From Prochlorococcus marinus str. GP2 (GTDB lineage Bacteria; Cyanobacteriota; Cyanobacteriia; PCC-6307; Cyanobiaceae): 64,000 bases of DNA. Both the position numbers and the translations under genes were made by a program. Below, piece by piece: positions 1 to 64,000 of this stretch. Location: contig NZ_JNAH01000002.1 of NCBI RefSeq assembly GCF_000759885.1, positions 62,001 through 126,000 on the forward strand. Direction: 5' to 3'. The notes under the pieces were generated by a model that was given only the letters and a program-made list of their open reading frames with translations, was not told the DNA's origin and ran no database searches. How positions within the stretch are numbered: position 1 is the first letter of the stretch; every line of letters begins with the position of its first letter.

Positions 1-101
1 GCTATCTTTTCTAATACTGCTGGAAATTGTTTACTAATGCTTTCAGGAGTAAATTTTTTAAATTGTGGTAACTCTCCATATTTAAAAATTGAGGTATCCA
101 T
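1..101 (-). CDS. M3 family oligopeptidase, N-terminal fragment
   Basis: Reading the minus strand from an ATG at 101-99 gives 33 codons beginning MDTSIFKYGELPQFKKF, then the window ends. The GxLPxFxxFxPE pattern near the N-terminus is typical of M3 peptidases (oligopeptidase A / PrlC), cytoplasmic zinc peptidases that degrade short peptides. The catalytic HExxH domain would lie outside the window, so the call rests only on the N-terminal signature and on recalled gene order next to ndhD in Prochlorococcus. The gene is cut by the window edge, not broken. It lies downstream of ndhD on the same strand with a 13-nt gap, so the two may be co-transcribed. Confidence 0.6.
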   Translation of the reverse strand, partial: MDTSIFKYGELPQFKKFTPESISKQFPAVLEKI

Positions 102-114
102 TGATTAAGAAAAT

Positions 115-1656
115 TTAATTAACTAAGGTTGGTATTAATCCAATCAATTTAGCTAAAGTAAGCTGCTGACTGAGAGCATTGGTTGAAGATTCGTATAAAT
201 TAATGGCGATTTTGGGCCAAAAACCTATTACCAATGTAGGCAACAATAAACTGAAACCAATAGTCAATTCTCTACCATTCATCTCTTTAACTGTAGCTAG
301 TGCTGGAATTCTAGGGCCAAAAAATACTCTTCTACACATTGATAATAGATATATTGGTGTTAGAACTAATCCTATAGCTGCAATTAGAATCGTGATTGAT
401 CTAAAGATAGAGCTAAATCCCTCTTGACTAGTGATACCTAAAAATACAGTTATTTCACTTATAAAACCACTCATCCCAGGTAGTGCTAGAGAGGCCAGTG
501 AGCTTGCTAAGAAAAAAGCAAAAGTTATTGGCAAGACCTTTGCTAAGCCGCCCATATTTGGTATAGAAAGAGTATTTGTTCTTTCATAGAATGAGCCCGT
601 AACAAAGAACATAGCTGCAGCAATAAGTCCGTGACTGATCATTTGTAGCATTGCTCCGCTAATTCCTAGAGCATCAACTGCTCCAATACCTAATAGAACA
701 AAACCCATATGACTCACTGAGCTACATGCGATTCTCCTTTTAACATTATCTTGTGCGAATGCATTTAAGGCTCCGTAAATTATATTAATGATTCCAAGAA
801 TAATTAACGCAGGTGCAATTTGAAGATGTACTTCAGGAAGTATTTGAACATTAAATCTTAAGAGGGCGTATCCTCCCATTTTTAAGAGTATTCCAGCTAG
901 TAACATTGAAACTGGTGCATTGGCCTCTCCATGTGCATCGGGTAACCAAGTATGTAATGGAAAGATAGGAAGTTTTACTCCAAAACCAATTAAAAATCCT
1001 AAATAAGATAATAAAGCTAAGCTCCCAGTTACATGTTTATTGGTTAAATCGGTAATATTTAGAGTAAAGGTATCACCACTCAAGGCAAGTGCTAACCCAC
1101 TTATGAGTATTAATAGAGAAGCTAAAGCTGTATAAAGAATGAATTTAGTGGCCGCATATAATTTCTTTTTACCTCCCCAAATTGCAATGAGAAGATATAC
1201 CGGAACTAATTCAAGTTCCCATGCTAAGAAAAACAATAGGAAATCTTGAGAAAGGAAAACTAGTGCCTGTGCTGATGCTTGAACTAATAAAAGAGCAAAA
1301 TATAGATTAGATTTTTTCTTAATTTTCCAACTTGCAGCAGCTGATAAAAATGTAATTAACCCACTCAAAGCTACTAAAGGAGCAGATAACCCATCTACTC
1401 CAAGAGACCACTCTAAGCCTATTGAAGGTAACCAGGAAGCTCTTTCTACCAGTTGCAATGAGCTATCTGAAGTATCGAATTTTTGAAAAAGGACGCCGAT
1501 TATTAGTAAAAAATCTATAAATAAAAAACTTAATGAGATATTTCTAGGGAGTGTATTATCTTCTCCTTCTTTTGAACTCAAAAAAGGCATTATTAATGCC
1601 CCAATTAAAGGCAGTAAAACAATCGATGATAACCAAGGAAAAGATTCTAGATTCAT
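115..1656 (-). CDS. ndhD: NAD(P)H-quinone oxidoreductase subunit 4 (NdhD)
   Basis: Antiporter-like, proton-pumping membrane subunit of the cyanobacterial NDH-1 complex in the thylakoid membrane, used in respiration, cyclic electron flow and (in some paralogues) CO2 uptake. The 513-residue product is almost entirely hydrophobic, with about 14 predicted helices. Family hallmarks are visible: the helix-5 acidic motif WELE at residues 146-149, a conserved lysine near 228, and [10 protein letters not shown] at 233-242 in the Proton_antipo_M domain. Length fits NdhD (about 500-530). The ATG start is at 1656. The neighbours (thrB upstream, M3 peptidase downstream) are functionally unrelated. I cannot tell from sequence alone which NdhD class (respiratory or CO2-uptake) it belongs to. 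Confidence 0.93.
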
Positions 1657-1735
1657 TTATGTAATGAATAATTTTTTTATTCTAGTTGAAGTTGTACTAG
1701 CTTGAGACTATAACATTAAAGTTGCCTAAGTAAAA

Positions 1736-2683
1736 CTACTTACCGGAGATATTGCTAAATTGGCTACCTGTTGTTTGTACGTTTAAGAATGGTGCTCTGC
1801 TAGCTACACCTGACTTCTCCCAAGCTTTCACCATAGCTTGACTGACATTTTTACCATTCTCTTTTTTACACAAAGCTAAGATACTTGGTCCAGCCCCACT
1901 AATTGCGCATCCTAGAGCACCTGCATTTAGTGCAGCATCTTTGACTTCTAGTCCACCTTTAATAAGCTTCCATCTGTAGGGTTCATGTAACTTGTCAAAC
2001 ATTCCCTCTTTTATAAGGTCCTCATTTCCTGCTTTTAAGCCATTTAGTAACAAAGTAAGTGCCCCCATATTTGTCACTGCATCAGATATAGGTACATTCT
2101 TGGGCATAACCTTTCTTGCTTCACTTGTGCTTAGACGGATTGCTGGTATTGCCACCACAGCTTTGATTGAATCGTGCCAATCACATCTAATAATTCTCCA
2201 TCTTTGAGAAGAAGACTTGGCTGTCAAGCAAAGCCCACCCAAGAGAGAGGGAACTACATTATCTGGATGACCTTCTATATCAATGGCAAGTTCAAGAAGT
2301 TTTTCTTTGGACAATGGAGAGTTCATGATTGCATTTGCCCCAATTAGTCCGGCAACTATTGCTGTAGCACTACTTCCAAGTCCGCGTGCAGGCGGAACTG
2401 CCAACTTAACTCGTGCTTCAAGTGCATAAGGATCCATATTTGCGCTCTCCCATACTTTCTGCGCTGCTCTAAAAACTAAGTTTTCAGGTCCTCCTCTTAA
2501 ATGATTACCATCTGTACTTTCCATTATTAAATCAAATCTATCTCCACCACCTTCAATTCTTGTAAAAATAAACTCATTATATAAATCTAATGCTGCTCCA
2601 AGGCAATCGAATCCAGGCCCTAAATTGGCGGTTGTGGAAGGCACTGTTACCCTTATTTTTTTACCTACTTCAGGAATAGACAT
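1736..2683 (-). CDS. thrB: Homoserine kinase (ThrB)
   Basis: Phosphorylates L-homoserine to O-phosphohomoserine, the branch-point step into threonine; cytoplasmic GHMP-family kinase. The GHMP ATP loop PPARGLGSSATA is at about residues 97-108, an N-terminal substrate region (PSTTANLGPGFDCLG) is at about 15-29, and the C-terminal glycine-rich ISGAGPS is near 262-268. At 315 residues it is full length for the family. It lies 10 nt downstream of glk on the minus strand and is probably part of the trpS-thrS-glk-thrB run. Homoserine is also the substrate of metA further along the window, so both competing homoserine branches are encoded here. Confidence 0.95.
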   Translation of the reverse strand: MSIPEVGKKIRVTVPSTTANLGPGFDCLGAALDLYNEFIFTRIEGGGDRFDLIMESTDGNHLRGGPENLVFRAAQKVWESANMDPYALEARVKLAVPPARGLGSSATAIVAGLIGANAIMNSPLSKEKLLELAIDIEGHPDNVVPSLLGGLCLTAKSSSQRWRIIRCDWHDSIKAVVAIPAIRLSTSEARKVMPKNVPISDAVTNMGALTLLLNGLKAGNEDLIKEGMFDKLHEPYRWKLIKGGLEVKDAALNAGALGCAISGAGPSILALCKKENGKNVSQAMVKAWEKSGVASRAPFLNVQTTGSQFSNISGK

Positions 2684-2693
2684 TTTTTTGTTT

Positions 2694-3728
2694 TTAAGTT
2701 TTTAAAAGCATTTTTGCTCTGCAGGCTGCACTAAAAAGTCCAAACTCTTCGTCTAAAATTACTTTCATAGGAATTCTTTTAAGAATATCTTTTAATCTCC
2801 CCTTGTCGAAAAATTGTTTCATAAATAAATCTGATTTAAAGTTTTTGAAATGTTTTGATGCGGGTCCTCCAGAAATCCATAACCCGCCAAAGCACAGTTC
2901 TTGAAGAGCAACATCTCCTAATAGAGAGGCATAAGCACCTAACCAAATCCCCTCTACTTCATTCATTAGCTGATCACCTGCGTTAGAAAGATTACAAATT
3001 TTATCAGGTAGTTCTTTTCTCAGAGCATCAGAAATTTTCGTTCCTTTAAAAAATTTTTGTAGCGTATGGTCCGCAGCATCAGATTTGCTAAGTCTCCATT
3101 CAGCTATTCTTGATAAACCAGTACCGCTAACAATTCTTTCACAAGATATCCTTTCAATATTTAGGGACTTTTTAAGCCAAATCTTTAATTCCCATTCTAA
3201 TTCTGACTTTGGGGAATATTCAACATGACCACCTTCGCTAGCTAAAACTTTTACTTTATTTTCTGATATTATTCCTCTTGCAATACCCAAACCTGTCCCA
3301 GCTCCAACAATGGCATGCAAATCATTATTAGCACCCTCAGAGAGGTTCCCATTTTGTATTGTTGAAAATTGATTTTCTTTTAAGAATGGTATTCCATAAA
3401 TTTGCACTGCAAAATCATTTATTAGTTCGCAGCTTTTGAAATTGAATTTATTTTTTAATACATTACCCGAAATATTCCATGACAAGTTAATAATTTTTGC
3501 GTTGTTGTTAGATAAAGGACCTGCTACGGCAAAACATGCAGAAGAAGGATGAGGGATATTTTTGCATTCTTTTTTGAGGAAATCATCTAGGATAAGTTCA
3601 AAAGAATCCCATTCAGAAGATAAATATTTCTTTTTGAATAACAATTTAGGCGAATCATCATTTATTACTCTTTCGAATATTCCCAATAGAACCTTTGTAC
3701 CTCCTAAATCACAAGCCAGAAAACTCAT
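2694..3728 (-). CDS. glk: Glucokinase
   Basis: ATP-dependent phosphorylation of glucose to glucose-6-phosphate. The 344-residue protein has the actin-like ATPase phosphate-1 motif ACDLGGTKVLLG at residues 5-16, the probable catalytic aspartate in LINDF (D105), the adenosine/phosphate-2 segment GAGTGLGIA at 142-150, and EGGHVEYSP from 165, as in bacterial Glk (PF02685) rather than ROK kinases, which carry a zinc-binding cysteine cluster that I do not see. It sits between thrS (10 nt upstream) and thrB (10 nt downstream) on the minus strand, so translational coupling is likely. Confidence 0.9.
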   Translation of the reverse strand: MSFLACDLGGTKVLLGIFERVINDDSPKLLFKKKYLSSEWDSFELILDDFLKKECKNIPHPSSACFAVAGPLSNNNAKIINLSWNISGNVLKNKFNFKSCELINDFAVQIYGIPFLKENQFSTIQNGNLSEGANNDLHAIVGAGTGLGIARGIISENKVKVLASEGGHVEYSPKSELEWELKIWLKKSLNIERISCERIVSGTGLSRIAEWRLSKSDAADHTLQKFFKGTKISDALRKELPDKICNLSNAGDQLMNEVEGIWLGAYASLLGDVALQELCFGGLWISGGPASKHFKNFKSDLFMKQFFDKGRLKDILKRIPMKVILDEEFGLFSAACRAKMLLKT

Positions 3729-3738
3729 CTCTTTTAAA

Positions 3739-5655
3739 TTATTCTGTTCTCCCTTTTTTTTCTATTAATTCATCCATTAATTTGTATAGATTAGGGAGGT
3801 CGAAAATTCCTAAATTTTTTCCATCCAAAGCTCTTAAAGCGACTGAATCAATTTCCTCTTCTTTATCCCCTATTACTGCAATTAACGGGATTCTTCCAAT
3901 TGTAGCTTCCCTTATCTTATATCCTATCTTTTCATTCCTAATGTCAACTTTTGATCGGTAGCCTTTGATATTCAAAAATTGATTAAATTCATGACATTTT
4001 TCTATATTTCTATCAGTAATACTTAATAAGATTATTTGATAAGGAGCAAGCCAAATTGGGAATTTTGCCTCATATTGTTCAATTAGGATGCCGATAAATC
4101 TTTCAAATGAACCTAAAATTGCTCTGTGAAGCATAACTGGATTTCTTTTTTCATTATCAACATCTACATAAGTTGCATCCAATCTAATAGGCATCGAGAA
4201 GTCAACTTGAATAGTTCCGCATTGCCAGACTCTATTAAGACAATCTTTTAACGAGAATTCTATTTTGGGACCATAAAAAGCCCCTTCTCCAGGTTGAAGT
4301 TCCCATTTTAAATTTTTATAGTTTAATGCTTTGGTAAGAGCCTCTTCAGATTTATCCCAAATGTCATCGTTGCCTACTCTTTTTTCAGGACGAGTAGATA
4401 ATTTGATAATAATTTCATCAAAACCAAAAGTTTTATAAACCTCAAAAACAAGCTCAATAAAGGTAGATACCTCTTCTTGAATTTGCTCTTCTGTACAGAA
4501 GATGTGTGCATCATCTTGAGTGAAATTTCTAACTCGCATTAGGCCGTGTAATGCTCCCGAGGGTTCATTTCTGTGACAAGAACCAAATTCAGCAAGACGA
4601 ATAGGCAAATCTTTGTAACTTTTTAAACCTTGATTAAACACTTGAACATGGCAAGGACAGTTCATAGGTTTTATTGCATAAGTTCTATTTTCTGATGAGG
4701 TTGTGAACATATCATCTCTAAACTTTTCCCAATGGCCTGATTTTTCCCAAAGATTTCTGTCCACAGCTTGAGGAGTTCTTATCTCTTGATAGTTATTTTT
4801 CTTAAGTATTTCTCTTATATACTTCATTAGTACTTGGTATATGGTCCACCCATTAGGCTGCCAAAAAATCATTCCAGGAGATTCTTCTGATATATAAAAA
4901 AGGGAATGTTTTTTTCCAAGTTTTCTATGATCCCTTTTTTCCGCCTCTTCAATTCTTGTTAAATAGTCATTGAGTTCTTTTTCTTTAGCCCATGCAGTTC
5001 CATATATTCTCTGCAATGATTCATTTTCACTATTACCTCTCCAGTATGAACCTGATAATTTAAGTAACTTAAAGTGCCTCAAATGTCTTGTGTTGGGTAC
5101 GTGAGGCCCTCTACACATATCTATATATTCTTCGTGCTTGTATAAGTTAATGAGACCCTCTCCATGAATTCCTTCAATTATTCTTAATTTAAAAGTCTCA
5201 TCTCTTTCTTTAAAAGTTTTAATTGCTTCTTCCTTAGGAACCTGTAAAATTTTAACGTCGTAATTTTTTTTTATTAATTTATTAATGCGTTCTTCAATTT
5301 TGTTTAAGTCATCCGGAGTAAATCTATATTCCGAAAAAATATCGTAGTAAAATCCATCTTCAATTACAGGACCTATGGCCATTTTTATATTTGGGTAAAT
5401 TTGTTTAACTGCATGACCAATAAGATGTGCAAAAGAATGTCTAATTATCTCAATACCCTCTTTGTCTTTAGAAGTGATTATTACAACTTTGGCATCATTT
5501 TTTATTGGAAGAGTTGCATCAAGTAAAACATCGTTTACTTTCCCTGCAATAGTTGCCTTAGCTAATCCTTCACCAATACTCTGAGCAATTTCTAGAGTAG
5601 TAACAGAATTTTCGAAAACCTTTTTTGAACCATCAGGTAATGTAATTACTGGCAT
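3739..5655 (-). CDS. thrS: Threonyl-tRNA synthetase
   Basis: Charges tRNA-Thr with threonine. The 638-residue class II synthetase has the full bacterial architecture: an N-terminal TGS domain (about residues 1-62), the editing domain with HSFAH (H73, H77) and the CRGPH segment near residue 180, the class II core with the motif 2 region ([15 protein letters not shown], about 350-365) and motif 3 ([12 protein letters not shown], about 510), and a C-terminal anticodon-binding domain. The editing histidines are intact. It is 3 nt downstream of trpS and 10 nt upstream of glk, inside a minus-strand operon-like run. No upstream T-box or other leader is visible, because the trpS coding region abuts it. 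Confidence 0.97.
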
Positions 5656-5658
5656 AAT

Positions 5659-6675
5659 TTATTTCTCCATTTCAAAAAATCCAAGTTTAGATTTAACTCT
5701 TTTTAAAGTTTTATTTGCTAAGTCTTCAGCCTTCTCTTTCCCTTCTTTAAGAATATTATTTAATTGATATGGATCATTAATTAAGAGTTTATATTTTTCC
5801 TGAATAGGTTCTAAAGATTCTATTAGTTGTTCGGTAATTAATTTTTTAAATGTCCCCCATCCTGTCTCGGATAATTCATTTTCACATTGAGAAATTTCTT
5901 TACCGGATAATATTGAATAAATCATCAGAAGATTTTTAGATTCTGCTCTCTCAGGGTTATTGAATTCTATTCCAATATAACTATCACTTTTTGCCCTTTT
6001 TATTTTCTTCGTGATTATTTCAGGAGTATCTAACAAATTGATTCTACTGCCTTCATTAGGATCACTTTTACTCATCTTTTTTGAACCATCAATCAAACTC
6101 ATTATTTTTGATCCATTCTTCATAATAATTGGCTGAGGAATTTTTAAAATATTTTTATCCTTACCAAATTTCGCATTAATTCTTTGTTGTGCAATATCTC
6201 GAGCAAGTTCAAGATGTTGTTTTTGATCTTCCCCGACTGGAACGAAGTCAGCGTCATATAGAAGGATATCTGCAGCCATAAGGATTGGATAGTCAAATAA
6301 TCCAATTGATACATTATTACCTTGTTGAAGAGATTTTTCCTTAAATTGAATCATTCTTTCCATCCAATTTATAGGAGTCAGGCAATTTAATATCCAACAA
6401 AGTTCTGAATGTGCAGAAATCTGACTTTGGATAAAAATTGAGCATATATTGGGATCTATCCCGCAAGCGACGTACAAAGCCGCTGTAGAGATAGTGTTCT
6501 GAGATAATTCTTTGGGATTATATGAAGCTGTGATTGCGTGCAAATCAACTACACATAGGAATGTTTCATATTGCTCTTGAAGCGTAACCCAATTATTTAT
6601 AGCCCCAAGCCAATTACCAATATGTAAATCACCAGTTGGTTGAACTCCCGAAAGAATTCTTTTTTTATTTGTCAT
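5659..6675 (-). CDS. trpS: Tryptophanyl-tRNA synthetase
   Basis: Class I synthetase that charges tRNA-Trp. The HIGH-type motif is in GDLHIGNWLG (about residues 15-24) and the KMSKS loop is in KKMSKSDPN (about residue 200), with the family-typical FIQSQ and DYPILMAADILLYDADFVPVGEDQ-type region between them. At 338 residues it has normal bacterial length. The ATG start (6675) lies inside the end of the preceding gene, an 11-bp overlap, which suggests translational coupling. It is followed 3 nt later by thrS, so two synthetases for unrelated amino acids share one transcription unit. Confidence 0.97.
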   Translation of the reverse strand: MTNKKRILSGVQPTGDLHIGNWLGAINNWVTLQEQYETFLCVVDLHAITASYNPKELSQNTISTAALYVACGIDPNICSIFIQSQISAHSELCWILNCLTPINWMERMIQFKEKSLQQGNNVSIGLFDYPILMAADILLYDADFVPVGEDQKQHLELARDIAQQRINAKFGKDKNILKIPQPIIMKNGSKIMSLIDGSKKMSKSDPNEGSRINLLDTPEIITKKIKRAKSDSYIGIEFNNPERAESKNLLMIYSILSGKEISQCENELSETGWGTFKKLITEQLIESLEPIQEKYKLLINDPYQLNNILKEGKEKAEDLANKTLKRVKSKLGFFEMEK

Positions 6676-7087
6676 CCTCTTCTACTTCGCTAGATTGGAT
6701 CTCTTCAGTTGATGTGCTTTTTAAAGGTCTTGCAAAAGGGTCAGGTGCTGTTTTTGTCTTTTCTTCATAAGGATTTTGTGATTGTCTACTCGGAGAAGAG
6801 TTTTTATTATTTTTTGCATATTCTTTTATTGATTCAATCAATTTTTCGTCTTTGATCATTTCGCTAAGTGTTCTAACAGAGAAACCCAGGACTGCAACGG
6901 TAGATCTCAATTGAAAGGTCTCTTGTATTGATTTAACAGCTTTCATTTCGTTATCACTCAATCTTATGCGGAATCCTCCTCCATCTCTTCTGCCGCCCGA
7001 TCTATCTCTGAAATTAGATCTTTCATTGTTAGAACGAGCTCTGTAATTTTCTTTTCCAGAATTATTGCTGAAATTTGAATTAGACAT
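6665..7087 (-). CDS. Basic low-complexity protein, cyanobacterial hypothetical
   Basis: 140 residues with an unusual composition. The first ~38 residues are rich in N, S, R and G (SNFSNNSGK, RDRSGGRRDGGG). A short folded-looking helical segment follows (FRIRLSDNEMKAVKSIQETFQLRSTVAVLGFSVRTLSEMI, about 39-78). The tail is acidic, with many S, P and E, ending EVEEDDK. The RG-rich N-terminus suggests nucleic-acid or ribosome contact, but that is inference and I recognise no named domain. It is the first gene of the minus-strand unit and overlaps trpS by 11 bp. The ATG at 7087 is the only plausible start. Confidence 0.75.
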   Translation of the reverse strand: MSNSNFSNNSGKENYRARSNNERSNFRDRSGGRRDGGGFRIRLSDNEMKAVKSIQETFQLRSTVAVLGFSVRTLSEMIKDEKLIESIKEYAKNNKNSSPSRQSQNPYEEKTKTAPDPFARPLKSTSTEEIQSSEVEEDDK

Positions 7088-7252
7088 CTTGATGTTTCTT
7101 AAGTTATTTAAATAGTCTATTAACTTAGCATCTTGTTATGCAATAAGTCTTTTTAAAAGCCTTAAATTTTTATCTTTTGATTAACGACTTATGAAATTTT
7201 GCTTTTCTCATTCACAACTTGCATTAAAATAAAACTAGAAAAAAAAAGTATT

Positions 7253-8587
7253 GTGTTCAATATTAGTAAAGACAACCTTTTAAAGGATTACATAAAGTTT
7301 CCAAAAAAAAATCTTCTTATTATTTTATTATTGTTAGGTTTTGGGGAATGGTTTGTCAGTGACTTAATTCATTTTGCAGGAGGCTCAATAGGATTTTTTG
7401 CGTTGTGTTTGGGGGGATATTTTTACCTGAAGAATGATAAGCCTAAATTTAATGAGCCAAATAATTTAGATGGTTGGATAAATCTCTGTAATGAAGATTT
7501 AAATTTTTTTGAAGAACTTGAAGCAACAAATGAATTAGAAAAACAGAATTCAAAAAGACAAAAAATACTTAAATCGATTCTTAATAGATGTGAAAAAGAA
7601 AAAATAAGTTGCATAGGTCAAAATGATTATCAAAGATGTCATTCTGTTTTTAAAAGTCACTTTAAAGCAGATAAATTTGACTTTGATTTATACGAAAAAC
7701 TGCCTAAATATAATTCTTATCAAGTTATTCCAGAAGAAGTTTTGAAGAGTGATGCAATCTTGTATTTTATAAACTTGCCTTTGTCGGCAAATGACTTTTT
7801 GTGGTTGGAAAAGTTTCCTAAAGATATACCAATCTGGTTGGGGGCTTTAACTTCCAACGAAATAGAAGCCAAAAATCAGATAGAGGACCTAAAGTCTCAA
7901 ATTTCGAGTGACTTTATAAATAAAATTATTACTTTTGATGTGAATAAGAATGAAATAATAAACATTCCTTTTTCGTTAAGGAAGTTTTTTATAAGTTCAT
8001 CTAAAAATATTGAAAATACAAAAAAAAGGCTATTGAAAGAACTTCATGTTGCCTGGCAATCAGAAATTGAAGGGATAAGAAGAATGCAATTAAAAGGTAT
8101 ACAAAGAAAAAATCAAATTATTGTCGCTACAACTGTTTTCTTATCTCCTATACCATCAATTGATGTTATGGGAATGACAGTACTAAATTCATTAATGATT
8201 AAAGAAATTAAGTCTATATGGGGATGTAATTGGTCTCCAGAAATTTTAGATAAAGTATCTAAAGAGATATTAAAGACTGCAATTGCTCAGGGAGTTATTG
8301 AGTGGAGTGGACAGACTTTAATTGGCATAACAAAATTACATGGCCCAAATTGGCTTGTCTCTGGAACATTTCAGGCTGTCAGTGCTGCTTATTTAACAAG
8401 AGTAGTATCAAGCTCTTTGGCTGATTTCATGGCAATAACAAAAGGAGTAGAAGAACCTGATTTGGATTTTATAAAGAAAAATTCTGAGAAAATTGTTGAA
8501 AAAGCTTTTCAAAAAGAAAAAATAAATTGGAAAGGATTTATTTCTGATCTAAGAAAACCACTTATGAAACTATCTTTTAGTTCATAA
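7253..8587 (+). CDS. DUF697-type membrane protein
   Basis: The frame is open from 7199 (462 residues), but the first 18 codons look non-coding in character; GTG at 7253 gives 444 residues and is preferred here, with low certainty. The N-terminus has a hydrophobic pair of segments (roughly LLIILLLLGFGEWFV and GGSIGFFALCLGGYFYL). The middle is a charged cytosolic region. The C-terminal ~150 residues (QIIVATTVFLSPIPSIDVMGMTVLN onward) match the DUF697/YcjF-like helical domain, often linked to Era-like GTPases. No P-loop GXXXXGKS is visible, so it is not itself an obvious GTPase. It ends 11 nt before mntC and may be co-transcribed with the manganese transporter; a functional link is unproven. Confidence 0.8.
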   Translation: MFNISKDNLLKDYIKFPKKNLLIILLLLGFGEWFVSDLIHFAGGSIGFFALCLGGYFYLKNDKPKFNEPNNLDGWINLCNEDLNFFEELEATNELEKQNSKRQKILKSILNRCEKEKISCIGQNDYQRCHSVFKSHFKADKFDFDLYEKLPKYNSYQVIPEEVLKSDAILYFINLPLSANDFLWLEKFPKDIPIWLGALTSNEIEAKNQIEDLKSQISSDFINKIITFDVNKNEIINIPFSLRKFFISSSKNIENTKKRLLKELHVAWQSEIEGIRRMQLKGIQRKNQIIVATTVFLSPIPSIDVMGMTVLNSLMIKEIKSIWGCNWSPEILDKVSKEILKTAIAQGVIEWSGQTLIGITKLHGPNWLVSGTFQAVSAAYLTRVVSSSLADFMAITKGVEEPDLDFIKKNSEKIVEKAFQKEKINWKGFISDLRKPLMKLSFSS

Positions 8588-8598
8588 TCTAAGGATGA

Positions 8599-9507
8599 AT
8601 GTTAAATATGAGAAAAAATATTCTTTTTTTAAGTTTGTTACTTCTGCTTTCTCTTGCTTCAGGCTCATGTAAGAAAATATCAAATAAAAATGAAACTAAA
8701 GAAGTAATACTGGCAAGTTTTACTGTTTTGGCGGACATAATTAGTAATGTTGCTAAAGATGATTTTATTGTTAGATCAATCACGAAACCTGGAGTTGAAG
8801 TTCATGGCTACCAACCAACTCCAAGCGATTTGGTAAATGCATCTAATGCTTTTGTTTTTATTGATAATGGATTTGGATTTGAATTATGGGCTGAAAAATT
8901 TGTTTCTAATTTAAAAGTTAAAAGAATTACTGTAGCGGAAGATTTAGATCCTATTTTTATAAGTGAAGATTTTTATAAAGGGAAACCTAATCCTCATGCC
9001 TGGATTTCTCCAAAAAGAGGGATCCTATACGTAGATATTATTGTGGAATCTTTATCAGAATTGAGGCCGTCTAAAAAGCTATATTTTGAAGAAAATGGAA
9101 AAATTTATAAAGATAAACTCTCTAAGATAGATAAAGAATTCTCACTTTTTATTAATAACTTAAATAATGACAGGAGGTATCTAGTAAGTTGTGAAGGTGC
9201 TTTTTCATATTTAACAAATGATTATGGATTAGAGGAAGTTTATTTGTGGCCAGTTAATGCTGAGAGTCAAATTACTCCAAAAAGAATGACAAGAACAATC
9301 TCACTAGTTAAAGAAAAAAATGTCCCATCTGTATTTTGTGAAAGTACTGTAAGTAACGAATCTCAAATGGTTGTTGCAAACGAAACTGGGGCTAATTTTG
9401 GAGGAAATCTTTTTGTTGATTCATTATCTGACGATAGTGGGCCTGCTAGTTCCTATATAAAAATGCTTGAGCATAATTTGGATTTGATTAAAAAAGGGCT
9501 TTTTTGA
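8599..9507 (+). CDS. mntC: Manganese ABC transporter, substrate-binding lipoprotein
   Basis: Periplasmic metal-capture protein of an ABC importer, cluster A-I (TroA/PsaA/MntC). An N-terminal signal with a lipobox-like SGSC puts the lipidated cysteine at residue 24. The metal ligands line up as H69 (VEVHGY), H133 (NPHAW), E199 (SCEGAF) and D274 (FVDSL). The H-H-E-D set with Glu in position 3 is the manganese/iron type; zinc-binding ZnuA proteins have a third His and usually a His-rich loop, absent here. Manganese fits the demand of photosystem II. The start is uncertain: AAGGA at 8591-8595 is 3 nt from this ATG and 12 nt from the ATG at 8608. Followed directly by its ATPase and permease. Confidence 0.88.
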   Translation: MLNMRKNILFLSLLLLLSLASGSCKKISNKNETKEVILASFTVLADIISNVAKDDFIVRSITKPGVEVHGYQPTPSDLVNASNAFVFIDNGFGFELWAEKFVSNLKVKRITVAEDLDPIFISEDFYKGKPNPHAWISPKRGILYVDIIVESLSELRPSKKLYFEENGKIYKDKLSKIDKEFSLFINNLNNDRRYLVSCEGAFSYLTNDYGLEEVYLWPVNAESQITPKRMTRTISLVKEKNVPSVFCESTVSNESQMVVANETGANFGGNLFVDSLSDDSGPASSYIKMLEHNLDLIKKGLF

Positions 9508-9510
9508 ATT

Positions 9511-10275
9511 ATGGAAACAATCAATTATCAAAACTTTAGGATTGATGCGGAGAATATTTGCGTAGATTACAACGGTAAGGTGGCTTTGTATGATGCCAAT
9601 TTAAGATTGAAACCTGGCCAGATTTGTGGGTTAGTAGGGATGAACGGGGCTGGTAAAACAACTTTTTTTAATGCTTTAACAGGCTTTGTAAATATTTCAA
9701 AGGGAAAAATCAGAATAAATGGGGAGTCTGTAAGATCTGCTCAAAAAGATCAGACAATTGCTTATGTGCCTCAAAATGAGGGAATTGATAGTCAATTTCC
9801 AATAAGTGTTTGGGATGTAGTGATGATGGGAAGATATGGTTCGATGAATATTTTTAGGTGTCCTAGAGAGTCTGATATTCAGGCGGTTAAAGATGCTATT
9901 GAGAGGGTTGATCTTACTGATCATTTATCTACACCTATTGGAAACTTATCTGGAGGACAGAGAAAACGAACTTTTTTAGCTAGAGCAATTGCGCAAAGAG
10001 CGTCAATATTACTTCTTGATGAGCCTTTTTCAGGTGTTGATATAAGAACTGAGAAACTTATCTCAGAATTATTTATTCAATTTAAAAATGAGGGTAAAAC
10101 TATATTATTATCTACGCACGATATGATGCATGTCCGTGAATTTTGTGATTTGGTTCTTTTAATAAATAAAACTGTTGTAGCTTATGGCGAAACCTCTGAA
10201 GTGTTTACCCCTGAAAATATTACAACCACTTTTGGGGGGATCTCACCTGATTTCTTGTTTGGACCTGAATCCTAA
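9511..10275 (+). CDS. mntA: Manganese ABC transporter, ATP-binding protein
   Basis: ATPase that drives metal import with the lipoprotein 3 nt upstream and the permease 12 nt downstream. Walker A GMNGAGKT is at residues 43-50, the Q-loop is in YVPQNEG (about 85-91), signature LSGGQ is at 146-150, Walker B LLLDEP is at 167-172 and the switch histidine is STHD (H203). At 254 residues it is a standard single-domain subunit of the metal-importer subfamily. Named after the Synechocystis mntCAB order, which this cluster reproduces. Confidence 0.9.
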   Translation: METINYQNFRIDAENICVDYNGKVALYDANLRLKPGQICGLVGMNGAGKTTFFNALTGFVNISKGKIRINGESVRSAQKDQTIAYVPQNEGIDSQFPISVWDVVMMGRYGSMNIFRCPRESDIQAVKDAIERVDLTDHLSTPIGNLSGGQRKRTFLARAIAQRASILLLDEPFSGVDIRTEKLISELFIQFKNEGKTILLSTHDMMHVREFCDLVLLINKTVVAYGETSEVFTPENITTTFGGISPDFLFGPES

Positions 10276-10287
10276 ATTTTAAATTAT

Positions 10288-11160
10288 ATGGAGCTCTATT
10301 CTTTTTTAAATTTAGATTCATTTATAACAGATCCTTTAACTCATGACTTTATGAGAAAAGCACTTCTCATGAGTTCATTAGTCGCAGCTGTTTGTGGTTT
10401 TCTGTCAAGTTATTTGACTCTTAAAGGATGGGCTTTAATGGGAGATGCAGTGTCACATTCAGTAATGCCTGGTGTTGTGGTTGCTTATGCATTAGGTCTT
10501 CCTTTCTCATTAGGGGCATTTATTTTCGGAGTTGGTTCTGTAGCATTGATAGGGTTTATTAAGCAGAAATCTAGAGTTAAGGAAGATACTGTTATAGGGT
10601 TGGTATTTACTGGATTTTTCGCTCTTGGAATCGTATTGGTTTCTAAGATTAAAAGTAATATTGATCTGCACTCTATTCTTTTTGGTAGTCCATTAGGAAT
10701 ATCTCTTTCAGATGTAAAACAAACTATATTCATTTCTTTATTGGTAGTAATCCTTTTATCAATTTTTAGAAAAGATTTAATGCTTTATTGTTTTGATCCT
10801 AGGCATGCAAAAACAGTTGGGATTAATGTATCTTTTCTTCATTATTTACTTCTCACATGCTTATCTTTGGCAGCTGTTGTGGGCTTGCAGTCTGTTGGAA
10901 TTATTTTGGTGGTTGCAATGTTGATTACACCAGGTGCTACAGCATATTTACTTACGGATAAGTTTGATAATATGACGGTAATTTCAGTATTAAGTGCAAT
11001 TATCTCAAGCCTAATAGGAATTTATGTTAGTTTTTGGTTTGATCTTGAAACAGGTGGATCAATTGTCTTAGCACAAACTTTTATATTTTTATTTGCTTTT
11101 TTATTCGCTCCAAGATACGGAATATTTAAGTTAAAGAAATTATTTTCTGGGTATAAATGA
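10288..11160 (+). CDS. mntB: Manganese ABC transporter, permease
   Basis: Integral membrane subunit (290 residues, about 8-9 hydrophobic segments) of the ABC-3 family, forming the inner-membrane channel for the MntCA system. The LKGWALMGDAVSHSVMPGVV region near residues 45-65 is the conserved ABC-3 segment, and GLQSVGIILVVAMLITPGATA (about 202-222) is the family's second conserved stretch. It overlaps the next gene by 4 bp (ATGA at 11157-11160), implying translational coupling with the DUF4336 protein. Confidence 0.92.
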   Translation: MELYSFLNLDSFITDPLTHDFMRKALLMSSLVAAVCGFLSSYLTLKGWALMGDAVSHSVMPGVVVAYALGLPFSLGAFIFGVGSVALIGFIKQKSRVKEDTVIGLVFTGFFALGIVLVSKIKSNIDLHSILFGSPLGISLSDVKQTIFISLLVVILLSIFRKDLMLYCFDPRHAKTVGINVSFLHYLLLTCLSLAAVVGLQSVGIILVVAMLITPGATAYLLTDKFDNMTVISVLSAIISSLIGIYVSFWFDLETGGSIVLAQTFIFLFAFLFAPRYGIFKLKKLFSGYK

Positions 11161-12329
11161 TAGTGCAGGAAGAAACTATAAATAAAAAGTGGAATTGGTG
11201 GCCATTATTCCCTTTATATCCTTATGGGAAAAAGAAAACAATTTTAAGAGAATTAATTCCTAATCAAATTTGGTCTTTGGAACAAATACAGGGACTTTAT
11301 TATGTTGCGGTTCCAATAAGAATGACTGTAATAAAGGTTGATAATGGATTGATGCTAATAAATCCATTGCCTCCGACAAAAGAATTAATAAATGAGTTAG
11401 AAAAATTAATTGCGATTCACGGTAAAGTTAAAACAATAATTCTACCGAGTGCCTCTGGCCTAGAACATAAAATCGGACTGCCAGCTCTTTCAAGAGTTTT
11501 TAAAGATGCAGAAATTTGGCTTTGTCCTGGACAATGGAGTTTTCCCATAAATCTACCACTAGATTTTTTAGGAATTCCATCAAAAAGATCAAGAGTACTG
11601 TTTGAGGAAGGTACTCCACATACAAACTCCTTTAAATGGTCTTCATTAGGCCCACTGAATTTAGGACTAGGAAGATATCAGGAGATAAGCTGTTTCCATT
11701 ATTCTACGAAAACTCTTCATGTAACAGACGCAATAGTTGGAATAGATTCCACACCACCTGAGATATTTAATTTTGATCCAACTCCACTTCTTTTCCATTC
11801 TAGAGAAAGAGGAGATGAACCTTTGATTGACTCCATCGAACAAAGAAAAAAAGGATGGAAAAGGTTAGTCTTATTTTCATCTTTTTTGAAACCAGGTAAA
11901 TTAAATATTCCACCTTTAAAAAAAATATTTAAGTATTCATTCAAAAAAGATCTTAGAAATTGGAGATCTCATTTTGGAATTTATCCCTTTTTGTGGGACG
12001 AAGATTGGGAATCCTCTCTTGTTGAAATAATGGGTAAAGATACTCCTAAGATTCAAATTGCACCAGTTTTACAGAAATTAATTTTTCCGCGTTCAAAAGA
12101 AGTTTTACTTAAATGGTTAGAAAATATCAAGTCTTTTGAAGATATGGAATATTTAATTCCAGCTCATTTTACGGCACCTATAAAATTTACAATAGAAGAT
12201 TGTCAAAAATTAATTAATGAAATTAATTCCCAAAAGTGGGATAAACTTCCTGAGGATAATAAATTTTTAATGGGCTTATATAAAAAGTTGTTTGAACTAG
12301 GAATAATTCCTGAAGAAGTAAATCTTTAA
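11157..12329 (+). CDS. DUF4336 family protein
   Basis: 390 residues; matches my memory of the DUF4336 family found in cyanobacteria and plants, which is distantly related to the metallo-beta-lactamase fold. The N-terminal region VDNGLMLINPLPPTKELINELEKL and IILPSASGLEHKIGLPAL resembles the beta-lactamase-like layout, but the usual HxHxDH metal site is not visible (ASGLEHK occupies the place), so catalysis is doubtful. ATG overlaps the mntB stop (ATGA), so it is translated from the manganese-transporter mRNA. That suggests, without proving, a metal-related or co-regulated role. Confidence 0.75.
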   Translation: MIVQEETINKKWNWWPLFPLYPYGKKKTILRELIPNQIWSLEQIQGLYYVAVPIRMTVIKVDNGLMLINPLPPTKELINELEKLIAIHGKVKTIILPSASGLEHKIGLPALSRVFKDAEIWLCPGQWSFPINLPLDFLGIPSKRSRVLFEEGTPHTNSFKWSSLGPLNLGLGRYQEISCFHYSTKTLHVTDAIVGIDSTPPEIFNFDPTPLLFHSRERGDEPLIDSIEQRKKGWKRLVLFSSFLKPGKLNIPPLKKIFKYSFKKDLRNWRSHFGIYPFLWDEDWESSLVEIMGKDTPKIQIAPVLQKLIFPRSKEVLLKWLENIKSFEDMEYLIPAHFTAPIKFTIEDCQKLINEINSQKWDKLPEDNKFLMGLYKKLFELGIIPEEVNL

Positions 12330-12335
12330 AAAATA

Positions 12336-12671
12336 TTATTCCTCAATAGACATGTTTTCATCATTTTTAAGAGTTTGTTCCAGCTCTTTTCTTTGCTCCA
12401 TTTGTCTTAAGAAATATCCTGTCATCATTGCAGAGGATAATAAATTAGCAATGTTGTCTTTTGAAGATGTAATTTTTACATCAAATTGATCTGAAGGAAG
12501 CATTCCAAGAAGACCTTGAACATTATGTCTAATAATTTCTTGAATATCTTCACTAGCTGATTTTGCTACTCTTTGCAAAACTTCTGGAGATTGTTTTTGT
12601 AAATATTGGATTAAATCATTTTCCTCGTTTGGATCATTATTTTCAGTAGCGAGAAATTCTGGATTAAACAT
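12336..12671 (-). CDS. DUF760 family protein
   Basis: 111-residue soluble helical protein of the cyanobacterial/plastid DUF760 type: LIQYLQKQSPEVLQRVAKSAS (about 21-41), then EIIRHNVQGLLGMLPSDQFDVKIT and a C-terminal helix MMTGYFLRQMEQRKELE. No catalytic motif is visible. It converges with the DUF4336 gene (6-nt gap) and lies 45 nt downstream of lepB on the same strand. Confidence 0.78.
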   Translation of the reverse strand: MFNPEFLATENNDPNEENDLIQYLQKQSPEVLQRVAKSASEDIQEIIRHNVQGLLGMLPSDQFDVKITSSKDNIANLLSSAMMTGYFLRQMEQRKELEQTLKNDENMSIEE

Positions 12672-12716
12672 TTCTACAACTTCAAGATATAAAAACCCTA
12701 CAACATCACGTACCCA

Positions 12717-13301
12717 TTAATCTAAATTATTAAGGGCAGGGAACCGAATAGGTCCAATTTTATTAAACGGCCAATATCTAAAAATAGCTTTACCTATAAC
12801 CTTTTCATAGGGTAAAAATCCCCAAATATGTGAGTCCATACTATTATTTCTATTATCTCCCATCACCCATAATGACTCTTCAGGGACAATAAAAGGTCCT
12901 ACAGAATAATTGATATTATTGTCAAAAACGTAATTTTTTTGAGCGATATCATTTAGGTAAAGGTTACCGTCTCTTACTTCTACCTTGTCTCCAGGTACTC
13001 CAATTACTCTTTTTATTAGTGCAGTATCTGCTTCATAACCAGCATTAATTAATTCTTCTGGTACGTTAAAAACAACTATTTTATTTTTTAATTTTGAAAG
13101 ATTTGATTTGGATGTGATTTTGGGGGTTACCTTCTCAACAAGAATTTTATCTTGTATTTGAAGAGTTGGGAGCATTGAACCGGATGGGATCCATCTTGGC
13201 TCTATAACCTGCCATCGTATAATTAAAGCTATAGATATCCAGATTAAAAGATTTTTTAAATCCTTTAGTATTGAATTTCGTTTTTCTTGAGTTGTAGACA
13301 T
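12717..13301 (-). CDS. lepB: Signal peptidase I
   Basis: Membrane serine protease (S26) that removes signal peptides from exported and lumenal proteins. The single N-terminal anchor is at about residues 19-32. The catalytic serine is S42 in PSGSMLPT, the catalytic lysine is K97 in ALIKRVIG followed by VPGD, and the C-terminal GDNRNNSMDSHIWG box is present. At 194 residues it is a compact cyanobacterial form. It is divergent from menD with a 50-bp spacer (13302-13351), which must hold both promoters. Confidence 0.95.
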   Translation of the reverse strand: MSTTQEKRNSILKDLKNLLIWISIALIIRWQVIEPRWIPSGSMLPTLQIQDKILVEKVTPKITSKSNLSKLKNKIVVFNVPEELINAGYEADTALIKRVIGVPGDKVEVRDGNLYLNDIAQKNYVFDNNINYSVGPFIVPEESLWVMGDNRNNSMDSHIWGFLPYEKVIGKAIFRYWPFNKIGPIRFPALNNLD

Positions 13302-13351
13302 GTTTTATTTAATTCAGTTATAAGGAAAATCTCAAAGCATTTATATTAATT

Positions 13352-15115
13352 ATGACATCATCTATTGAATGCAAAAATTTTCTTAGAAGTTTACAACTTT
13401 TGAATCTTCTTATAAAAATAGGAGTTCAAAATTTAATACTTTGTCCTGGTAGTAGATCAGCACCTTTAGCAATAGCTGCTGGAGAATTAAATAAATTAGG
13501 ACTGGTAAATATTTTTAATTCAATAGATGAGAGATCGGCGGGATTCCACTCTCTTGGAATTTCATCTGCATCAGGTAATCTTTCTTTAGTTATTACAACT
13601 TCTGGGACTGCCGTGAGTAACTTATTGCCAGCAGCTGTTGAGGCAGACCGATCTTGTAAAGGTATTATATTTCTTACCGCAGATAGACCCTTAAAATTAA
13701 AAGATTGTGGCGCTAATCAAACGGTAAATCAAGAAGATTTTTTGAGTTCGGTCTGCAGAAGGGTTTTAAGTACAAATCTAAATGGACTTCATGAAACACA
13801 AGAAAATGAAATATTGAATTTAGTTCGAATTACTGAGAAACAAATATCAACATTCCCTGGTCCTATTCATTTAAATATTCCTATTGAAAAGCCTTTAAAT
13901 ATTTCATCTTTGAATAAAAAAAATGTTTTAAAGGTTTTTGAGAGAATTTATTTGAAGAAAAAATATATTTTTCATGAAGTTGAGATAATGTCTGATAAAA
14001 ACAAATTCATAGAAATTTCAAAAAAGTTAAATTTAGATGAATCCGGCATTATTTTGGTAGGTCCCTATCAAGGTTCCATAAATGATTTACCTTCTTTCAA
14101 TAAATCTTTAAAAAGATTACAAGAAATTACAGGTTGGCCAGTATTTGCTGATCCTATTTCAGGAGTTTATTCTGATTTGAGAGGGTTAGTTGTAAATTGG
14201 GAATTAGTCTTAAGAAAAAATAATAGTTCTATAAATTGTCATCAACTTTTGAGGCTTGGCCCTATGTCATCCTCAATTGATTTGGAGAAGTTTTTAATAA
14301 ACTTCGACGGGATACAAATTCTTATAAAAGAAAAAAACTATAGAAAATTGGACCCTATAAAAAAATCATTTGAATATGATTCTGGGCTATCAAATTTTAC
14401 TACTCTATTGTTAGAAGAATTATCAATTAACAAAAAAAACAAAAAGGCTCTTACTCCAGTGGCTCAAGATCTTATAGAGGAAGGAGAGCAAATTAAAGAA
14501 ATTTTAAAAGAGAAAATTTCTCAAGATAATCAAATTACTGAGTATATGCTTGCAAATCTTGTTCCAAAAATTTGGCCAGCTGAAAATCCTATAATGCTTT
14601 CCGCGAGTAGTCCGATTAGAGATTGGCTTACATTTTCTGAGAATGGTACTTTAACAAGAAATTGTTTCAGCTTTAGAGGGGCTTCTGGCATAGACGGTAC
14701 TTTATCTCTTGCATTAGGTATTTCTAGAATTAAAAGTCCTCTACTTCTTGTGACTGGAGATTTGGCTTTTATTCATGATATAAACGGTTGGCTGATTGAA
14801 AATTCAATCGACACAAATTTAACAATTCTTCTGATAAATAATAATGGCGGAAATATATTTAATCGTATTTATCGAGAAAATTTAAAAGAAGATGAATTAA
14901 AAAAACTTTTTCTTATGCCAAAAGAAATAAACTGGCCAAAACTCGCAGATGGCTATCAAGTAAACTTTAAAAGTGTGACAAATTTTAAAAAATTACGAGA
15001 GGCATTCGATTGGAGCATTTCCATACAGAAATCTGTAATAATTAAAGTTGATATTGATCCAGAAAATGAAATTAATGAAAAAAATGCCCTGCTAGAAAAA
15101 ATAATTGGCAGTTAA
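13352..15115 (+). CDS. menD: SEPHCHC synthase (MenD)
   Basis: Thiamine-diphosphate enzyme that adds the succinic semialdehyde unit to isochorismate, an early committed step of menaquinone/phylloquinone synthesis; phylloquinone is the A1 acceptor of photosystem I. The 587-residue protein has the family N-terminus ([15 protein letters not shown], about 28-42), [14 protein letters not shown] (about 88-101), and the C-terminal ThDP/Mg2+ motif GDLAFIHD...NNNGGNIF (about 472-510). The following gene, menB, belongs to the same pathway, 35 nt downstream. Confidence 0.95.
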
Positions 15116-15150
15116 ATTTATCATTTTCTATCTTTAAAAAATTAGTTTTC

Positions 15151-16008
15151 ATGAAAGTATTACCTGGTAAAACAACTTTAAATTGGTCAGAATGTAAATC
15201 TTATGAGGATATATTGTTTCACAAATCAGATGAGGGAATTGCGAGAATTGCAATTAATCGGCCTGAAAAAAGAAATGCATTTAGGCCACAAACTGTAGAT
15301 GAACTTATTAATGCATTTAGTATTGTAAGAAATGATGAAACTATAGGCGTAGTACTCTTTACAGGTGCGGGACCTGATAAGAAAGGTATTTATTCTTTTT
15401 GCTCTGGAGGTGATCAGAGTGTAAGAGGTGAAAATGGATATAAAAATGATGAAGGGAAGCAGAGATTAAATGTACTTGAACTTCAAAGATTAATAAGAAG
15501 TTTGCCTAAAGTGGTTATTGCCTTAGTTCCTGGTTTTGCAATTGGAGGTGGCCAGGTGCTTCATTTGATTTGTGATCTCAGTATCGCCTCTGAAAATGCA
15601 ATATTCGGTCAAACAGGTCCAAGAGTCGGTAGTTTTGACGCGGGTTTTGGATCAAGTTATTTAGCAAGACTTGTTGGTCAAAGAAAAGCAAAAGAAATTT
15701 GGTTTTTATGTAGAAAATATGATTCTAAGGAAGCTCTTAAGATGGGCTTGATAAATGCAATTACAAAGATTGAAGAATTAGAAGCTGAGGGTGTAATCTG
15801 GGCAAGAGAGATCTTACGAAATAGTCCTACTGCTATTCGTATTCTTAAAGCTTCATTCAATGCGGAAAATGATGGGATTGCGGGTATTCAAGAATTATCT
15901 GGATACACAACTCAATTATTCTATTCGACAGAAGAAGCTCAAGAAGGTAGAGATGCCTTTCTTGAAAAGCGTCCACCAGACTTTTCTGACTATAAGTGGA
16001 CACCCTAG
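15151..16008 (+). CDS. menB: 1,4-dihydroxy-2-naphthoyl-CoA synthase (MenB)
   Basis: Crotonase-fold ring-closing enzyme of phylloquinone synthesis, converting o-succinylbenzoyl-CoA to 1,4-dihydroxy-2-naphthoyl-CoA. 285 residues with the N-terminal crotonase segment [10 protein letters not shown] (about 38-47), the MenB-specific [11 protein letters not shown] (about 88-98), and the oxyanion-hole region [12 protein letters not shown] (about 127-138). The C-terminal [14 protein letters not shown] is characteristic of MenB. It follows menD on the same strand and is probably in one operon. Confidence 0.96.
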
Positions 16009-16043
16009 TTTATTTTTCAAAAGAACTTTTTAAATAATTATCA

Positions 16044-17495
16044 ATGAGAATTCTTCTTGCCGCTGCTGAATGTGCTCCAATGATTAAAGTTGGAGGTATG
16101 GGAGATGTGGTTGGTTCGTTACCTCCATCTTTGATAAAACTTGGTCACGATGTAAGGGTGATAATTCCAGGATATGGAAAATTGTGGAGTCTTTTGGAGG
16201 TGTCGAATGAACCAGTCTTTAGAGCAAATACAATGGGTACTGATTTCGCCGTATATGAAGCAAAACATCCCATTCATAATTATGTGATTTACCTAGTGGG
16301 GCATCCAACATTTGACTCTGACCAAATATACGGAGGCGAAAATGAGGATTGGCGCTTTACATTTTTTGCTAGTGCTACTGCAGAATTCGCCTGGAATTGT
16401 TGGAAACCTCAAGTTCTTCATTGCCATGATTGGCACACTGGAATGATTCCTGTGTGGATGCATCAGGACCCTGAAATTAGTACTGTCTTCACAATTCATA
16501 ATTTAAAATACCAAGGCCCTTGGAGATGGAAACTTGAAAAAATGACTTGGTGTCCTTGGTATATGCATGGAGACCACACAATGGCTGCGGCAATGTTGTA
16601 CGCAGATAGGGTCAATGCAGTTTCTCCGACTTATGCAGATGAAATTAAAACTCATGAATACGGGGAAAGCCTTGAAGGATTACTTAATTACATTTCAGGT
16701 AAATTAAGGGGAATTCTTAATGGCATAGATCTTGATGAATGGAATCCAGCCAAAGATCCAATTTTACCTGCAAAATTTAGTATTAAGAATTTAGAAAATA
16801 GACTAGAAAATAAAAAAATTCTGCAGAGAGAAATGGGTCTCGAGGTAAATCCTAAAAAATATCTTTTAGGTATGGTAAGTAGGTTAGTTGATCAGAAAGG
16901 TGTTGACTTACTTCTACAAGTTTCAAGAAGACTTTTAGCATATACAGACTCGCAAATAGTTGTTTTAGGGACTGGTGATAGATATTTAGAGTCAGGATTA
17001 TGGCAACTTGCACTAGATTACCCAGGAAGATTTTCTGTATTTCTTACCTATGATGATTCTTTGTCAAGACTTATATATGGTGGCTCTGATGCATTTTTAA
17101 TGCCAAGTAGATTCGAACCTTGTGGTATTAGTCAACTACTTGCTATGAGGTATGGTTCTATTCCAATAGTAAGGCGAGTAGGAGGTTTAGTTGATACAGT
17201 TTTACCTCATGATCCAGAAAATAATAGTGGTACAGGTTTTTGCTTTGATCGCTTTGAGCCTATAGATTTCTATACATCTTTAGTAAGGTCTTGGGAGGCT
17301 TTTAGGCATAAAGATAGTTGGGAATTATTACAAAAAAGAGCAATGAGCCAAGAGTTTAGTTGGCAAAGATCTGCACTCGAATACGAAATTATGTATAAAG
17401 ATGTTTGTGGAATAAAAGAACCATCTCCAGATTTTGCTGAAGTTGAAAAGTTCTCTTACGGACAATCAGCTGATCCATCTTTAAAAAAAGTATGA
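16044..17495 (+). CDS. glgA: Glycogen synthase
   Basis: ADP-glucose alpha-1,4-glucosyltransferase (GT5) that extends glycogen, the carbon store used at night. The 483-residue protein has the N-terminal ADP-glucose motif [10 protein letters not shown] (15-24; family consensus KxGGL), the [12 protein letters not shown] segment, and the C-terminal GT5 box [18 protein letters not shown]. It starts 36 nt after menB and ends 13 nt before murF, so it may be transcribed with unrelated quinone and cell-wall genes. Confidence 0.95.
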
Positions 17496-17507
17496 CTTAA
17501 TTATTTA

Positions 17508-18881
17508 ATGGAATTCTCTTTATCAGAATTAAACAATGTTTTGGGGGATATTCAAAATCTAAGCGAGAGGAAAAGAGATTTTTATAATTTTAAAAATATA
17601 AGTATTGATAGTAGAACTTTACTAAAAAATGATCTTTTTATAGCTATAAAGGGTAAAAATTTTGACGGACATAGTTTTCTTCCAGAGGTTTTAGATAAAG
17701 GAGTTAAATCAGTAGTAATTAAAAAAGGGATGCAGAAATTACTTCCTAGTGATTTTCCTTATTGGGTTGTAAAAGATACATTAGAAGCATTTCAGAAATT
17801 AGCATTGCTAAAAAGAAAAAAATTAAATATCCCTGTTGTTGCGATAACTGGTTCAGTTGGTAAAACAACAACAAAAGAAATGATTGGTGGAGTTTTAAAT
17901 AAACTTGGAAGAATTAAATTATCTCATGCAAATTTTAATAATGAGATCGGAGTTGGGCTTTCTATTTTTGCTACAGATATTGAAGATAAAGTTTTAGTTC
18001 TTGAGATGGGGATGAGGGGTCTTGGACAGATCGAGAATTTATCTAAATTTAGTGAACCCGATATAGCAGTTATTACTAATATTGGCACAGCTCATATTGG
18101 TTTGTTAGGCTCGAAAAAAAATATTACTTATGCAAAGTGTGAAATTAGTAAGTTCTTAAATCCCAAAGGAGTTGTAATAATTCCAGCAAATGATCCATTT
18201 CTAGAGATAACTTTAAAAGAATTTTGGAAAGGTAGAGTGAAAAAAGTAAGACTATTAAATATAGAAAATCGAAAGGAGAGTTTTAAGAAAGTTGATTATT
18301 TGTGTGGATTTTATAATCCTTTGAATAAAACAATTTTAATTGAAGAAAATACCTTTGAAATTTCATTAGAGGGATTTCATAATGCTTCAAATTTCTTATA
18401 TGCTTATGCAGTTGCTAAAGAGCTAGGGATTGATTTTGAGAGTTTCAATAAATTTAATTTCGTAAGTTTAGGTGGAAGGAATAAAATTCTTAAATCAGTA
18501 AAAACAACAATATATGATGAATCATATAATGCTTCGCCAGAGTCAGTAAAAGCATGTATTAAAAACCTGCTTGAAAAACCGAGAAATAAATTTTTCATAT
18601 TTGGAAGTATGCAAGAATTGGGAGATGAATCTGAAAAATATCATAAAGAGATATTCAAATTAGTTAATAATTCAGACATAGAAAAATGTTTATTTATTTG
18701 CGATAAAAAAAATGAAAAAATTTACACCAATTATCTAAAAGATAATAAAAAATTTTTAGTTTTAAATAATATTAAAGATGTACCTAAAGAGATAAACAAA
18801 TCTACAAAAAAAGGTGATTCTATTCTTATAAAAGGAAGCAGATGTTGGCAGCTTGAGAAAATTATTGAATTAATTAATTAG
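17508..18881 (+). CDS. murF: UDP-MurNAc-tripeptide-D-Ala-D-Ala ligase (MurF)
   Basis: ATP-dependent ligase that adds D-Ala-D-Ala to UDP-MurNAc-tripeptide, the last cytoplasmic step of peptidoglycan precursor assembly. The Mur ligase P-loop ITGSVGKTTTKE is at residues 113-124, the N-terminal DSRTLLKNDLFIAIKG substrate segment is at 34-49, and the central domain contains LEMGMRGLGQI and NIGTAHIGLLGS. At 457 residues it is normal for MurF. It converges with glmU, leaving 1 bp between the two stops. Confidence 0.95.
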   Translation: MEFSLSELNNVLGDIQNLSERKRDFYNFKNISIDSRTLLKNDLFIAIKGKNFDGHSFLPEVLDKGVKSVVIKKGMQKLLPSDFPYWVVKDTLEAFQKLALLKRKKLNIPVVAITGSVGKTTTKEMIGGVLNKLGRIKLSHANFNNEIGVGLSIFATDIEDKVLVLEMGMRGLGQIENLSKFSEPDIAVITNIGTAHIGLLGSKKNITYAKCEISKFLNPKGVVIIPANDPFLEITLKEFWKGRVKKVRLLNIENRKESFKKVDYLCGFYNPLNKTILIEENTFEISLEGFHNASNFLYAYAVAKELGIDFESFNKFNFVSLGGRNKILKSVKTTIYDESYNASPESVKACIKNLLEKPRNKFFIFGSMQELGDESEKYHKEIFKLVNNSDIEKCLFICDKKNEKIYTNYLKDNKKFLVLNNIKDVPKEINKSTKKGDSILIKGSRCWQLEKIIELIN

Positions 18882-18882
18882 A

Positions 18883-20232
18883 TCAAGATTTTTTTCTTTC
18901 CCAATTTTCTATATTAACTTGTTTAGTTCTTGAGATTGCTAATGAATTATCTTTGGAGTCTTTGGTGATAACTGAACCGGCACCTGTTGTTACTGATTCC
19001 CCAAGATTTATTGGCGCAACAAAAACTGTATTTGCACCAATACTGGAATTTTTACCAATTTTTGTTTGATGTTTTTTCTGACCATCAAAATTTGCAGTAA
19101 TAGTACCCGCTCCTATATTAGTAGATCTTCCAATAATAGAATCGCCAATATAACTTAAATGGTTTACTTTAGATTCCTCCTCTAGTTGACTATTTTTGAT
19201 TTCAACAAAATTACCTATTTTGCTAAAGGAAGATATTTTGGAGTTTGGTCTTATATGACTATATGGACCAATTTTAATATAATCCATTATCTGAGAGTCA
19301 TAAACAGTAGAGTTTGAAATTTCACAATGTAATCCCACATTAGAATTCTCAATAAAAGTATTTGGTCCAATAATGCAATGATTATTTATTTTGGCATTGC
19401 CTCTTATATGAGTATTAGCCTCTATAGTTACATCCTTACCAATTTCGGCTTCTTCACTAATTGAGCAACTTGCTTTATTTACAAAAGTTACACCATTAAG
19501 CATATGCTTTTCTTTAATTGAATTCTGAATATTTTCCTCGCATTTTGATAGTTGAATTCTGTTATTAATTCCCTGAAGCTCTCCATTATCCTCTACCTCG
19601 AGGCTTAAGGAATTCTTTAGCAAAGATACTGTATCTGTTAAGTAAATTTCTTTTTGATTATTATTGCTTTGCAAAGTATTAATTATTTCTGACAAGTTAC
19701 CCCAGTTAAAACAGTAAATACCTGCATTTATTAAAGGATTTTCTCGTTCTAAATCATTGCAATCTTTTTCTTCAACAATTCTCTCTATAAAATCCCCCTT
19801 TAAAAAAACTCTGCCATACCCATGAGGATTTGTTTTCTTTGTAGTAATTAAAGAAACATCAGCATTTTTTGAATTGTGTAAATATAAAAGCTTTTTTAGA
19901 GTACTAGGCCTAATGAGTGGCACATCACCGTTAAGTACCAAAAGTTTTCCTTCGTGTTTTTTTACTTCTCTACAAAGTACTTGGATAGCATGACCGGTTC
20001 CTGATTGAGGTTCTTGAATAATAATATGGATTTTTTTATCATTTGGAATCGACTTTTGTACTTCTTTTGATTTGTGTCCTGTAATTACAAAGATTTGATC
20101 AGGTTTTAATTCAACACATGAATCAATTACCCTTTGTAGAAGACTTTTGCCAGAAATCTTATGTAAAACTTTTGGCAATGAGCTTTCCATCCTAGTGCCC
20201 TTGCCTGCCGCTAAGATCGCAACACTTAACAT
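18883..20232 (-). CDS. glmU: Bifunctional UDP-GlcNAc pyrophosphorylase / GlcN-1-P acetyltransferase
   Basis: Makes UDP-N-acetylglucosamine for peptidoglycan and lipid A. The N-terminal uridyltransferase domain (about 1-225) starts with LAAGKGTRM (7-15) and has the PLIRPSTL and GDVP segments. The C-terminal half (about 245-440) is a left-handed beta-helix of hexapeptide repeats ([26 protein letters not shown] and so on) carrying the acetyltransferase. 449 residues is full length. It is the last gene of the aroA-mnmD-glmU minus-strand set. Confidence 0.96.
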
Positions 20233-20257
20233 GTTTTTTAAAAATACTTATTTAAAT

Positions 20258-21163
20258 CTAACTCTTGAGGGATAACTTCGTCATTCCCCACTTTTCTCTC
20301 CATTTATTTGTAGATAATAAATTTGATAATAATTGCTCATCTAATCTTTTCTTGATTATATGGTCCTTACTTGAGTTTAAATCTTGATCTCTATATGGAA
20401 TACTAGCTTTAGTTAAGAGATGTTCCTCTTCCATCAAAGATAGCTTTTCAAAATTGAAATTGGGTTTCAATTTATTCTTGTCAAATTTTGATATTGCGAC
20501 AGTTCCCTGACTCCAAAAAGTTTTGTTATTAAAACTTGGTTTAATAGTGAAAATCTCTAATCCAAGATTTCTTAAAGTTTTTCTTACTGCCGCTGAAGAA
20601 GAATAAGTTATTAAATAACCCTGAGAATTGAGTTTTTCTGAAACTTTAGATAAAAATTCAATTGTCCATACTTGTGGGCATTTTTGAGGAGAAAACCCAT
20701 CTAAATAAATTAGATCGAATTTAATTGATGAAGGAATAATGGTGATTTTTTTTCTAGCATCTCCCCATAAAAGATTACATTTAAAAAATTGATCCTCAAA
20801 GTAATCTTTTCGATACAATGATTTAAATATTGTTTTGACTTTTGGAGCCCATAATTTCAGAAAAGATTCATTTCTAAGCGAATATTCAAGAGGTTTTTTA
20901 TCAATCTCCAAAGCATACAAATTTAAATACGATTTTTGTTTAATTAATTCATTTATTAAAGAAGCGGAATTGTATCCTAAACCAAAACATATATCCAAAA
21001 CATTAAGAGATTTACCCTTAAATCTTTCCAAATTAGAAGTATCTATAAACTTTGATTTTGTCTCCTCAAATGCTCCTAATATGCTATGAAAATTCTCTTG
21101 AAAAAATACACTTCTTAATGAGTAACTCCCGTCCTTTGTTAAAACTTCAATTAATTCAGACAA
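20258..21163 (-). CDS. mnmD: MnmD-type tRNA (mnm5s2U34) methyltransferase domain protein
   Basis: SAM-dependent methyltransferase of the DUF752/MnmC1 family, which makes the last methyl transfer to 5-aminomethyl-2-thiouridine at tRNA wobble position 34. The SAM-binding region is LDICFGLGYNSASLINELI (about 55-73), and the diagnostic motif LIYLDGFSPQKCPQVW is at about 150-165. In enterobacteria this domain is fused to a FAD-dependent oxidase (MnmC2); here the 301-residue protein stands alone and no oxidase partner is in the window. It sits 12 nt after aroA and 25 nt before glmU. Confidence 0.82.
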   Translation of the reverse strand: MSELIEVLTKDGSYSLRSVFFQENFHSILGAFEETKSKFIDTSNLERFKGKSLNVLDICFGLGYNSASLINELIKQKSYLNLYALEIDKKPLEYSLRNESFLKLWAPKVKTIFKSLYRKDYFEDQFFKCNLLWGDARKKITIIPSSIKFDLIYLDGFSPQKCPQVWTIEFLSKVSEKLNSQGYLITYSSSAAVRKTLRNLGLEIFTIKPSFNNKTFWSQGTVAISKFDKNKLKPNFNFEKLSLMEEEHLLTKASIPYRDQDLNSSKDHIIKKRLDEQLLSNLLSTNKWREKWGMTKLSLKS

Positions 21164-21175
21164 AAACTTTTTAAG

Positions 21176-22492
21176 TTAGATAATAAGTTTGGCAAGGTCT
21201 TCCCAAAAATTAGGATACGATACGCTAGCAGCATCTGCCCTCATGATTTTTGAGGTACCTTTGGCAAGAAGTGAAGCAATTGCAAGACTCATTGCTACTC
21301 GATGATCTGTCTCGCTGTCAACCTCTGCAGAATTAAATTTTGATTGACCATTAATAATAAGCCCATCCTCTTTTTCTTTTATTTCAGCACCGAATTTTTG
21401 TAACTGTCTTGCCATTACTTTTAATCGATCAGTTTCCTTAACTCTTAATTCTTGAGCATCCTTAATTTTAGAAACTCCATTACAAAAACATGCAGCCACA
21501 GTAAGGATAGGAATTTCATCTATCAGTTTTGGGAGAATATCACCTTCAATAGTAAATGATCTTAAATTATTTGCAGTTTTTACTTTAATAGATCCAATAG
21601 GTTCTCCTGCAACAGTCGATTTATCTAAAATCTGATAATCGCACCCCATTGAATCCATTACATTTAAAATCCCTGTTCTAGTGGGATTTAATCCGACATT
21701 CTGAATTAAAATCTCTGAATCTGGAACAATAGATGCTGCAATCATCCAAAAGGAAGCAGAGCTTATGTCTCCAGGGATTAATATTCTCTGCCCAATTAAG
21801 TTGCCTCCTGACTTTATAACTACATTCCTCCCAAACTCTCCTCTAATGCTTATCTGTGCTCCAAATGCTTTTAACATTCTTTCGGTATGATCTCTTGAGG
21901 ATGCTGGTTCAATAACAGTAGTGGTCCCAGAAGCTTTAAGGCCTGCTAATAATATTGCAGATTTTACTTGAGCACTTGCTACAGGCGTTCCAATGACACA
22001 TCCTTTAAGTTTATTTCCATTAATTGAGATTGGGGCTTTATTTCCTCTTTCCCTACCAAAAATCTTACCCCCCATTGAAGATAATGGTTTACCCACTCTT
22101 CCCATTGGCCTCTCATTAAGAGAATTATCCCCCGTTAAAATAAAATTCTTACCTTCTTGACCGGCAAGTAACCCCATTAATAACCTCATAGTGGTTCCCG
22201 AATTCCCGCAATTAAGAATTTCTTTAGGCTCTTTTATTCCATCAAGACCCAGGCCTGAAATCGTAAAAGACTCACCTTTTTTTATTTCTGGTATATTTGC
22301 ACCTAATTTCCTAAGGCAATCAGCAGTTGAAAGTGGATCTTCAGAATGTAAAAATCCCTCAATAGTAGTCTTACCCTCAGCAATACTTCCTAATATCAAA
22401 GCTCTATGTGAGATAGATTTATCTCCAGGTACTTTTATTTTTCCTTGTAAATTACTTCCACCTTTGATTGTGCGGATATTATTCATTTTCAA
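21176..22492 (-). CDS. aroA: EPSP synthase (3-phosphoshikimate 1-carboxyvinyltransferase)
   Basis: Sixth step of the shikimate pathway, joining PEP to shikimate-3-phosphate for aromatic amino acids and chorismate (which also feeds menD). The 438-residue protein carries [10 protein letters not shown] (K25 among the active-site residues), [10 protein letters not shown] (96-105) and LRVKETDRL (about 347-355). An alanine does not replace the glycine of the LLAGQEG-type PEP region. First gene of the minus-strand aroA-mnmD-glmU set and divergent from comB with a 128-bp intergenic region. Confidence 0.96.
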
Positions 22493-22606
22493 ATTAGTAC
22501 TTTCTAAAAGTTTTTCATAAATACAAATTAGATATATATTATCAATAAGTTTGTTTTTAAAAAAAAATTATTCAAACTAAGTAACTGTTTTCTATAATAA
22601 AAACAG

Positions 22607-22613
22607 AAAAGGA
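22607..22613 (+). promoter_or_regulatory. Shine-Dalgarno that sets the comB start
   Basis: AAAAGGA at 22607-22613 ends 7 nt before the ATT codon at 22621. No ATG, GTG or TTG lies in this frame between the upstream stop (TAA, 22582-22584) and the GTG at 22681, so this site supports translation from the ATT. Confidence 0.55.
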
Positions 22614-22620
22614 TACGGCC

Positions 22621-23349
22621 ATTAATCTTACTTATTATCACGTTGCAGATGATGTTCCAGAAATAAGTCTCGATATTGCAGTGGTTATTGATGTTTTAAG
22701 AGCTACGACCACAATTTCTTGGGCTTTAAAAAATGGAGCTGACTCTATACAAGTTTTTGCAGATTTAGAATTATTGAAAGAATCAGCAATTAATTGGCAA
22801 GCTGACAAGAGACTATTACTTGGAGAAAGAGGCGGGAATAAAATTGAGGGATTTGATTTAGGAAATTCTCCTTTGTCAGTAACAAAAAAAGTTGTATGCG
22901 GTAAAAGATTATTTATGAGTACCACAAATGGGACTAAATCATTACAAAAAGTTCAAAATGCAAGGCATCTATTTGCTATGGGACTGCCAAATAGGAAAGC
23001 AGTTGCCGAAAAAATCATTTCATTAAAATGTGAAAATGTTTTAATACTTGGTAGTGGTTGGGAAGGCTCATATTCACTTGAGGATTCTCTAGCTGCTGGT
23101 GCTTTGGCCTCATACTTGCAAGATAACTGTGATTTTGAAGTCAATATTCTTAATGACGAATTACAGGCTTCTTTGGCACTTTGGGATTCTTGGAAAAATG
23201 ATATTTTGAAATGTTTAAAAACAGCAACTCATGGGAAAAGATTGACAAGTCTTGGAGATTATGAGGATGATTTTAGATGTTGTTCTGAACTTGATTGCTT
23301 AGATATTGTTCCTGCTCAAGTTGAAAGAGGTGTGATTCGTGCCTCATGA
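22621..23349 (+). CDS. comB: 2-phosphosulfolactate phosphatase family (ComB), probable ATT start
   Basis: Mg2+-dependent phosphatase family known from coenzyme M synthesis in archaea; the role in cyanobacteria, which lack coenzyme M, is unclear. From ATT 22621 the product reads MNLTYYHVADDVPEISLD, then VVIDVLRATTTISWALKNGA, the conserved ComB N-terminal block. The middle has STTNGTKSL and the glycine-rich GSGWEGSYSLED, and the end has DCLDIVPAQVERGVIRAS. Starting at the first conventional codon (GTG 22681) would delete about 20 residues that look family-conserved. The length with ATT is 242 residues. It ends 30 nt before the amidase gene. Confidence 0.85.
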   Translation: MNLTYYHVADDVPEISLDIAVVIDVLRATTTISWALKNGADSIQVFADLELLKESAINWQADKRLLLGERGGNKIEGFDLGNSPLSVTKKVVCGKRLFMSTTNGTKSLQKVQNARHLFAMGLPNRKAVAEKIISLKCENVLILGSGWEGSYSLEDSLAAGALASYLQDNCDFEVNILNDELQASLALWDSWKNDILKCLKTATHGKRLTSLGDYEDDFRCCSELDCLDIVPAQVERGVIRAS

Positions 23350-23379
23350 TTTACGAATTGGTTCATTAGGAGTAAAGTC

Positions 23380-24207
23380 TTGACTGATTTTTTGGTAGCT
23401 GCATTGCAAATTACGAGTACTTCAAATATTGAAGCAAATTTTGTTGAAGCAGAAGAACAGATTGAACTTGCAGCTAGAAGAGGTGCTGAATTAATTGGAT
23501 TACCTGAGAATTTTGCTTTTTTAGGAGAAGATGACAAAAAACTTGAATTAGCTTCTGAATTGTCAATTAAATGTACAAATTTCCTCAAAACTATGGCACA
23601 ACGTTATCAAGTTTTTCTTTTGGGTGGAGGATACCCTGTTCCTGCTGGTGATGATAGTCATACGTTAAATAGGTCAGCACTTTTTGGAAGAGATGGTCAG
23701 GTTTTGGCAAAATATGACAAAATTCACTTATTTGATGTTGATTTGCCTGATGGAAATTTATATAAAGAATCATCTACTATTTTGTCTGGAGAGGAATACC
23801 CGCCAGTTATCGATATTCCAGGTTTATGCAAAGTAGGATTATCTATTTGTTATGATGTTAGATTTCCCGAACTTTATAGATATTTGTCTTCGAATGGTGC
23901 AGAGTTAATTATGATTCCAGCAGCTTTTACAGCATTTACAGGAAAAGATCATTGGCAAATTCTATTACAAGCAAGAGCGATTGAGAATACAGCATATGTA
24001 GTTGCTCCAGCTCAAACTGGAATTCATTATGGGAGAAGGCAAAGTCATGGCCATGCAATGGTAATTGACCCATGGGGTACAGTTTTGTCTGATGCTGGAA
24101 AAACTCAGGGAGCTGCAATAGCACCTGCTGACAAAGAAAGAGTAAAGAAAATTAGGGAGCAGATGCCAAGTCTTAAACATAGAAAAAATGAATTATTCGC
24201 AAACTAA
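23380..24207 (+). CDS. Carbon-nitrogen hydrolase (nitrilase-fold amidase)
   Basis: Omega-amidase/NIT1-like member of the nitrilase superfamily. The catalytic triad is complete: E43 (LPENFAF), K114 (KYDKIHLFDVD), C157 (SICYDVRFPE). This branch includes deaminated-glutathione amidase and omega-amidase, so small-amide repair is the likely role; exact substrate unknown. 275 residues, full length. The start is TTG at 23380, supported by AGGAG at 23368-23372, 7 nt upstream. Its stop (TAA, 24205-24207) shares one base with the ATG of the next gene. Confidence 0.9.
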   Translation: MTDFLVAALQITSTSNIEANFVEAEEQIELAARRGAELIGLPENFAFLGEDDKKLELASELSIKCTNFLKTMAQRYQVFLLGGGYPVPAGDDSHTLNRSALFGRDGQVLAKYDKIHLFDVDLPDGNLYKESSTILSGEEYPPVIDIPGLCKVGLSICYDVRFPELYRYLSSNGAELIMIPAAFTAFTGKDHWQILLQARAIENTAYVVAPAQTGIHYGRRQSHGHAMVIDPWGTVLSDAGKTQGAAIAPADKERVKKIREQMPSLKHRKNELFAN

Positions 24208-25292
24208 TGATAAAGGTTTTAAATTACAAACTTTTTCGTTATGTAGCTGTTTTTTTATTTTTTAATTCTGCAATCTTTCCAGTTAAATCTTCAAGTGCTC
24301 TTGCAGCATGGGCGATTAAAACTAATGGAGTTTTAGAATTAAGAACTAAATCAAATACAAATTTAAAAGCATACTTTCAAAGGTCTAACAAAAAGTATGG
24401 AGATAGATTCTGGGTAGATTTCCCTGGAGAATTAAAAAATCCTAGAACAATAAAAGGTAATGGTCCGATAAAAGAAATTAGATTAGGCAAACCAAATAAT
24501 GGCAAGACAAGATTAGTAATTGAATTCAAAGAAGAAACTTATTTGAAACCTTTAACTTGGAGAATGGTTGGCTTAGATCAAAATAGGTGGAGAATTAAAC
24601 TATTTACGCCCAAATATTCATTTCAGAAGATTGGTGAAGGTGTGGTTGAAAAAAGAACAAGACATAATAAAGCAAAACAAAACCAAAGTTTTAAGAGGAA
24701 AAGGGTTAATGATTACTTGCAATTACCAAACGTAAAACAAAATAAATTTTTGGTTGTTATTGATCCAGGGCATGGCGGACCTGATCCAGGAGCAATAGGC
24801 ATTGGAGGGATTAGGGAAACAGATGTTGTACTTGAGGTTTCTAAAATAGTTGAAAAAATTCTTTCTGAGAAAGGAGTCAAAGTAAGGTTAACTAGAAAAA
24901 ATGAAGTTGATTTAGATTTACCTCAAAGAGTTTCCTTTGCCAATTACGAGGATGCTGATATTTTTGTAAGTATTCATGCAAATGCATCAAGAGGGAAAAG
25001 AAAGGATATTAATGGGTTAGAAACTTTTTACTTTAGAGGATGGAGAGGTAGATTACTCGCTAAAAGAATTCAAAAACAAATTCTAAGGGTTTCCCCTGGA
25101 AGTCCTGACCGAGGGGTTAAACAAGGTAGATTTTATGTAATTAAAAATACTAGAATGCCAGCAGTTCTTGTAGAAATTGGTTTTTTAACAGGAAGATTAG
25201 ATGCAAGAAGATTAGAAAAAACTACTCATCGGAAAAGAATAGCTTATGCAATTGCAAAAGGCATCCTTGAATATCTTTTTAAAGTAGGGTGA
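24207..25292 (+). CDS. amiC: N-acetylmuramoyl-L-alanine amidase with AMIN-like domain
   Basis: Exported zinc amidase that cleaves the peptide stem from peptidoglycan, needed for cell separation. A signal peptide covers residues ~1-34 (ending around SSSALAAWA). An AMIN-like beta domain spans about 36-150, and a basic linker leads to the Amidase_3 catalytic domain from about 180: VIDPGHGGPDPGA (zinc His), ETDVVLEVSK (zinc Glu), SIHANAS (zinc His) and VEIGFLT (catalytic Glu). 361 residues. ATG overlaps the upstream stop by 1 base; its own stop overlaps the murI GTG (GTGA at 25289-25292), so three genes are chained. Confidence 0.92.
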   Translation: MIKVLNYKLFRYVAVFLFFNSAIFPVKSSSALAAWAIKTNGVLELRTKSNTNLKAYFQRSNKKYGDRFWVDFPGELKNPRTIKGNGPIKEIRLGKPNNGKTRLVIEFKEETYLKPLTWRMVGLDQNRWRIKLFTPKYSFQKIGEGVVEKRTRHNKAKQNQSFKRKRVNDYLQLPNVKQNKFLVVIDPGHGGPDPGAIGIGGIRETDVVLEVSKIVEKILSEKGVKVRLTRKNEVDLDLPQRVSFANYEDADIFVSIHANASRGKRKDINGLETFYFRGWRGRLLAKRIQKQILRVSPGSPDRGVKQGRFYVIKNTRMPAVLVEIGFLTGRLDARRLEKTTHRKRIAYAIAKGILEYLFKVG

Positions 25293-26083
25293 AATTAAAA
25301 GTAGGTATATTTGATAGTGGTATAGGCGGTTTTACTATCCTTAATTCTTTACTAAAAACACGTAAAGATGTTGAGGTTTTTTATTTGGCAGATACAAAGA
25401 GAATTCCCTTTGGGAACAAAAGCTTTAAAGAGATAAGATACATTGCAAAAGAGATCTGCACATTTTTTAAAAATAAGAACTTGGATGCACTTTTAATAGC
25501 TTGTAACACTACAAATGCATGCGCACTTGATATTATTTTAGAGAATTTAGGGATTCCATGCTTCGACCTTATTAACTCAGTATCAGAAATAGTTGATAAA
25601 CAAATAATTGGTGTTTTAGCGACTCAAACTACTGTTAGATCATCATATTACAAAAATGCTATAAGTTCTAAAAAAGAGAATTTAAAAATTTTTCAACAAG
25701 AATGCCCAGAATTTGTATTAGAAATTGAAAAGGAAAAGCTAAATTTAAATAATTTGAATTATCTTTCTGATTTGTACTTAAAACCACTGTTAAAAGAAAA
25801 TATTGAAGAATTAATACTTGGGTGCAGCCATTATCCTTTGATTTATAACTTTTTAAGAAAAAAAATAGATTCCAATATAAAAATCATTGATCCATCGGAG
25901 GCATTAGTAAAAAAATTTAATGAATCTTTTGCTATTCCAATAACTGACCGCTATGAAAGTCTTTCTTTAGAAAATGTACAATTCTTTGTTACTTCAGAAA
26001 AGGACGAATTTTCCAAAAAAATAAAATTTTGGCTTGAAATTAATAAAGAAATTAAGTTGGTTAACCTCCGAAGCAATGTTTGA
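25289..26083 (+). CDS. murI: Glutamate racemase
   Basis: Makes D-glutamate for peptidoglycan. The two-cysteine catalytic pair is seen in ACNTTNA (about residues 71-77) and LGCSHYPL (about 180-187), with the N-terminal FDSGIGGF (8-15). 264 residues. The start is GTG 25289, overlapping the amiC stop by 4 bp. It pairs functionally with the upstream amidase (cell wall) and with murF and glmU nearby. Confidence 0.95.
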   Translation: MKLKVGIFDSGIGGFTILNSLLKTRKDVEVFYLADTKRIPFGNKSFKEIRYIAKEICTFFKNKNLDALLIACNTTNACALDIILENLGIPCFDLINSVSEIVDKQIIGVLATQTTVRSSYYKNAISSKKENLKIFQQECPEFVLEIEKEKLNLNNLNYLSDLYLKPLLKENIEELILGCSHYPLIYNFLRKKIDSNIKIIDPSEALVKKFNESFAIPITDRYESLSLENVQFFVTSEKDEFSKKIKFWLEINKEIKLVNLRSNV

Positions 26084-26110
26084 TTCTTTAATATAAGTAA
26101 GAGGTCAATC

Positions 26111-27082
26111 ATGAATACAGTAACAGAACTACTACAACCAGTTGAAAATGATCTTGATGATCTTATTCTTGAACTGAAAAATCTAATAGGAGCTGGTCAT
26201 CCAATTCTTCAAGCAGCAGCTGAACATCTTTTTAGTGCTGGGGGGAAAAGACTAAGGCCAGGTATTGTTTTACTAATTTCAAAAGCAATATCCCCTGGAT
26301 TTAATCTAACAAGTAAACATAAAAGACTTGCTGAGATTACTGAAATGATTCATACAGCATCATTAGTCCACGACGATGTTGTTGATGAGGCTTCTACAAG
26401 AAGGGGAGTTGACACAGTGCATAGCAGATTTAACACTAGAGTAGCCGTATTGGCAGGTGACTTTTTATTTGCACAAGCAAGTTGGCACTTGGCAAATCTT
26501 GATAATGTAAATGTAGTTAAATTACTTAGTAGAGTAATAATGGATTTAGCCGAAGGTGAAATTAAACAAAATTTAAATAGATTCGATTCTGCTCAATCTT
26601 TTTCCAAATACATCAATAAAAGCTACTGTAAAACTGCCTCATTAATAGCAAATAGTTGCAAGGCCGCTGGAGTATTGAGTAATCTTACTGATGAAAAATT
26701 AACCTCTTTGTATAATTTTGGTAAGAATATTGGTTTAGCTTTTCAAGTTGTAGATGACATACTTGACTTCACTGGAAATGATAAACAACTTGGTAAACCC
26801 GCTGTAAGTGATCTTGCTAGTGGTTATCTAACTGCTCCAGTTTTATATGCCTTAGAAGAAAATAAAAAATTATCTGTGCTTATAAACAGAGAACTTGCTG
26901 AAAAAGATGATTTAGATGATGCTCTTAATATTATTATGAATTCTAAGGCTATCGAAAGTTCTAGAAAACTAGCTGAGGATTTTGCTCTGCTATCGAAAGA
27001 AGCTATAGTTTGGCTGCCTGATTCAGAGTATAAGAGAGCTTTGCTAGCTCTTCCAGAATTTGTCCTTAGCCGCATTTATTAG
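26111..27082 (+). CDS. sds: Solanesyl/polyprenyl diphosphate synthase
   Basis: Trans-prenyltransferase that builds the long isoprenoid tail of plastoquinone. The first aspartate-rich motif is LVHDDVVDEA (DDVVD at 88-92) with the usual STRRG just after, and the second is FQVVDDILDFTG (about 213-224). GGKRLRP (44-50) is the isopentenyl-diphosphate binding segment. 323 residues. Chain length cannot be read with certainty, but small residues (ITEMIHTASL) before the first DDxxD fit a long-chain enzyme, and the solanesyl call follows the usual cyanobacterial assignment. 27 nt after murI. Confidence 0.88.
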   Translation: MNTVTELLQPVENDLDDLILELKNLIGAGHPILQAAAEHLFSAGGKRLRPGIVLLISKAISPGFNLTSKHKRLAEITEMIHTASLVHDDVVDEASTRRGVDTVHSRFNTRVAVLAGDFLFAQASWHLANLDNVNVVKLLSRVIMDLAEGEIKQNLNRFDSAQSFSKYINKSYCKTASLIANSCKAAGVLSNLTDEKLTSLYNFGKNIGLAFQVVDDILDFTGNDKQLGKPAVSDLASGYLTAPVLYALEENKKLSVLINRELAEKDDLDDALNIIMNSKAIESSRKLAEDFALLSKEAIVWLPDSEYKRALLALPEFVLSRIY

Positions 27083-27176
27083 ACCTTTCAGGATGAAATT
27101 TATCAGCTAAATTATTATTAAAATTTTTGAAATCATTAAATTTTTCGTCTAAGTTTATTAAGCATAGATTTATTTA

Positions 27177-29159
27177 ATGTCACTAGATAAAAAAAATTCA
27201 ATTAATAACATCCTTGAAGAAAAGAGAATTTTTCCTCCCTCAAAAGAATTTGCAGAAAACTCAAATATTAGATCTCAACAAGAATTACTTAGTCTGAAAA
27301 AACAAGCATTAGAAAATCCAATTCAATTTTGGGAGTCTTTCGCAAAATCTGAACTAGATTGGTTTGAGCCTTTCCAAACTGTATTAGATAGCGATAATGC
27401 TCCATTTTTTAAGTGGTTTAAAGAAGGGAAACTCAATATTTCATATAACTGCTTAGATAGACACATCAAAAGAGGACTTGGAAGAAAAACTGCTCTTATA
27501 TGGGAAGGAGAACCAGGAGATAGCAAAAAATTTACTTATGAAGAACTTCTAAAAGAGGTTTGTAAAGCTGCAAATGCATTAAAAGCAGTTGGGCTAAAAA
27601 AGGGAGATTTGGTATGTATTTATATGCCGATGATACCTGAAGCAATGTTCGCGATGTTAGCTTGTGCAAGAATTGGGGCACCACATTCGGTAGTTTTTGG
27701 AGGATTTTCTTCAGAAGCTCTAAAGGATAGATTAATTGATGGAAATGCTAAATTTGTTATCACTGCTGATGGTGGTTTTAGAAAAGATAAAGTAATTGAG
27801 CTTAAAAAAGCAGTTGATGCTGCGATTGAAAGTGGGGCAAATGAAGTCGTTGAAAAAGTAGTAGTTGTTCAAAGAACCAAAAAAAATATCTCTATGGTTA
27901 ATGGGAGAGATATCTGGTGGCATGAATTATTGAGAGATCAAAAAAATTGGTGTGAGCCTGAAATAATGAACAGTGAAGATAGACTTTTTATTCTTTATAC
28001 ATCAGGTTCTACTGGGAAACCAAAAGGTGTAGTTCACACTACAGGTGGTTATAATCTTTGGTCACATTTGACATTTAAATGGATTTTTGATTTAAAAGAT
28101 GATGATATCTACTGGTGTACTGCTGATGTTGGCTGGATCACAGGGCATAGTTATATAGTTTATGGGCCCTTATCTAATGGTGCTACAACTTTAATGTTTG
28201 AGGGAGTTCCAAGGCCTTCAAATTTAGGGGCTTTTTGGGAAATTGTTCAGAAATATAAGGTTTCGATTTTTTATACTGCTCCTACTGCAATACGAGCATT
28301 TATGAAGTCTGGACGTGAAATTCCTGATAAATATAATCTTGAAAGTCTAAGACTTTTGGGGACAGTTGGAGAACCAATTAATCCTGAAGCATGGATGTGG
28401 TACAAAGATGTTATAGGTAAAAATAGATGTCCCATAGTTGATACTTGGTGGCAAACTGAAACTGGTGGAGTGATGATAAGTCCCTTGCCTGGAGTGGTCG
28501 CAACAAAACCAGGCTCTGCTACTTATCCCTTACCTGGAATTGAAGTTGCAGTAGTTGATAAGAACGGAAATAAGGTTATGGAGAACGAAGGTGGTTATTT
28601 AATTATCAAGAAGCCTTGGCCAGGAATGATGAGAACAATTCATGGGAATTCCCAGAGATATTTGGAGAGTTATTGGGATTATATTTCCTTGAAAGGTGAA
28701 AAACATGTATATTTCGCTGGTGATGGAGCTCGCATTGATGAAGATGGTTACATATGGATTATGGGTAGAGTTGATGATGTTATAAGTGTTTCCGGTCATC
28801 GGTTGGGAACGATGGAAATAGAATCTGCTTTGGTAAGTCATAAATTAGTTGCAGAAGCCGCTGTTGTAGGGAAAAGAGATGATCTTAAAGGTGAAGTTAT
28901 AGTTGCTTTCGTATCCTTAGAGAAAGATGTGAACAGTTCTACAGAATTAATAGAGGCTTTAAAGACACATGTCGTTAATGAAATTGGAATTATCGCTAAG
29001 CCCGAAAAAATAATAATTTCTGACGCGCTCCCGAAAACACGAAGTGGAAAAATTATGAGGAGAATTTTGAGGTCATTGGCTGCTGGCGAAAAAATAAGTG
29101 GTGATGTAAGTACTCTTGAAGATAGTTCTGTTTTGGATAAGTTGAAAGAAAGATTTTAA
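27177..29159 (+). CDS. acs: Acetyl-CoA synthetase
   Basis: AMP-forming ligase that activates acetate to acetyl-CoA. The adenylation motif [19 protein letters not shown] is at about residues 275-293, WWQTETGG is near 424, and the regulatory/catalytic lysine is in [10 protein letters not shown] near the C-terminus. 660 residues, full length for Acs. In marine picocyanobacteria this allows acetate reuse or mixotrophic uptake; I infer, not see, that role. Its last 4 bases overlap the convergent DUF1350 gene. Confidence 0.95.
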
Positions 29160-29878
29160 TGGGATTCATCAATTAAACTAGAAATTTTTTTTATAGTTTT
29201 TCGTTTGAAAGCATCATCTGCCCAGTCTCCCAGAAAATTTTCTCTTAGCCCTGCACTAGCGATAATGGTATGAGTTCCTTTTAACATTACTCCCTTTGAA
29301 TTATCTTCTTTTCTAGCTTTTAGACAAGAAAATAATTTATCTGTTTGATCTAATTCGTCTGAGTTGAATTTAATTAGGAAGTTATTTTTTTGACTATAGG
29401 TTTTTTCAATTATTCGTAAAGTTCTTTCTGGACTTGGGCTGAATTCGCTATTGAATTCTAATTTTTGAGCAATTTGTTTCAATAATGGAACTGATTTGTT
29501 GGCACTGAAGTTATTAAAACTAATTGATATAAATTTTTCGCAATTTCTTCCTCCATCAGGAGAAATCAAATGAAGTTTACAGCCTAGGCTATGACCAATT
29601 CTTATTGAAGGAATTGATACTCCTATCCTTTTAGATAAAGATATTCGACAATTTTTGAGATCCTTCCATGCTTTAATAGCAAGTTGTTGGTGATCAAATT
29701 GTGGAATATACTTATATGCATGGACGGCATAATTTCTACTTATTAAGCTTTCTATGAATCTTTTATATGTTACGTCTGGTTTAGAAGCTAAATAACTCCC
29801 ACCTATAAATTCAACAATTTTCTTAGGCTTCGACGGCCAATAACAAAAACTATTAAATTGATATTTTGTAAAAGTCAT
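29156..29878 (-). CDS. DUF1350 family protein
   Basis: 240 residues of the cyanobacterial/plastid DUF1350 family, which resembles alpha/beta-hydrolases. [24 protein letters not shown] (about 23-46) is the diagnostic N-terminal block, and [13 protein letters not shown] (about 96-108) looks like a nucleophile elbow (GHSLG), so an esterase-like activity is possible. Function unknown. Convergent with acs, 4-bp overlap. Confidence 0.82.
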
Positions 29879-30006
29879 TAAAAATCTATAATAAATCTAA
29901 AAAGGGTTTAAAAATTATTTTTCTAATTGAATTTGTTTAATTAATATTAATTTAGAAGAAATTATTGTTAAATGCGTCAAGATAAATGAAAGTGATTTAA
30001 AGCTAG

Positions 30007-30786
30007 TTGGAACAATCAAACAAAAAAAAATTGAATCAATTGGATTTTCTTGAGCCCCAAATCAATAGTAATGGCTCTGATAAAAGTGCAACTAATTTAG
30101 ATAAAAAAATAGAAAAAATTTTAATTCTAGATACTGAAACAACAGGTTTAGATGAAAATAAAGATGAAGTTATAGAGATAGGTTGTATCTTGTTTGACGT
30201 TCCTTTTAAATGTGTTCTTTCGCAGGTCTCATTTTTATTCCCAGTTAATAATAATGAAGCCGAACATGTAAATGGTATATCTGCACAAGTAACGAACATC
30301 TCTCAACCTTGGGAAGATGGATTGAATTTCTTTTTAAAACTTGTTGAATGTTCTGATTTCATTGTTGCGCATAATGTAGAGTTTGATAAAAAATGGTTTG
30401 GAAAAGGAAAATTGCCTGAACTTAATAAAAAGTGGATATGCAGTTTAGAGGATATTAACTGGTCTTTTCAAAAATCATTAAAAACCAGGCCTTCAGTAAC
30501 TGATCTGGCTTTATCTTTTTCAATACCAGTTTGGAACTTACATAGAGCTTTGTCTGATTGCTTTTACATTTCTGAGGTCTTCAAAAAATGCGATAATTTG
30601 GAAAAACTTTTACTTAAGGCCACTGAACCTAGGTTTCTATACAAGGCATTGGTTAGTTATGAAGAGAGGTATTTAGCTAAAAATGCTGGTTTCAGATGGA
30701 ATAGTCCAGTCCAAGGAGCTTGGTCAAGAAAATTAACTACTGAAGAAGCAAAAAATCTTGATTTTAGGGTAGAGATTCTAAATTAA
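30007..30786 (+). CDS. DnaQ-like 3'-5' exonuclease (DEDDh) with extra C-terminal domain
   Basis: Exonuclease-fold protein. The DEDDh catalytic set is complete: D42 and E44 (LDTETTGLD), D127 (AHNVEFDKKW), H179 and D184 (HRALSD). It resembles the proofreading epsilon subunit of DNA polymerase III or an RNase T-like enzyme; without genomic context I leave it as a DnaQ-superfamily exonuclease. Residues ~205-259 (FLYKALVSYEERYLAKNAGF...AWSRKLTTEEA) form a short conserved tail beyond the nuclease fold. The first ~32 residues are polar and low complexity. TTG start at 30007. Confidence 0.85.
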   Translation: MEQSNKKKLNQLDFLEPQINSNGSDKSATNLDKKIEKILILDTETTGLDENKDEVIEIGCILFDVPFKCVLSQVSFLFPVNNNEAEHVNGISAQVTNISQPWEDGLNFFLKLVECSDFIVAHNVEFDKKWFGKGKLPELNKKWICSLEDINWSFQKSLKTRPSVTDLALSFSIPVWNLHRALSDCFYISEVFKKCDNLEKLLLKATEPRFLYKALVSYEERYLAKNAGFRWNSPVQGAWSRKLTTEEAKNLDFRVEILN

Positions 30787-30812
30787 TAATTAATGAATCT
30801 TTGAAAAAATAT

Positions 30813-31235
30813 TTAATGCATTTTACAGGGCATCCATTTATTACCCATTTTATGTGCTCCCTTACATCCGAACTTCGAAGCAGCCTTTTCAGCTTCCTCT
30901 TTGGTGTTGAATAGATTTGATATCATATTTTCCTTACTTGAATTTGAAATTTGTTTGGAATGATTATGATGATTGTTTTGAGAATTTGGTGAATACTCCC
31001 ATATCCCCATTGTAGTAACCCCTGCAGAGATAATTCCCATCCCAACTACTGATAAATTAACTATTCCCATTGCTACTGCCCCAAAAGAAAATACACCCAT
31101 TGGTACTACTCCAATACTTATTACTCCCATTGGGACTATTCCTATGGAAACGATACCAAGGGGTGCTATCCCAAAAGCAATTTTTTTTGGTTTTGTACCA
31201 CAATGCTGATTCTCTTTATTTTTATTAATTTCCAA
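30813..31235 (-). CDS. Gly-repeat membrane segment fused to DUF3721
   Basis: 140 residues in two parts. Residues ~20-80 are a run of about 5-residue units with glycine at each step (IAPLG, IVSIG, IVPMG, VISIG, VVPMG, VFSFG, AVAMG...), hydrophobic enough to lie in a membrane. Residues ~107-140 are the small DUF3721 unit (FNTKEEAEKAASKFGCKGAHKMGNKWMPC), which carries two cysteines and three histidines and may bind metal. A His/Asn-rich linker (NSQNNHHNHSKQ) joins them. DUF3721 is common in marine picocyanobacteria; the fusion is less familiar to me. Function unknown. Confidence 0.75.
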   Translation of the reverse strand: MEINKNKENQHCGTKPKKIAFGIAPLGIVSIGIVPMGVISIGVVPMGVFSFGAVAMGIVNLSVVGMGIISAGVTTMGIWEYSPNSQNNHHNHSKQISNSSKENMISNLFNTKEEAEKAASKFGCKGAHKMGNKWMPCKMH

Positions 31236-31333
31236 TAGTTTTTCTAAATGTTAAATTAAAATTGTCCCACAAAACAAACAATCAAATTTTAATTTTTGTA
31301 TAAATTAAAAATTTTGAATTATTTTCCAGAACT

Positions 31334-32614
31334 TTGAATAACTTAAAAAATCTTAGAGGAACTGTAGATCTTTTACCTGATCAATTAATCAAGTGGCAAA
31401 ATGTTGAGAAAATTATACTTGAACAGCTTTCAAGAGCATCTATCAAAGAAATAAGAACTCCAATATTGGAAATGACTGAATTATTTATAAGAGGAATTGG
31501 GGAAGGGACAGATGTTGTCAGTAAGGAAATGTATACATTTCTAGATAGAGGAGAGAGGTCTTGCACTCTAAGGCCTGAAGGGACAGCATCTGTAGCACGA
31601 GCGATAATTCAAAAAGGAATGTCCTCTAATCCTCTTCAAAAACTATGGTATATGGGCCCTATGTTTAGATATGAAAGACCTCAAGCAGGGAGGCAAAGAC
31701 AGTTTCATCAGTTAGGTGTTGAGTTTATAGGATACGAATCAGTAAGAAGTGATGTTGAAATTATTGCGTTGGCTTGGGATATTTTAGAAAAATTAGGATT
31801 AAAAAAACTTAATCTTGAAATTAATTCTTTAGGTGATTTGAATGATAGATTAAATTTTCAAAAATCTTTTTTAAAATGGCTACAAATAAATAAAGATTTT
31901 TTAGATTTAGATTCTCAGAATAGAATCGATAAAAATCCTTTAAGGATTTTAGACACCAAGAATAGTCAAACAAAAAAAATCCTTGAAAGTTCTCCAAAAT
32001 TACATGATTTTTTATCTAAGAAAAGTCTTGAAAGATATTTGGAATTAAAAAATCAATTAGAAAGTCTAAAAATACCTTTCATAGAAAACTTTAATTTAGT
32101 TAGAGGTTTGGATTATTACACGCATACTGCTTTTGAGATAACTAGTGGTGCCCTTGGTTCGCAAGCTACTGTATGCGGGGGAGGCAGATATGACAATTTA
32201 ATAAAACAAATGGGAGGGAAAGATACACCTGCAATTGGATTCGCTATTGGTTTAGAAAGACTAATACTTTTAGCAGGTAAAGAGCTAGATGTTGAAAGAA
32301 GAACGGATATTTATATTGTTAATCAAGGATTACTCGCTGAACCATTCGCTATAAACTTATCTCGAAAACTTAGAAATTTTGATCTGCTTGTTGAATTGGA
32401 TTTGAGTGGAGCTTCTTTCTCAAAGCAACTTAAAAAGGCAAATAAACTCAATTCTAAAAGTATTGTTGTAATAGGAGATCAAGAAGCAGCTAATAAAGAA
32501 TTTGTTATTAGGCTATTTGATAAAAAAAACTCAGTAAACAATGAAGAGGTAATACCTTTTGATAGTGATATTAAATTAGAGCGATGGCTAAATAGTAATT
32601 TAATTCTAAAGTGA
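31334..32614 (+). CDS. hisS: Histidyl-tRNA synthetase
   Basis: Class II synthetase charging tRNA-His. Motif 2 is in MFRYERPQAGRQRQFHQLG (about 112-130), the histidine-specific block is LVRGLDYYTHTAFEI (about 254-268), the second is GGGRYDNLIKQMGG (about 282-295), and the C-terminal anticodon-binding domain follows to residue 426. The start is TTG 31334 with little upstream leader. Its stop overlaps the start of the next small gene by 4 bp. Confidence 0.96.
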   Translation: MNNLKNLRGTVDLLPDQLIKWQNVEKIILEQLSRASIKEIRTPILEMTELFIRGIGEGTDVVSKEMYTFLDRGERSCTLRPEGTASVARAIIQKGMSSNPLQKLWYMGPMFRYERPQAGRQRQFHQLGVEFIGYESVRSDVEIIALAWDILEKLGLKKLNLEINSLGDLNDRLNFQKSFLKWLQINKDFLDLDSQNRIDKNPLRILDTKNSQTKKILESSPKLHDFLSKKSLERYLELKNQLESLKIPFIENFNLVRGLDYYTHTAFEITSGALGSQATVCGGGRYDNLIKQMGGKDTPAIGFAIGLERLILLAGKELDVERRTDIYIVNQGLLAEPFAINLSRKLRNFDLLVELDLSGASFSKQLKKANKLNSKSIVVIGDQEAANKEFVIRLFDKKNSVNNEEVIPFDSDIKLERWLNSNLILK

Positions 32615-32886
32615 TGCTCTTTAAGTTAATGATAATTTTTATTTTCATAGTAATTTTTTTCTATTTAAAAAATTCTTTAAAAGTTAATAGGAAAAAAAAA
32701 TTTTTAAAAGAGAACAACTTAATAACACTTAATAAGAAGAACCTGTATAAATGGATGAATTTAACTAAAACAGAAAGATATAAACAATCAAAACAAGAAT
32801 CTATTGCCTATTTAAATAAAAGAAAAGTTCTACTTGAAGAAATTAGAGAAGAATATAAAAAAATTTCTAAAAGAAAATCTAGATAA
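32614..32886 (+). CDS. Small single-pass membrane protein, hypothetical
   Basis: About 90 residues: one N-terminal hydrophobic helix (LMIIFIFIVIFFYL), then a long, highly charged Lys/Glu-rich helical tail (KNLYKWMNLTKTERYKQSKQ, ...EEIREEYKKISKRKSR) that is probably coiled coil on the cytoplasmic side. GTG at 32611 overlaps the hisS stop (GTGA); an ATG follows directly at 32614 and is chosen. I recognise no family. Confidence 0.6.
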   Translation: MLFKLMIIFIFIVIFFYLKNSLKVNRKKKFLKENNLITLNKKNLYKWMNLTKTERYKQSKQESIAYLNKRKVLLEEIREEYKKISKRKSR

Positions 32887-32900
32887 AATAAATTTAGACA

Positions 32901-33206
32901 TTGATTTTGGATAATTTCTGGACTTCTAAAAAACCCATAAATGGATTGAGACATTTTGTTTTGGTTAATGAGACTAAAGAAAAAGGAAATATAACTTTTT
33001 TGATGGTCTCTGTCCTTGATTCTGAAATTAATATAAAAATTACTTTCGAAGAATTAACAAACAGTGGGGAATGGTGTAAGGGATGGATCAATCTTCCTAA
33101 GAATAAATCTATTACTGAAGAATATAGTAATTATAAATCCAGAAATAAAGAAGGTGGAAAATATGATGTATTCGTTAATGCCGATTCTTTTTTTAATATA
33201 TCTTAA
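32901..33206 (+). CDS. TIGR02450-like Trp-rich small protein
   Basis: 101 residues. FWTSKKPINGLRHFVLVNE near the N-terminus and FEELTNSGEWCKGWINLPK near residue 50-68 resemble the small tryptophan-rich family TIGR02450 (WT...HF...L...W..GW). TTG start at 32901 (a second TTG is at 32907), 14 nt after the preceding gene, so likely same transcript as hisS. Function unknown. Confidence 0.6.
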   Translation: MILDNFWTSKKPINGLRHFVLVNETKEKGNITFLMVSVLDSEINIKITFEELTNSGEWCKGWINLPKNKSITEEYSNYKSRNKEGGKYDVFVNADSFFNIS

Positions 33207-33341
33207 TTTAATTTATATCTTTTCAATCACTTTACTAAATAAATAAAGGTTTTTTGGTATTTAATAATTATTTAAAAGTTTTACCCCTTTCAAAAAAATA
33301 AAATTAACGTTATCAAGGAATAATAATATTTACAAAATCAA

Positions 33342-33575
33342 ATGTTAGGGGATATATGGAGCTCATCTGAGTTGACCGCTGAAAAATTAGGAATAACTGA
33401 AATCAAACTTTCTTATTTACGTGAAAATGGAATACTAAAACCTGGAATTCATTGGAAAAGTTCTCCGTATGGGCAGAAAAAACCTTGGAAGCCAAAAGCA
33501 CTTTATAATTTAAATACGTGTAGAAATATTATCAATAAATTTTATTTTGAGGAAAATGATAGTGTTGCAGCTTAA
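33342..33575 (+). CDS. Small HTH-like protein, hypothetical
   Basis: 77 residues with ELTAEKLGITEIKLSYLRENG (about 10-30) followed by ILKPGIHWKSS. That layout resembles an excisionase/MerR-like winged helix-turn-helix, in which the helix pair binds DNA and the GxHW turn forms the wing. No partner gene is evident. ATG start at 33342 about 135 nt after the previous gene, so it has its own promoter. Could be a small regulator; confidence is modest. Confidence 0.55.
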   Translation: MLGDIWSSSELTAEKLGITEIKLSYLRENGILKPGIHWKSSPYGQKKPWKPKALYNLNTCRNIINKFYFEENDSVAA

Positions 33576-33617
33576 AAAATTTTTTTGAAGACTAACAAGG
33601 GAAGACGTATCAAATTT

Positions 33618-33794
33618 CTATTCAATTAAATTTTCATTCTTGCATTCAATTAAAGTGTTTTGCAAAGTTGGATACAGGTTAATCATTTTTATATATTGTT
33701 GGGATTTTCTGTAGGATTTCGCAGCCTTTTTGTAATGAACTTCGGATTTCATTTCTAGTGAAATTTTTCTAGAAGAATCTTGAGAAGTAGTCAT
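33618..33794 (-). CDS. Small hypothetical protein
   Basis: From the internal ATG at 33794 the product is 58 residues: MTTSQDSSRKISLEMKSEVH, then a Lys/Tyr/Ser-rich helix. The frame extends to 33845, but the extra 17 residues look non-coding. Nothing identifies a function and the gene may be spurious. Region 33846-34122 beyond it (277 bp) holds no gene I can support and must contain the pcb promoter and leader. Confidence 0.35.
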   Translation of the reverse strand: MTTSQDSSRKISLEMKSEVHYKKAAKSYRKSQQYIKMINLYPTLQNTLIECKNENLIE

Positions 33795-34122
33795 AAGTAT
33801 TAAATAACTTATTCCCTTTTTAATAATTGTTTGAGAAAGAGGCAATAAACATAATGGTTTTATGCAACAAAACTTCTTTTAATGTCAGCAAAAAGAAATT
33901 TATTAAAAGAATATTTACCTTAAAACTATATAAATAGTATTTGAAATCTGATCTCTAATAATAACTTTACTGTTTAAATCTAACTTTTTTCGACGTTTGG
34001 TTGTTCTAATAAATTCTTTTATATTTTGATTAGGATTACTAATTTTTACAATTTTGTTGTGAATTCAACTGTTTGATGAAATTTAAAGTATTCTCAAAAC
34101 GTTTAAGCTAATCATTTCCTAA

Positions 34123-35181
34123 ATGCAAACCTATGGCAATCCAGATACCACTTACGGGTGGTGGGCTGGAAATTCAGGGGTAGCTAATCGCTCAGGAAAA
34201 TTTATTGCTGCTCATGTAGCTCATGCAGGATTAATTGTTTTCTGGGCCGGTGCTTTCACCCTTTTTGAACTTTCACGATTTGACCCTAGTGTCCCAATGG
34301 GTCACCAACCTTTAATCGTTCTTCCTCACTTAGCAACTCTTGGAATAGGGTTTGATGCTAATGGTGTAGCGATGGGAGATACTAAACCTGTACTTGCGAT
34401 AGCAATTGTTCACTTAGTATCTTCTATGGTTTTAGCTGCTGGAGGACTTTTACATTCTCTACTTCTTCCAGGAAATTTAGAAGATTCAGATATTGCTAGA
34501 GCAAGAAAATTCAATATTGAATGGGATAACCCTGACAAATTGACATTTATTCTTGGTCATCATCTCCTTTTCTTAGGATTTGCAGTTATTGCTTTCGTAG
34601 AATGGGCAAGAGTACATGGCATCTATGATCCAGCAATTGGTGCTGTTAGACAAGTTGAGTACGAATTAAACTTAGCAAAAATTTGGAATCATCAAACAGA
34701 CTTTTTGACCATTGATAGTCTTGAAGAAGTAATGGGTGGACATGCCTTCCTCGCTTTCGTTGAGATTACTGGTGGTGCATGGCATATTGCTACTAAGCAG
34801 GTAGGTGAATTTACTAAGTTCAAAGGTAAAGGCCTTCTTTCAGCGGAAGCAGTTCTTTCATGGTCTCTTGCAGGTATAGGCTGGATGGCTATCATTGCAG
34901 CTTTCTGGAGTGCAGCAAATACAACTGTATACCCTGTTGAGTATTTTGGTGAACCACTTGAATTGAAGTTTAGTATTTCTCCTTATTGGATTGATACTGT
35001 TGATCTTCCTGATGGTGAGTTTACATCAAGGGCATGGTTAGCAAATGTTCACTACTACTTTGGTTTCTTCTTTATTCAAGGTCATCTATGGCATGCTTTA
35101 AGAGCGCTAGGCTTTGATTTTAAGAGAGTTACTAATGCTATTAGTAATATTGATAGTGCGACAATTACTCTTAAGGATTAA
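34123..35181 (+). CDS. pcbA: Divinyl chlorophyll a/b light-harvesting protein Pcb
   Basis: Thylakoid antenna protein of the CP43/IsiA family that binds divinyl chlorophyll a and b, replacing phycobilisomes in Prochlorococcus. The 352-residue product has six hydrophobic segments with histidine chlorophyll ligands (AAHVAHAG near 29-36, LGHHLLF near 147-153, HIATK, and [12 protein letters not shown] near the C-terminus). It lacks the large lumenal loop E of CP43, consistent with its ~350-residue length. A single pcb gene of this type is the high-light ecotype pattern, although the rest of the genome is not visible. Codon use is richer in G/C than its neighbours, as expected for a very highly expressed gene. 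It ends in a strong terminator. Confidence 0.97.
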
Positions 35182-35204
35182 ATTTTTTCTACCTCAATAA
35201 TATT

Positions 35205-35230
35205 AAAGGCCCTTTAATAGGGCCTTTTTT
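35205..35230 (+). terminator. Rho-independent terminator after pcb
   Basis: Perfect 8-bp stem AAAGGCCC (35205-35212) and GGGCCTTT (35220-35227) with a 7-nt loop, running into TTTTTT. It lies 23 nt after the pcb stop codon and is the clearest terminator in the window. Confidence 0.9.
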
Positions 35231-35276
35231 ATTTGAAAAATTTTGTTTATTAATTTAGATTTAAGATTATATATTT

Positions 35277-36656
35277 TTGAAATCATTGAATATTTTTTCT
35301 CTACAAAATAAAGATATTTTTTCAAATTCTCTATTAATAAGTTCCTTTGGATTCTTAATTATATTTTTTTGCTTGATTTTTGGGAGGAAACTAAAACTAG
35401 CTGTTCAGCTCGAAAGGTTTGGACTCCCCATAGCAGTTTTGTCTGGAATTTTAGGTATATCTGTAGGCCCATTTGGAGCGATACACTTTTTGCCAAAAGA
35501 AACAATAAATGTTTGGAGTAAATTTCCTACTCCTCTTTTATCATTGGTCTTCGCAACTTTAATGATGGGTAGACCTATCCCAAATATCAATGGTTTAGTT
35601 AAACCAATTTTCAATCAATTTTTGCTCGCTCTTTCTCTAGGTTTCGGACAATTTTTCATTGGCGGTCTAGTTGTTAAATATTTTTTGCCTCCATCTATGG
35701 AAACTAATCCTTTAATGGGATGTTTGATCGAGGTGGGTTTTGAGGGAGGGCATGGAGCTGCATCTATCATCGGTGAGAGTTTTAATAGACTAGGTTTTCC
35801 AAATGGTTTAGATCTTGGTCTGGCTATGGCAACCATGGGACTTTTATCGTCTTCATTATTAGGCAGCATTTTTATTTTTCTTGGAAGAACTTTAGGTCTT
35901 TCAGATAAAGAGGAAATTTCTGAAAAAAAAAATTTAGAAGAAAAAACTAAGATAGGAATTCTTGCGGATTTAAGAATTTTGATAGTAAATCTTGGATTTT
36001 CTGGTCTTGCAATTTTTTTTGGTGTTTTACTAATTAAATATTTAAAGTATATTTCAAGTTATTTTGGTGATTTTTCGAAGGAAATTATTTTTTCATTACC
36101 AGTATTCCCTTTTATCCTTATAGGTTCCCTCCTTATTAGATATGTTTTAGAGAAAACCAAAAATACAGAATTTATTTCAAATATTCTGCAAAGGGAGATT
36201 GGTATTTTATCCACAGACTTATTGATTTTTACAGCTATGGCAAGTTTAGATATTGAAGTTGTTTTTGATAATTGGGTACTTATTTTAGTGTTTACTATTT
36301 TCGGTTTATTTTGGAATTTAATCTGCATTGCTTTTTTCGCATACTTTATTTTTGACGATTATTGGTTTGAAAAAAGTTTGATTGAGTTTGGGAATTCTAC
36401 AGGAGTAGTAGCTTCTGGGTTGCTTCTTTTAAGGCTTGCGGATCCTAAAAATATTTCTAAGACCTTACCTATTTTTACATCAAAACAGTTATTCGCTCAG
36501 TTAATTCTTTCGGGGGGATTATTCACAGTTCTTGCACCATTAATGATTTCTAAAATTGGGTTGGACTATTGGACAGAAATTTGTGCTCTAATTACGTTCA
36601 CAATACTTTTTATTGCATTGATTTTTAATAAAGTAGAGATGAAAAAGTTTCAATAA
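35277..36656 (+). CDS. gltS: Sodium/glutamate symporter family (GltS-like)
   Basis: Integral membrane protein with about 10-12 helices in two inverted halves. The hallmark GLPIAVLSGILGISVGP (about 49-65) and LMGCLIEVGFEGGHGAASIIGESF (about 147-170, containing the GGHGxA loop) match the GltS reentrant loop, and FGNSTGVVASGLLLLR is the second-half counterpart. GltS imports glutamate with sodium, which fits a marine organism scavenging amino acids. The substrate in picocyanobacteria is untested as far as I know. 459 residues. Confidence 0.85.
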   Translation: MKSLNIFSLQNKDIFSNSLLISSFGFLIIFFCLIFGRKLKLAVQLERFGLPIAVLSGILGISVGPFGAIHFLPKETINVWSKFPTPLLSLVFATLMMGRPIPNINGLVKPIFNQFLLALSLGFGQFFIGGLVVKYFLPPSMETNPLMGCLIEVGFEGGHGAASIIGESFNRLGFPNGLDLGLAMATMGLLSSSLLGSIFIFLGRTLGLSDKEEISEKKNLEEKTKIGILADLRILIVNLGFSGLAIFFGVLLIKYLKYISSYFGDFSKEIIFSLPVFPFILIGSLLIRYVLEKTKNTEFISNILQREIGILSTDLLIFTAMASLDIEVVFDNWVLILVFTIFGLFWNLICIAFFAYFIFDDYWFEKSLIEFGNSTGVVASGLLLLRLADPKNISKTLPIFTSKQLFAQLILSGGLFTVLAPLMISKIGLDYWTEICALITFTILFIALIFNKVEMKKFQ

Positions 36657-36703
36657 TAACCCTAGAATACTTTTAAGTTTAATTTTATTTTAATTTTATT
36701 TTA

Positions 36704-36961
36704 ATGTCATTTTCTTCCTACGATATTCCACCTCAAGAAAATAAAGGGAAGTGGTTTAGGAGTCATTTACTCGGCAGGGAAATCGAACTTGGTGAATTGT
36801 ATAGTCTTGGATCAAATGATTTAGATTTGCTTATGGCTGAGACTGCAGAAATAAGAAGCGATCTTGATTTTAAGGAAAAAAATATAGGTAAATTTAGGAC
36901 TGCAGGATATTTTTTGGAGTTAGCAAGAATAATTGAGAAAAGGAAGTTGTTAGAAAGTTAA
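36704..36961 (+). CDS. Conserved small protein, hypothetical
   Basis: 85-residue soluble, mostly helical protein beginning MSFSSYDIPPQENKGKWF and containing the segment LMAETAEIRSDLDF. No recognised motif. It overlaps the convergent glutathione transferase gene by 4 bp, so its stop codon is constrained by that gene. Confidence 0.6.
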   Translation: MSFSSYDIPPQENKGKWFRSHLLGREIELGELYSLGSNDLDLLMAETAEIRSDLDFKEKNIGKFRTAGYFLELARIIEKRKLLES

Positions 36962-37617
36962 TTAAAGGGGAAATAATTTTTTCCAGAATTTGGTGCCCAT
37001 AATTCATATTTATACATTAAAGATTTAAATTTTATATTACTTTCAAAGGAATCTAACCAGTTTTTTATTGACGGTTTTAAATAATTTGTTCTTTTTTGAC
37101 TTTCACAAGCGATTTTAAATTGTCTTACAAAAGGCCAAATAGACCAATCAGCGATTGTCGGGTTATCTCCATAAAAGTATTTGTTTTCTGCAAGAAGTTC
37201 ATTCCATCTATTAATAAAAATAATCGCCTTTCTGAAATGAAATTCTTCATTACTATCCTGATATCTTGCGGCATATTTGAATCGATCTAAATGATATTTG
37301 AATTCGTTATCGTTTTCATTAATTATTTCAAAAATATCTTCCTTCTTATCATCAGGAAAATATGTTAAGGCAACGTTTTGCTTACTTGACTCTGAGAGTG
37401 CCCATAGGATGATTTCAAGACTTTCTTCAATAACCTCACTATTTTTTTTTATGAGTATTGGAACTGTTTTTGTCTTTGATTTATTCAAAAAATCTAGTGG
37501 TTTATTTTTTAGATCAATTTCTCTTATCTCTACTTTTAATTCACAAATCAATAGGGCCCATCTAACACGAATTGCGTATGGACATCTTCGAAATGAATAT
37601 AAAATATCGGTTGTCAT
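36958..37617 (-). CDS. Glutathione S-transferase family protein
   Basis: 219 residues with an N-terminal thioredoxin-like domain. RRCPYAIRVRWALLI (about 9-23) carries the CPYxxR catalytic cysteine of omega/GrxA-like transferases, and KTVPILI (about 48-55) is the cis-proline glutathione-binding turn. A helical C-terminal domain follows, with NPTIADWSIWPFVRQF (about 152-167), the N-capping-box region. Likely thiol transferase or dehydroascorbate-type function; substrate unknown. Confidence 0.85.
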   Translation of the reverse strand: MTTDILYSFRRCPYAIRVRWALLICELKVEIREIDLKNKPLDFLNKSKTKTVPILIKKNSEVIEESLEIILWALSESSKQNVALTYFPDDKKEDIFEIINENDNEFKYHLDRFKYAARYQDSNEEFHFRKAIIFINRWNELLAENKYFYGDNPTIADWSIWPFVRQFKIACESQKRTNYLKPSIKNWLDSFESNIKFKSLMYKYELWAPNSGKNYFPFN

Positions 37618-37691
37618 TTTGTAAAAACTATTAATTATCTTGATTCTTTTAGTATTATTAAAGTAAGTATAGTATTAATTTTACAACGCAA

Positions 37692-38234
37692 ATGTCGGGA
37701 TATGTTTACCTCATTAGAGTAGGAGACCTTTATAGAATTGGGAAAACTGAGAATCTTGAAAAGAAAATTAAGAAATTAAAACCAGACGAATTATTAACAT
37801 CAATTATGACAAAGGAGCCAGAAACTCTTGAAGCAAGGTTACTTAGAAAGTATAAATCTCAACGAATTCCTGAAACTGGTTACTTAAAGCTTTCTAAAAG
37901 ACAAATTAGAGAATGTAAAAAGCAATTTGAACTAAAGGGAAATTTGCCTCACACTTTAGATGCTGAAGTTTCCATAACTCTATTTGCATCTTTTTTATTG
38001 TTTTCATTAAGTTCCGTTATTTTTAATTATTTAAATTTTGGATTTGTAAAATCTATATCTTATTCTTTCGGAATGGCCTCACTACCAATGATAATGTTAT
38101 TTATTACAGGTAGTTTTGGGGGATACTTTTCTGAAGATTTATCTCTTTTTTCATTGTTAACTAATCGAATAAAAGGTTTATTTATTGCAATTGCAATGCT
38201 TTCCATGGCTTACTTAATTTTCAATTTAGGTTAA
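37692..38234 (+). CDS. GIY-YIG-like domain fused to transmembrane helices
   Basis: 180 residues. Residues 1-85 read like a T5orf172/MUG113-type GIY-YIG domain: GYVYLIRVGDLYRIGKTENL (YVYLI and YRIG replacing GIY and YIG), then EARLLRKYKSQRIPETGYLKLSKRQI. The arginine usually found just after YIG is replaced by lysines (KKIKKL), and no catalytic metal glutamate is obvious, so nuclease activity is uncertain. Residues ~95-180 contain three hydrophobic segments. A membrane-tethered GIY-YIG-like protein is unusual. Confidence 0.65.
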   Translation: MSGYVYLIRVGDLYRIGKTENLEKKIKKLKPDELLTSIMTKEPETLEARLLRKYKSQRIPETGYLKLSKRQIRECKKQFELKGNLPHTLDAEVSITLFASFLLFSLSSVIFNYLNFGFVKSISYSFGMASLPMIMLFITGSFGGYFSEDLSLFSLLTNRIKGLFIAIAMLSMAYLIFNLG

Positions 38235-38938
38235 ATTTCATAATTACAATTTAAGGCAATTTCAAATGGAACTGATTGGGTAGGTAACTTCAGAATAGTT
38301 GAGCATATTTCAGCAATATCTTCGGGTTGTGTCATGCTTGATTTGTCTAAGGAAGAAATATTTTGGGCCATTTTTGTATTAACCCAGCTTGGGCAAATTG
38401 CTGAAACCCTTATATTTTTATCCCAACCTTTATTTTTCATAGTTTGGCATAATCCCATCAAAGCAAACTTTGAAGAAGAATAAGCGGCTAAATCGCCTTT
38501 AGATCTTTTCCCACTCATTGAAACTAAAACAATAATTCTACCTCTGCCTGAATTACATAAATGATCCCAAGAAAGCCTACATAAATTCCAAATTGCCAAA
38601 AAATTGATATTTAATGTATTTAAAATATCTTCTTCATCACCATCCTTGTATAAGAAAGGAACTTTCGATAATACTCCAGAACAATTTATTACTGTATCAA
38701 ATCCTCCAAATTCATGTAAGGTATTCTTTATCCAATTTTGGGCTGTAATTTTTTTTAATGCATCATAGTAATTGATTATAATCTTCCCTTTTGGCCATTT
38801 ATTTGGATCAATAACGCTTCCTTTTAATGATTCTAAATCTCTTATGCCAACACTAATTCTATTGCCTTCTTTTAATTCTTTATGTGCAATATTTAGTCCA
38901 ATACCTCTACTGGCTCCACTTATTAGTATGGTTCTCAT
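38231..38938 (-). CDS. Short-chain dehydrogenase/reductase
   Basis: 235-residue NAD(P)-dependent classical SDR. The nucleotide-binding motif GASRGIG is at 7-13, a conserved NCSG (about 85) stands in the NNAG position, and the catalytic Tyr/Lys pair is in YSSSKFALMG (about 154-163). The C-terminal part is short. Substrate unknown. It overlaps the convergent GIY-YIG gene by 4 bp and lies 7 nt downstream of the lycopene cyclase, so it may be co-transcribed with carotenoid synthesis. Confidence 0.88.
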   Translation of the reverse strand: MRTILISGASRGIGLNIAHKELKEGNRISVGIRDLESLKGSVIDPNKWPKGKIIINYYDALKKITAQNWIKNTLHEFGGFDTVINCSGVLSKVPFLYKDGDEEDILNTLNINFLAIWNLCRLSWDHLCNSGRGRIIVLVSMSGKRSKGDLAAYSSSKFALMGLCQTMKNKGWDKNIRVSAICPSWVNTKMAQNISSLDKSSMTQPEDIAEICSTILKLPTQSVPFEIALNCNYEI

Positions 38939-38945
38939 TTTTAAT

Positions 38946-40229
38946 TTATATGTTTGGAAATATTATCCTAAGTAACATTTTAAATTCTCTACCATGCATA
39001 ATCATAAGACCTCTTTTTACACTCCATGGAGCCTTTATAAACATTATGCACATCGCATATACAATCTCTTTTAAGGAAAGTGTATCAGTTAAAAAACCAT
39101 ACCATTGATTTTTAGGTAGTTGGAAAAAACTTCCAAAAAATTCTCTCAATAGTTTCTCGTCAAATCTCATGAGTTTTTCTAATCCAAATTGGTAAAGTGA
39201 CTTCTTCCGAATTAATTCTTTTGACCACAAAGTTTCCCAACCTTTTCTAGCAATATGATAGGTACTTAGATTTTTGTTTTTAATTGCTTCTGAGACTGCC
39301 TTAGCGACAAGTGGAGCTCTTCTTAAAACATTACCAATTAAATATCCAGATGCAGGATGTACCATTGAAGCAGCACCACCATATCCAAGTATTTGTTGTT
39401 TGAAATCTGGGATTGGCATATTCATAGGGAGAAATAAGCCAAGCTCTTCATGTTGCATGCTTGTGATAGATATATTTCGATAAGAAAGCCTCTTCTCTAG
39501 TCTCTCTTTTAAATTTTCCATTGTTAGAGGATTTACTAAACCAAGAGATGTCTCTTCAAGAAAATATTTCCCATCACCCATATCCATGGCATAAAGAAAA
39601 GTGGGCGGTTCTTTTTTTTGCTCATCGTTAAGATGATCATTTCTATAGTCCATTAATACAAACTGCCCTTTCTTAAGTGGAGGTTTACTAAAATTACCTA
39701 CTATCCCATAACAAGTTTGGACTGCTAAGGGACCACATGATTTTAATTTAAGAAAAACAGGATCATATCCTGTTGCATCTACTACTAATCTTGCAGAGTA
39801 AGTCTTGCCATCTTTTGTAGTTACTGTACTTTTGTTTTTTTCAAAATGTATTTTGTTCGCAAAGCCTTGATGCCATTTAATAAGAGACTTATTGCATTCA
39901 TTAAACCAATAATTGTGGAGTTTCTTCTTATCAAATAGTCCATAATCTAGTGAATGTTCCGTTGCTTTATTCTCGTCGTCCTGTTCTTCTAAAGCGCCAT
40001 GCCCAAAAAAACTTACAGTATTCTTCCATCTATATTCAAGTAAATCCTGAAGCCCAAGTTGATCAACTTCTTTCCCCCAAATGCCATATGTGTTTGGCCA
40101 AGGTTCATCTGGTCCATTTGGAGAAAGCACTTCAACATCTAAATTTTCCTTCCCTAAAGCTGAGGCAATTGCCATACCTGCAGGCCCTGCACCCAAAACA
40201 AGAACATCTGGCAAATTTTCTTTTGACAT
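38946..40229 (-). CDS. crtL: Lycopene cyclase (CrtL family, probably the epsilon/beta type)
   Basis: Flavin-dependent cyclase that closes the ionone rings of carotenoids. The N-terminal FAD motif VLGAGPAGMAIASALGKE is at 10-27; WPNTYGIWGKEVDQLGL and VVDATGYDPV are conserved CrtL segments; GGAASMVHPASGYLIGN near residue 285-300 is the characteristic family block. 427 residues. Prochlorococcus has two paralogues, CrtL-b (beta,beta) and CrtL-e (which makes the epsilon ring of alpha-carotene used with the Pcb antenna). I favour CrtL-e because I recall it lying a few genes from pcb in a high-light strain; the sequence alone does not settle it. Confidence 0.85.
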   Translation of the reverse strand: MSKENLPDVLVLGAGPAGMAIASALGKENLDVEVLSPNGPDEPWPNTYGIWGKEVDQLGLQDLLEYRWKNTVSFFGHGALEEQDDENKATEHSLDYGLFDKKKLHNYWFNECNKSLIKWHQGFANKIHFEKNKSTVTTKDGKTYSARLVVDATGYDPVFLKLKSCGPLAVQTCYGIVGNFSKPPLKKGQFVLMDYRNDHLNDEQKKEPPTFLYAMDMGDGKYFLEETSLGLVNPLTMENLKERLEKRLSYRNISITSMQHEELGLFLPMNMPIPDFKQQILGYGGAASMVHPASGYLIGNVLRRAPLVAKAVSEAIKNKNLSTYHIARKGWETLWSKELIRKKSLYQFGLEKLMRFDEKLLREFFGSFFQLPKNQWYGFLTDTLSLKEIVYAMCIMFIKAPWSVKRGLMIMHGREFKMLLRIIFPNI

Positions 40230-40452
40230 TAAATATAAATCTTATGATTAAAGAAATTTATGGAACAAACTAATACTTCTGCGCTTAGAATTATATTTTC
40301 CATCCAATACTTGTAATGAGTAGATTAATAATAATCAAATTACTCAATTACTAGTGACTAAGCTTTCAGTGTTTTAACAATAATTTATAAGATTACAAAA
40401 TAAAAAATACTTTAAAATTTTTTTTATTATAAAAAAATAGATAGCGAGTTAA

Positions 40453-41454
40453 ATGATTAAAAATAAAAATATTTTAATTACTGGAGGTAATTCAGGAATA
40501 GGGCTTTTTGCAAGCATTAATTTACTAAAGACGAAAAATAGTTTATACGTTGTAATAAAATCTGAATTAAGAAAGAATGAATTTCTCAAAACAATTGAGA
40601 AATATTTTGATAAAAATTACTTAAGTAAATATTTAAATATTATTGAAAATTGTGATCTTTCAAATCTAGAGAATGTTAAAAAAATTAAGGATTACTTTAT
40701 TAGTAAAAAGATTTTCTTAGATGTTGTTGTTTTAAATGCAGGATTGCAGTATACGGGTTCTTTTTACCCTAAAGTATCAAAACAGGGGGTAGAACTAACT
40801 TTTGCAGTTAATCATCTTGCACATTTTTACTTAGTGAACATCTTAAAAGATTTAGTTAGAGATAAAGAAGAATCTAGAATCATTATTACATCATCAGATG
40901 TACACGATCCCAATAGCTCAGGTGGAAATATAGGAAAGAAAGCAGGGCTTAATAATCTAGTTGATTTTAGAAAAAAAGTTACTGGTCAATTCTTAAATTT
41001 TAATGCTGATGAATCTTATAAAAATAGTAAGTTATGTAATATTTTGTTTGCTAAAGAACTTTCAAAAAAATTAAAATTATCATCTAGTAAAATTTCTGTA
41101 ATTACTTGGGCTCCCGGTCTCGTAATACCAAATGATGATTCAGGTTTTTTTAGATATAGTAAACGTTTTAATCTCTTTGGATATTTAATTTTTTCTAAAG
41201 TTGCAAGAAATATTTTAGGAATTTCTGAAAGTATAGAAAATGCTGGTAGAATACTTTCTGAAATTGTTTTTGATTCAAATTTTAATAATATTGGTTACGT
41301 TCATTTAAGTAATAAAGTTATATCTTTTAAAAAACATAAATTAGTTGAAAGTAAGATTAGTGATGAGGCAAACAATTCTGAGTTAGCTTCAAAACTCTGG
41401 ATTTTAAGTGAAGAGATTTGTAGATCATTTGGCTTTGTTACTTTCAATATTTAA
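40453..41454 (+). CDS. Protochlorophyllide-reductase-like SDR
   Basis: 333-residue SDR whose motifs resemble light-dependent protochlorophyllide oxidoreductase (POR) rather than general SDRs: ITGGNSGIG (9-17), LTFAVNHLAHFYLVNIL (about 115-131), the YKxSKLCN signature with Y189, K193 and C195, a PG after ITWA, and a C-terminal SKLWILSEEI like the POR end. In POR the same segments are AYKDSKVCN and EKLWELS. The organism should have its own genuine por elsewhere, so this is likely a divergent paralogue with an unknown substrate. Its 3' end overlaps the MscS gene by 30 bp. Confidence 0.72.
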   Translation: MIKNKNILITGGNSGIGLFASINLLKTKNSLYVVIKSELRKNEFLKTIEKYFDKNYLSKYLNIIENCDLSNLENVKKIKDYFISKKIFLDVVVLNAGLQYTGSFYPKVSKQGVELTFAVNHLAHFYLVNILKDLVRDKEESRIIITSSDVHDPNSSGGNIGKKAGLNNLVDFRKKVTGQFLNFNADESYKNSKLCNILFAKELSKKLKLSSSKISVITWAPGLVIPNDDSGFFRYSKRFNLFGYLIFSKVARNILGISESIENAGRILSEIVFDSNFNNIGYVHLSNKVISFKKHKLVESKISDEANNSELASKLWILSEEICRSFGFVTFNI

Positions 41455-42462
41455 GGTTTGTGTTGGGAATGCAAACTCTATATTATTAACTGAAAATTCT
41501 TCAATAATTCTTAAATTTATAGATTGTTGAGCTTCCATCGCAGCGAGATAATTATTTGTTGGAATGTAATAAACAAGTTCGAAATTAAGACTGAAGTCGC
41601 CGAAATCTGTGAAATGACATCTATCAAAAGATGCATCTTTTGTCTCTTCAACTATTTTTTTAATTATTATTGGAATCAATTTCATAAGTTTTGGAGAGGT
41701 TTCATAAACAACTCCCAGTTTATGAACCAACCTCCTTTTTTTCATTTGAGCGTAATTTGAAATAATTCCATTTGTTAGGGCGCTGTTGCTCATTACTACT
41801 ACTTCTCCATTAATACTTCTTATCCTTGAGGATCTTACTCCCACTCTCTCAACCATTCCGAGGACTCCATCAGATTTTATAAACTCACCTTTTTGAAAAG
41901 GTTTATCAAGCAAAATTGTGATGTATTCAAAAAACTCCTGAACTGGATCTTTCAAAGCTAATCCTGCACCAATACCTCCTGCACTTAGTAAAGCCCAAAT
42001 AGCAGTCATTTGAACACCTATATTTTGTAAGAAAAATATCGAGCCAATAGACCATGTTAATGCTTTTATCAATGGAGTTAGTGAAGATACCATTGAACTA
42101 ATTGAGGAATCATTAATTTTCGAGGTCGATTCTGTTAAAGATCTTATTAAAACTTTATTGAGAGCTTTTATGATGATTATTAATATAAGTAATTTCAAAA
42201 TATTCAATAAGACAGAGATAAAATTTATTTCATCAGCAAAAAAATAGTCAATTGAAAAATAAAATGAGAGGAGGAAACCTATAGGTTTTATAATTCCAGA
42301 GATCACCTCAAAAATAAAATCATCGAAATTTGTTTTTGTTCTTTTGGAAATCTTTTTAAAAAATATTTTTGAAAGTTTAGAAATTATTATCGATAATAAA
42401 GTTCCAATAAAAAAAATAAGTATTGCCAGAAGGAAGTTTTCACTAACTAATTTCATATTCAA
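41425..42462 (-). CDS. MscS-family mechanosensitive channel
   Basis: Membrane channel of the small-conductance mechanosensitive type that releases solutes under hypo-osmotic shock. Several N-terminal hydrophobic helices (to about residue 150) precede the pore-lining TM3 region IWALLSAGGIGAGLALKDPVQEFF (about 155-178), followed by the beta-domain (PFQKGEFIKSDGVLGMVERVGVRSSRIRS). 345 residues. Fits the compatible-solute genes nearby (stpA-like), although that link is circumstantial. Confidence 0.9.
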   Translation of the reverse strand: MNMKLVSENFLLAILIFFIGTLLSIIISKLSKIFFKKISKRTKTNFDDFIFEVISGIIKPIGFLLSFYFSIDYFFADEINFISVLLNILKLLILIIIIKALNKVLIRSLTESTSKINDSSISSMVSSLTPLIKALTWSIGSIFFLQNIGVQMTAIWALLSAGGIGAGLALKDPVQEFFEYITILLDKPFQKGEFIKSDGVLGMVERVGVRSSRIRSINGEVVVMSNSALTNGIISNYAQMKKRRLVHKLGVVYETSPKLMKLIPIIIKKIVEETKDASFDRCHFTDFGDFSLNFELVYYIPTNNYLAAMEAQQSINLRIIEEFSVNNIEFAFPTQTLNIESNKAK

Positions 42463-42533
42463 ATAAACCTTAAAATTTATCTCTAATAAAATTTTAAATT
42501 ATCTCTAAACAACAAACCAGTCTTTATTTTTCT

Positions 42534-43103
42534 TTAACTCATTATTATATTTTTAATTTCTTTAAATTCTTTTCTATCCGCAGTTTTGCATAATTCAAAA
42601 ATCATTGATTCAGTTGTTGTTAAAATTGCCCCGCTCTGAGTCATTCTTTGTAATGCTATTTCATGATCTACCCTATTTCGACTTCCCATGGCATCTGATA
42701 TGAGAATAACTTCAAATCCTTTTTGTAAAAAATCTAGGACTGTTTGTTGAATACAAATATGCGTTTCGATCCCACAAACTATCAAATTAGTAATTTTCTT
42801 ATTTTTAAGTTCTTTTAAAAATTCTTCTAATTTAGCTAGGCTGAATTCCATTTTTTCAAATTTTCTAAATTCTGCTATGGGTGATAATTCAGGTATTGTT
42901 ACCCCCAATTTGAGTGGATTCTGTTCAGAAATGAATATGTTTTCTTCTAAAATTTGGTAAGCACTTAATAGCCTTTTGATGTTTTTGATTATTGAATCCT
43001 TATTGAAAATTGTTCTCATAATTTTTCCCTGAATATCAATAATTAGCAAGGCATTTACTTTCGGTGATAATTTATCAGAAGATATTTCTTGATCATTCAT
43101 CAT
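42534..43103 (-). CDS. Isochorismatase-fold hydrolase
   Basis: 189-residue cysteine hydrolase of the isochorismatase/nicotinamidase superfamily. The catalytic aspartate is in LLIIDIQGK (D23) and the nucleophile cysteine is in CGIETHICIQQTVLDFLQKG, after the typical Lys region. This branch (YcaC-like) acts on small amides or carbamates; the substrate is unknown. 117 bp upstream lies the divergent fur gene. Confidence 0.85.
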   Translation of the reverse strand: MMNDQEISSDKLSPKVNALLIIDIQGKIMRTIFNKDSIIKNIKRLLSAYQILEENIFISEQNPLKLGVTIPELSPIAEFRKFEKMEFSLAKLEEFLKELKNKKITNLIVCGIETHICIQQTVLDFLQKGFEVILISDAMGSRNRVDHEIALQRMTQSGAILTTTESMIFELCKTADRKEFKEIKNIIMS

Positions 43104-43219
43104 TAATATATAAAGATATATTTAACATAATATTTTAAAGAACTTTAGTAAACATTTTAAATCAAAAAGTTGTTTTACTCTCATCTAGAGTTATTATTGA
43201 GAATAGCCATTGGTTAGTT

Positions 43220-43672
43220 TTGTCATTATCCTCTAAATACAATGTCATTACATCTCCTCTTGGTGAGGATTTACATAAAGATGGTAAGAGGTTAACTCCT
43301 CAGAGGCTAAAAGTTCTTAATTTATTTGAAAATATTGGCTCTGGAAAACATCTTAGTGCTGAAGAGGTTCATGAAAAGTTAGTTAAAACAAGCTCCAAAG
43401 TTTCACTTGCAACAATTTATAGAACTTTAAGACTTTTAGTACAAATGGGTTTGCTTCATGAATTAGAACTCAGTGAAGGAGGACATAGATATGAATTACT
43501 TAGTAATGACACGCCGGACCATCATCATTTGATTTGTATTAGGTGTGGAAGAACAGAAGAATTCGAAAATGACGAAGTTTTAGAAGCAGGCAAAGTTGCA
43601 GCAAAAGTTAATGGTTTTAAACTAATTGAATCCTCATTAAATGTAAGAGCCATTTGCCCTAATTGCATTTAG
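43220..43672 (+). CDS. fur: Fur family transcriptional regulator
   Basis: 150-residue metal-sensing repressor. The winged helix spans about 24-85 (RLTPQRLKVLNLF and the recognition-helix region VSLATIYRTLRLL). The metal site is in DHHHLICIRCG (H101-H103), the structural zinc cysteines are C106/C109 and C146/C149 (CPNC at the C-terminus). This could be Fur, Zur or PerR; the CxxC pairs fit any of them, and Fur is the usual annotation in this lineage. TTG start at 43220. It converges with arsS (6-nt gap). Confidence 0.88.
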   Translation: MSLSSKYNVITSPLGEDLHKDGKRLTPQRLKVLNLFENIGSGKHLSAEEVHEKLVKTSSKVSLATIYRTLRLLVQMGLLHELELSEGGHRYELLSNDTPDHHHLICIRCGRTEEFENDEVLEAGKVAAKVNGFKLIESSLNVRAICPNCI

Positions 43673-43678
43673 GAGCTT

Positions 43679-44611
43679 TTAACTTAAAGTCCCGCCACAA
43701 CTTGATCCTGTACCAGCAGTGCAAGCAAAACAATGTTCTTTTACAGCTACCCCGTAATCAAAAGTAAATGATTCATCTAATAGATCAAAGAGTGTCTTTG
43801 GTCCTTTATTTGCTTGGAAATTTATCTGTTGGTTAAAGTCACAATCATAAATTTCCCCAAGCCAATTTACACTGATAGTTTTTTTGCACATAAGATTTTC
43901 TAAATTTTTTTCATTAAAATTTTCTTTTAGTAATTTGTAATAAGTATTTAGTTTCCCTTCTTTTATGAGAGATTCTTTATATCTATTAATTGGCATATTA
44001 GTTATGGTGTATAAGCTATTAAAAACAATATTATATTTTTCGAATAGTATTTTTTTGTAATCTTGTTCCAATATTTTCTGAGAAGGTGGAAGAATTGGGC
44101 TTACAGGATTGTAAACAAGATTTAATTGCAATCCATTTTCTTTTTTCCCATATCCAAGATCATTAAGGATTTTTATAGCATTAATACTTTTTTCAAAAAC
44201 TCCAAGACCCCTTTGAAACTCAACATTATCTTTTTCGTAACATGGTAGCGAAGCAGTAACTATTACTTTATTCTTTGCAAGAAATTGAGGAAGATCTTCA
44301 TAGCCTTCTTCAAAGAAAATTGTTAAATTACACCTATCAATAATATCAACTTTTTTTGTGCTCAAGCTAGCTATAAGGTTTTTAAATTCTGGGTGAAGTT
44401 CTGGTGCGCCACCTGTTATATCTAAAGTCTTGATTTTGTACTTATCAATTATTTTTGGAATAAGAGATATTATTTCATTTGACATCTTTTCAGTCCTTAG
44501 AGGACTTGAATTAACATGACAATGCTTACAAGCCTGATTGCATTTATAACCTATATTGATTTGCAATGTTTCTATAGGTTTTTTAAATATTGAGGGGAAT
44601 TTTTCTTTCAT
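43679..44611 (-). CDS. arsS: Radical SAM protein ArsS (arsenosugar synthesis type)
   Basis: 310-residue radical SAM enzyme. The [4Fe-4S] motif is CNQACKHC (C24, C28, C31), ITGGAPELHPEF (about 64-75) is the second SAM segment, and the C-terminal domain (DUF3641) ends in HCFACTAGTGSSCGG, a cysteine cluster diagnostic of ArsS. ArsS makes the 5'-deoxyadenosyl-dimethylarsinoyl precursor of oxo-arsenosugars in cyanobacteria. The usual partner methyltransferase ArsM is not in the window. Twelve nt downstream of the stpA-like gene on the same strand. Confidence 0.85.
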   Translation of the reverse strand: MKEKFPSIFKKPIETLQINIGYKCNQACKHCHVNSSPLRTEKMSNEIISLIPKIIDKYKIKTLDITGGAPELHPEFKNLIASLSTKKVDIIDRCNLTIFFEEGYEDLPQFLAKNKVIVTASLPCYEKDNVEFQRGLGVFEKSINAIKILNDLGYGKKENGLQLNLVYNPVSPILPPSQKILEQDYKKILFEKYNIVFNSLYTITNMPINRYKESLIKEGKLNTYYKLLKENFNEKNLENLMCKKTISVNWLGEIYDCDFNQQINFQANKGPKTLFDLLDESFTFDYGVAVKEHCFACTAGTGSSCGGTLS

Positions 44612-44622
44612 AAATCTATTAC

Positions 44623-45867
44623 TTATAAAGTGTCATTGGAAAATTCAAAAGTCAACAATTTTTTAAAGTTTGATCTCTTTTTAGCAAGTTTAATAAACCA
44701 ACTTATATATTCTTTGGGACCATTTTGAAAAATCAAGTCAAACTTTAAGTTGTCATAAGGATCACTGATCCCTGTTAAACCAGTTTTTTTTGTAGAGGGT
44801 CTTTCAACTTCACCAGAACTACTATCTACAAAAATTATTTTATTATTGATACCAAATTCATCACCTAATTTTTGTATGAATTCTAAAAAAGATCTGTCAC
44901 TACCTCCTCTTGAATAACTCTTTTCACTATTTTTTTTTGATGTTATTGTGTCACCAACTCCTACAATCAAAGGCATATCTTCTATTTGAATAGTTCTTTT
45001 ACATAAATCAATTTTTTCCTTAATAGAATTTGGAGAGTTCCTAAAATTAAAATTATTTCCAAAAGGAGCTTTACCAGTTTTATACGCAATATATTTATTT
45101 AAAAGAAATAAAACTCCAGAATCTTTAACGGCTCCTTTAATAAGTAATTGTATGTCCGTAGATCCGATATCATCTTTAGAAGAAAGTTTAATTGTTTCTC
45201 TACCATTTTTATTTCCTAAATTTGGTGAAATATGCAGGAAAAATGAGTTTTTAAGGCCTTCGGATTCAGCTTTTAAGATGATTTCATTCATCATTTTTTC
45301 AAAACTAATTTGAATAAGCTTTCTTTTATCAGAATCATTGTTAACTAAGTCAAATAGACTATTGAAATTAATCGTTGGCGAGAATCGTGTTTCGCATATC
45401 GATTTTGCTGCATGAAAATTGATATCTTCTTGGCTAAGTTCAGGAAAAATATTCTCAACTATAAAATTAAACTTTGGTCTAATTAGACTAGGTACTTTAG
45501 ATAAAAAATTTAGTTCTTTTTTTGAGACTCCTTCAAAACATATTTCACCATTATTGTCTTGATACTCTACTCCACAGGCTGCTAAACCTCTTAAATATAG
45601 TTCTTTGTTTTTAGGCTCAGTGGTGCTTCTTAAACTCCTTTCTATTATTCTGTTAACCCCTCTTGGACCTTCATGTTCCCCGCAAGTTAATACAAAGAAT
45701 TCCTCTGCAAATTCTTTTACTGCATAGATATATTTTGATTCTAATTCTCTTGTCATTGGATCTTTAACTAAAGGGATACAAACTCCGTCAATGTCTTGAA
45801 TAATTAAGATATTTTTAGGAGAAATTAATTGTTTTTGTGCCATTAATTTACTTGCCATATATTCCAT
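44623..45867 (-). CDS. stpA: Glucosylglycerol-phosphate phosphatase family (StpA/GgpP)
   Basis: 414-residue HAD-like phosphatase. ILIIQDIDGVCIPLVKDPMTR (about 20-40) matches the StpA opening LLIVQDLDGVCM known in Synechocystis, and the following FFVLTCGEHEGPRGVNRIIERS is family-specific. The DxD pair (D25, D27) is the HAD nucleophile site, and VGVGDTIT (about 310) plus SYSRGGSDRSFLEF are the Mg2+/C-terminal motifs. StpA removes phosphate from glucosylglycerol phosphate, a salt-protective solute. Whether the organism also makes that solute cannot be judged here, and the related glucosylglycerate pathway is the alternative. Divergent from a GpsA-like gene. Confidence 0.85.
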   Translation of the reverse strand: MEYMASKLMAQKQLISPKNILIIQDIDGVCIPLVKDPMTRELESKYIYAVKEFAEEFFVLTCGEHEGPRGVNRIIERSLRSTTEPKNKELYLRGLAACGVEYQDNNGEICFEGVSKKELNFLSKVPSLIRPKFNFIVENIFPELSQEDINFHAAKSICETRFSPTINFNSLFDLVNNDSDKRKLIQISFEKMMNEIILKAESEGLKNSFFLHISPNLGNKNGRETIKLSSKDDIGSTDIQLLIKGAVKDSGVLFLLNKYIAYKTGKAPFGNNFNFRNSPNSIKEKIDLCKRTIQIEDMPLIVGVGDTITSKKNSEKSYSRGGSDRSFLEFIQKLGDEFGINNKIIFVDSSSGEVERPSTKKTGLTGISDPYDNLKFDLIFQNGPKEYISWFIKLAKKRSNFKKLLTFEFSNDTL

Positions 45868-46033
45868 ATTTATAGTTATTTCTCTTTTAACTGAATTTCT
45901 TTACCTCAAAGAAATTATAAATTAAAAAATTCAATATTTACAATAAATAATTTGCTATGGTCAAGAATTGCTTTAATGTAGAAAAATGTTGGTATGGGTT
46001 AGAAATTAAAAAAATTATCAAGAATTTCCAAAA

Positions 46034-47542
46034 ATGAAGAATAATTTTATAGAAAATATAAATGATGAAAAATATTTTTATTCATTGATTGAAGATTTAG
46101 AGAACAGCAAAGTTGGATTCTACAGTGTTGGTTTATATCCTGCATCATTAGCATATAACTGCGCGATGCATGGAAAATCAAATAATATTCTCTTAGCTCC
46201 TAGGGAAGATAGAGATTTGTTAGGCGCTTTCTCAAATGATGTTCTTTCTGATATGGATAATGAGACTATTGAAAAGATTAAGAGAATGGGACATTATTCT
46301 TCAGGGGGAATAAGAAAGCCTTTTGATCTAAAAGATCTTCTCTTGGAATGTGAGATAGTTATTCTTGCTTCAAACAGTAATCACATACAAGATGATGTTA
46401 AACATGCTTTAAAACTTAGAAAAACTTTAAAAAGAGAAAATGTGGTTCTCGGCTGTCTCGTTGGTTCTTTTTGCATTGATAATAAAAATAAAACCCCCTT
46501 TATTCTCTGTAATAAATATCCTAATTTAGCTTTTTTTACAGGATTTCATCGTCACGGAGCTTTACGAAATCCTAATGATAGTTTTACTGCGAATTTCTGT
46601 CATCCTGATGCCCTAACTGCTTTATTAGGAGCTCGAATTTTGAATCAATTGTCACCGAAAATCCAAGTTTCTCCTGGAGTTCATAATATTGAATGTCAAT
46701 ACATAAAATCAATAAAAAATATCTCATCCATATTTGCAGGTTTTGTAAATAACTTTCATTCCGATAAGCCAGGAATGCTACCTACCATTAATACGATTTT
46801 GTTAACACAATGTTTGGATCAGGCCGCATCAGTATCATTAAAAGTTAGAAAAGAAAATAAATTAGACAATAAATATCTCTCATTAAAGGAACTTGGTTAT
46901 GGTGAAGAAATAATTAGTGCAAAGGAAAAAATTAATGATAAATTTTTCGAAAAAGGAGATTATACGTTTTCTCAATTAAATGCTGTTAAGGCTGATGTTT
47001 TAGGGAGCATGACACTGCCAACTGAAGGAAAACCAACAAGGAATTTCCAGGCAGGACAAGTTTTATCTGATATGCTTTTGCAACTCAACAGATGTCCAAA
47101 AGATGTCTCAGAATTCTTAAATTGGTGTAATAAATACTCTCTCAGTCAAGGAGGTTTAGAAGGTCTTAAGTCCTTAAAATTTTGGCCAGATATTTATAAA
47201 AAATTCAAAATTAAAAATAATAATTGTTCAATGATTAATCTGATTTATTTATGCTTTAATGCTAATTCAGTAGAGAAAAAAGAAATTTATAAGGTTTTAA
47301 TTAGTTCAGAAGAAATCACTAATTTTTGCCAAGAATCTGTGAAATCTGAATTATCTTTAGAACTAAATGAAAAATTAAAAGGAGATTATCTTTTTAATAA
47401 TATTGAAATATTTTACAAGAAATTTTTCATTGACAAAGAGGAAAAGTATCTTAAAAAAAATGATTTTAGTAATCAAATTTCTAAAAAAAATCCAAGTTAT
47501 ATTAATGTATTGAATATTATTAATAATTATTTTAATAATTGA
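46034..47542 (+). CDS. GpsA-like NAD-binding protein, uncharacterised
   Basis: 502 residues with a Rossmann-type N-terminus (KVGFYSVGLYPASLAYNCAMHG, about 28-49) and an alternating helical C-terminal half. IKSIKNISSIFAGFVNNF (about 217-234) and LPTINTILLTQCLDQAASVSL lie where glycerol-3-phosphate dehydrogenase (GpsA) has its catalytic lysine segment and the NTKAALI segment, so I read it as a distant 6PGDH/GpsA-fold dehydrogenase. It is longer than GpsA (about 340), with a C-terminal extension. It is divergent from the stpA-like gene (166-bp gap), suggesting a polyol-phosphate role; this is inference. Confidence 0.7.
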   Translation: MKNNFIENINDEKYFYSLIEDLENSKVGFYSVGLYPASLAYNCAMHGKSNNILLAPREDRDLLGAFSNDVLSDMDNETIEKIKRMGHYSSGGIRKPFDLKDLLLECEIVILASNSNHIQDDVKHALKLRKTLKRENVVLGCLVGSFCIDNKNKTPFILCNKYPNLAFFTGFHRHGALRNPNDSFTANFCHPDALTALLGARILNQLSPKIQVSPGVHNIECQYIKSIKNISSIFAGFVNNFHSDKPGMLPTINTILLTQCLDQAASVSLKVRKENKLDNKYLSLKELGYGEEIISAKEKINDKFFEKGDYTFSQLNAVKADVLGSMTLPTEGKPTRNFQAGQVLSDMLLQLNRCPKDVSEFLNWCNKYSLSQGGLEGLKSLKFWPDIYKKFKIKNNNCSMINLIYLCFNANSVEKKEIYKVLISSEEITNFCQESVKSELSLELNEKLKGDYLFNNIEIFYKKFFIDKEEKYLKKNDFSNQISKKNPSYINVLNIINNYFNN

Positions 47543-47633
47543 TTATTTCTTGAATTTAGAAAAAACTAAGTTTTTCATTTATTTACTAATCTTGATTGCA
47601 GGGTTAGAATTATTATGGTTTTAAAAGGTTTTT

Positions 47634-48293
47634 TTGAAAAAGGAATTATCACATCGTTCACATGAACTGAAAGCTCTTGGTTGGAATCAAGAAGATTTAA
47701 GAAGATATGAAGATTTATGGGACTACAGTCAAAGATGGGGATTAATAAATTTAGAAAGAGAAGACAGACAGTTTTTAAAGAAAGCAGAAAAGTTACTTCC
47801 AAAGATTCAAGATAAAAAGATATCCGTTAAAAAAACTATTGAAGAAAAATCATATTATTTATGGTTAAATTTTTACCTAGATGAAATTAATATTTTTAGT
47901 AATTCAAATCTCCCCAAAAATAAACATGGTGTTTGGACACTCTTAATTGAAGAGGAAATAAAACTTCTTAAGGAATTACAACCAGTTATGGGTCTTCCAG
48001 ACACTTTAAAAGCCAAGAATCTATTCGAAAATAGAAAACAGCTTATTAATAAAGCTTTTAGTGAATTTGACGCAAAAAACAACGATAAGGTTTTCAACTT
48101 TGATGAGGTTTTAAACAACTCTGAAAAAGATGTTGGTAAGAATTGGAAATCAATTACTGAAAAAGATCCTGATGCTAATAAAACTTTTCCAATAATTGAT
48201 TCTGCAAATATTGAGAAACTTAGGTACGAGATAAGAGAGGATTTGAGTTTGTACATGAATGATAATTACCCTTCTTTAAAAAAGGATTTATAA
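47634..48293 (+). CDS. Charged soluble protein, hypothetical
   Basis: 219 residues, mostly helical and Lys/Glu-rich, starting from a TTG at 47634 (MKKELSHRSHELKALGW). Notable segments are RRYEDLWDYSQRWGLINLERED and YYLWLNFYLDEIN. No domain recognised. It follows the GpsA-like gene by 91 nt on the same strand. Downstream (48294-48365) is a T-rich stretch before metY. Confidence 0.65.
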   Translation: MKKELSHRSHELKALGWNQEDLRRYEDLWDYSQRWGLINLEREDRQFLKKAEKLLPKIQDKKISVKKTIEEKSYYLWLNFYLDEINIFSNSNLPKNKHGVWTLLIEEEIKLLKELQPVMGLPDTLKAKNLFENRKQLINKAFSEFDAKNNDKVFNFDEVLNNSEKDVGKNWKSITEKDPDANKTFPIIDSANIEKLRYEIREDLSLYMNDNYPSLKKDL

Positions 48294-48359
48294 ATATTTA
48301 TCTTTTTTTTGTTTTTTTTTGGGACTTTTTTAAGTTAAATAGATAATAGGATTATTTAA

Positions 48360-49694
<1,335 letters not shown>

Positions 49695-49707
49695 GAAAGG
49701 AGATTTA

Positions 49708-50598
49708 TTGGCTTTAATAATACCTAGTAACTACCACAAGATTAGTGATGTTGAGAAAAATCATATATCTTGGATAAAACCAGAATTGGCAAAAAGACAG
49801 GATATACGTCCTCTTAGGATTGGTATTTTAAATATCATGCCTCTTGGCAAGCAGTATGAATTTAACTTACTACATCCACTTGGTTTATCTCCTCTTCAAA
49901 TTGAGCCAGTTTGGATAAAGCTTAAAACTCACTCTTATAAAACATGGGATATTAATCATCTAAATAATCTATACATAACTTGGGAAGAAGCAAATAATCC
50001 AGAACCGTTAGATGGAATCATTATTACTGGAGCACCTATTGAGCACCTAGCCTTTGAGGAGGTTAAGTATTGGGATGAATTTGTGAAAATTGTCGATGAA
50101 GCCAGAAATTCTTGTGCGAGTACTCTTGGATTATGTTGGGCTGGCTTTGCGCTGGCCTATTTAGCAGGGGTCGATAAGAAAGTTTTTGATAGGAAATTAT
50201 TTGGGGTATTCCCTTTAAAAAGTCTTGTTCCTGGTCACCCTTTGATGGGTACACAAGATGATGAATTTATTTGTCCTCAAAGTAGATTTGCAGGGTTACC
50301 AGATTTAGAAATGGAGAAGGCCCAAAAAGAAGGGAAATTGAATTTGTTGGCTTATGGAGAAAACGTCGGATATACAATATTTGAATCTAATGATCAAAAA
50401 CAACTTATGCATTTAGGTCATCCTGAATATACGGTTCATAGAATTATTAGTGAAATTGAAAGAGACAAAGAAAAGGGAGATGTTCCTCCTCCTGAAAATT
50501 TTGATCCAAATAGTTCAAAAACCGCTTGGAGATCTCATAGGAATTTGCTTTTTCAGCAATGGCTTTGGTTTTGTTATCAACAAGTTAGTCTTAATTAA
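49708..50598 (+). CDS. metA: Homoserine O-acyltransferase (MetA)
   Basis: Acylates homoserine for homocysteine synthesis. 296 residues of the HTS family (PF04204): NIMPLGKQYEFNLLHPLG (about 43-60), TGAPIEHLAFEEVKYW, the catalytic cysteine in STLGLCWAGFALAYLAG (about 136-152), and the late histidine in HLGHPEYTVHR. Acetyl versus succinyl use cannot be read with certainty; the adjacent MetY predicts O-acetylhomoserine. TTG start at 49708 preceded by GGAAAGGAG at about 49693-49701. Confidence 0.92.
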   Translation: MALIIPSNYHKISDVEKNHISWIKPELAKRQDIRPLRIGILNIMPLGKQYEFNLLHPLGLSPLQIEPVWIKLKTHSYKTWDINHLNNLYITWEEANNPEPLDGIIITGAPIEHLAFEEVKYWDEFVKIVDEARNSCASTLGLCWAGFALAYLAGVDKKVFDRKLFGVFPLKSLVPGHPLMGTQDDEFICPQSRFAGLPDLEMEKAQKEGKLNLLAYGENVGYTIFESNDQKQLMHLGHPEYTVHRIISEIERDKEKGDVPPPENFDPNSSKTAWRSHRNLLFQQWLWFCYQQVSLN

Positions 50599-50603
50599 CT
50601 TTT

Positions 50604-52169
50604 TTAATGAGCGCTTTCTACACCACCTAGTCTTTCAAATAAGTTAAGACTTTCTTTATTTAATCCTACAATTTCAACTTTAGAACCACCATTCTGGAAT
50701 TTTCTAATAATTTGCTCGAGAGCAACAACGCCACTTTGATCCCAAATATGAGCTAAAGACATATCAATTACAATCTTTTCAGGATGTTCATAAAGATCAA
50801 ATCCTTGTAAAAAATAAATTTTACTTACAAAGAATAATTGGCCTTTAACTTTGTAGGTAATCAAATTATTTTCTTTAGCTCTTGAGATAGTTATAACTTT
50901 TGCCACTTTTCTGCTGAAAAGAATTGCAGCTAATGCGACTCCTGCAATAACTCCAAGTGCAAGATTATGAGGTTTTGTAAGCATTGTAACTGCAAATGTC
51001 ATAAGCATTACTGCAGTATCGCTTTTAGGTATCTTTCTAATATTTTTTAATCCATTTATATCTGCTGTACTTATTGCGATCGTTATCATGATTGCTACTA
51101 AAGCAGCCATTGGTATTGCTCCAATCCAAGACTTCAAGAGGATAATCATAATAAGTAAAGATATACCTGAGGAGAGGGTTGATAATCTAGATTTGCCACC
51201 ATTTTCAGTATTCATAACAGATTGCCCAACTAAGGCACATCCTGCCATACCACCAAATAAGGATGCCACAATATTTGCGATTCCCTGTCCTCTTGCTTCT
51301 TTATTTTTATTAGAACTTGTATCAGTTACATCATCTAAAATGTCTTGAGTTAAAAAAGTTTCCATTAAACCCACGAGAGATATTGCAAGTGAAGTAGGTA
51401 AAATTATCCCTAATGTTTCAAGACTAAAAGGTACTTTCCCATTTTCTATTGATCCAAAAGGGAGAGAAATACTTGGCAATCCATCAGGTAATTGACCCAA
51501 ATCGCTAACTGTTGGGACATCTAGATTAAAGAATATGCTTATAAGAGTAATTACTACTATTGCGATAAGTTGAGAGGGGACTATTTTTGTGATTTTTGGA
51601 AGCCCATAAATAATTACTAATCCTAGGATTACAAGTATCCAAACTACTGGAATCTGAGTGTTAACTGGATATTGACTTATAGATTGTTCAACTAATCCTT
51701 TTGATTCTTTAATACCTATTCCTAACTGAGGTAGTTGTGCTTGAAATATTAGAAGTGCCAGTGCATTTACAAATCCACTTAAGACTCCTGTTGGCACAAA
51801 TCGCATTTGGTAGGCAAGTCTTAAATATCCCCAAAGAATTTGGAATATTCCAGTTAATATTCCAGCTGCAATAAGATATGGGACTCCTAATCCAGGAGCT
51901 TGTGATTCTCCATAAGCAACAAGTCCAGTCATTAAAAGAGCTGTTGAACCTGTGGCTGAAGAGATCATCCCTCTTCTTCCTCCCACAATCGCAATTGTTA
52001 TAGATAAGCAAAATGCACCAAAAAGGCCAACTTTAGGATCTACACCAGCTATACCTGAAAAAGCAATTGCTTCAGGGATCATTGCAAATGCAACAACTAA
52101 GCCAGAGAGAATATTTGACTTTGGATCATCTAACCAATTTTTAGATAAATATCTTGAGAAATTTGACAT
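50604..52169 (-). CDS. SulP-family anion transporter with STAS domain
   Basis: 521-residue membrane transporter. About 10-14 helices include the family segments SGLVVAFAMIPEAIAFSGIAGVDP (about 22-45) and the two short consensus regions; the last ~100 residues form a cytosolic STAS domain (KIVIDMSLAHIWDQSGVVALEQI). SulP proteins carry sulfate, or bicarbonate with sodium (BicA-like). Proximity to metY-metA suggests sulfate, but the cyanobacterial BicA family also looks like this and I cannot separate them. Confidence 0.82.
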   Translation of the reverse strand: MSNFSRYLSKNWLDDPKSNILSGLVVAFAMIPEAIAFSGIAGVDPKVGLFGAFCLSITIAIVGGRRGMISSATGSTALLMTGLVAYGESQAPGLGVPYLIAAGILTGIFQILWGYLRLAYQMRFVPTGVLSGFVNALALLIFQAQLPQLGIGIKESKGLVEQSISQYPVNTQIPVVWILVILGLVIIYGLPKITKIVPSQLIAIVVITLISIFFNLDVPTVSDLGQLPDGLPSISLPFGSIENGKVPFSLETLGIILPTSLAISLVGLMETFLTQDILDDVTDTSSNKNKEARGQGIANIVASLFGGMAGCALVGQSVMNTENGGKSRLSTLSSGISLLIMIILLKSWIGAIPMAALVAIMITIAISTADINGLKNIRKIPKSDTAVMLMTFAVTMLTKPHNLALGVIAGVALAAILFSRKVAKVITISRAKENNLITYKVKGQLFFVSKIYFLQGFDLYEHPEKIVIDMSLAHIWDQSGVVALEQIIRKFQNGGSKVEIVGLNKESLNLFERLGGVESAH

Positions 52170-52199
52170 TTTAAGTTTCTTTATAATTAAGAAGTTACC

Positions 52200-53474
52200 T
52201 CATAAAGGAGGCAAAATACCTTGTGGGTCAAAAATATTCTTTAAAGTTTTTAATTCATTCATTCTATTTCCAAAGGCTAATGCAATTTCTTCTTCATGAG
52301 AATTCAAATGATTATGCAATTGTGCTAAGTGAATATTTGGATAAAACCTTTTTAGCTTGCTCCATGATTTATAAATCCATTCCAGAGCAACTTCTTTTTC
52401 TTGAAGATCATTTTTTTTCCATGATGCGTATATCCATGGTTTCCAAGTACTTTTTCTATGAACAAAAAAGCTTGAGCCATGATTTAACTTTTTAGTTTTG
52501 CCACCTAATTGTTGAGAAGCAACATAACAGGAATTATTGGGTTTATTATCCATTATTTCACTCAAACATTTTATGAAAATTGGGATATCATTTTTTAAAT
52601 CTTCTCCAAGAAGACTAATTACCTCAGAATGGTTATTTGCATTCAGGTCATATAAATTCAATTCCTTTGGAAAAAAATTAATTTTGTTAAAGTTCTCATA
52701 AAATTGTTTTTCTAGAGCGGGAAATTTGTCTAGAAGCATTAAGTATTCTTCTGTTCTTTTATCCTCTAAATTATTGAGTTCAGCAAAAATATATATATAA
52801 ATTTTTTGGGCATAAATCCACTGAAGACTAATATTTTCTGGAAATTCCTCTGATAGTTTTATTATTTCTGAAAGTTCATTTAGATTTACAAATCCTTCAA
52901 TAACCTTTATTGGATTAGATTGGATAGTCTTAAGTTCTATTTCGGTAATAATTGAGAAGAAGGGTGCTGCGCCTTTAATTGCTTCCCAAATCAATTGTTC
53001 TTCTGGATTTATTTGATTTTTTTTTAAAGAGATAAATTTGCCATTTCCCAAGAAACCTTTTATTGATTCAATATTATCAATGGCTAATCCGTAGGCTCTA
53101 CTGAGCGGGCTTACTCCACCAGTAAGTATATAGCCTGCTCCGGGAAGTTTAGAAAGTCCGATTGGAAAACTTCGATTATGTTTTTGTAAATGATTTACTA
53201 GATCCCCCATTATTACTCCACCACCAATTGTTACTAAATTGGTTTTTCTATCTAGGTGAATTTTGCTGTAATTTTTTCTTAGATCAAGAGTTGTAAAACC
53301 ATTTTTTGCACAGCTAGAGGTTGTACCTCCACTACATATGCAAAGGTGCTCGAATTCTTCATCAGAATATTTATTTTCATTAAATAAGGAATCATCAACT
53401 TCATAAATTAATTTCTTTAATTTTGCATCCTTTGAGTTGATATTTGGAACTTCAAGCAAAATATTATTTTTCAC
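52200..53474 (-). CDS. FAD-binding oxidoreductase (PCMH/BBE type)
   Basis: 424 residues. The N-terminal half is a VAO/PCMH-type FAD domain (CSGGTTSSCAKNGFTTLDLR near 48-67, VTIGGGVIMGDLVNHL near 80-95, GYILTGGVSPLSRAYGL near 118-135), and the end (IALAFGNRMNELKTLKNIFDPQGILPPL) is the usual C-terminal closing block. The substrate is unknown; sugars or hydroxy acids are typical. Its 5' end overlaps the longest version of the divergent cbiX reading frame by 31 bp, so the two promoters overlap coding sequence. Confidence 0.82.
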   Translation of the reverse strand: MKNNILLEVPNINSKDAKLKKLIYEVDDSLFNENKYSDEEFEHLCICSGGTTSSCAKNGFTTLDLRKNYSKIHLDRKTNLVTIGGGVIMGDLVNHLQKHNRSFPIGLSKLPGAGYILTGGVSPLSRAYGLAIDNIESIKGFLGNGKFISLKKNQINPEEQLIWEAIKGAAPFFSIITEIELKTIQSNPIKVIEGFVNLNELSEIIKLSEEFPENISLQWIYAQKIYIYIFAELNNLEDKRTEEYLMLLDKFPALEKQFYENFNKINFFPKELNLYDLNANNHSEVISLLGEDLKNDIPIFIKCLSEIMDNKPNNSCYVASQQLGGKTKKLNHGSSFFVHRKSTWKPWIYASWKKNDLQEKEVALEWIYKSWSKLKRFYPNIHLAQLHNHLNSHEEEIALAFGNRMNELKTLKNIFDPQGILPPL

Positions 53475-53515
53475 TACATGATATTGTTCTTTACTATTAT
53501 GGTATAAGTAATATC

Positions 53516-54640
53516 TTGATTTTGGATAATTTAGATTCGAAGTTAAATAATCAAGTCGCGATACTTATCTGTGGGCATGGGAGTAGAAATAAACTAGCCA
53601 TTACTGAATTTCAAGAATTAACTAAGTTCATACAAAAAAGATATCCAAACTTTTTGGTTGAATTTGGTTTCTTGGAATTCGCTAAACCTTCACTTGTTGA
53701 TGCTCTAGACAAGTTAAAAGATCTTTCTATAAAAAAAGTAATTGCAATACCAGCAATGCTTTTCGCTGCTGGCCATGTGAAAAATGATATACCTAGCTTG
53801 CTTATGAATTATTCAAGTAAAACAGGTATTGAAATAATTTATGGAAGAGAATTAGGTATTAATAATTTAATGATTAGTGCAGCTTGTGAAAGAGTTAAAG
53901 ATGTATTTAAACAAAATAATACTCTCAAACCTGAAGAATCATTATTAGTTGTTGTTGGTAGAGGTTCTTCTGACCCAGATGCGAATTCCAATGTTTCCAA
54001 AATTACAAGAATGATCGTAGAGGGTATTGGTTTAGGGTGGGGGGAAACAGTTTTTTCTGGAGTAACTTTCCCTCTTGTTGAACCTGGTTTGAAAAATGTT
54101 GTGAGACTTGGTTATAAAAATATCATTATTTTCCCTTATTTCCTTTTCTCAGGTGTTCTTGTCACAAGAATAAAAAGGCAAAGTGATTTAGTTGCGATTA
54201 ATAATCCAAATATTTCATTTATACATGCAAAATATCTTTCGTCACAATCTTATGTGGTCGACACATTTGTAGAAAGGATTGAAGAGATTCTTAATAACGA
54301 AGGGAATAATTTTATGAATTGCTCAACTTGTAAATATAGATCAAATTTATTTGGCTTTGAAAAAGAAGTTGGAATGGTACAAGAAAGTCATCATGACCAC
54401 GTACAGGGCCTGGGTATAAGTTGTGATTTATGTGATCCTGAATGTAATGGTGCTTGTGAAATGCAAAATCAAATACCAACTCATACCCAAGAAAAATCAA
54501 ACTCAGCAGGAGGAGATTACTTAGAACATGAACATGAAGAGGCTCATCAACATGAACATATTCACCATCACCATAGTATTTATCCAAACTCAAAACACCC
54601 TTTAGGACCTGTTACGCTTCGCTTGCCTAATAAAGACTAA
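53516..54640 (+). CDS. cbiX: Sirohydrochlorin cobaltochelatase (CbiX type) with metal-binding tail
   Basis: Inserts cobalt (or a related metal) into sirohydrochlorin in the anaerobic B12 or siroheme branch. The chelatase domain is duplicated: LICGHGSRNKLAITEFQ and VVVGRGSSDPDANSNVSK are the two CbiX/CbiK-like halves, with metal His residues in ICGHG and AAGHVKND. The C-terminus adds a cysteine cluster (NCSTC; SCDLCDPECNGACE) and a histidine-rich tail (HEHEEAHQHEHIHHHH), as reported for Bacillus CbiX proteins. TTG 53516 is chosen over 53444, where the frame would run into the divergent FAD gene. Confidence 0.88.
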   Translation: MILDNLDSKLNNQVAILICGHGSRNKLAITEFQELTKFIQKRYPNFLVEFGFLEFAKPSLVDALDKLKDLSIKKVIAIPAMLFAAGHVKNDIPSLLMNYSSKTGIEIIYGRELGINNLMISAACERVKDVFKQNNTLKPEESLLVVVGRGSSDPDANSNVSKITRMIVEGIGLGWGETVFSGVTFPLVEPGLKNVVRLGYKNIIIFPYFLFSGVLVTRIKRQSDLVAINNPNISFIHAKYLSSQSYVVDTFVERIEEILNNEGNNFMNCSTCKYRSNLFGFEKEVGMVQESHHDHVQGLGISCDLCDPECNGACEMQNQIPTHTQEKSNSAGGDYLEHEHEEAHQHEHIHHHHSIYPNSKHPLGPVTLRLPNKD

Positions 54641-54759
54641 ATCTTAAGAAAATCCGTTGAAAATTAATGAATCACCTGTCTCTTTCTCGACTTAGTCTTA
54701 ATAGACTCAGTACATATAAGTATTCTTAATATAAAATCTTGAAAGTATTTTGTACTAGA

Positions 54760-54801
54760 TTTTCCACAATTTATAGGTTGTTTTCCACGTCCAAATCCAC
54801 A
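54760..54801 (+). promoter_or_regulatory. Cluster of three DnaA-box-like 9-mers
   Basis: TTTTCCACA (54760-54768), TTTTCCACG (54781-54789) and AAATCCACA (54793-54801) lie in one orientation inside the 381-bp gene-free gap 54641-55021. TTTTCCACA is the cyanobacterial form of the DnaA box. The rest of the gap is AT-rich, with no ORF or RNA gene I can support; it must also carry the promoter of the DUF2811 gene. Confidence 0.45.
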
Positions 54802-55021
54802 TTGGATTAGAACTGCCAGTATTTTTCAAAAAAAACAGGACTTCAACATTATTGTTGACTTTTCTTTAAGATCTATTCAATTTTCTTATTTGAAAAGGAA
54901 GTTTTTTAAAAACACGCTTATAACATGAGTCTCATTTGATAATTTGAAAAGTTTTCTAGCAGATAATTTTTGATTTTTTTAGAAAAAAATATCATTATAG
55001 TTATGAAGAAATTAAAGATTT

Positions 55022-55279
55022 ATGGATCAACCCAGCCAATCAAATTTAATTGATAAGAAATTTGTCGAGTGCTATTCAAATAAAGTCTCTTTGGAAACAG
55101 AGCTATCAGAAACTCTTTATAACACTATGAAAGATTTCGTATTAAGTAACCCAACTTGGGATCAATATAAGCTTATAAATTCAGCGTTAGCTACTTTTCT
55201 CGTTCAAAACGGATGTAAAGATAATTCTGTATCAGAAATTTATTTAAATCAATTATTTACACCTTCTAAGTCTTTTTAA
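55022..55279 (+). CDS. DUF2811 family small protein
   Basis: 85 residues. VSLETELSETLYNTMKDFVLSNPTWDQYKLINSALATFLVQNG (about 24-66) corresponds to the cyanobacterial DUF2811 unit, which has a helical bundle pattern. No function known. Its 3' end overlaps the convergent GMC oxidoreductase by 14 bp. Confidence 0.72.
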   Translation: MDQPSQSNLIDKKFVECYSNKVSLETELSETLYNTMKDFVLSNPTWDQYKLINSALATFLVQNGCKDNSVSEIYLNQLFTPSKSF

Positions 55280-56906
55280 TATTTAAACAGGCTCTTCTAC
55301 TCAAAGCCATCATTGTAAGTGTGGGGCTTTGCCAAGATGAAGTGGGCCAGCATGCTCCATCTAGTACAAGTACATTCTTACAACTCCATAACCTATTGAA
55401 TTTATCAACTACGCTATTTTCTTCATTCGTTCCCATCGGTGCGCCCCCTACTTCATGAATGTAATATCCTGGAGGAGGGGGACTATCTGAGAGTGCAATC
55501 AAATTTTTTGTAAAAAAACTCCCTAATGGGATATTTATGAGTTCATTAATATTTTTTATTTCTCCATTTGCAGCTTTTATTGATTTTCGTATTGTGTTTT
55601 CCATATGTTTTGACATATTTAACTCATTCTCGCTCCATTCGAATTCAATATGGGGAATTGGAATGCCCCATTCATCTGTTTTTCTCGAGAGGGAAACTAA
55701 GTTTTTCTCTCGAGGAAGGACTTCACCATGGGCGATAAGAAAGCCAATGGATGAGTTTGTGTCTTTTTGCAAAAATTTAGGTATTCCTAATCTATCAATT
55801 GCCCCCCAGATTCCATAACCTCTATGGAAATTTATGCCGTCAATTTTTGGTAAATTTGAACCAAATGGAATAAAGAAACTGCCTGCTCCAGAAAGATCGG
55901 GAGGATTATCTAATATTTTTCCTGAGTTTTTTGTTTTTGGGACTGAAAAAAATCTGCAGATAGATATATGGTCCATGAGGTATTTACCTAATTTCCCAGA
56001 ATTATCTTTAAAACCTGAGGAATTTGATTTGTATTCTGAGTTCAGCAATATTCTGAGCGTTGAAATTGTTGATGCGCAAAGAAGGATTAAATCACAATTT
56101 AATTCTTTTTTGCAGCCATTATCTAAGTTTACGATCGTTAGTTTTGAAGCAAGCTCTGTTAACTTGTTAATTTCAAAAGATTCCACTAAGTGATTAGAGA
56201 TTATTTGTACATTTCCAGTCTCTAAAGCTTTTTTTAAGGTGGTTCCTACACTAGAGGAATTGGGCCATTTTTTATCTTTTACGGATGAATTACGGTCAAA
56301 TCCTCTTGATTGGATAAATGGATAGTTTAATTTTGATTTAACTTTACTTCCAAAAATTGTTTCGTTTTCTGTAAGAGGGATTTCACCAATATAAGTACCG
56401 TTTGGAACTTCCTTGATATCATCTTTTCGTCCATAAATTCCACAGAAACTTTCGATGAAATCATAGTGAGGGGATAGTTCATCGTATGAAATAGGCCAGT
56501 TTGGTCCGAATCCGTCTTGTTTAGCTGGATGAAAATCTTCTGATGAAAGTCTTAATGTTATGCCTCCCCAAGTTAGTGATCTACCCCCATAATGTTTACC
56601 TTGAGTCCAAAGGAAGGGCTTTTTTTTGGGGAATTCATAAGGATGCTTTAATTCATTTGAATATAAATCAGGATTATTTTTCCAATAACCAGGATGTTGA
56701 GATTGATTGGCATGTTTTTTTGTTAAAACGCCTGATAATCTTTTAAAGGTACTTTTTGGCTCATAATTACTAGCCTCATGCCTTTTTATTCTTGGTCCCG
56801 CTTCTATTACTAAAACTTTTATCCCCTGTTCTGCCAATGTAAGTGCTGCTATTCCTCCTGTAGCTCCAGAACCAACAACAATTGCATCGTAAGGACTTAT
56901 ATCCAA
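55266..56906 (-). CDS. GMC-family FAD oxidoreductase
   Basis: 546 residues. The N-terminal FAD Rossmann motif is VVGSGATGGIAALTLAEQG (about 11-29), followed by VIEAG. YGGRSLTWGGITLRLS (about 107-122) is the GMC signature-1 region, and the C-terminal histidine segment is HEVGGAPMGTNEENSVVD (about 482-499) with LVLDGACWPTSSWQSPTLTMMALSRR at the end (His-Asn pair replaced by W-S-S). Substrate unknown; family members oxidise sugars or alcohols. Confidence 0.88.
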   Translation of the reverse strand: MDISPYDAIVVGSGATGGIAALTLAEQGIKVLVIEAGPRIKRHEASNYEPKSTFKRLSGVLTKKHANQSQHPGYWKNNPDLYSNELKHPYEFPKKKPFLWTQGKHYGGRSLTWGGITLRLSSEDFHPAKQDGFGPNWPISYDELSPHYDFIESFCGIYGRKDDIKEVPNGTYIGEIPLTENETIFGSKVKSKLNYPFIQSRGFDRNSSVKDKKWPNSSSVGTTLKKALETGNVQIISNHLVESFEINKLTELASKLTIVNLDNGCKKELNCDLILLCASTISTLRILLNSEYKSNSSGFKDNSGKLGKYLMDHISICRFFSVPKTKNSGKILDNPPDLSGAGSFFIPFGSNLPKIDGINFHRGYGIWGAIDRLGIPKFLQKDTNSSIGFLIAHGEVLPREKNLVSLSRKTDEWGIPIPHIEFEWSENELNMSKHMENTIRKSIKAANGEIKNINELINIPLGSFFTKNLIALSDSPPPPGYYIHEVGGAPMGTNEENSVVDKFNRLWSCKNVLVLDGACWPTSSWQSPTLTMMALSRRACLNIKKT

Positions 56907-57013
56907 AACCTAGTTCGTGATTTGTTATTTCAATAAATATAGCATTCAGTAAATAACTAATTTTTAGAATTCAGCTTAAGAAGTTAGAATTTATTGAAAT
57001 ACTACTTAAAAAA

Positions 57014-57487
57014 ATGAGATTCATATTTATAACTGTTTTAATAATTGTTTTAACCCTACCTTCAAGAAGTTACGCTGCGTTGGATTATGGTAAACAATCC
57101 TTGGTAGGAACCGACTTTTCTGGATCTGATTTAAAAGGAGCAACTTTCTATTTGACCGATTTACAAGATGCAAATTTATCAGATTGTGAGCTCCAAAATG
57201 CGACTCTTTATGGTGCAAAGTTGAAAGATACTAATTTAAGTAACTCCAACTTAAAAGAAGTGACTTTAGACTCAGCGGTATTAGATGGAACAGACTTATC
57301 AAATACTAACTTGGAGGATTCTTTTGCTTATAGTACACAGTTTGAAAATGTAAAAATACAAGGTGCAGACTTCACAAATGTTTTTTTACCAAAAGACATT
57401 GTTAGGAAATTTTGTGAAACTGCCTCTGGCACTAATCCAATCACAAATAGAGATACCAGAGAAACTTTAGAGTGCGATTATGTTTAA
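57014..57487 (+). CDS. Secreted/lumenal pentapeptide-repeat protein
   Basis: 157 residues with a cleavable signal peptide (about 1-22, SRSYAALDYG) and roughly 18 pentapeptide units (A(D/N)LxD, e.g. GSDLKG, DANLSD, DTNLSN, GTDLSN), folding into a right-handed beta helix in the thylakoid lumen or periplasm. The last ~25 residues include two cysteines. Such lumenal pentapeptide proteins are common in cyanobacteria; the role is unknown. Confidence 0.85.
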   Translation: MRFIFITVLIIVLTLPSRSYAALDYGKQSLVGTDFSGSDLKGATFYLTDLQDANLSDCELQNATLYGAKLKDTNLSNSNLKEVTLDSAVLDGTDLSNTNLEDSFAYSTQFENVKIQGADFTNVFLPKDIVRKFCETASGTNPITNRDTRETLECDYV

Positions 57488-57489
57488 AT

Positions 57490-57897
57490 TTATGCACATA
57501 CAAGTTCTTTTTTAATCTTTCTTTGTTTATAAAGTGATCTTCCAGCAGGCCAACCTAAAGTAGATAGATGTCTCATTAAAGAACCTGAGTATTTAAAGTG
57601 AAAATTGTCTGAATATTTGATGCCAAGTTCTTTTAGAGTGGTTATTAATAAAAATAGATCTTTTTTGTTGCCTTTTTTCATATCCAACAAAATTAATGCC
57701 TTACTTGATAATTTTTTTTCTAGAACCTTATAATTTTTAGCAAAACCAAATTTAAGTAAATTAAATTCATCAGAATAAAGAGTATAAATTATTCCATCTT
57801 TAAATTTATATGGAGAAGTATCTGCATTAAATCTTGATGATATTAGTGTTTTGTATCCTTTTATGATTTTTCTGTTATTCATATTAATTGATTTCAT
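57490..57897 (-). CDS. Hypothetical protein, distantly GIY-YIG-like
   Basis: 135 residues. GIIYTLYSDEFNLLKFGFAKNY (about 35-56) resembles the core of T5orf172-type GIY-YIG domains (Y.L....LKFG), then a helical stretch and TLGWPAGRSLYKQRKIK near the end. No catalytic pattern is clear. It overlaps the end of the upstream RHH gene by 14 bp, as expected for a co-translated pair. Confidence 0.6.
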   Translation of the reverse strand: MKSINMNNRKIIKGYKTLISSRFNADTSPYKFKDGIIYTLYSDEFNLLKFGFAKNYKVLEKKLSSKALILLDMKKGNKKDLFLLITTLKELGIKYSDNFHFKYSGSLMRHLSTLGWPAGRSLYKQRKIKKELVCA

Positions 57898-58381
57898 TCT
57901 GAGCTATTTCGTATTTCTCCAATAGATTATTTACTTCTGCTAGTGCAATCCTCTTTTGACAGGCCGAGTCATATCTATTTACTGCTACTGAAGGTATTGA
58001 ACCCTTGCTTTTCATTTCCCTTATGCCAGTTTCTAAACATTGAAAAGCAACACTCGAAAGATCTCTACCTTCTGCTGCTGCCCAGACTTTTAAAAGATAA
58101 GTAAGATTTGATGGCACTGAGATCTGTACTTTATTTGAATTTGAAGTATTTAATGCAATATCATCGAGACTAATTTCTTTAGAGTAGATTGTCTCCTTAA
58201 CTTTTTTTTTCAAAATTTTTACTTGGCTTATAGCGTCCTCTTTATTCTTGATTTTTTGTTCTATTTCAAACAACTCTTCTTCAGAATTAATTAAAGCTTC
58301 TAATGCCCACTTAGCATCATCTTTAGCAATGGCGGTTCTATCAAGCCATTCATCTCTTATTTTTGACCAATTGCTAGGCAT
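57884..58381 (-). CDS. Ribbon-helix-helix-like regulator, hypothetical
   Basis: 165 residues. The first ~65 are a charged coiled-coil (EEELFEIEQKIKNKEDAISQVKIL). Residues ~84-125, VQISVPSNLTYLLKVWAAAEGRDLSSVAFQCLETGIREM, have the beta strand plus two helices of a ribbon-helix-helix (CopG/Arc-type) DNA-binding domain. Its translation overlaps the downstream 135-residue gene by 14 bp. A 14-bp palindrome 31 bp upstream is a candidate operator. Possible regulator or antitoxin; unproven. Confidence 0.65.
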   Translation of the reverse strand: MPSNWSKIRDEWLDRTAIAKDDAKWALEALINSEEELFEIEQKIKNKEDAISQVKILKKKVKETIYSKEISLDDIALNTSNSNKVQISVPSNLTYLLKVWAAAEGRDLSSVAFQCLETGIREMKSKGSIPSVAVNRYDSACQKRIALAEVNNLLEKYEIAQNEIN

Positions 58382-58410
58382 AAGCTTTGGGCGATAACTT
58401 AATAATAATT

Positions 58411-58460
58411 AAATCTATATAGATTGTCTACTCATTCTAAATAGAATTAATATAGATTGT
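58411..58460. promoter_or_regulatory. Operator-like palindrome and decamer repeat upstream of the RHH gene
   Basis: AATCTATATAGATT at 58412-58425 is a perfect 14-bp palindrome. Its half ATATAGATTGT recurs at 58450-58460, 33 bp (about three helical turns) from the first copy at 58417-58427. The site is 31 bp upstream of the RHH start codon at 58381. The rest of 58382-58650 (269 bp) holds no gene I can support. Confidence 0.45.
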
Positions 58461-58650
58461 ATAATTTTTTAAGTTTAGTTCTTAAGCGCCCTTATCTAAG
58501 GAATAATATTTAGTAAGTAGAACTTTAAAATCTATCCAATATGATTTTTAGGTATATTTTTCGTTAATTACAATCAATTTACTAGATAATTCAATTTTTA
58601 TTATTTTTTATTTTAGTTATTAGTTTTTGAATTAAAAAACTTCCAAGCTT

Positions 58651-59040
58651 TTAATCTCTTTCAATAAGTTCAATTTTATATCCGTCTGGATCCTCAACAA
58701 AAGCCAAGATGGTAGTACTGTTTTTCATTGTTTTAGGTTTGGTTGTTACTTTACAGCCATTATTTTCTAATTCTTGGCAAATAAGATGAATATCTTTTAC
58801 TCCAATAGCTATATGACCATATTTATTTCCAAGCTCATAGTCACCTGACTTTTTCCCCCAGTTATAAGTTAATTCAATTACTGTATCTTCTTTTTCTGAG
58901 CCATAGCCAACAAAAGCCAAAGTGAATTTTCCATGAGGGTAATCTTTTTTTCTTAACAAATTCATTCCTAATCTATTGACGTAAAAATCAATAGATTTAT
59001 CTAAATCTCCAACTCTCAACATTGTATGAAGGATACGCAT
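58651..59040 (-). CDS. gloA: Lactoylglutathione lyase (glyoxalase I)
   Basis: Metalloenzyme that detoxifies methylglyoxal as a glutathione adduct. 129 residues with all four metal ligands of the classical enzyme: H5 (MRILHTM), E56 (VIELTYN), H76 (YGHIAIG) and E124 (YKIELIERD). Two betaalphabetabetabeta halves are visible. Conserved marine picocyanobacterial length. ATG start at 59040. Confidence 0.95.
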
Positions 59041-59175
59041 TGTGAATTATGAACCTTTATCAATTATCTAATATTTAATAAACATCTGCCAAAATTGATT
59101 GGATAGAGGGTAAGTCTTTAATTAAGTTCAGAAAAATTAGGTTAAAATATATATGTACTAACTTCTATTATTTTA

Positions 59176-59610
59176 TTGAATCAGATATTCCAGAGACTAT
59201 CATCGGTTTTTTTGTATACGTTGCCTTTAAAGGCATCAATACCTTTTGGATATTATTTGTTCTATAAATATTCTTTTTTAAAAATACTATTATTAATAAC
59301 TTTTCCAATAGCAATAATTGAAAAATCTTTGCCTTTTGGTGGTTTTTTATTATTTATAATATTGTTTGCTGGATTAGCAAGAAATCCAAAAGTCCCCTAT
59401 TTCGTTAGATATAACGCATGCCAAGCATTACTAATTGATATTGCTTTGATAATAATTTCATATCTCTTGAGGATATTCCCCATAGTTGAACTAGGTTCAA
59501 TTATTTTTATAATAACGCTATGTATTTTTATCTATTCGATTTATCAATGTATTTTTGGGGTTGAACCTGAAATACCCTTAATTAGCAAATCTGTAAGAAT
59601 GCAAATTTAA
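59176..59610 (+). CDS. Tic20-like membrane protein
   Basis: 144 residues with four hydrophobic segments and the Tic20 family hallmark VPYFVRYNACQALLIDI (about 74-90). Tic20 is part of the chloroplast inner-envelope protein import channel; cyanobacterial homologues are membrane proteins of unclear function. TTG start at 59176. Confidence 0.8.
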   Translation: MNQIFQRLSSVFLYTLPLKASIPFGYYLFYKYSFLKILLLITFPIAIIEKSLPFGGFLLFIILFAGLARNPKVPYFVRYNACQALLIDIALIIISYLLRIFPIVELGSIIFIITLCIFIYSIYQCIFGVEPEIPLISKSVRMQI

Positions 59611-59636
59611 AAGATTTATAGATTTACTGACTTTCT

Positions 59637-59966
59637 TCAGCACTCATTCAGAATAGATTCCCATCTTAGTTGACTAGCCTTTATTGCTTGCATTGGTGGA
59701 TTAACTCCTTCTATTTCAAAGGCTTTAATTAATGATTTATTAGCTAATAGGCCTAATCTTGCTGCCTCTCTTTGCCTAAAGCATACTTTTTTTCTTGATC
59801 CCTCTTTTAGACTATTTTCGATTTCTTTAAGAATCTGGCTAGCTTCATTCGATTTAGAATAAAAATCATTCATATAAACGTCAAGTGCAGTATCAGCAAA
59901 GATTTCAACTGGAGAGATTATTGTGACTAAGCTCACTAAATAACTTAAAAATACAAATATTTTCAT
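59637..59966 (-). CDS. Small secreted protein, hypothetical
   Basis: 109 residues with an N-terminal signal (MKIFVFLSYLVSLVTIISPVEIFA) and a soluble helical body with two cysteines (KVCFRQREAARLGLLANKSL and the C-terminal ILNEC). I do not recognise the family. Probably exported and possibly disulfide-bonded. It is 7 nt downstream of the next listed gene on the same strand. Confidence 0.65.
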   Translation of the reverse strand: MKIFVFLSYLVSLVTIISPVEIFADTALDVYMNDFYSKSNEASQILKEIENSLKEGSRKKVCFRQREAARLGLLANKSLIKAFEIEGVNPPMQAIKASQLRWESILNEC

Positions 59967-59973
59967 AAGAATC

Positions 59974-60558
59974 TTAAGTAAAGTTTTTGTTCGATCTCTT
60001 AAGTATTAAATAAAAGGTAAGAACGCTAATAGTTCCAGATGGGCCTATTAAAACATGCCAAAATTGATCGCCACTTAACGAGAGCCTTGTTCCAAAGAAA
60101 GTAGTAAAAAAAATACCAAATATTGGGTAAAGGATAATAAGCCAATCTTTAAAAGCTCTTTGCCAATTTATAATTAGAAGTATACTTATTATTACTTGAA
60201 AAAGAAGAGCAATAGTTTTATCAAATAAAAAATATGAGATAATTGAACATAAAGAAATACAAAAATTGGTTTTTTGAATGAATTTATTTTTTATAACTGA
60301 TATTGATAAACATGTTAGACCTAAAGATAGGAAAGAATAAAATAACCAATTAAATAAAGAGGAACGATCTACATAAATCCAAGATGTTTGAGTATGATCT
60401 ATCATTTCAGAAATAGATGCCAATCCTAAAAAAATAAAACCGAAAGGTATCAATTCGTTATTGCAAATGTGTTTGAATTTTTTGAACGATTTAATTCCTA
60501 ATAATATTGGGATAATTGCTGCCTGAAGATGGGCTAATAATAAAATTGAAAAAAACAA
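59974..60558 (-). CDS. Multipass membrane protein, hypothetical
   Basis: 194 residues with about six hydrophobic segments (LLAHLQAAIIPILLGI, LIPFGFIFLGLASISEM and so on) and only short loops. No transporter or enzyme motif is seen. Followed 7 nt later by the small secreted protein, so the pair may be one transcription unit. Confidence 0.65.
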   Translation of the reverse strand: MFFSILLLAHLQAAIIPILLGIKSFKKFKHICNNELIPFGFIFLGLASISEMIDHTQTSWIYVDRSSLFNWLFYSFLSLGLTCLSISVIKNKFIQKTNFCISLCSIISYFLFDKTIALLFQVIISILLIINWQRAFKDWLIILYPIFGIFFTTFFGTRLSLSGDQFWHVLIGPSGTISVLTFYLILKRSNKNFT

Positions 60559-60613
60559 AATAAATCCTCAAACTCAATTCATCTGAATTTTAAAGACAAA
60601 AACCATGTTCAGA

Positions 60614-60814
60614 TTATCTTAGTAGAGATAGATACCATTGCCCAATTACTATGATCAATATTGTAAGAACAAAAGGGAAAGCAGGATATCTTGTCTTAAA
60701 ATTAGCTGGTGGCCAAGGAGACCATGATATTAATCTTCCCTGAGGTTCATTTGAAATAACTTTTTTCTTCGATTTTTTGGATATTAAATTATCAGTGGCG
60801 AATCCTTTATTCAT
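60614..60814 (-). CDS. Small single-pass membrane protein, hypothetical
   Basis: 66 residues. A polar N-terminus with Lys runs, then SWSPWPPANFKTRYPAFPF and one C-terminal hydrophobic helix (VLTILIIVIGQWYLSLL). No hli/chlorophyll-binding signature (ExxNGRxAM) is present. ATG start at 60814. It is the last conventional gene before the integrated element. Confidence 0.55.
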   Translation of the reverse strand: MNKGFATDNLISKKSKKKVISNEPQGRLISWSPWPPANFKTRYPAFPFVLTILIIVIGQWYLSLLR

Positions 60815-60897
60815 ATTAAAATAACACTATTTTAACAAGAACATACCGAAAGGGCGTTTTTATATAGTTTGTTATGTTTAAAGTTGTTTTTAACTAG

Positions 60898-60914
60898 AAC
60901 GGAGGGGGTGGGAT
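60898..60914. repeat. Left attachment repeat: copy of the tRNA-Ser 3' end
   Basis: AACGGAGGGGGTGGGAT here is identical to 63144-63160, where 15 of the 17 bases are the 3' end of the intact tRNA-Ser gene. Sequence identity stops on both sides (G versus A before it, C versus T after it). This is the signature of an element integrated into a tRNA 3' end. It lies in the 414-bp gene-free gap 60815-61228, which otherwise holds the short repeats listed next and the promoter of the endonuclease. Confidence 0.88.
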
Positions 60915-60937
60915 CATTTTTAAGTTGAAATGACAGG

Positions 60938-60957
60938 CTATGACATCCTATGATAGG
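60938..60957 (+). repeat. Tandem decamers near the left end
   Basis: CTATGACATC then CTATGATAGG (the latter includes the perfect palindrome CCTATGATAGG, 60947-60957). It resembles the decamer pair at the right end. Candidate recombinase arm-type or core-flank sites. Confidence 0.4.
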
Positions 60958-60982
60958 TCAAATATGAAATCGATTATTAAAT

Positions 60983-61002
60983 CCACCAACAAATCCACTA
61001 AC
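60983..61002 (+). repeat. CCAC(C/T)AAC repeats, left
   Basis: CCACCAAC (60983-60990) and CCACTAAC (60995-61002), 12 bp apart, in the same orientation and spacing as the right-end pair. Confidence 0.5.
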
Positions 61003-61228
61003 AATATTTAGAGCTATAAGTGAGATAATCTATTAATATTCTCAAATTAATTACCACTTTGCATTCTTCAAACAAAGTAAGGTATTGGAAAGCAAATATA
61101 CTATTTAAATTATTAATTCTTTCTTCGTCTCATACAACACCATTAGGTAATTTTTTTTATTTAAAAAATACACAATAAAACTTCTTAATTTCAAAAACAG
61201 CTATATATATATTATTGAGAGAAATTAA

Positions 61229-61981
61229 GTGGGGTCTTTTTCAGATAGTTTTCAATCTCTTCTACCGATTATTGAAGATCGCATTAAAAATTTACCAGTT
61301 AAGGGTTTCATTGCTAGTTCTAAATTTGAAGATATTATTTTCCCATTAGGCTCAGATACTAAAGTACTTGGAACAGTTTTTGAATTACTCTCAAGAAAAG
61401 AGGTTTATGAGGTAGCTAATAAGGAAAAACTTTTGATAAAGGAAGCATCAAGGCAGAACTTCTATCCTGATTTCACTATTATGCGTTCTGAGACGGACCT
61501 TGAAAAAATAGCTCTTGATATAAAAACAACATACATTACTAAAAGGAATCAAAAATTTAAATTTACTCTAGGAAGCTACACATCTTTTCTCAGGAATCCG
61601 ACAAAAAACATAGAATATAATTACAAAGAATATAAAGAACATTGGGTTCTTGGTTTTGTCTATCAGAGAGACACTAGTAAAATAAGTGCTTCTCATATTT
61701 GGCATCCTTATGAAAAAAGGGAAAGAATAAAGCCAGCCTATTCAAATGTTGATCTATTTTTTAGACAAAAGTGGGAGATAGCATCAGACTCAGCAGGCTC
61801 CGGCAACACTGCAAATATTGGAAGTATTTATGGAGAAATAAGTGACTTTAAAAATAAATTGCCTTTATTTAAATCGGAGAAAGAATTCGAAGCTTACTGG
61901 AGGAGCTACAAAAGAACTGCACTAGAAAGAGAAACAAATTATCGCAACATAAAAGAATTTAGGCAGAAATATGATTATTAA
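61229..61981 (+). CDS. EcoRV-family type II restriction endonuclease (predicted GATATC)
   Basis: 250 residues, close to EcoRV (about 245). From memory of the EcoRV sequence, the alignable blocks are FPLGSDTKVLGTVFELLSR, FYPDFT, ALDIKTTY, KFTLGSYTSFLRN and AGSGNTANIGSI. Active-site residues all have counterparts at a constant +7 offset: E52 (EcoRV E45), D81 (D74), D97 (D90) and K99 (K92). The recognition (R) loop G190-N196 reads GSGNTAN versus GSGNTTN in EcoRV, so GATATC cleavage is the natural prediction. The start is GTG 61229 with GAGAG at 61218-61222 upstream. It converges with its methyltransferase, overlapping it by 23 bp. Confidence 0.92.
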   Translation: MGSFSDSFQSLLPIIEDRIKNLPVKGFIASSKFEDIIFPLGSDTKVLGTVFELLSRKEVYEVANKEKLLIKEASRQNFYPDFTIMRSETDLEKIALDIKTTYITKRNQKFKFTLGSYTSFLRNPTKNIEYNYKEYKEHWVLGFVYQRDTSKISASHIWHPYEKRERIKPAYSNVDLFFRQKWEIASDSAGSGNTANIGSIYGEISDFKNKLPLFKSEKEFEAYWRSYKRTALERETNYRNIKEFRQKYDY

Positions 61982-62873
61982 ATTCTATATCTACTAAAGA
62001 ATTAAGATCATTTTTTAATAAATTTTGTTTTACATAATCAGGATGTATCACTAGAGCTTCAATCATTTTATTTCTGTTTTGTTCTGAACCCCCGAGATGA
62101 TAAAAATGAGAAAAGTATCTAAATGATGCAAATTTTTCAAAATTTTGTAAATATAGATTTTTCCTATATCTATTCTCAAACCACATTGACAGAGCATATC
62201 CTCCTTTTAATTTTTCAATAGCAGAGATCATCTTATGTGCATCTTTTTCATCCCAGGATGAATAATAATCTGTATGCCTTCCAACGTAAGGTGGGTCTAA
62301 ATATGTAAAAGAATTAGAGTTTGTATTTATTAAGGTTTCTTCCCAACTCTGGCATACAAAGTCCCATTCGGATAAAAGGATTCGCTCTCGAACTGCAACA
62401 AATTGATTATAAATTTTAGTAATTAAAGCTTTTCTAAATCGGTCATTTTTTTTGCAAAAAGGGACATTAAATTCACCTTTCTTATTGAAACGAATCAAAC
62501 CATTAAAACAGCACCTATTTAAAAAGACAAAATCCTTTGCATTTTTATCTTGATTAAATCTTTTTCTAATTTGATAATAGTGGGATTCTCCTTTTTGAGC
62601 CAATTCATTACCCTCTATCTTTAAATGATCAGCAATTTCTTCAGGCGTTAATTTATTATTTTGAATTGATTTATATAAATTGATTATATGTGGATTACTG
62701 TCAGATAATAACGCTTTTTTGGGCGCAAGATTAAAAGCTACTGAGCCTGATCCTAAAAAAGGTTCTATCCAGGTAATATTATTATTGATTTGGATATTAT
62801 CTCTAATAAAATCAATCAATTTTGTTTTAATACCTTGTATTTTTAATGGAGGTACAATTATATTTTTCATCAA
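61959..62873 (-). CDS. M.EcoRV-like Dam-family N6-adenine methyltransferase
   Basis: 304 residues; modifies the host's sites to block the partner nuclease. It follows M.EcoRV through most of its length: VPPLKIQGIKTKL (7-19), the SAM motif EPFLGSGSVAFN (37-48), FLNRCCFNGLIRFNKKGEFN (117-136, FNVPFCKK just after), and the catalytic DPPY at 193-196 (YLDPPYVGRHTDYY). It is an alpha-class D12 enzyme. The last ~30 residues are an extension. The ATG at 62873 is 272 nt from the tRNA. Convergent and overlapping with the endonuclease gene, unlike the divergent order I recall for the E. coli EcoRV genes. Confidence 0.92.
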   Translation of the reverse strand: MMKNIIVPPLKIQGIKTKLIDFIRDNIQINNNITWIEPFLGSGSVAFNLAPKKALLSDSNPHIINLYKSIQNNKLTPEEIADHLKIEGNELAQKGESHYYQIRKRFNQDKNAKDFVFLNRCCFNGLIRFNKKGEFNVPFCKKNDRFRKALITKIYNQFVAVRERILLSEWDFVCQSWEETLINTNSNSFTYLDPPYVGRHTDYYSSWDEKDAHKMISAIEKLKGGYALSMWFENRYRKNLYLQNFEKFASFRYFSHFYHLGGSEQNRNKMIEALVIHPDYVKQNLLKNDLNSLVDIEFNNHISA

Positions 62874-62958
62874 AAAGTTTTACTTTCTTAATTTTAACCT
62901 TTTTGAAAATAAAGCTTTAATTTATTTCCTAAATAAAATAAAAATAATAAATTTTAAT

Positions 62959-62999
62959 CCACCAACATTATTTAAAAAACCACCAACAAATCCACCAAC
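62959..62999 (+). repeat. CCACCAAC repeats, right
   Basis: Copies at 62959-62966, 62980-62987 and 62992-62999; the last two are 12 bp apart, as on the left. They lie in the 272-bp gene-free stretch 62874-63145, upstream of the methyltransferase, so they could instead be its operator. Confidence 0.5.
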
Positions 63000-63104
63000 A
63001 AAAATTTGAGGATGTATGAAAACTGGTGATGATTTATGAAGTAGCCAAGATTGTTGATTTTTGCATATTTGGTTTTATGTCTACTATTACAATAATTTTG
63101 AAAG

Positions 63105-63130
63105 CTTATGAAGACTTATGACAACATAAG
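63105..63130 (+). repeat. Tandem decamers and hairpin at the right end
   Basis: CTTATGAAGA (63105-63114) and CTTATGACAA (63115-63124), followed by CATAAG. CTTATG-ACAA-CATAAG (63115-63130) is a perfect 6-bp inverted repeat. Just downstream of the tRNA 3' end on its strand, it could also act as a weak terminator. Confidence 0.4.
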
Positions 63131-63143
63131 ACTGCTTTCTAAA

Positions 63144-63160
63144 AACGGAGGGGGTGGGAT
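63144..63160. repeat. Right attachment repeat within the tRNA-Ser gene
   Basis: The 17-bp repeat identical to 60898-60914. Bases 63146-63160 are the tRNA 3' end (discriminator, acceptor strand and part of the T arm). Confidence 0.85.
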
Positions 63161-63232
63161 TCGAACCCACGGTGCCCTTGCAGACACGCTAGTTTTCAAG
63201 ACTAGAGCCTTAAACCACTCGACCACCCCTCC
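63146..63232 (-). tRNA. tRNA-Ser (UGA)
   Basis: 87-nt tRNA on the minus strand. The acceptor stem pairs GGAGGGG with CCCCTCC, discriminator G. The anticodon stem-loop is CTAGT-CTTGAAA-ACTAG, giving anticodon UGA. A long variable arm (GTGTCTGCAAGGGCAC region), as serine tRNAs have, is followed by the T arm GTGGGTTCGAATCCCAC. CCA is not encoded. The tRNA is intact, so the integration preserved function. Confidence 0.96.
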
Positions 63233-63365
63233 AAATGGGTTATTCAGTTTTAAACACCTAAGTAGTATAGCAAAGGGATTCACGACGAGAATAAAAAGAA
63301 GCTCTCTATGTAAAATATATTTTTTTTGTACTATTATTAAGGGCTATCATCAATCTTTTCGTGAC

Positions 63366-64000
63366 ATGAACCATAAGGAAAGGTTCTCTCAAATTATTTT
63401 TTATTTATTAATTTCAAAAAAGTTATTAATTTCACTTATCTTTTTATTATTTCCATTTAATGCAATTGCTTTAGAGAATAAGAGGCTGAATTCAATAAAA
63501 TTAGATTATTGGCAAACTATATGTTCTTCTCCAAAAAATTACAAACATACTTGGATTGAACAACCTAAAAAATATTCGATCAAAAGATTATCAAATATTG
63601 CAGAAAATTTTAGATCTGGCTATGCTTTTTCAACTGGAGAAAAACTCATAATAAGAGACACTGCTAATAAAAAATATTATGAATATTTAGATGGCTCATA
63701 TTACCCATTGGAGAGATCAATAGTTTGTCCTAAAGCAATTCATGAAGATTATGTTATTGAGACATCTTCAAATAAAATAAAAGCATGTAAATTAAACGAT
63801 ATTGATAATTGTAAATCAATAACTATAAAAGAAAATACTTATCCCTACGTTATAACTAGCCATAATGATTCAGTACTTGCAATTACTAATTATGGTGATG
63901 CATTGATTTTCAAAGCTAATGAATGGTGCAGGATGTCATTAAATAATGAAATTTTTATGTGCGATAAAGACGCAAAGACTTTAGAAAAAGGAAGAGGAAT
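63366..64000 (+). CDS. Secreted protein of unknown function, cut by window end
   Basis: Open from ATG 63366 to the window end (211 codons and continuing). The N-terminus is basic then strongly hydrophobic (KKLLISLIFLLFPFNAIALE), a signal peptide with cleavage likely near FNAIA-LE. The mature part has scattered cysteines (ICSSP, IVCPKA, KACKLNDIDNCK, EWCRM, FMCDKD) at fairly regular spacing, suggesting disulfides or a beta-rich repeat. No family recognised. Confidence 0.6.
   Translation, partial: MNHKERFSQIIFYLLISKKLLISLIFLLFPFNAIALENKRLNSIKLDYWQTICSSPKNYKHTWIEQPKKYSIKRLSNIAENFRSGYAFSTGEKLIIRDTANKKYYEYLDGSYYPLERSIVCPKAIHEDYVIETSSNKIKACKLNDIDNCKSITIKENTYPYVITSHNDSVLAITNYGDALIFKANEWCRMSLNNEIFMCDKDAKTLEKGRG

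What the first reader, a model, noticed from the sequence alone, without database searches (positions are those of the whole stretch)
61229..62873. Complete EcoRV-type restriction-modification pair in a picocyanobacterium
The endonuclease keeps every catalytic position of EcoRV (E45, D74, D90, K92 equivalents at E52, D81, D97, K99) and six of seven recognition-loop residues (GSGNTAN versus GSGNTTN). The adjacent Dam-class methyltransferase follows M.EcoRV almost block by block. Restriction systems are rare in streamlined Prochlorococcus genomes, so a full system with an enterobacterial-type specificity is unexpected and points to long-range transfer.
Basis: partly seen in the sequence, partly recalled or inferred. 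Interest (0 to 1): 0.9.

Follow-up and report, generated by a model that had tools for sequence, protein, structure and literature searches.

The report
Restriction-enzyme pair riding a tiny island
A Prochlorococcus-type marine cyanobacterium carries an intact EcoRV-like DNA-cutting enzyme with its protective partner, and the two genes are the whole cargo of a small, probably mobile DNA island inserted at a tRNA gene, one of a family of such islands in the genus.

Summary
Window 61229-61981 (+) encodes an EcoRV homologue (45% identity, E45/D74/D90/K92 kept); 61959-62873 (-) its adenine methyltransferase (44% to M.EcoRV). The genes converge, overlap by 23 bp, and no C regulator was found.

The "enterobacterial transfer" reading is not supported: the family is widespread, and the window enzyme falls outside the clade holding EcoRV, weakly beside nucleases of marine viral contigs.

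The main result lies outside the quoted coordinates. The pair is the sole cargo of a 2.25-kb element (60898-63160) at tRNA-Ser(TGA), flanked by a 17-nt copy of the tRNA end that occurs exactly twice in the genome. Five relatives show an empty site. CCACCAACA arm repeats inside the cores recur at tRNA-Ser in other genomes of the genus, at repeated spacings: 71-72 nt in 22 of 35 clusters. I delimited ten cargo-bearing and six cargo-less elements, one with another convergent R-M pair. No integrase was found in them.

Best reading: a GATATC restriction system on a non-autonomous tRNA-targeted cassette. Activity, mobility and helper recombinase are inferred.

The parts
60898..60914 (.). left attachment core AACGGAGGGGGTGGGAT, copy of the tRNA-Ser(TGA) 3' end
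   Evidence: perfect 17-nt direct repeat of 63144-63160 (D9); exact match only at these two places in the 1.62-Mb genome, one further hit with 2 mismatches on contig C7
60979..61013 (+). left arm: CCACCAACA / CCACTAACA, 72 nt after the 12-nt core ACGGAGGGGGTG
   Evidence: (D1, D2)
61229..61981 (+). R gene: EcoRV-family type II restriction endonuclease, 250 aa, GTG start
61959..62873 (-). M gene: Dam/D12-class adenine DNA methyltransferase, M.EcoRV family; likely ATG start at 62870
62953..63010 (+). right arm: three CCACCAACA copies (62959-63000), 145 nt before the right core
63144..63160 (.). right attachment core = last bases of tRNA-Ser(TGA) plus one flanking base
63145..63233 (-). tRNA-Ser(TGA), intact; integration target
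   Evidence: ARAGORN; Rfam RF00005 57.3 bits at 63146-63232
60614..60814 (-). left flanking chromosomal gene (66 aa), 75-89 nt from the tRNA in five empty sites

Best explanation
A complete type II R-M system of the EcoRV family is the only cargo of a 2.25-kb integrative element at the 3' end of tRNA-Ser(TGA). M most likely methylates adenine in GATATC and R cuts unmethylated GATATC, so the pair restricts incoming phage DNA and, because the host genome has 430 GATATC sites, would punish its own loss. The element belongs to a family of small tRNA-Ser elements: a 12-17-nt core copied from the tRNA 3' end, CCACCAACA arm repeats at recurring distances inside the cores, and differing cargo between the arms. 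It encodes no integrase, so a tyrosine recombinase supplied in trans most likely integrates and excises it by binding arms and core, as lambda-type integrases do. Shown: homology, catalytic residues, intact ORFs, insertion with a duplicated core, empty sites in relatives, arm/core geometry in other genomes, no integrase in the window element. Inferred: enzymatic activity and specificity, mobility in trans, the helper, and the benefit to the host.
For: R and M homology and catalytic residues. The 17-nt core occurs exactly twice, and the 12-mer AATCCACCAACA exactly three times, in the whole genome, all at the element ends; reversed-pattern controls 0. Empty site: flanking gene to tRNA is 75-89 nt in 5 of the 23 loci (of 30 looked at) where both could be measured in the standard orientation, against 2334 nt here; joined window flanks align with those five. 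Family: a CCACCAACA pair (up to 2 mismatches) in 30 of 200 genus genomes, own included; exact in 12 of 68 genus genomes but 1 of 332 other genomes of the family (my count of its rows). Of the 30 arm loci, 24 have tRNA-Ser(CGA), 2 tRNA-Ser(TGA), 4 no tRNA in the stretch. Geometry: left spacing 71-72 nt in 22 of 35 clusters with any core upstream; right spacing 111-114 nt in 21 and 145-156 nt in 4 of 45 with any core downstream. With windows set after seeing these (69-75 and 105-160 nt), 24 of 52 and 28 of 52 clusters comply; maxima in 2000 random placements were 2 and 4. Ten cargo elements (1.7-6.1 kb) and six cargo-less ones (215-260 bp) were delimited. A second convergent R-M pair has the same architecture.
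Against: No activity, methylation or mobility data. GATATC avoidance, a possible footprint of R, is weak: forward/reversed-pattern ratio 1.13 against mean 1.274, sd 0.076 in 36 relatives, lowest of 37 but z -1.87, and the own value has a sampling error of 0.08. No helper recombinase identified. Two pattern scans of IMG/VR gave no element with these arms, so there is no sign of packaging. Many arm loci do not give a complete element: 10 cargo and 6 cargo-less elements from 33 loci, and L081 shows no core at all. Only 13 of the 37 ORFs of the ten elements were scanned singly against Pfam; for the rest the absence of an integrase rests on the PF00589 search of the genomes and on the starts of their translations. 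No promoter excess near R or M (15 found, 11.8 +/- 4.2 in shuffles).
Confidence: 0.78

Rival explanations
1. The pair is an R-M system left by an old insertion next to a tRNA; the repeats are a scar and the element is no longer mobile (can hold together with the main reading of the enzymes).
For: No integrase in the element and no PF00589 gene near the arms of its kin; G111 keeps only the right arm, so such elements decay.
Against: Left core identical over 17 of 17 nt and unique to this spot; both arms present at family spacings; relatives have clean empty sites.
Confidence: 0.3
2. It is a cargo-reduced tycheposon: same biology as the published Prochlorococcus tRNA-targeting elements, with the recombinase lost.
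For: Genus, tRNA target, tRNA-end repeat, accessory cargo; larger members of the arm family carry a DnaB-like helicase and a weak sigma-like match, reminiscent of satellites.
Against: No recombinase in the element; below the 4-200 kb given for tycheposons (PMC10872708, passages); the own genome's element with its own 429-aa recombinase sits at tRNA-Ala and has no CCACCAACA in the 14-kb stretch. The primary paper could not be read.
Confidence: 0.35
3. Direct transfer from an enterobacterium.
For: Conserved EcoRV residues and loop.
Against: R tree places the window outside the clade of EcoRV/Erwinia, Acinetobacter and Latescibacterota (95/90); M 44% to M.EcoRV but 47-49% to Acinetobacter, Geobacillus and Latilactobacillus; pLG13 has C and divergent order, here convergent without C.
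Confidence: 0.03
4. The pair is inactive or has drifted to another specificity.
For: Long branches of both proteins (0.86 and 1.37); weak avoidance of GATATC.
Against: All four catalytic and most loop residues kept; both ORFs intact.
Confidence: 0.15

Closest known systems
EcoRV R-M system, E. coli plasmid pLG13 (NC_005019)
   Same: R 45% and M 44% identical; same catalytic residues, and recognition loop apart from one residue
   Different: pLG13 has M and C-R divergent with an HTH (C) gene; here R and M converge, overlap 23 bp, have no C gene found, and sit on a tRNA-integrated element
Acinetobacter sp. ANC 7454 plasmid EcoRV-type system (NZ_CP156812)
   Same: convergent R and M; 47% and 48% identity
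   Different: has an HTH gene before R and lies on a plasmid
Stand-alone EcoRV-like nuclease on viral contigs (L241-L253)
   Same: nearest branch to the window R (SH-aLRT 86)
   Different: 197 aa, no M found in the fetched flanks; phage-like gene context in L243, the one read
Tycheposons of Prochlorococcus (Hackl et al. 2023, recalled; seen only through passages of citing papers)
   Same: tRNA target, tRNA-end repeats, accessory cargo in Prochlorococcus
   Different: no recombinase, 2.25 kb, CCACCAACA arms at recurring distances
Novel picocyanobacterial integrase islands at tRNA-Phe/tRNA-Cys (PMC10187409, passages)
   Same: tRNA-linked variable islands that can hold R-M genes
   Different: those carry their own integrase and use other tRNAs

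Membership tests
EcoRV-family restriction endonuclease (PF09233) | full-length match to the family profile | tested here: met
   3.2e-45, residues 20-240 over profile 7-229 of 244
EcoRV-family restriction endonuclease (PF09233) | catalytic E45, D74, D90, K92 | tested here: met
   E52, D81, D97, K99
EcoRV-family restriction endonuclease (PF09233) | recognition loop G182-S-G-N-T186 and N188, Q69 | tested here: met
   all kept; T187 is Ala and Q68 is Arg, both variable columns
EcoRV-family restriction endonuclease (PF09233) | blunt cleavage of GATATC | not testable with these tools
   needs enzyme assay
Dam/D12 adenine methyltransferase, M.EcoRV group | D12 domain with DPPY motif and family profile | tested here: met
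   PF02086 1.7e-40, TIGR00571 2e-52, DPPY at 192-195 invariant in 8 of 8, PADLOC MTase_II 4.6e-110
EcoRV R-M system as in pLG13 | C regulator gene and divergent R/M order | tested here: not met
   convergent; tblastn with four C proteins found none here
Tycheposon | integration at a tRNA gene with tRNA-end repeat | tested here: met
Tycheposon | element-encoded tyrosine recombinase | tested here: not met
   only R and M as sizeable genes in the element; the genome's two PF00589 genes are on other contigs
Tycheposon | 4-200 kb length (as stated in PMC10872708) | tested here: not met
   2.25 kb
CCACCAACA-armed tRNA-Ser element family (defined here) | tRNA 3'-end core, left arm 71-72 nt inside it, right arm 111-114 or 145-156 nt before the next core | tested here: met
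   72 and 145 nt in the window; the window helped to set the rule

The most novel reading that the evidence does not exclude
Prochlorococcus has a cassette system in which non-autonomous units, as small as 215 bp and defined only by a tRNA-Ser 3'-end core and CCACCAACA arms at recurring spacing, pick up cargo (R-M systems, TPR proteins, helicases and others), stack in tandem at tRNA-Ser and are moved by a recombinase encoded elsewhere, possibly the 386-399-aa tyrosine recombinase seen in 23 of 29 arm-bearing genomes (my count by length). The EcoRV-type pair is one such defence cassette.
Probability: 0.3. Interest if true: 0.85.

Novelty: new variant of a known kind. Interest (0 to 1): 0.62.

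Why it matters
It suggests how a genus in which many genomes lack restriction systems (PMC8262939 passages) can acquire one: as a two-gene cassette that has the DNA signals for site-specific integration but no integrase. The signals are short and recur at set distances, so excision, the helper recombinase and cassette exchange between strains can be tested directly. It bears on the open question of how genomic islands in this abundant ocean phototroph are assembled and how phage defence moves among cells.

Tried and rejected
Enterobacterial donor: rejected by trees and identities. Novel gene order: rejected; convergent without a detected C is the commonest of the arrangements counted, 25 of 88 loci, window included (C sought by tblastn with four C proteins only, so diverged ones may be missed). 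Strong GATATC avoidance in the host: not found. P-SSP7 has 8 sites against 14.9 expected, one phage only. CCACCAACA pairs in IMG/VR: 5 contigs, all five hits inside long ORFs, judged chance; a longer pattern for the TGA-type right arm gave 0. Integrase near the arms: of 29 genomes, 27 have PF00589 matches, on other contigs than the arms except in G210, a single-contig genome where the only one is about 655 kb away; G159 and G018 have none. Integrase matches about 1 kb from tRNA-Ser(TGA) in G138, G013 and G032 lie on the 5' side of the tRNA, opposite to this element. Promoter and terminator scans: no excess. Rfam: only the tRNA. Plasmid blastn: only partial matches, all within M. Papers: listings for tycheposon (8 papers), Prochlorococcus with R-M and EcoRV (2), Prochlorococcus islands, tRNA and R-M (14), Prochlorococcus recombinases (18) and non-autonomous elements (5) showed no title on these arms; of 5,059 papers with CCACCAACA or Prochlorococcus, none of the 10 listed holds CCACCAACA. 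I read only passages of five papers. Hackl et al. 2023 was not in the tycheposon listing and was not read. The search for EcoRV contact residues gave no paper.

Full report
OBSERVATION. The window ends in a region where 61229-61981 (+) and 61959-62873 (-) are open reading frames of 250 and 304 codons. The first matches solved EcoRV chains at 9.2e-63 over residues 20-246 and Pfam PF09233 at 3.2e-45. The second matches DpnM/Dam-type structures (5.1e-20), PF02086 (1.7e-40) and a PADLOC type II methyltransferase profile (4.6e-110). In an alignment of eight systems R is 45% identical to EcoRV and 47% to an Acinetobacter plasmid enzyme (31-41% to the other five); M is 44% identical to M.EcoRV, 48% to Acinetobacter, 47% to Geobacillus, 49% to Latilactobacillus, 46% to Rhodothermus, 43% to Antarctobacter and 42% to G093. 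Over 87 homologues E45, K92, Q69, S183, T186 and N188 are invariant, D74 (84 of 87) and D90 (81 of 87) nearly so; the window has all of them. The one loop change (T187 to Ala) is common, 24 of 87.

HOST. PF09233 occurs in 1 of 266 held genomes of the genus, this one.

GENE ORDER AND REGULATION. pLG13 has M and C-R divergent. Here R and M converge and overlap by 23 bp, and tblastn with four C proteins found none in the 6-kb stretch around the pair (small ORFs listed). Among 88 loci compared, convergent without a detected C is the commonest order (25, window included), then M-R tandem 21, R-M tandem 16, R only (contig end or no M found) 12, convergent with C 8, divergent with C 4, divergent without C 2. 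So the arrangement is ordinary for the family, and timing of R after M must rest on something other than a C protein of the tested kinds (inference).

ORIGIN. In a tree of 87 R proteins (one of 88 left out as a fragment) the window falls in a 22-row clade (99/98), beside a Halieaceae contig (93/86, below the starred level), outside the clade of Latescibacterota, Acinetobacter and EcoRV (95/90), and away from the cyanobacterial homologue G093; its branch is long, 0.86, so its place is unsure, and the nearest rows by path are Latescibacterota. IMG/VR gave 32 loci, of which I used the first 16 listed: in 13 of them a 197-aa EcoRV-like protein, nearly identical to the Halieaceae one, forms a group to which the window is sister (SH-aLRT 86, short search); no M was found in the fetched flanks of those 13, and L243, the one read, has a phage-like context. 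The M tree leaves the window unplaced. A marine origin is plausible, an enterobacterial one is not supported.

THE ELEMENT. tRNA-Ser(TGA) lies at 63145-63233 (-) (Rfam). Its last bases are repeated at 60898-60914: AACGGAGGGGGTGGGAT, 17 of 17. In the whole genome this 17-mer occurs exactly at these two places; the only other hit within two mismatches is on contig C7. Inside both cores are CCACCAACA repeats; the 12-mer AATCCACCAACA occurs three times in the genome, all here, while the 9-mer alone also occurs at least once elsewhere (L101 1643). Reversed-pattern controls were zero. Of 30 loci looked at, 23 (window included) allowed the distance from the left flanking gene (60614-60814) to the tRNA to be measured in the standard orientation: five (G138, G186, G140, G170, G123) have 75-89 nt, the window 2334 nt. 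The joined window flanks align with these five empty sites. The loci were chosen from good matches, so 5 of 23 is not an occupancy estimate. G111 keeps a right arm and junction like the window's but no cargo and no left core.

THE FAMILY. With up to two mismatches the double repeat occurs in 30 of 200 genus genomes, several with pairs 1.4-6 kb apart. Exact matches occur in 12 of 68 genus genomes but 1 of 332 genomes of other genera of the family (my count of its rows). Of the 30 arm loci, 24 contain tRNA-Ser(CGA), two tRNA-Ser(TGA) and four no tRNA; L081 shows no core and is probably a chance hit. Core copies (up to 1 mismatch) in these 340 kb: 65 in the arm orientation, 1 in the other. The distance from core to arm is 71-72 nt in 22 of the 35 clusters with any core upstream; from arm to next core it is 111-114 nt in 21 and 145-156 nt in 4 of the 45 with any core downstream; the arms at either end of a cargo are each expected to miss one of the two. 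With windows chosen after seeing this (69-75 and 105-160 nt), over 33 loci 24 of 52 and 28 of 52 arm clusters comply; the maxima in 2000 random placements were 2 and 4. By these rules ten elements with cargo (1.7-6.1 kb) and six without (215-260 bp) were delimited. This is the layout expected of a tyrosine-recombinase attachment site: core with flanking arm sites (inference from lambda-type systems, recalled).

CARGO. G123 (L077) has, between such arms, a C5 methyltransferase (PF00145, 5e-67) convergent with an IceA-family protein (PF05315, 1.1e-6; PADLOC REase_II 8.9e-26; kinship of IceA with NlaIII is recalled), and next to it an Mrr/helicase restriction-like protein. Others carry TPR and MORN proteins, a 2OG-Fe(II) oxygenase, a DnaB-like helicase, and weaker matches below Pfam's cut-off to a methyltransferase, a membrane (VTT) domain and sigma region 4 (PHROG sigma factor 6.5e-6). 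No recombinase was seen among the 13 of 37 ORFs scanned. PF00589 genes in 27 of 29 genomes lie on other contigs than the arms, or about 655 kb away in the single-contig G210, where the 389-aa gene is the only one. The own genome has two such genes: the 389-aa one, and a 429-aa one beside tRNA-Ala without these arms. The helper is therefore unknown; the 389-aa protein is one candidate, on no more evidence than its presence.

FUNCTION. The genome has 430 GATATC sites against 380 for the reversed pattern; the ratio 1.13 is the lowest of 37 genus genomes but only 1.87 sd below the mean of the other 36. If R cuts GATATC, the host genome needs M, which favours retention of the pair once acquired (inference). 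The element itself has no GATATC, which in 2.3 kb is not informative.

KNOWN WORK. Passages of PMC8262939 say that many Prochlorococcus genomes lack R-M and typically carry 0 to 1. Passages of PMC10187409 describe another picocyanobacterial integrase near tRNA-Phe or tRNA-Cys with variable islands that include putative R-M genes. Passages of PMC10872708 describe tycheposons. The primary tycheposon paper (Hackl et al. 2023) was not read; whether it lists these arms is open. So the enzymes are new members of a known family, and the integrase-less armed element is, as far as searched, a new variant of tRNA-targeted integrative elements.

Noticed in passing
L241-L253 (IMG/VR), L156: Thirteen viral contigs carry a stand-alone 197-aa EcoRV-like nuclease with no methyltransferase found in the fetched flanks; the Halieaceae MED611 contig L156 is nearly identical and may be a phage contig.
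   Followed up: partly
G075 (same genus label as G093): Only 36 GATATC against 384 reversed-pattern sites in a 3.0-Mb genome, strong avoidance; its congener G093 has an EcoRV-type R-M (L002) but G075 has no PF09233 match.
   Followed up: no
L077 7849-11157 (G123): Beside the second R-M cassette, a further core and arm and a 1102-aa Mrr_cat/helicase restriction-like protein: defence genes stacked at tRNA-Ser(CGA).
   Followed up: partly
L074, L079, L088, L098, L238: Cargo-less units of 215-260 bp with core, arms and core at the family spacing (six in five loci), like MITEs of this element family.
   Followed up: partly
L101 2646-3815; rows of 386-399 aa: A 389-aa tyrosine recombinase, beside a gene that looks like cobO (recalled, not tested) in the own genome; rows of similar length (386-399 aa) in 23 of 29 genus genomes searched.
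   Followed up: no
L102 7072-8570 (G000 contig C8): Own genome has a 429-aa tyrosine recombinase next to tRNA-Ala(GGC) in what looks like a satellite-like element, without CCACCAACA in the 14-kb stretch.
   Followed up: no
L104-L109, L124: tRNA-Ser(TGA) also shows another class of insertions: tRNA-end repeats of 43-85 nt, several ending at the anticodon loop, 0.8-2.1 kb away, and in some loci copies of the 5' half on the other side.
   Followed up: partly
L236 (G503): The only genome of another genus (1 of 332) with the exact arm pair; core, arm at 72 nt and tRNA-Ser(CGA) are present.
   Followed up: partly
MT835745.1 7185-8006: A phage record from human fecal samples encodes a relative of M at 48.9% identity over 90% of the query.
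   Followed up: no
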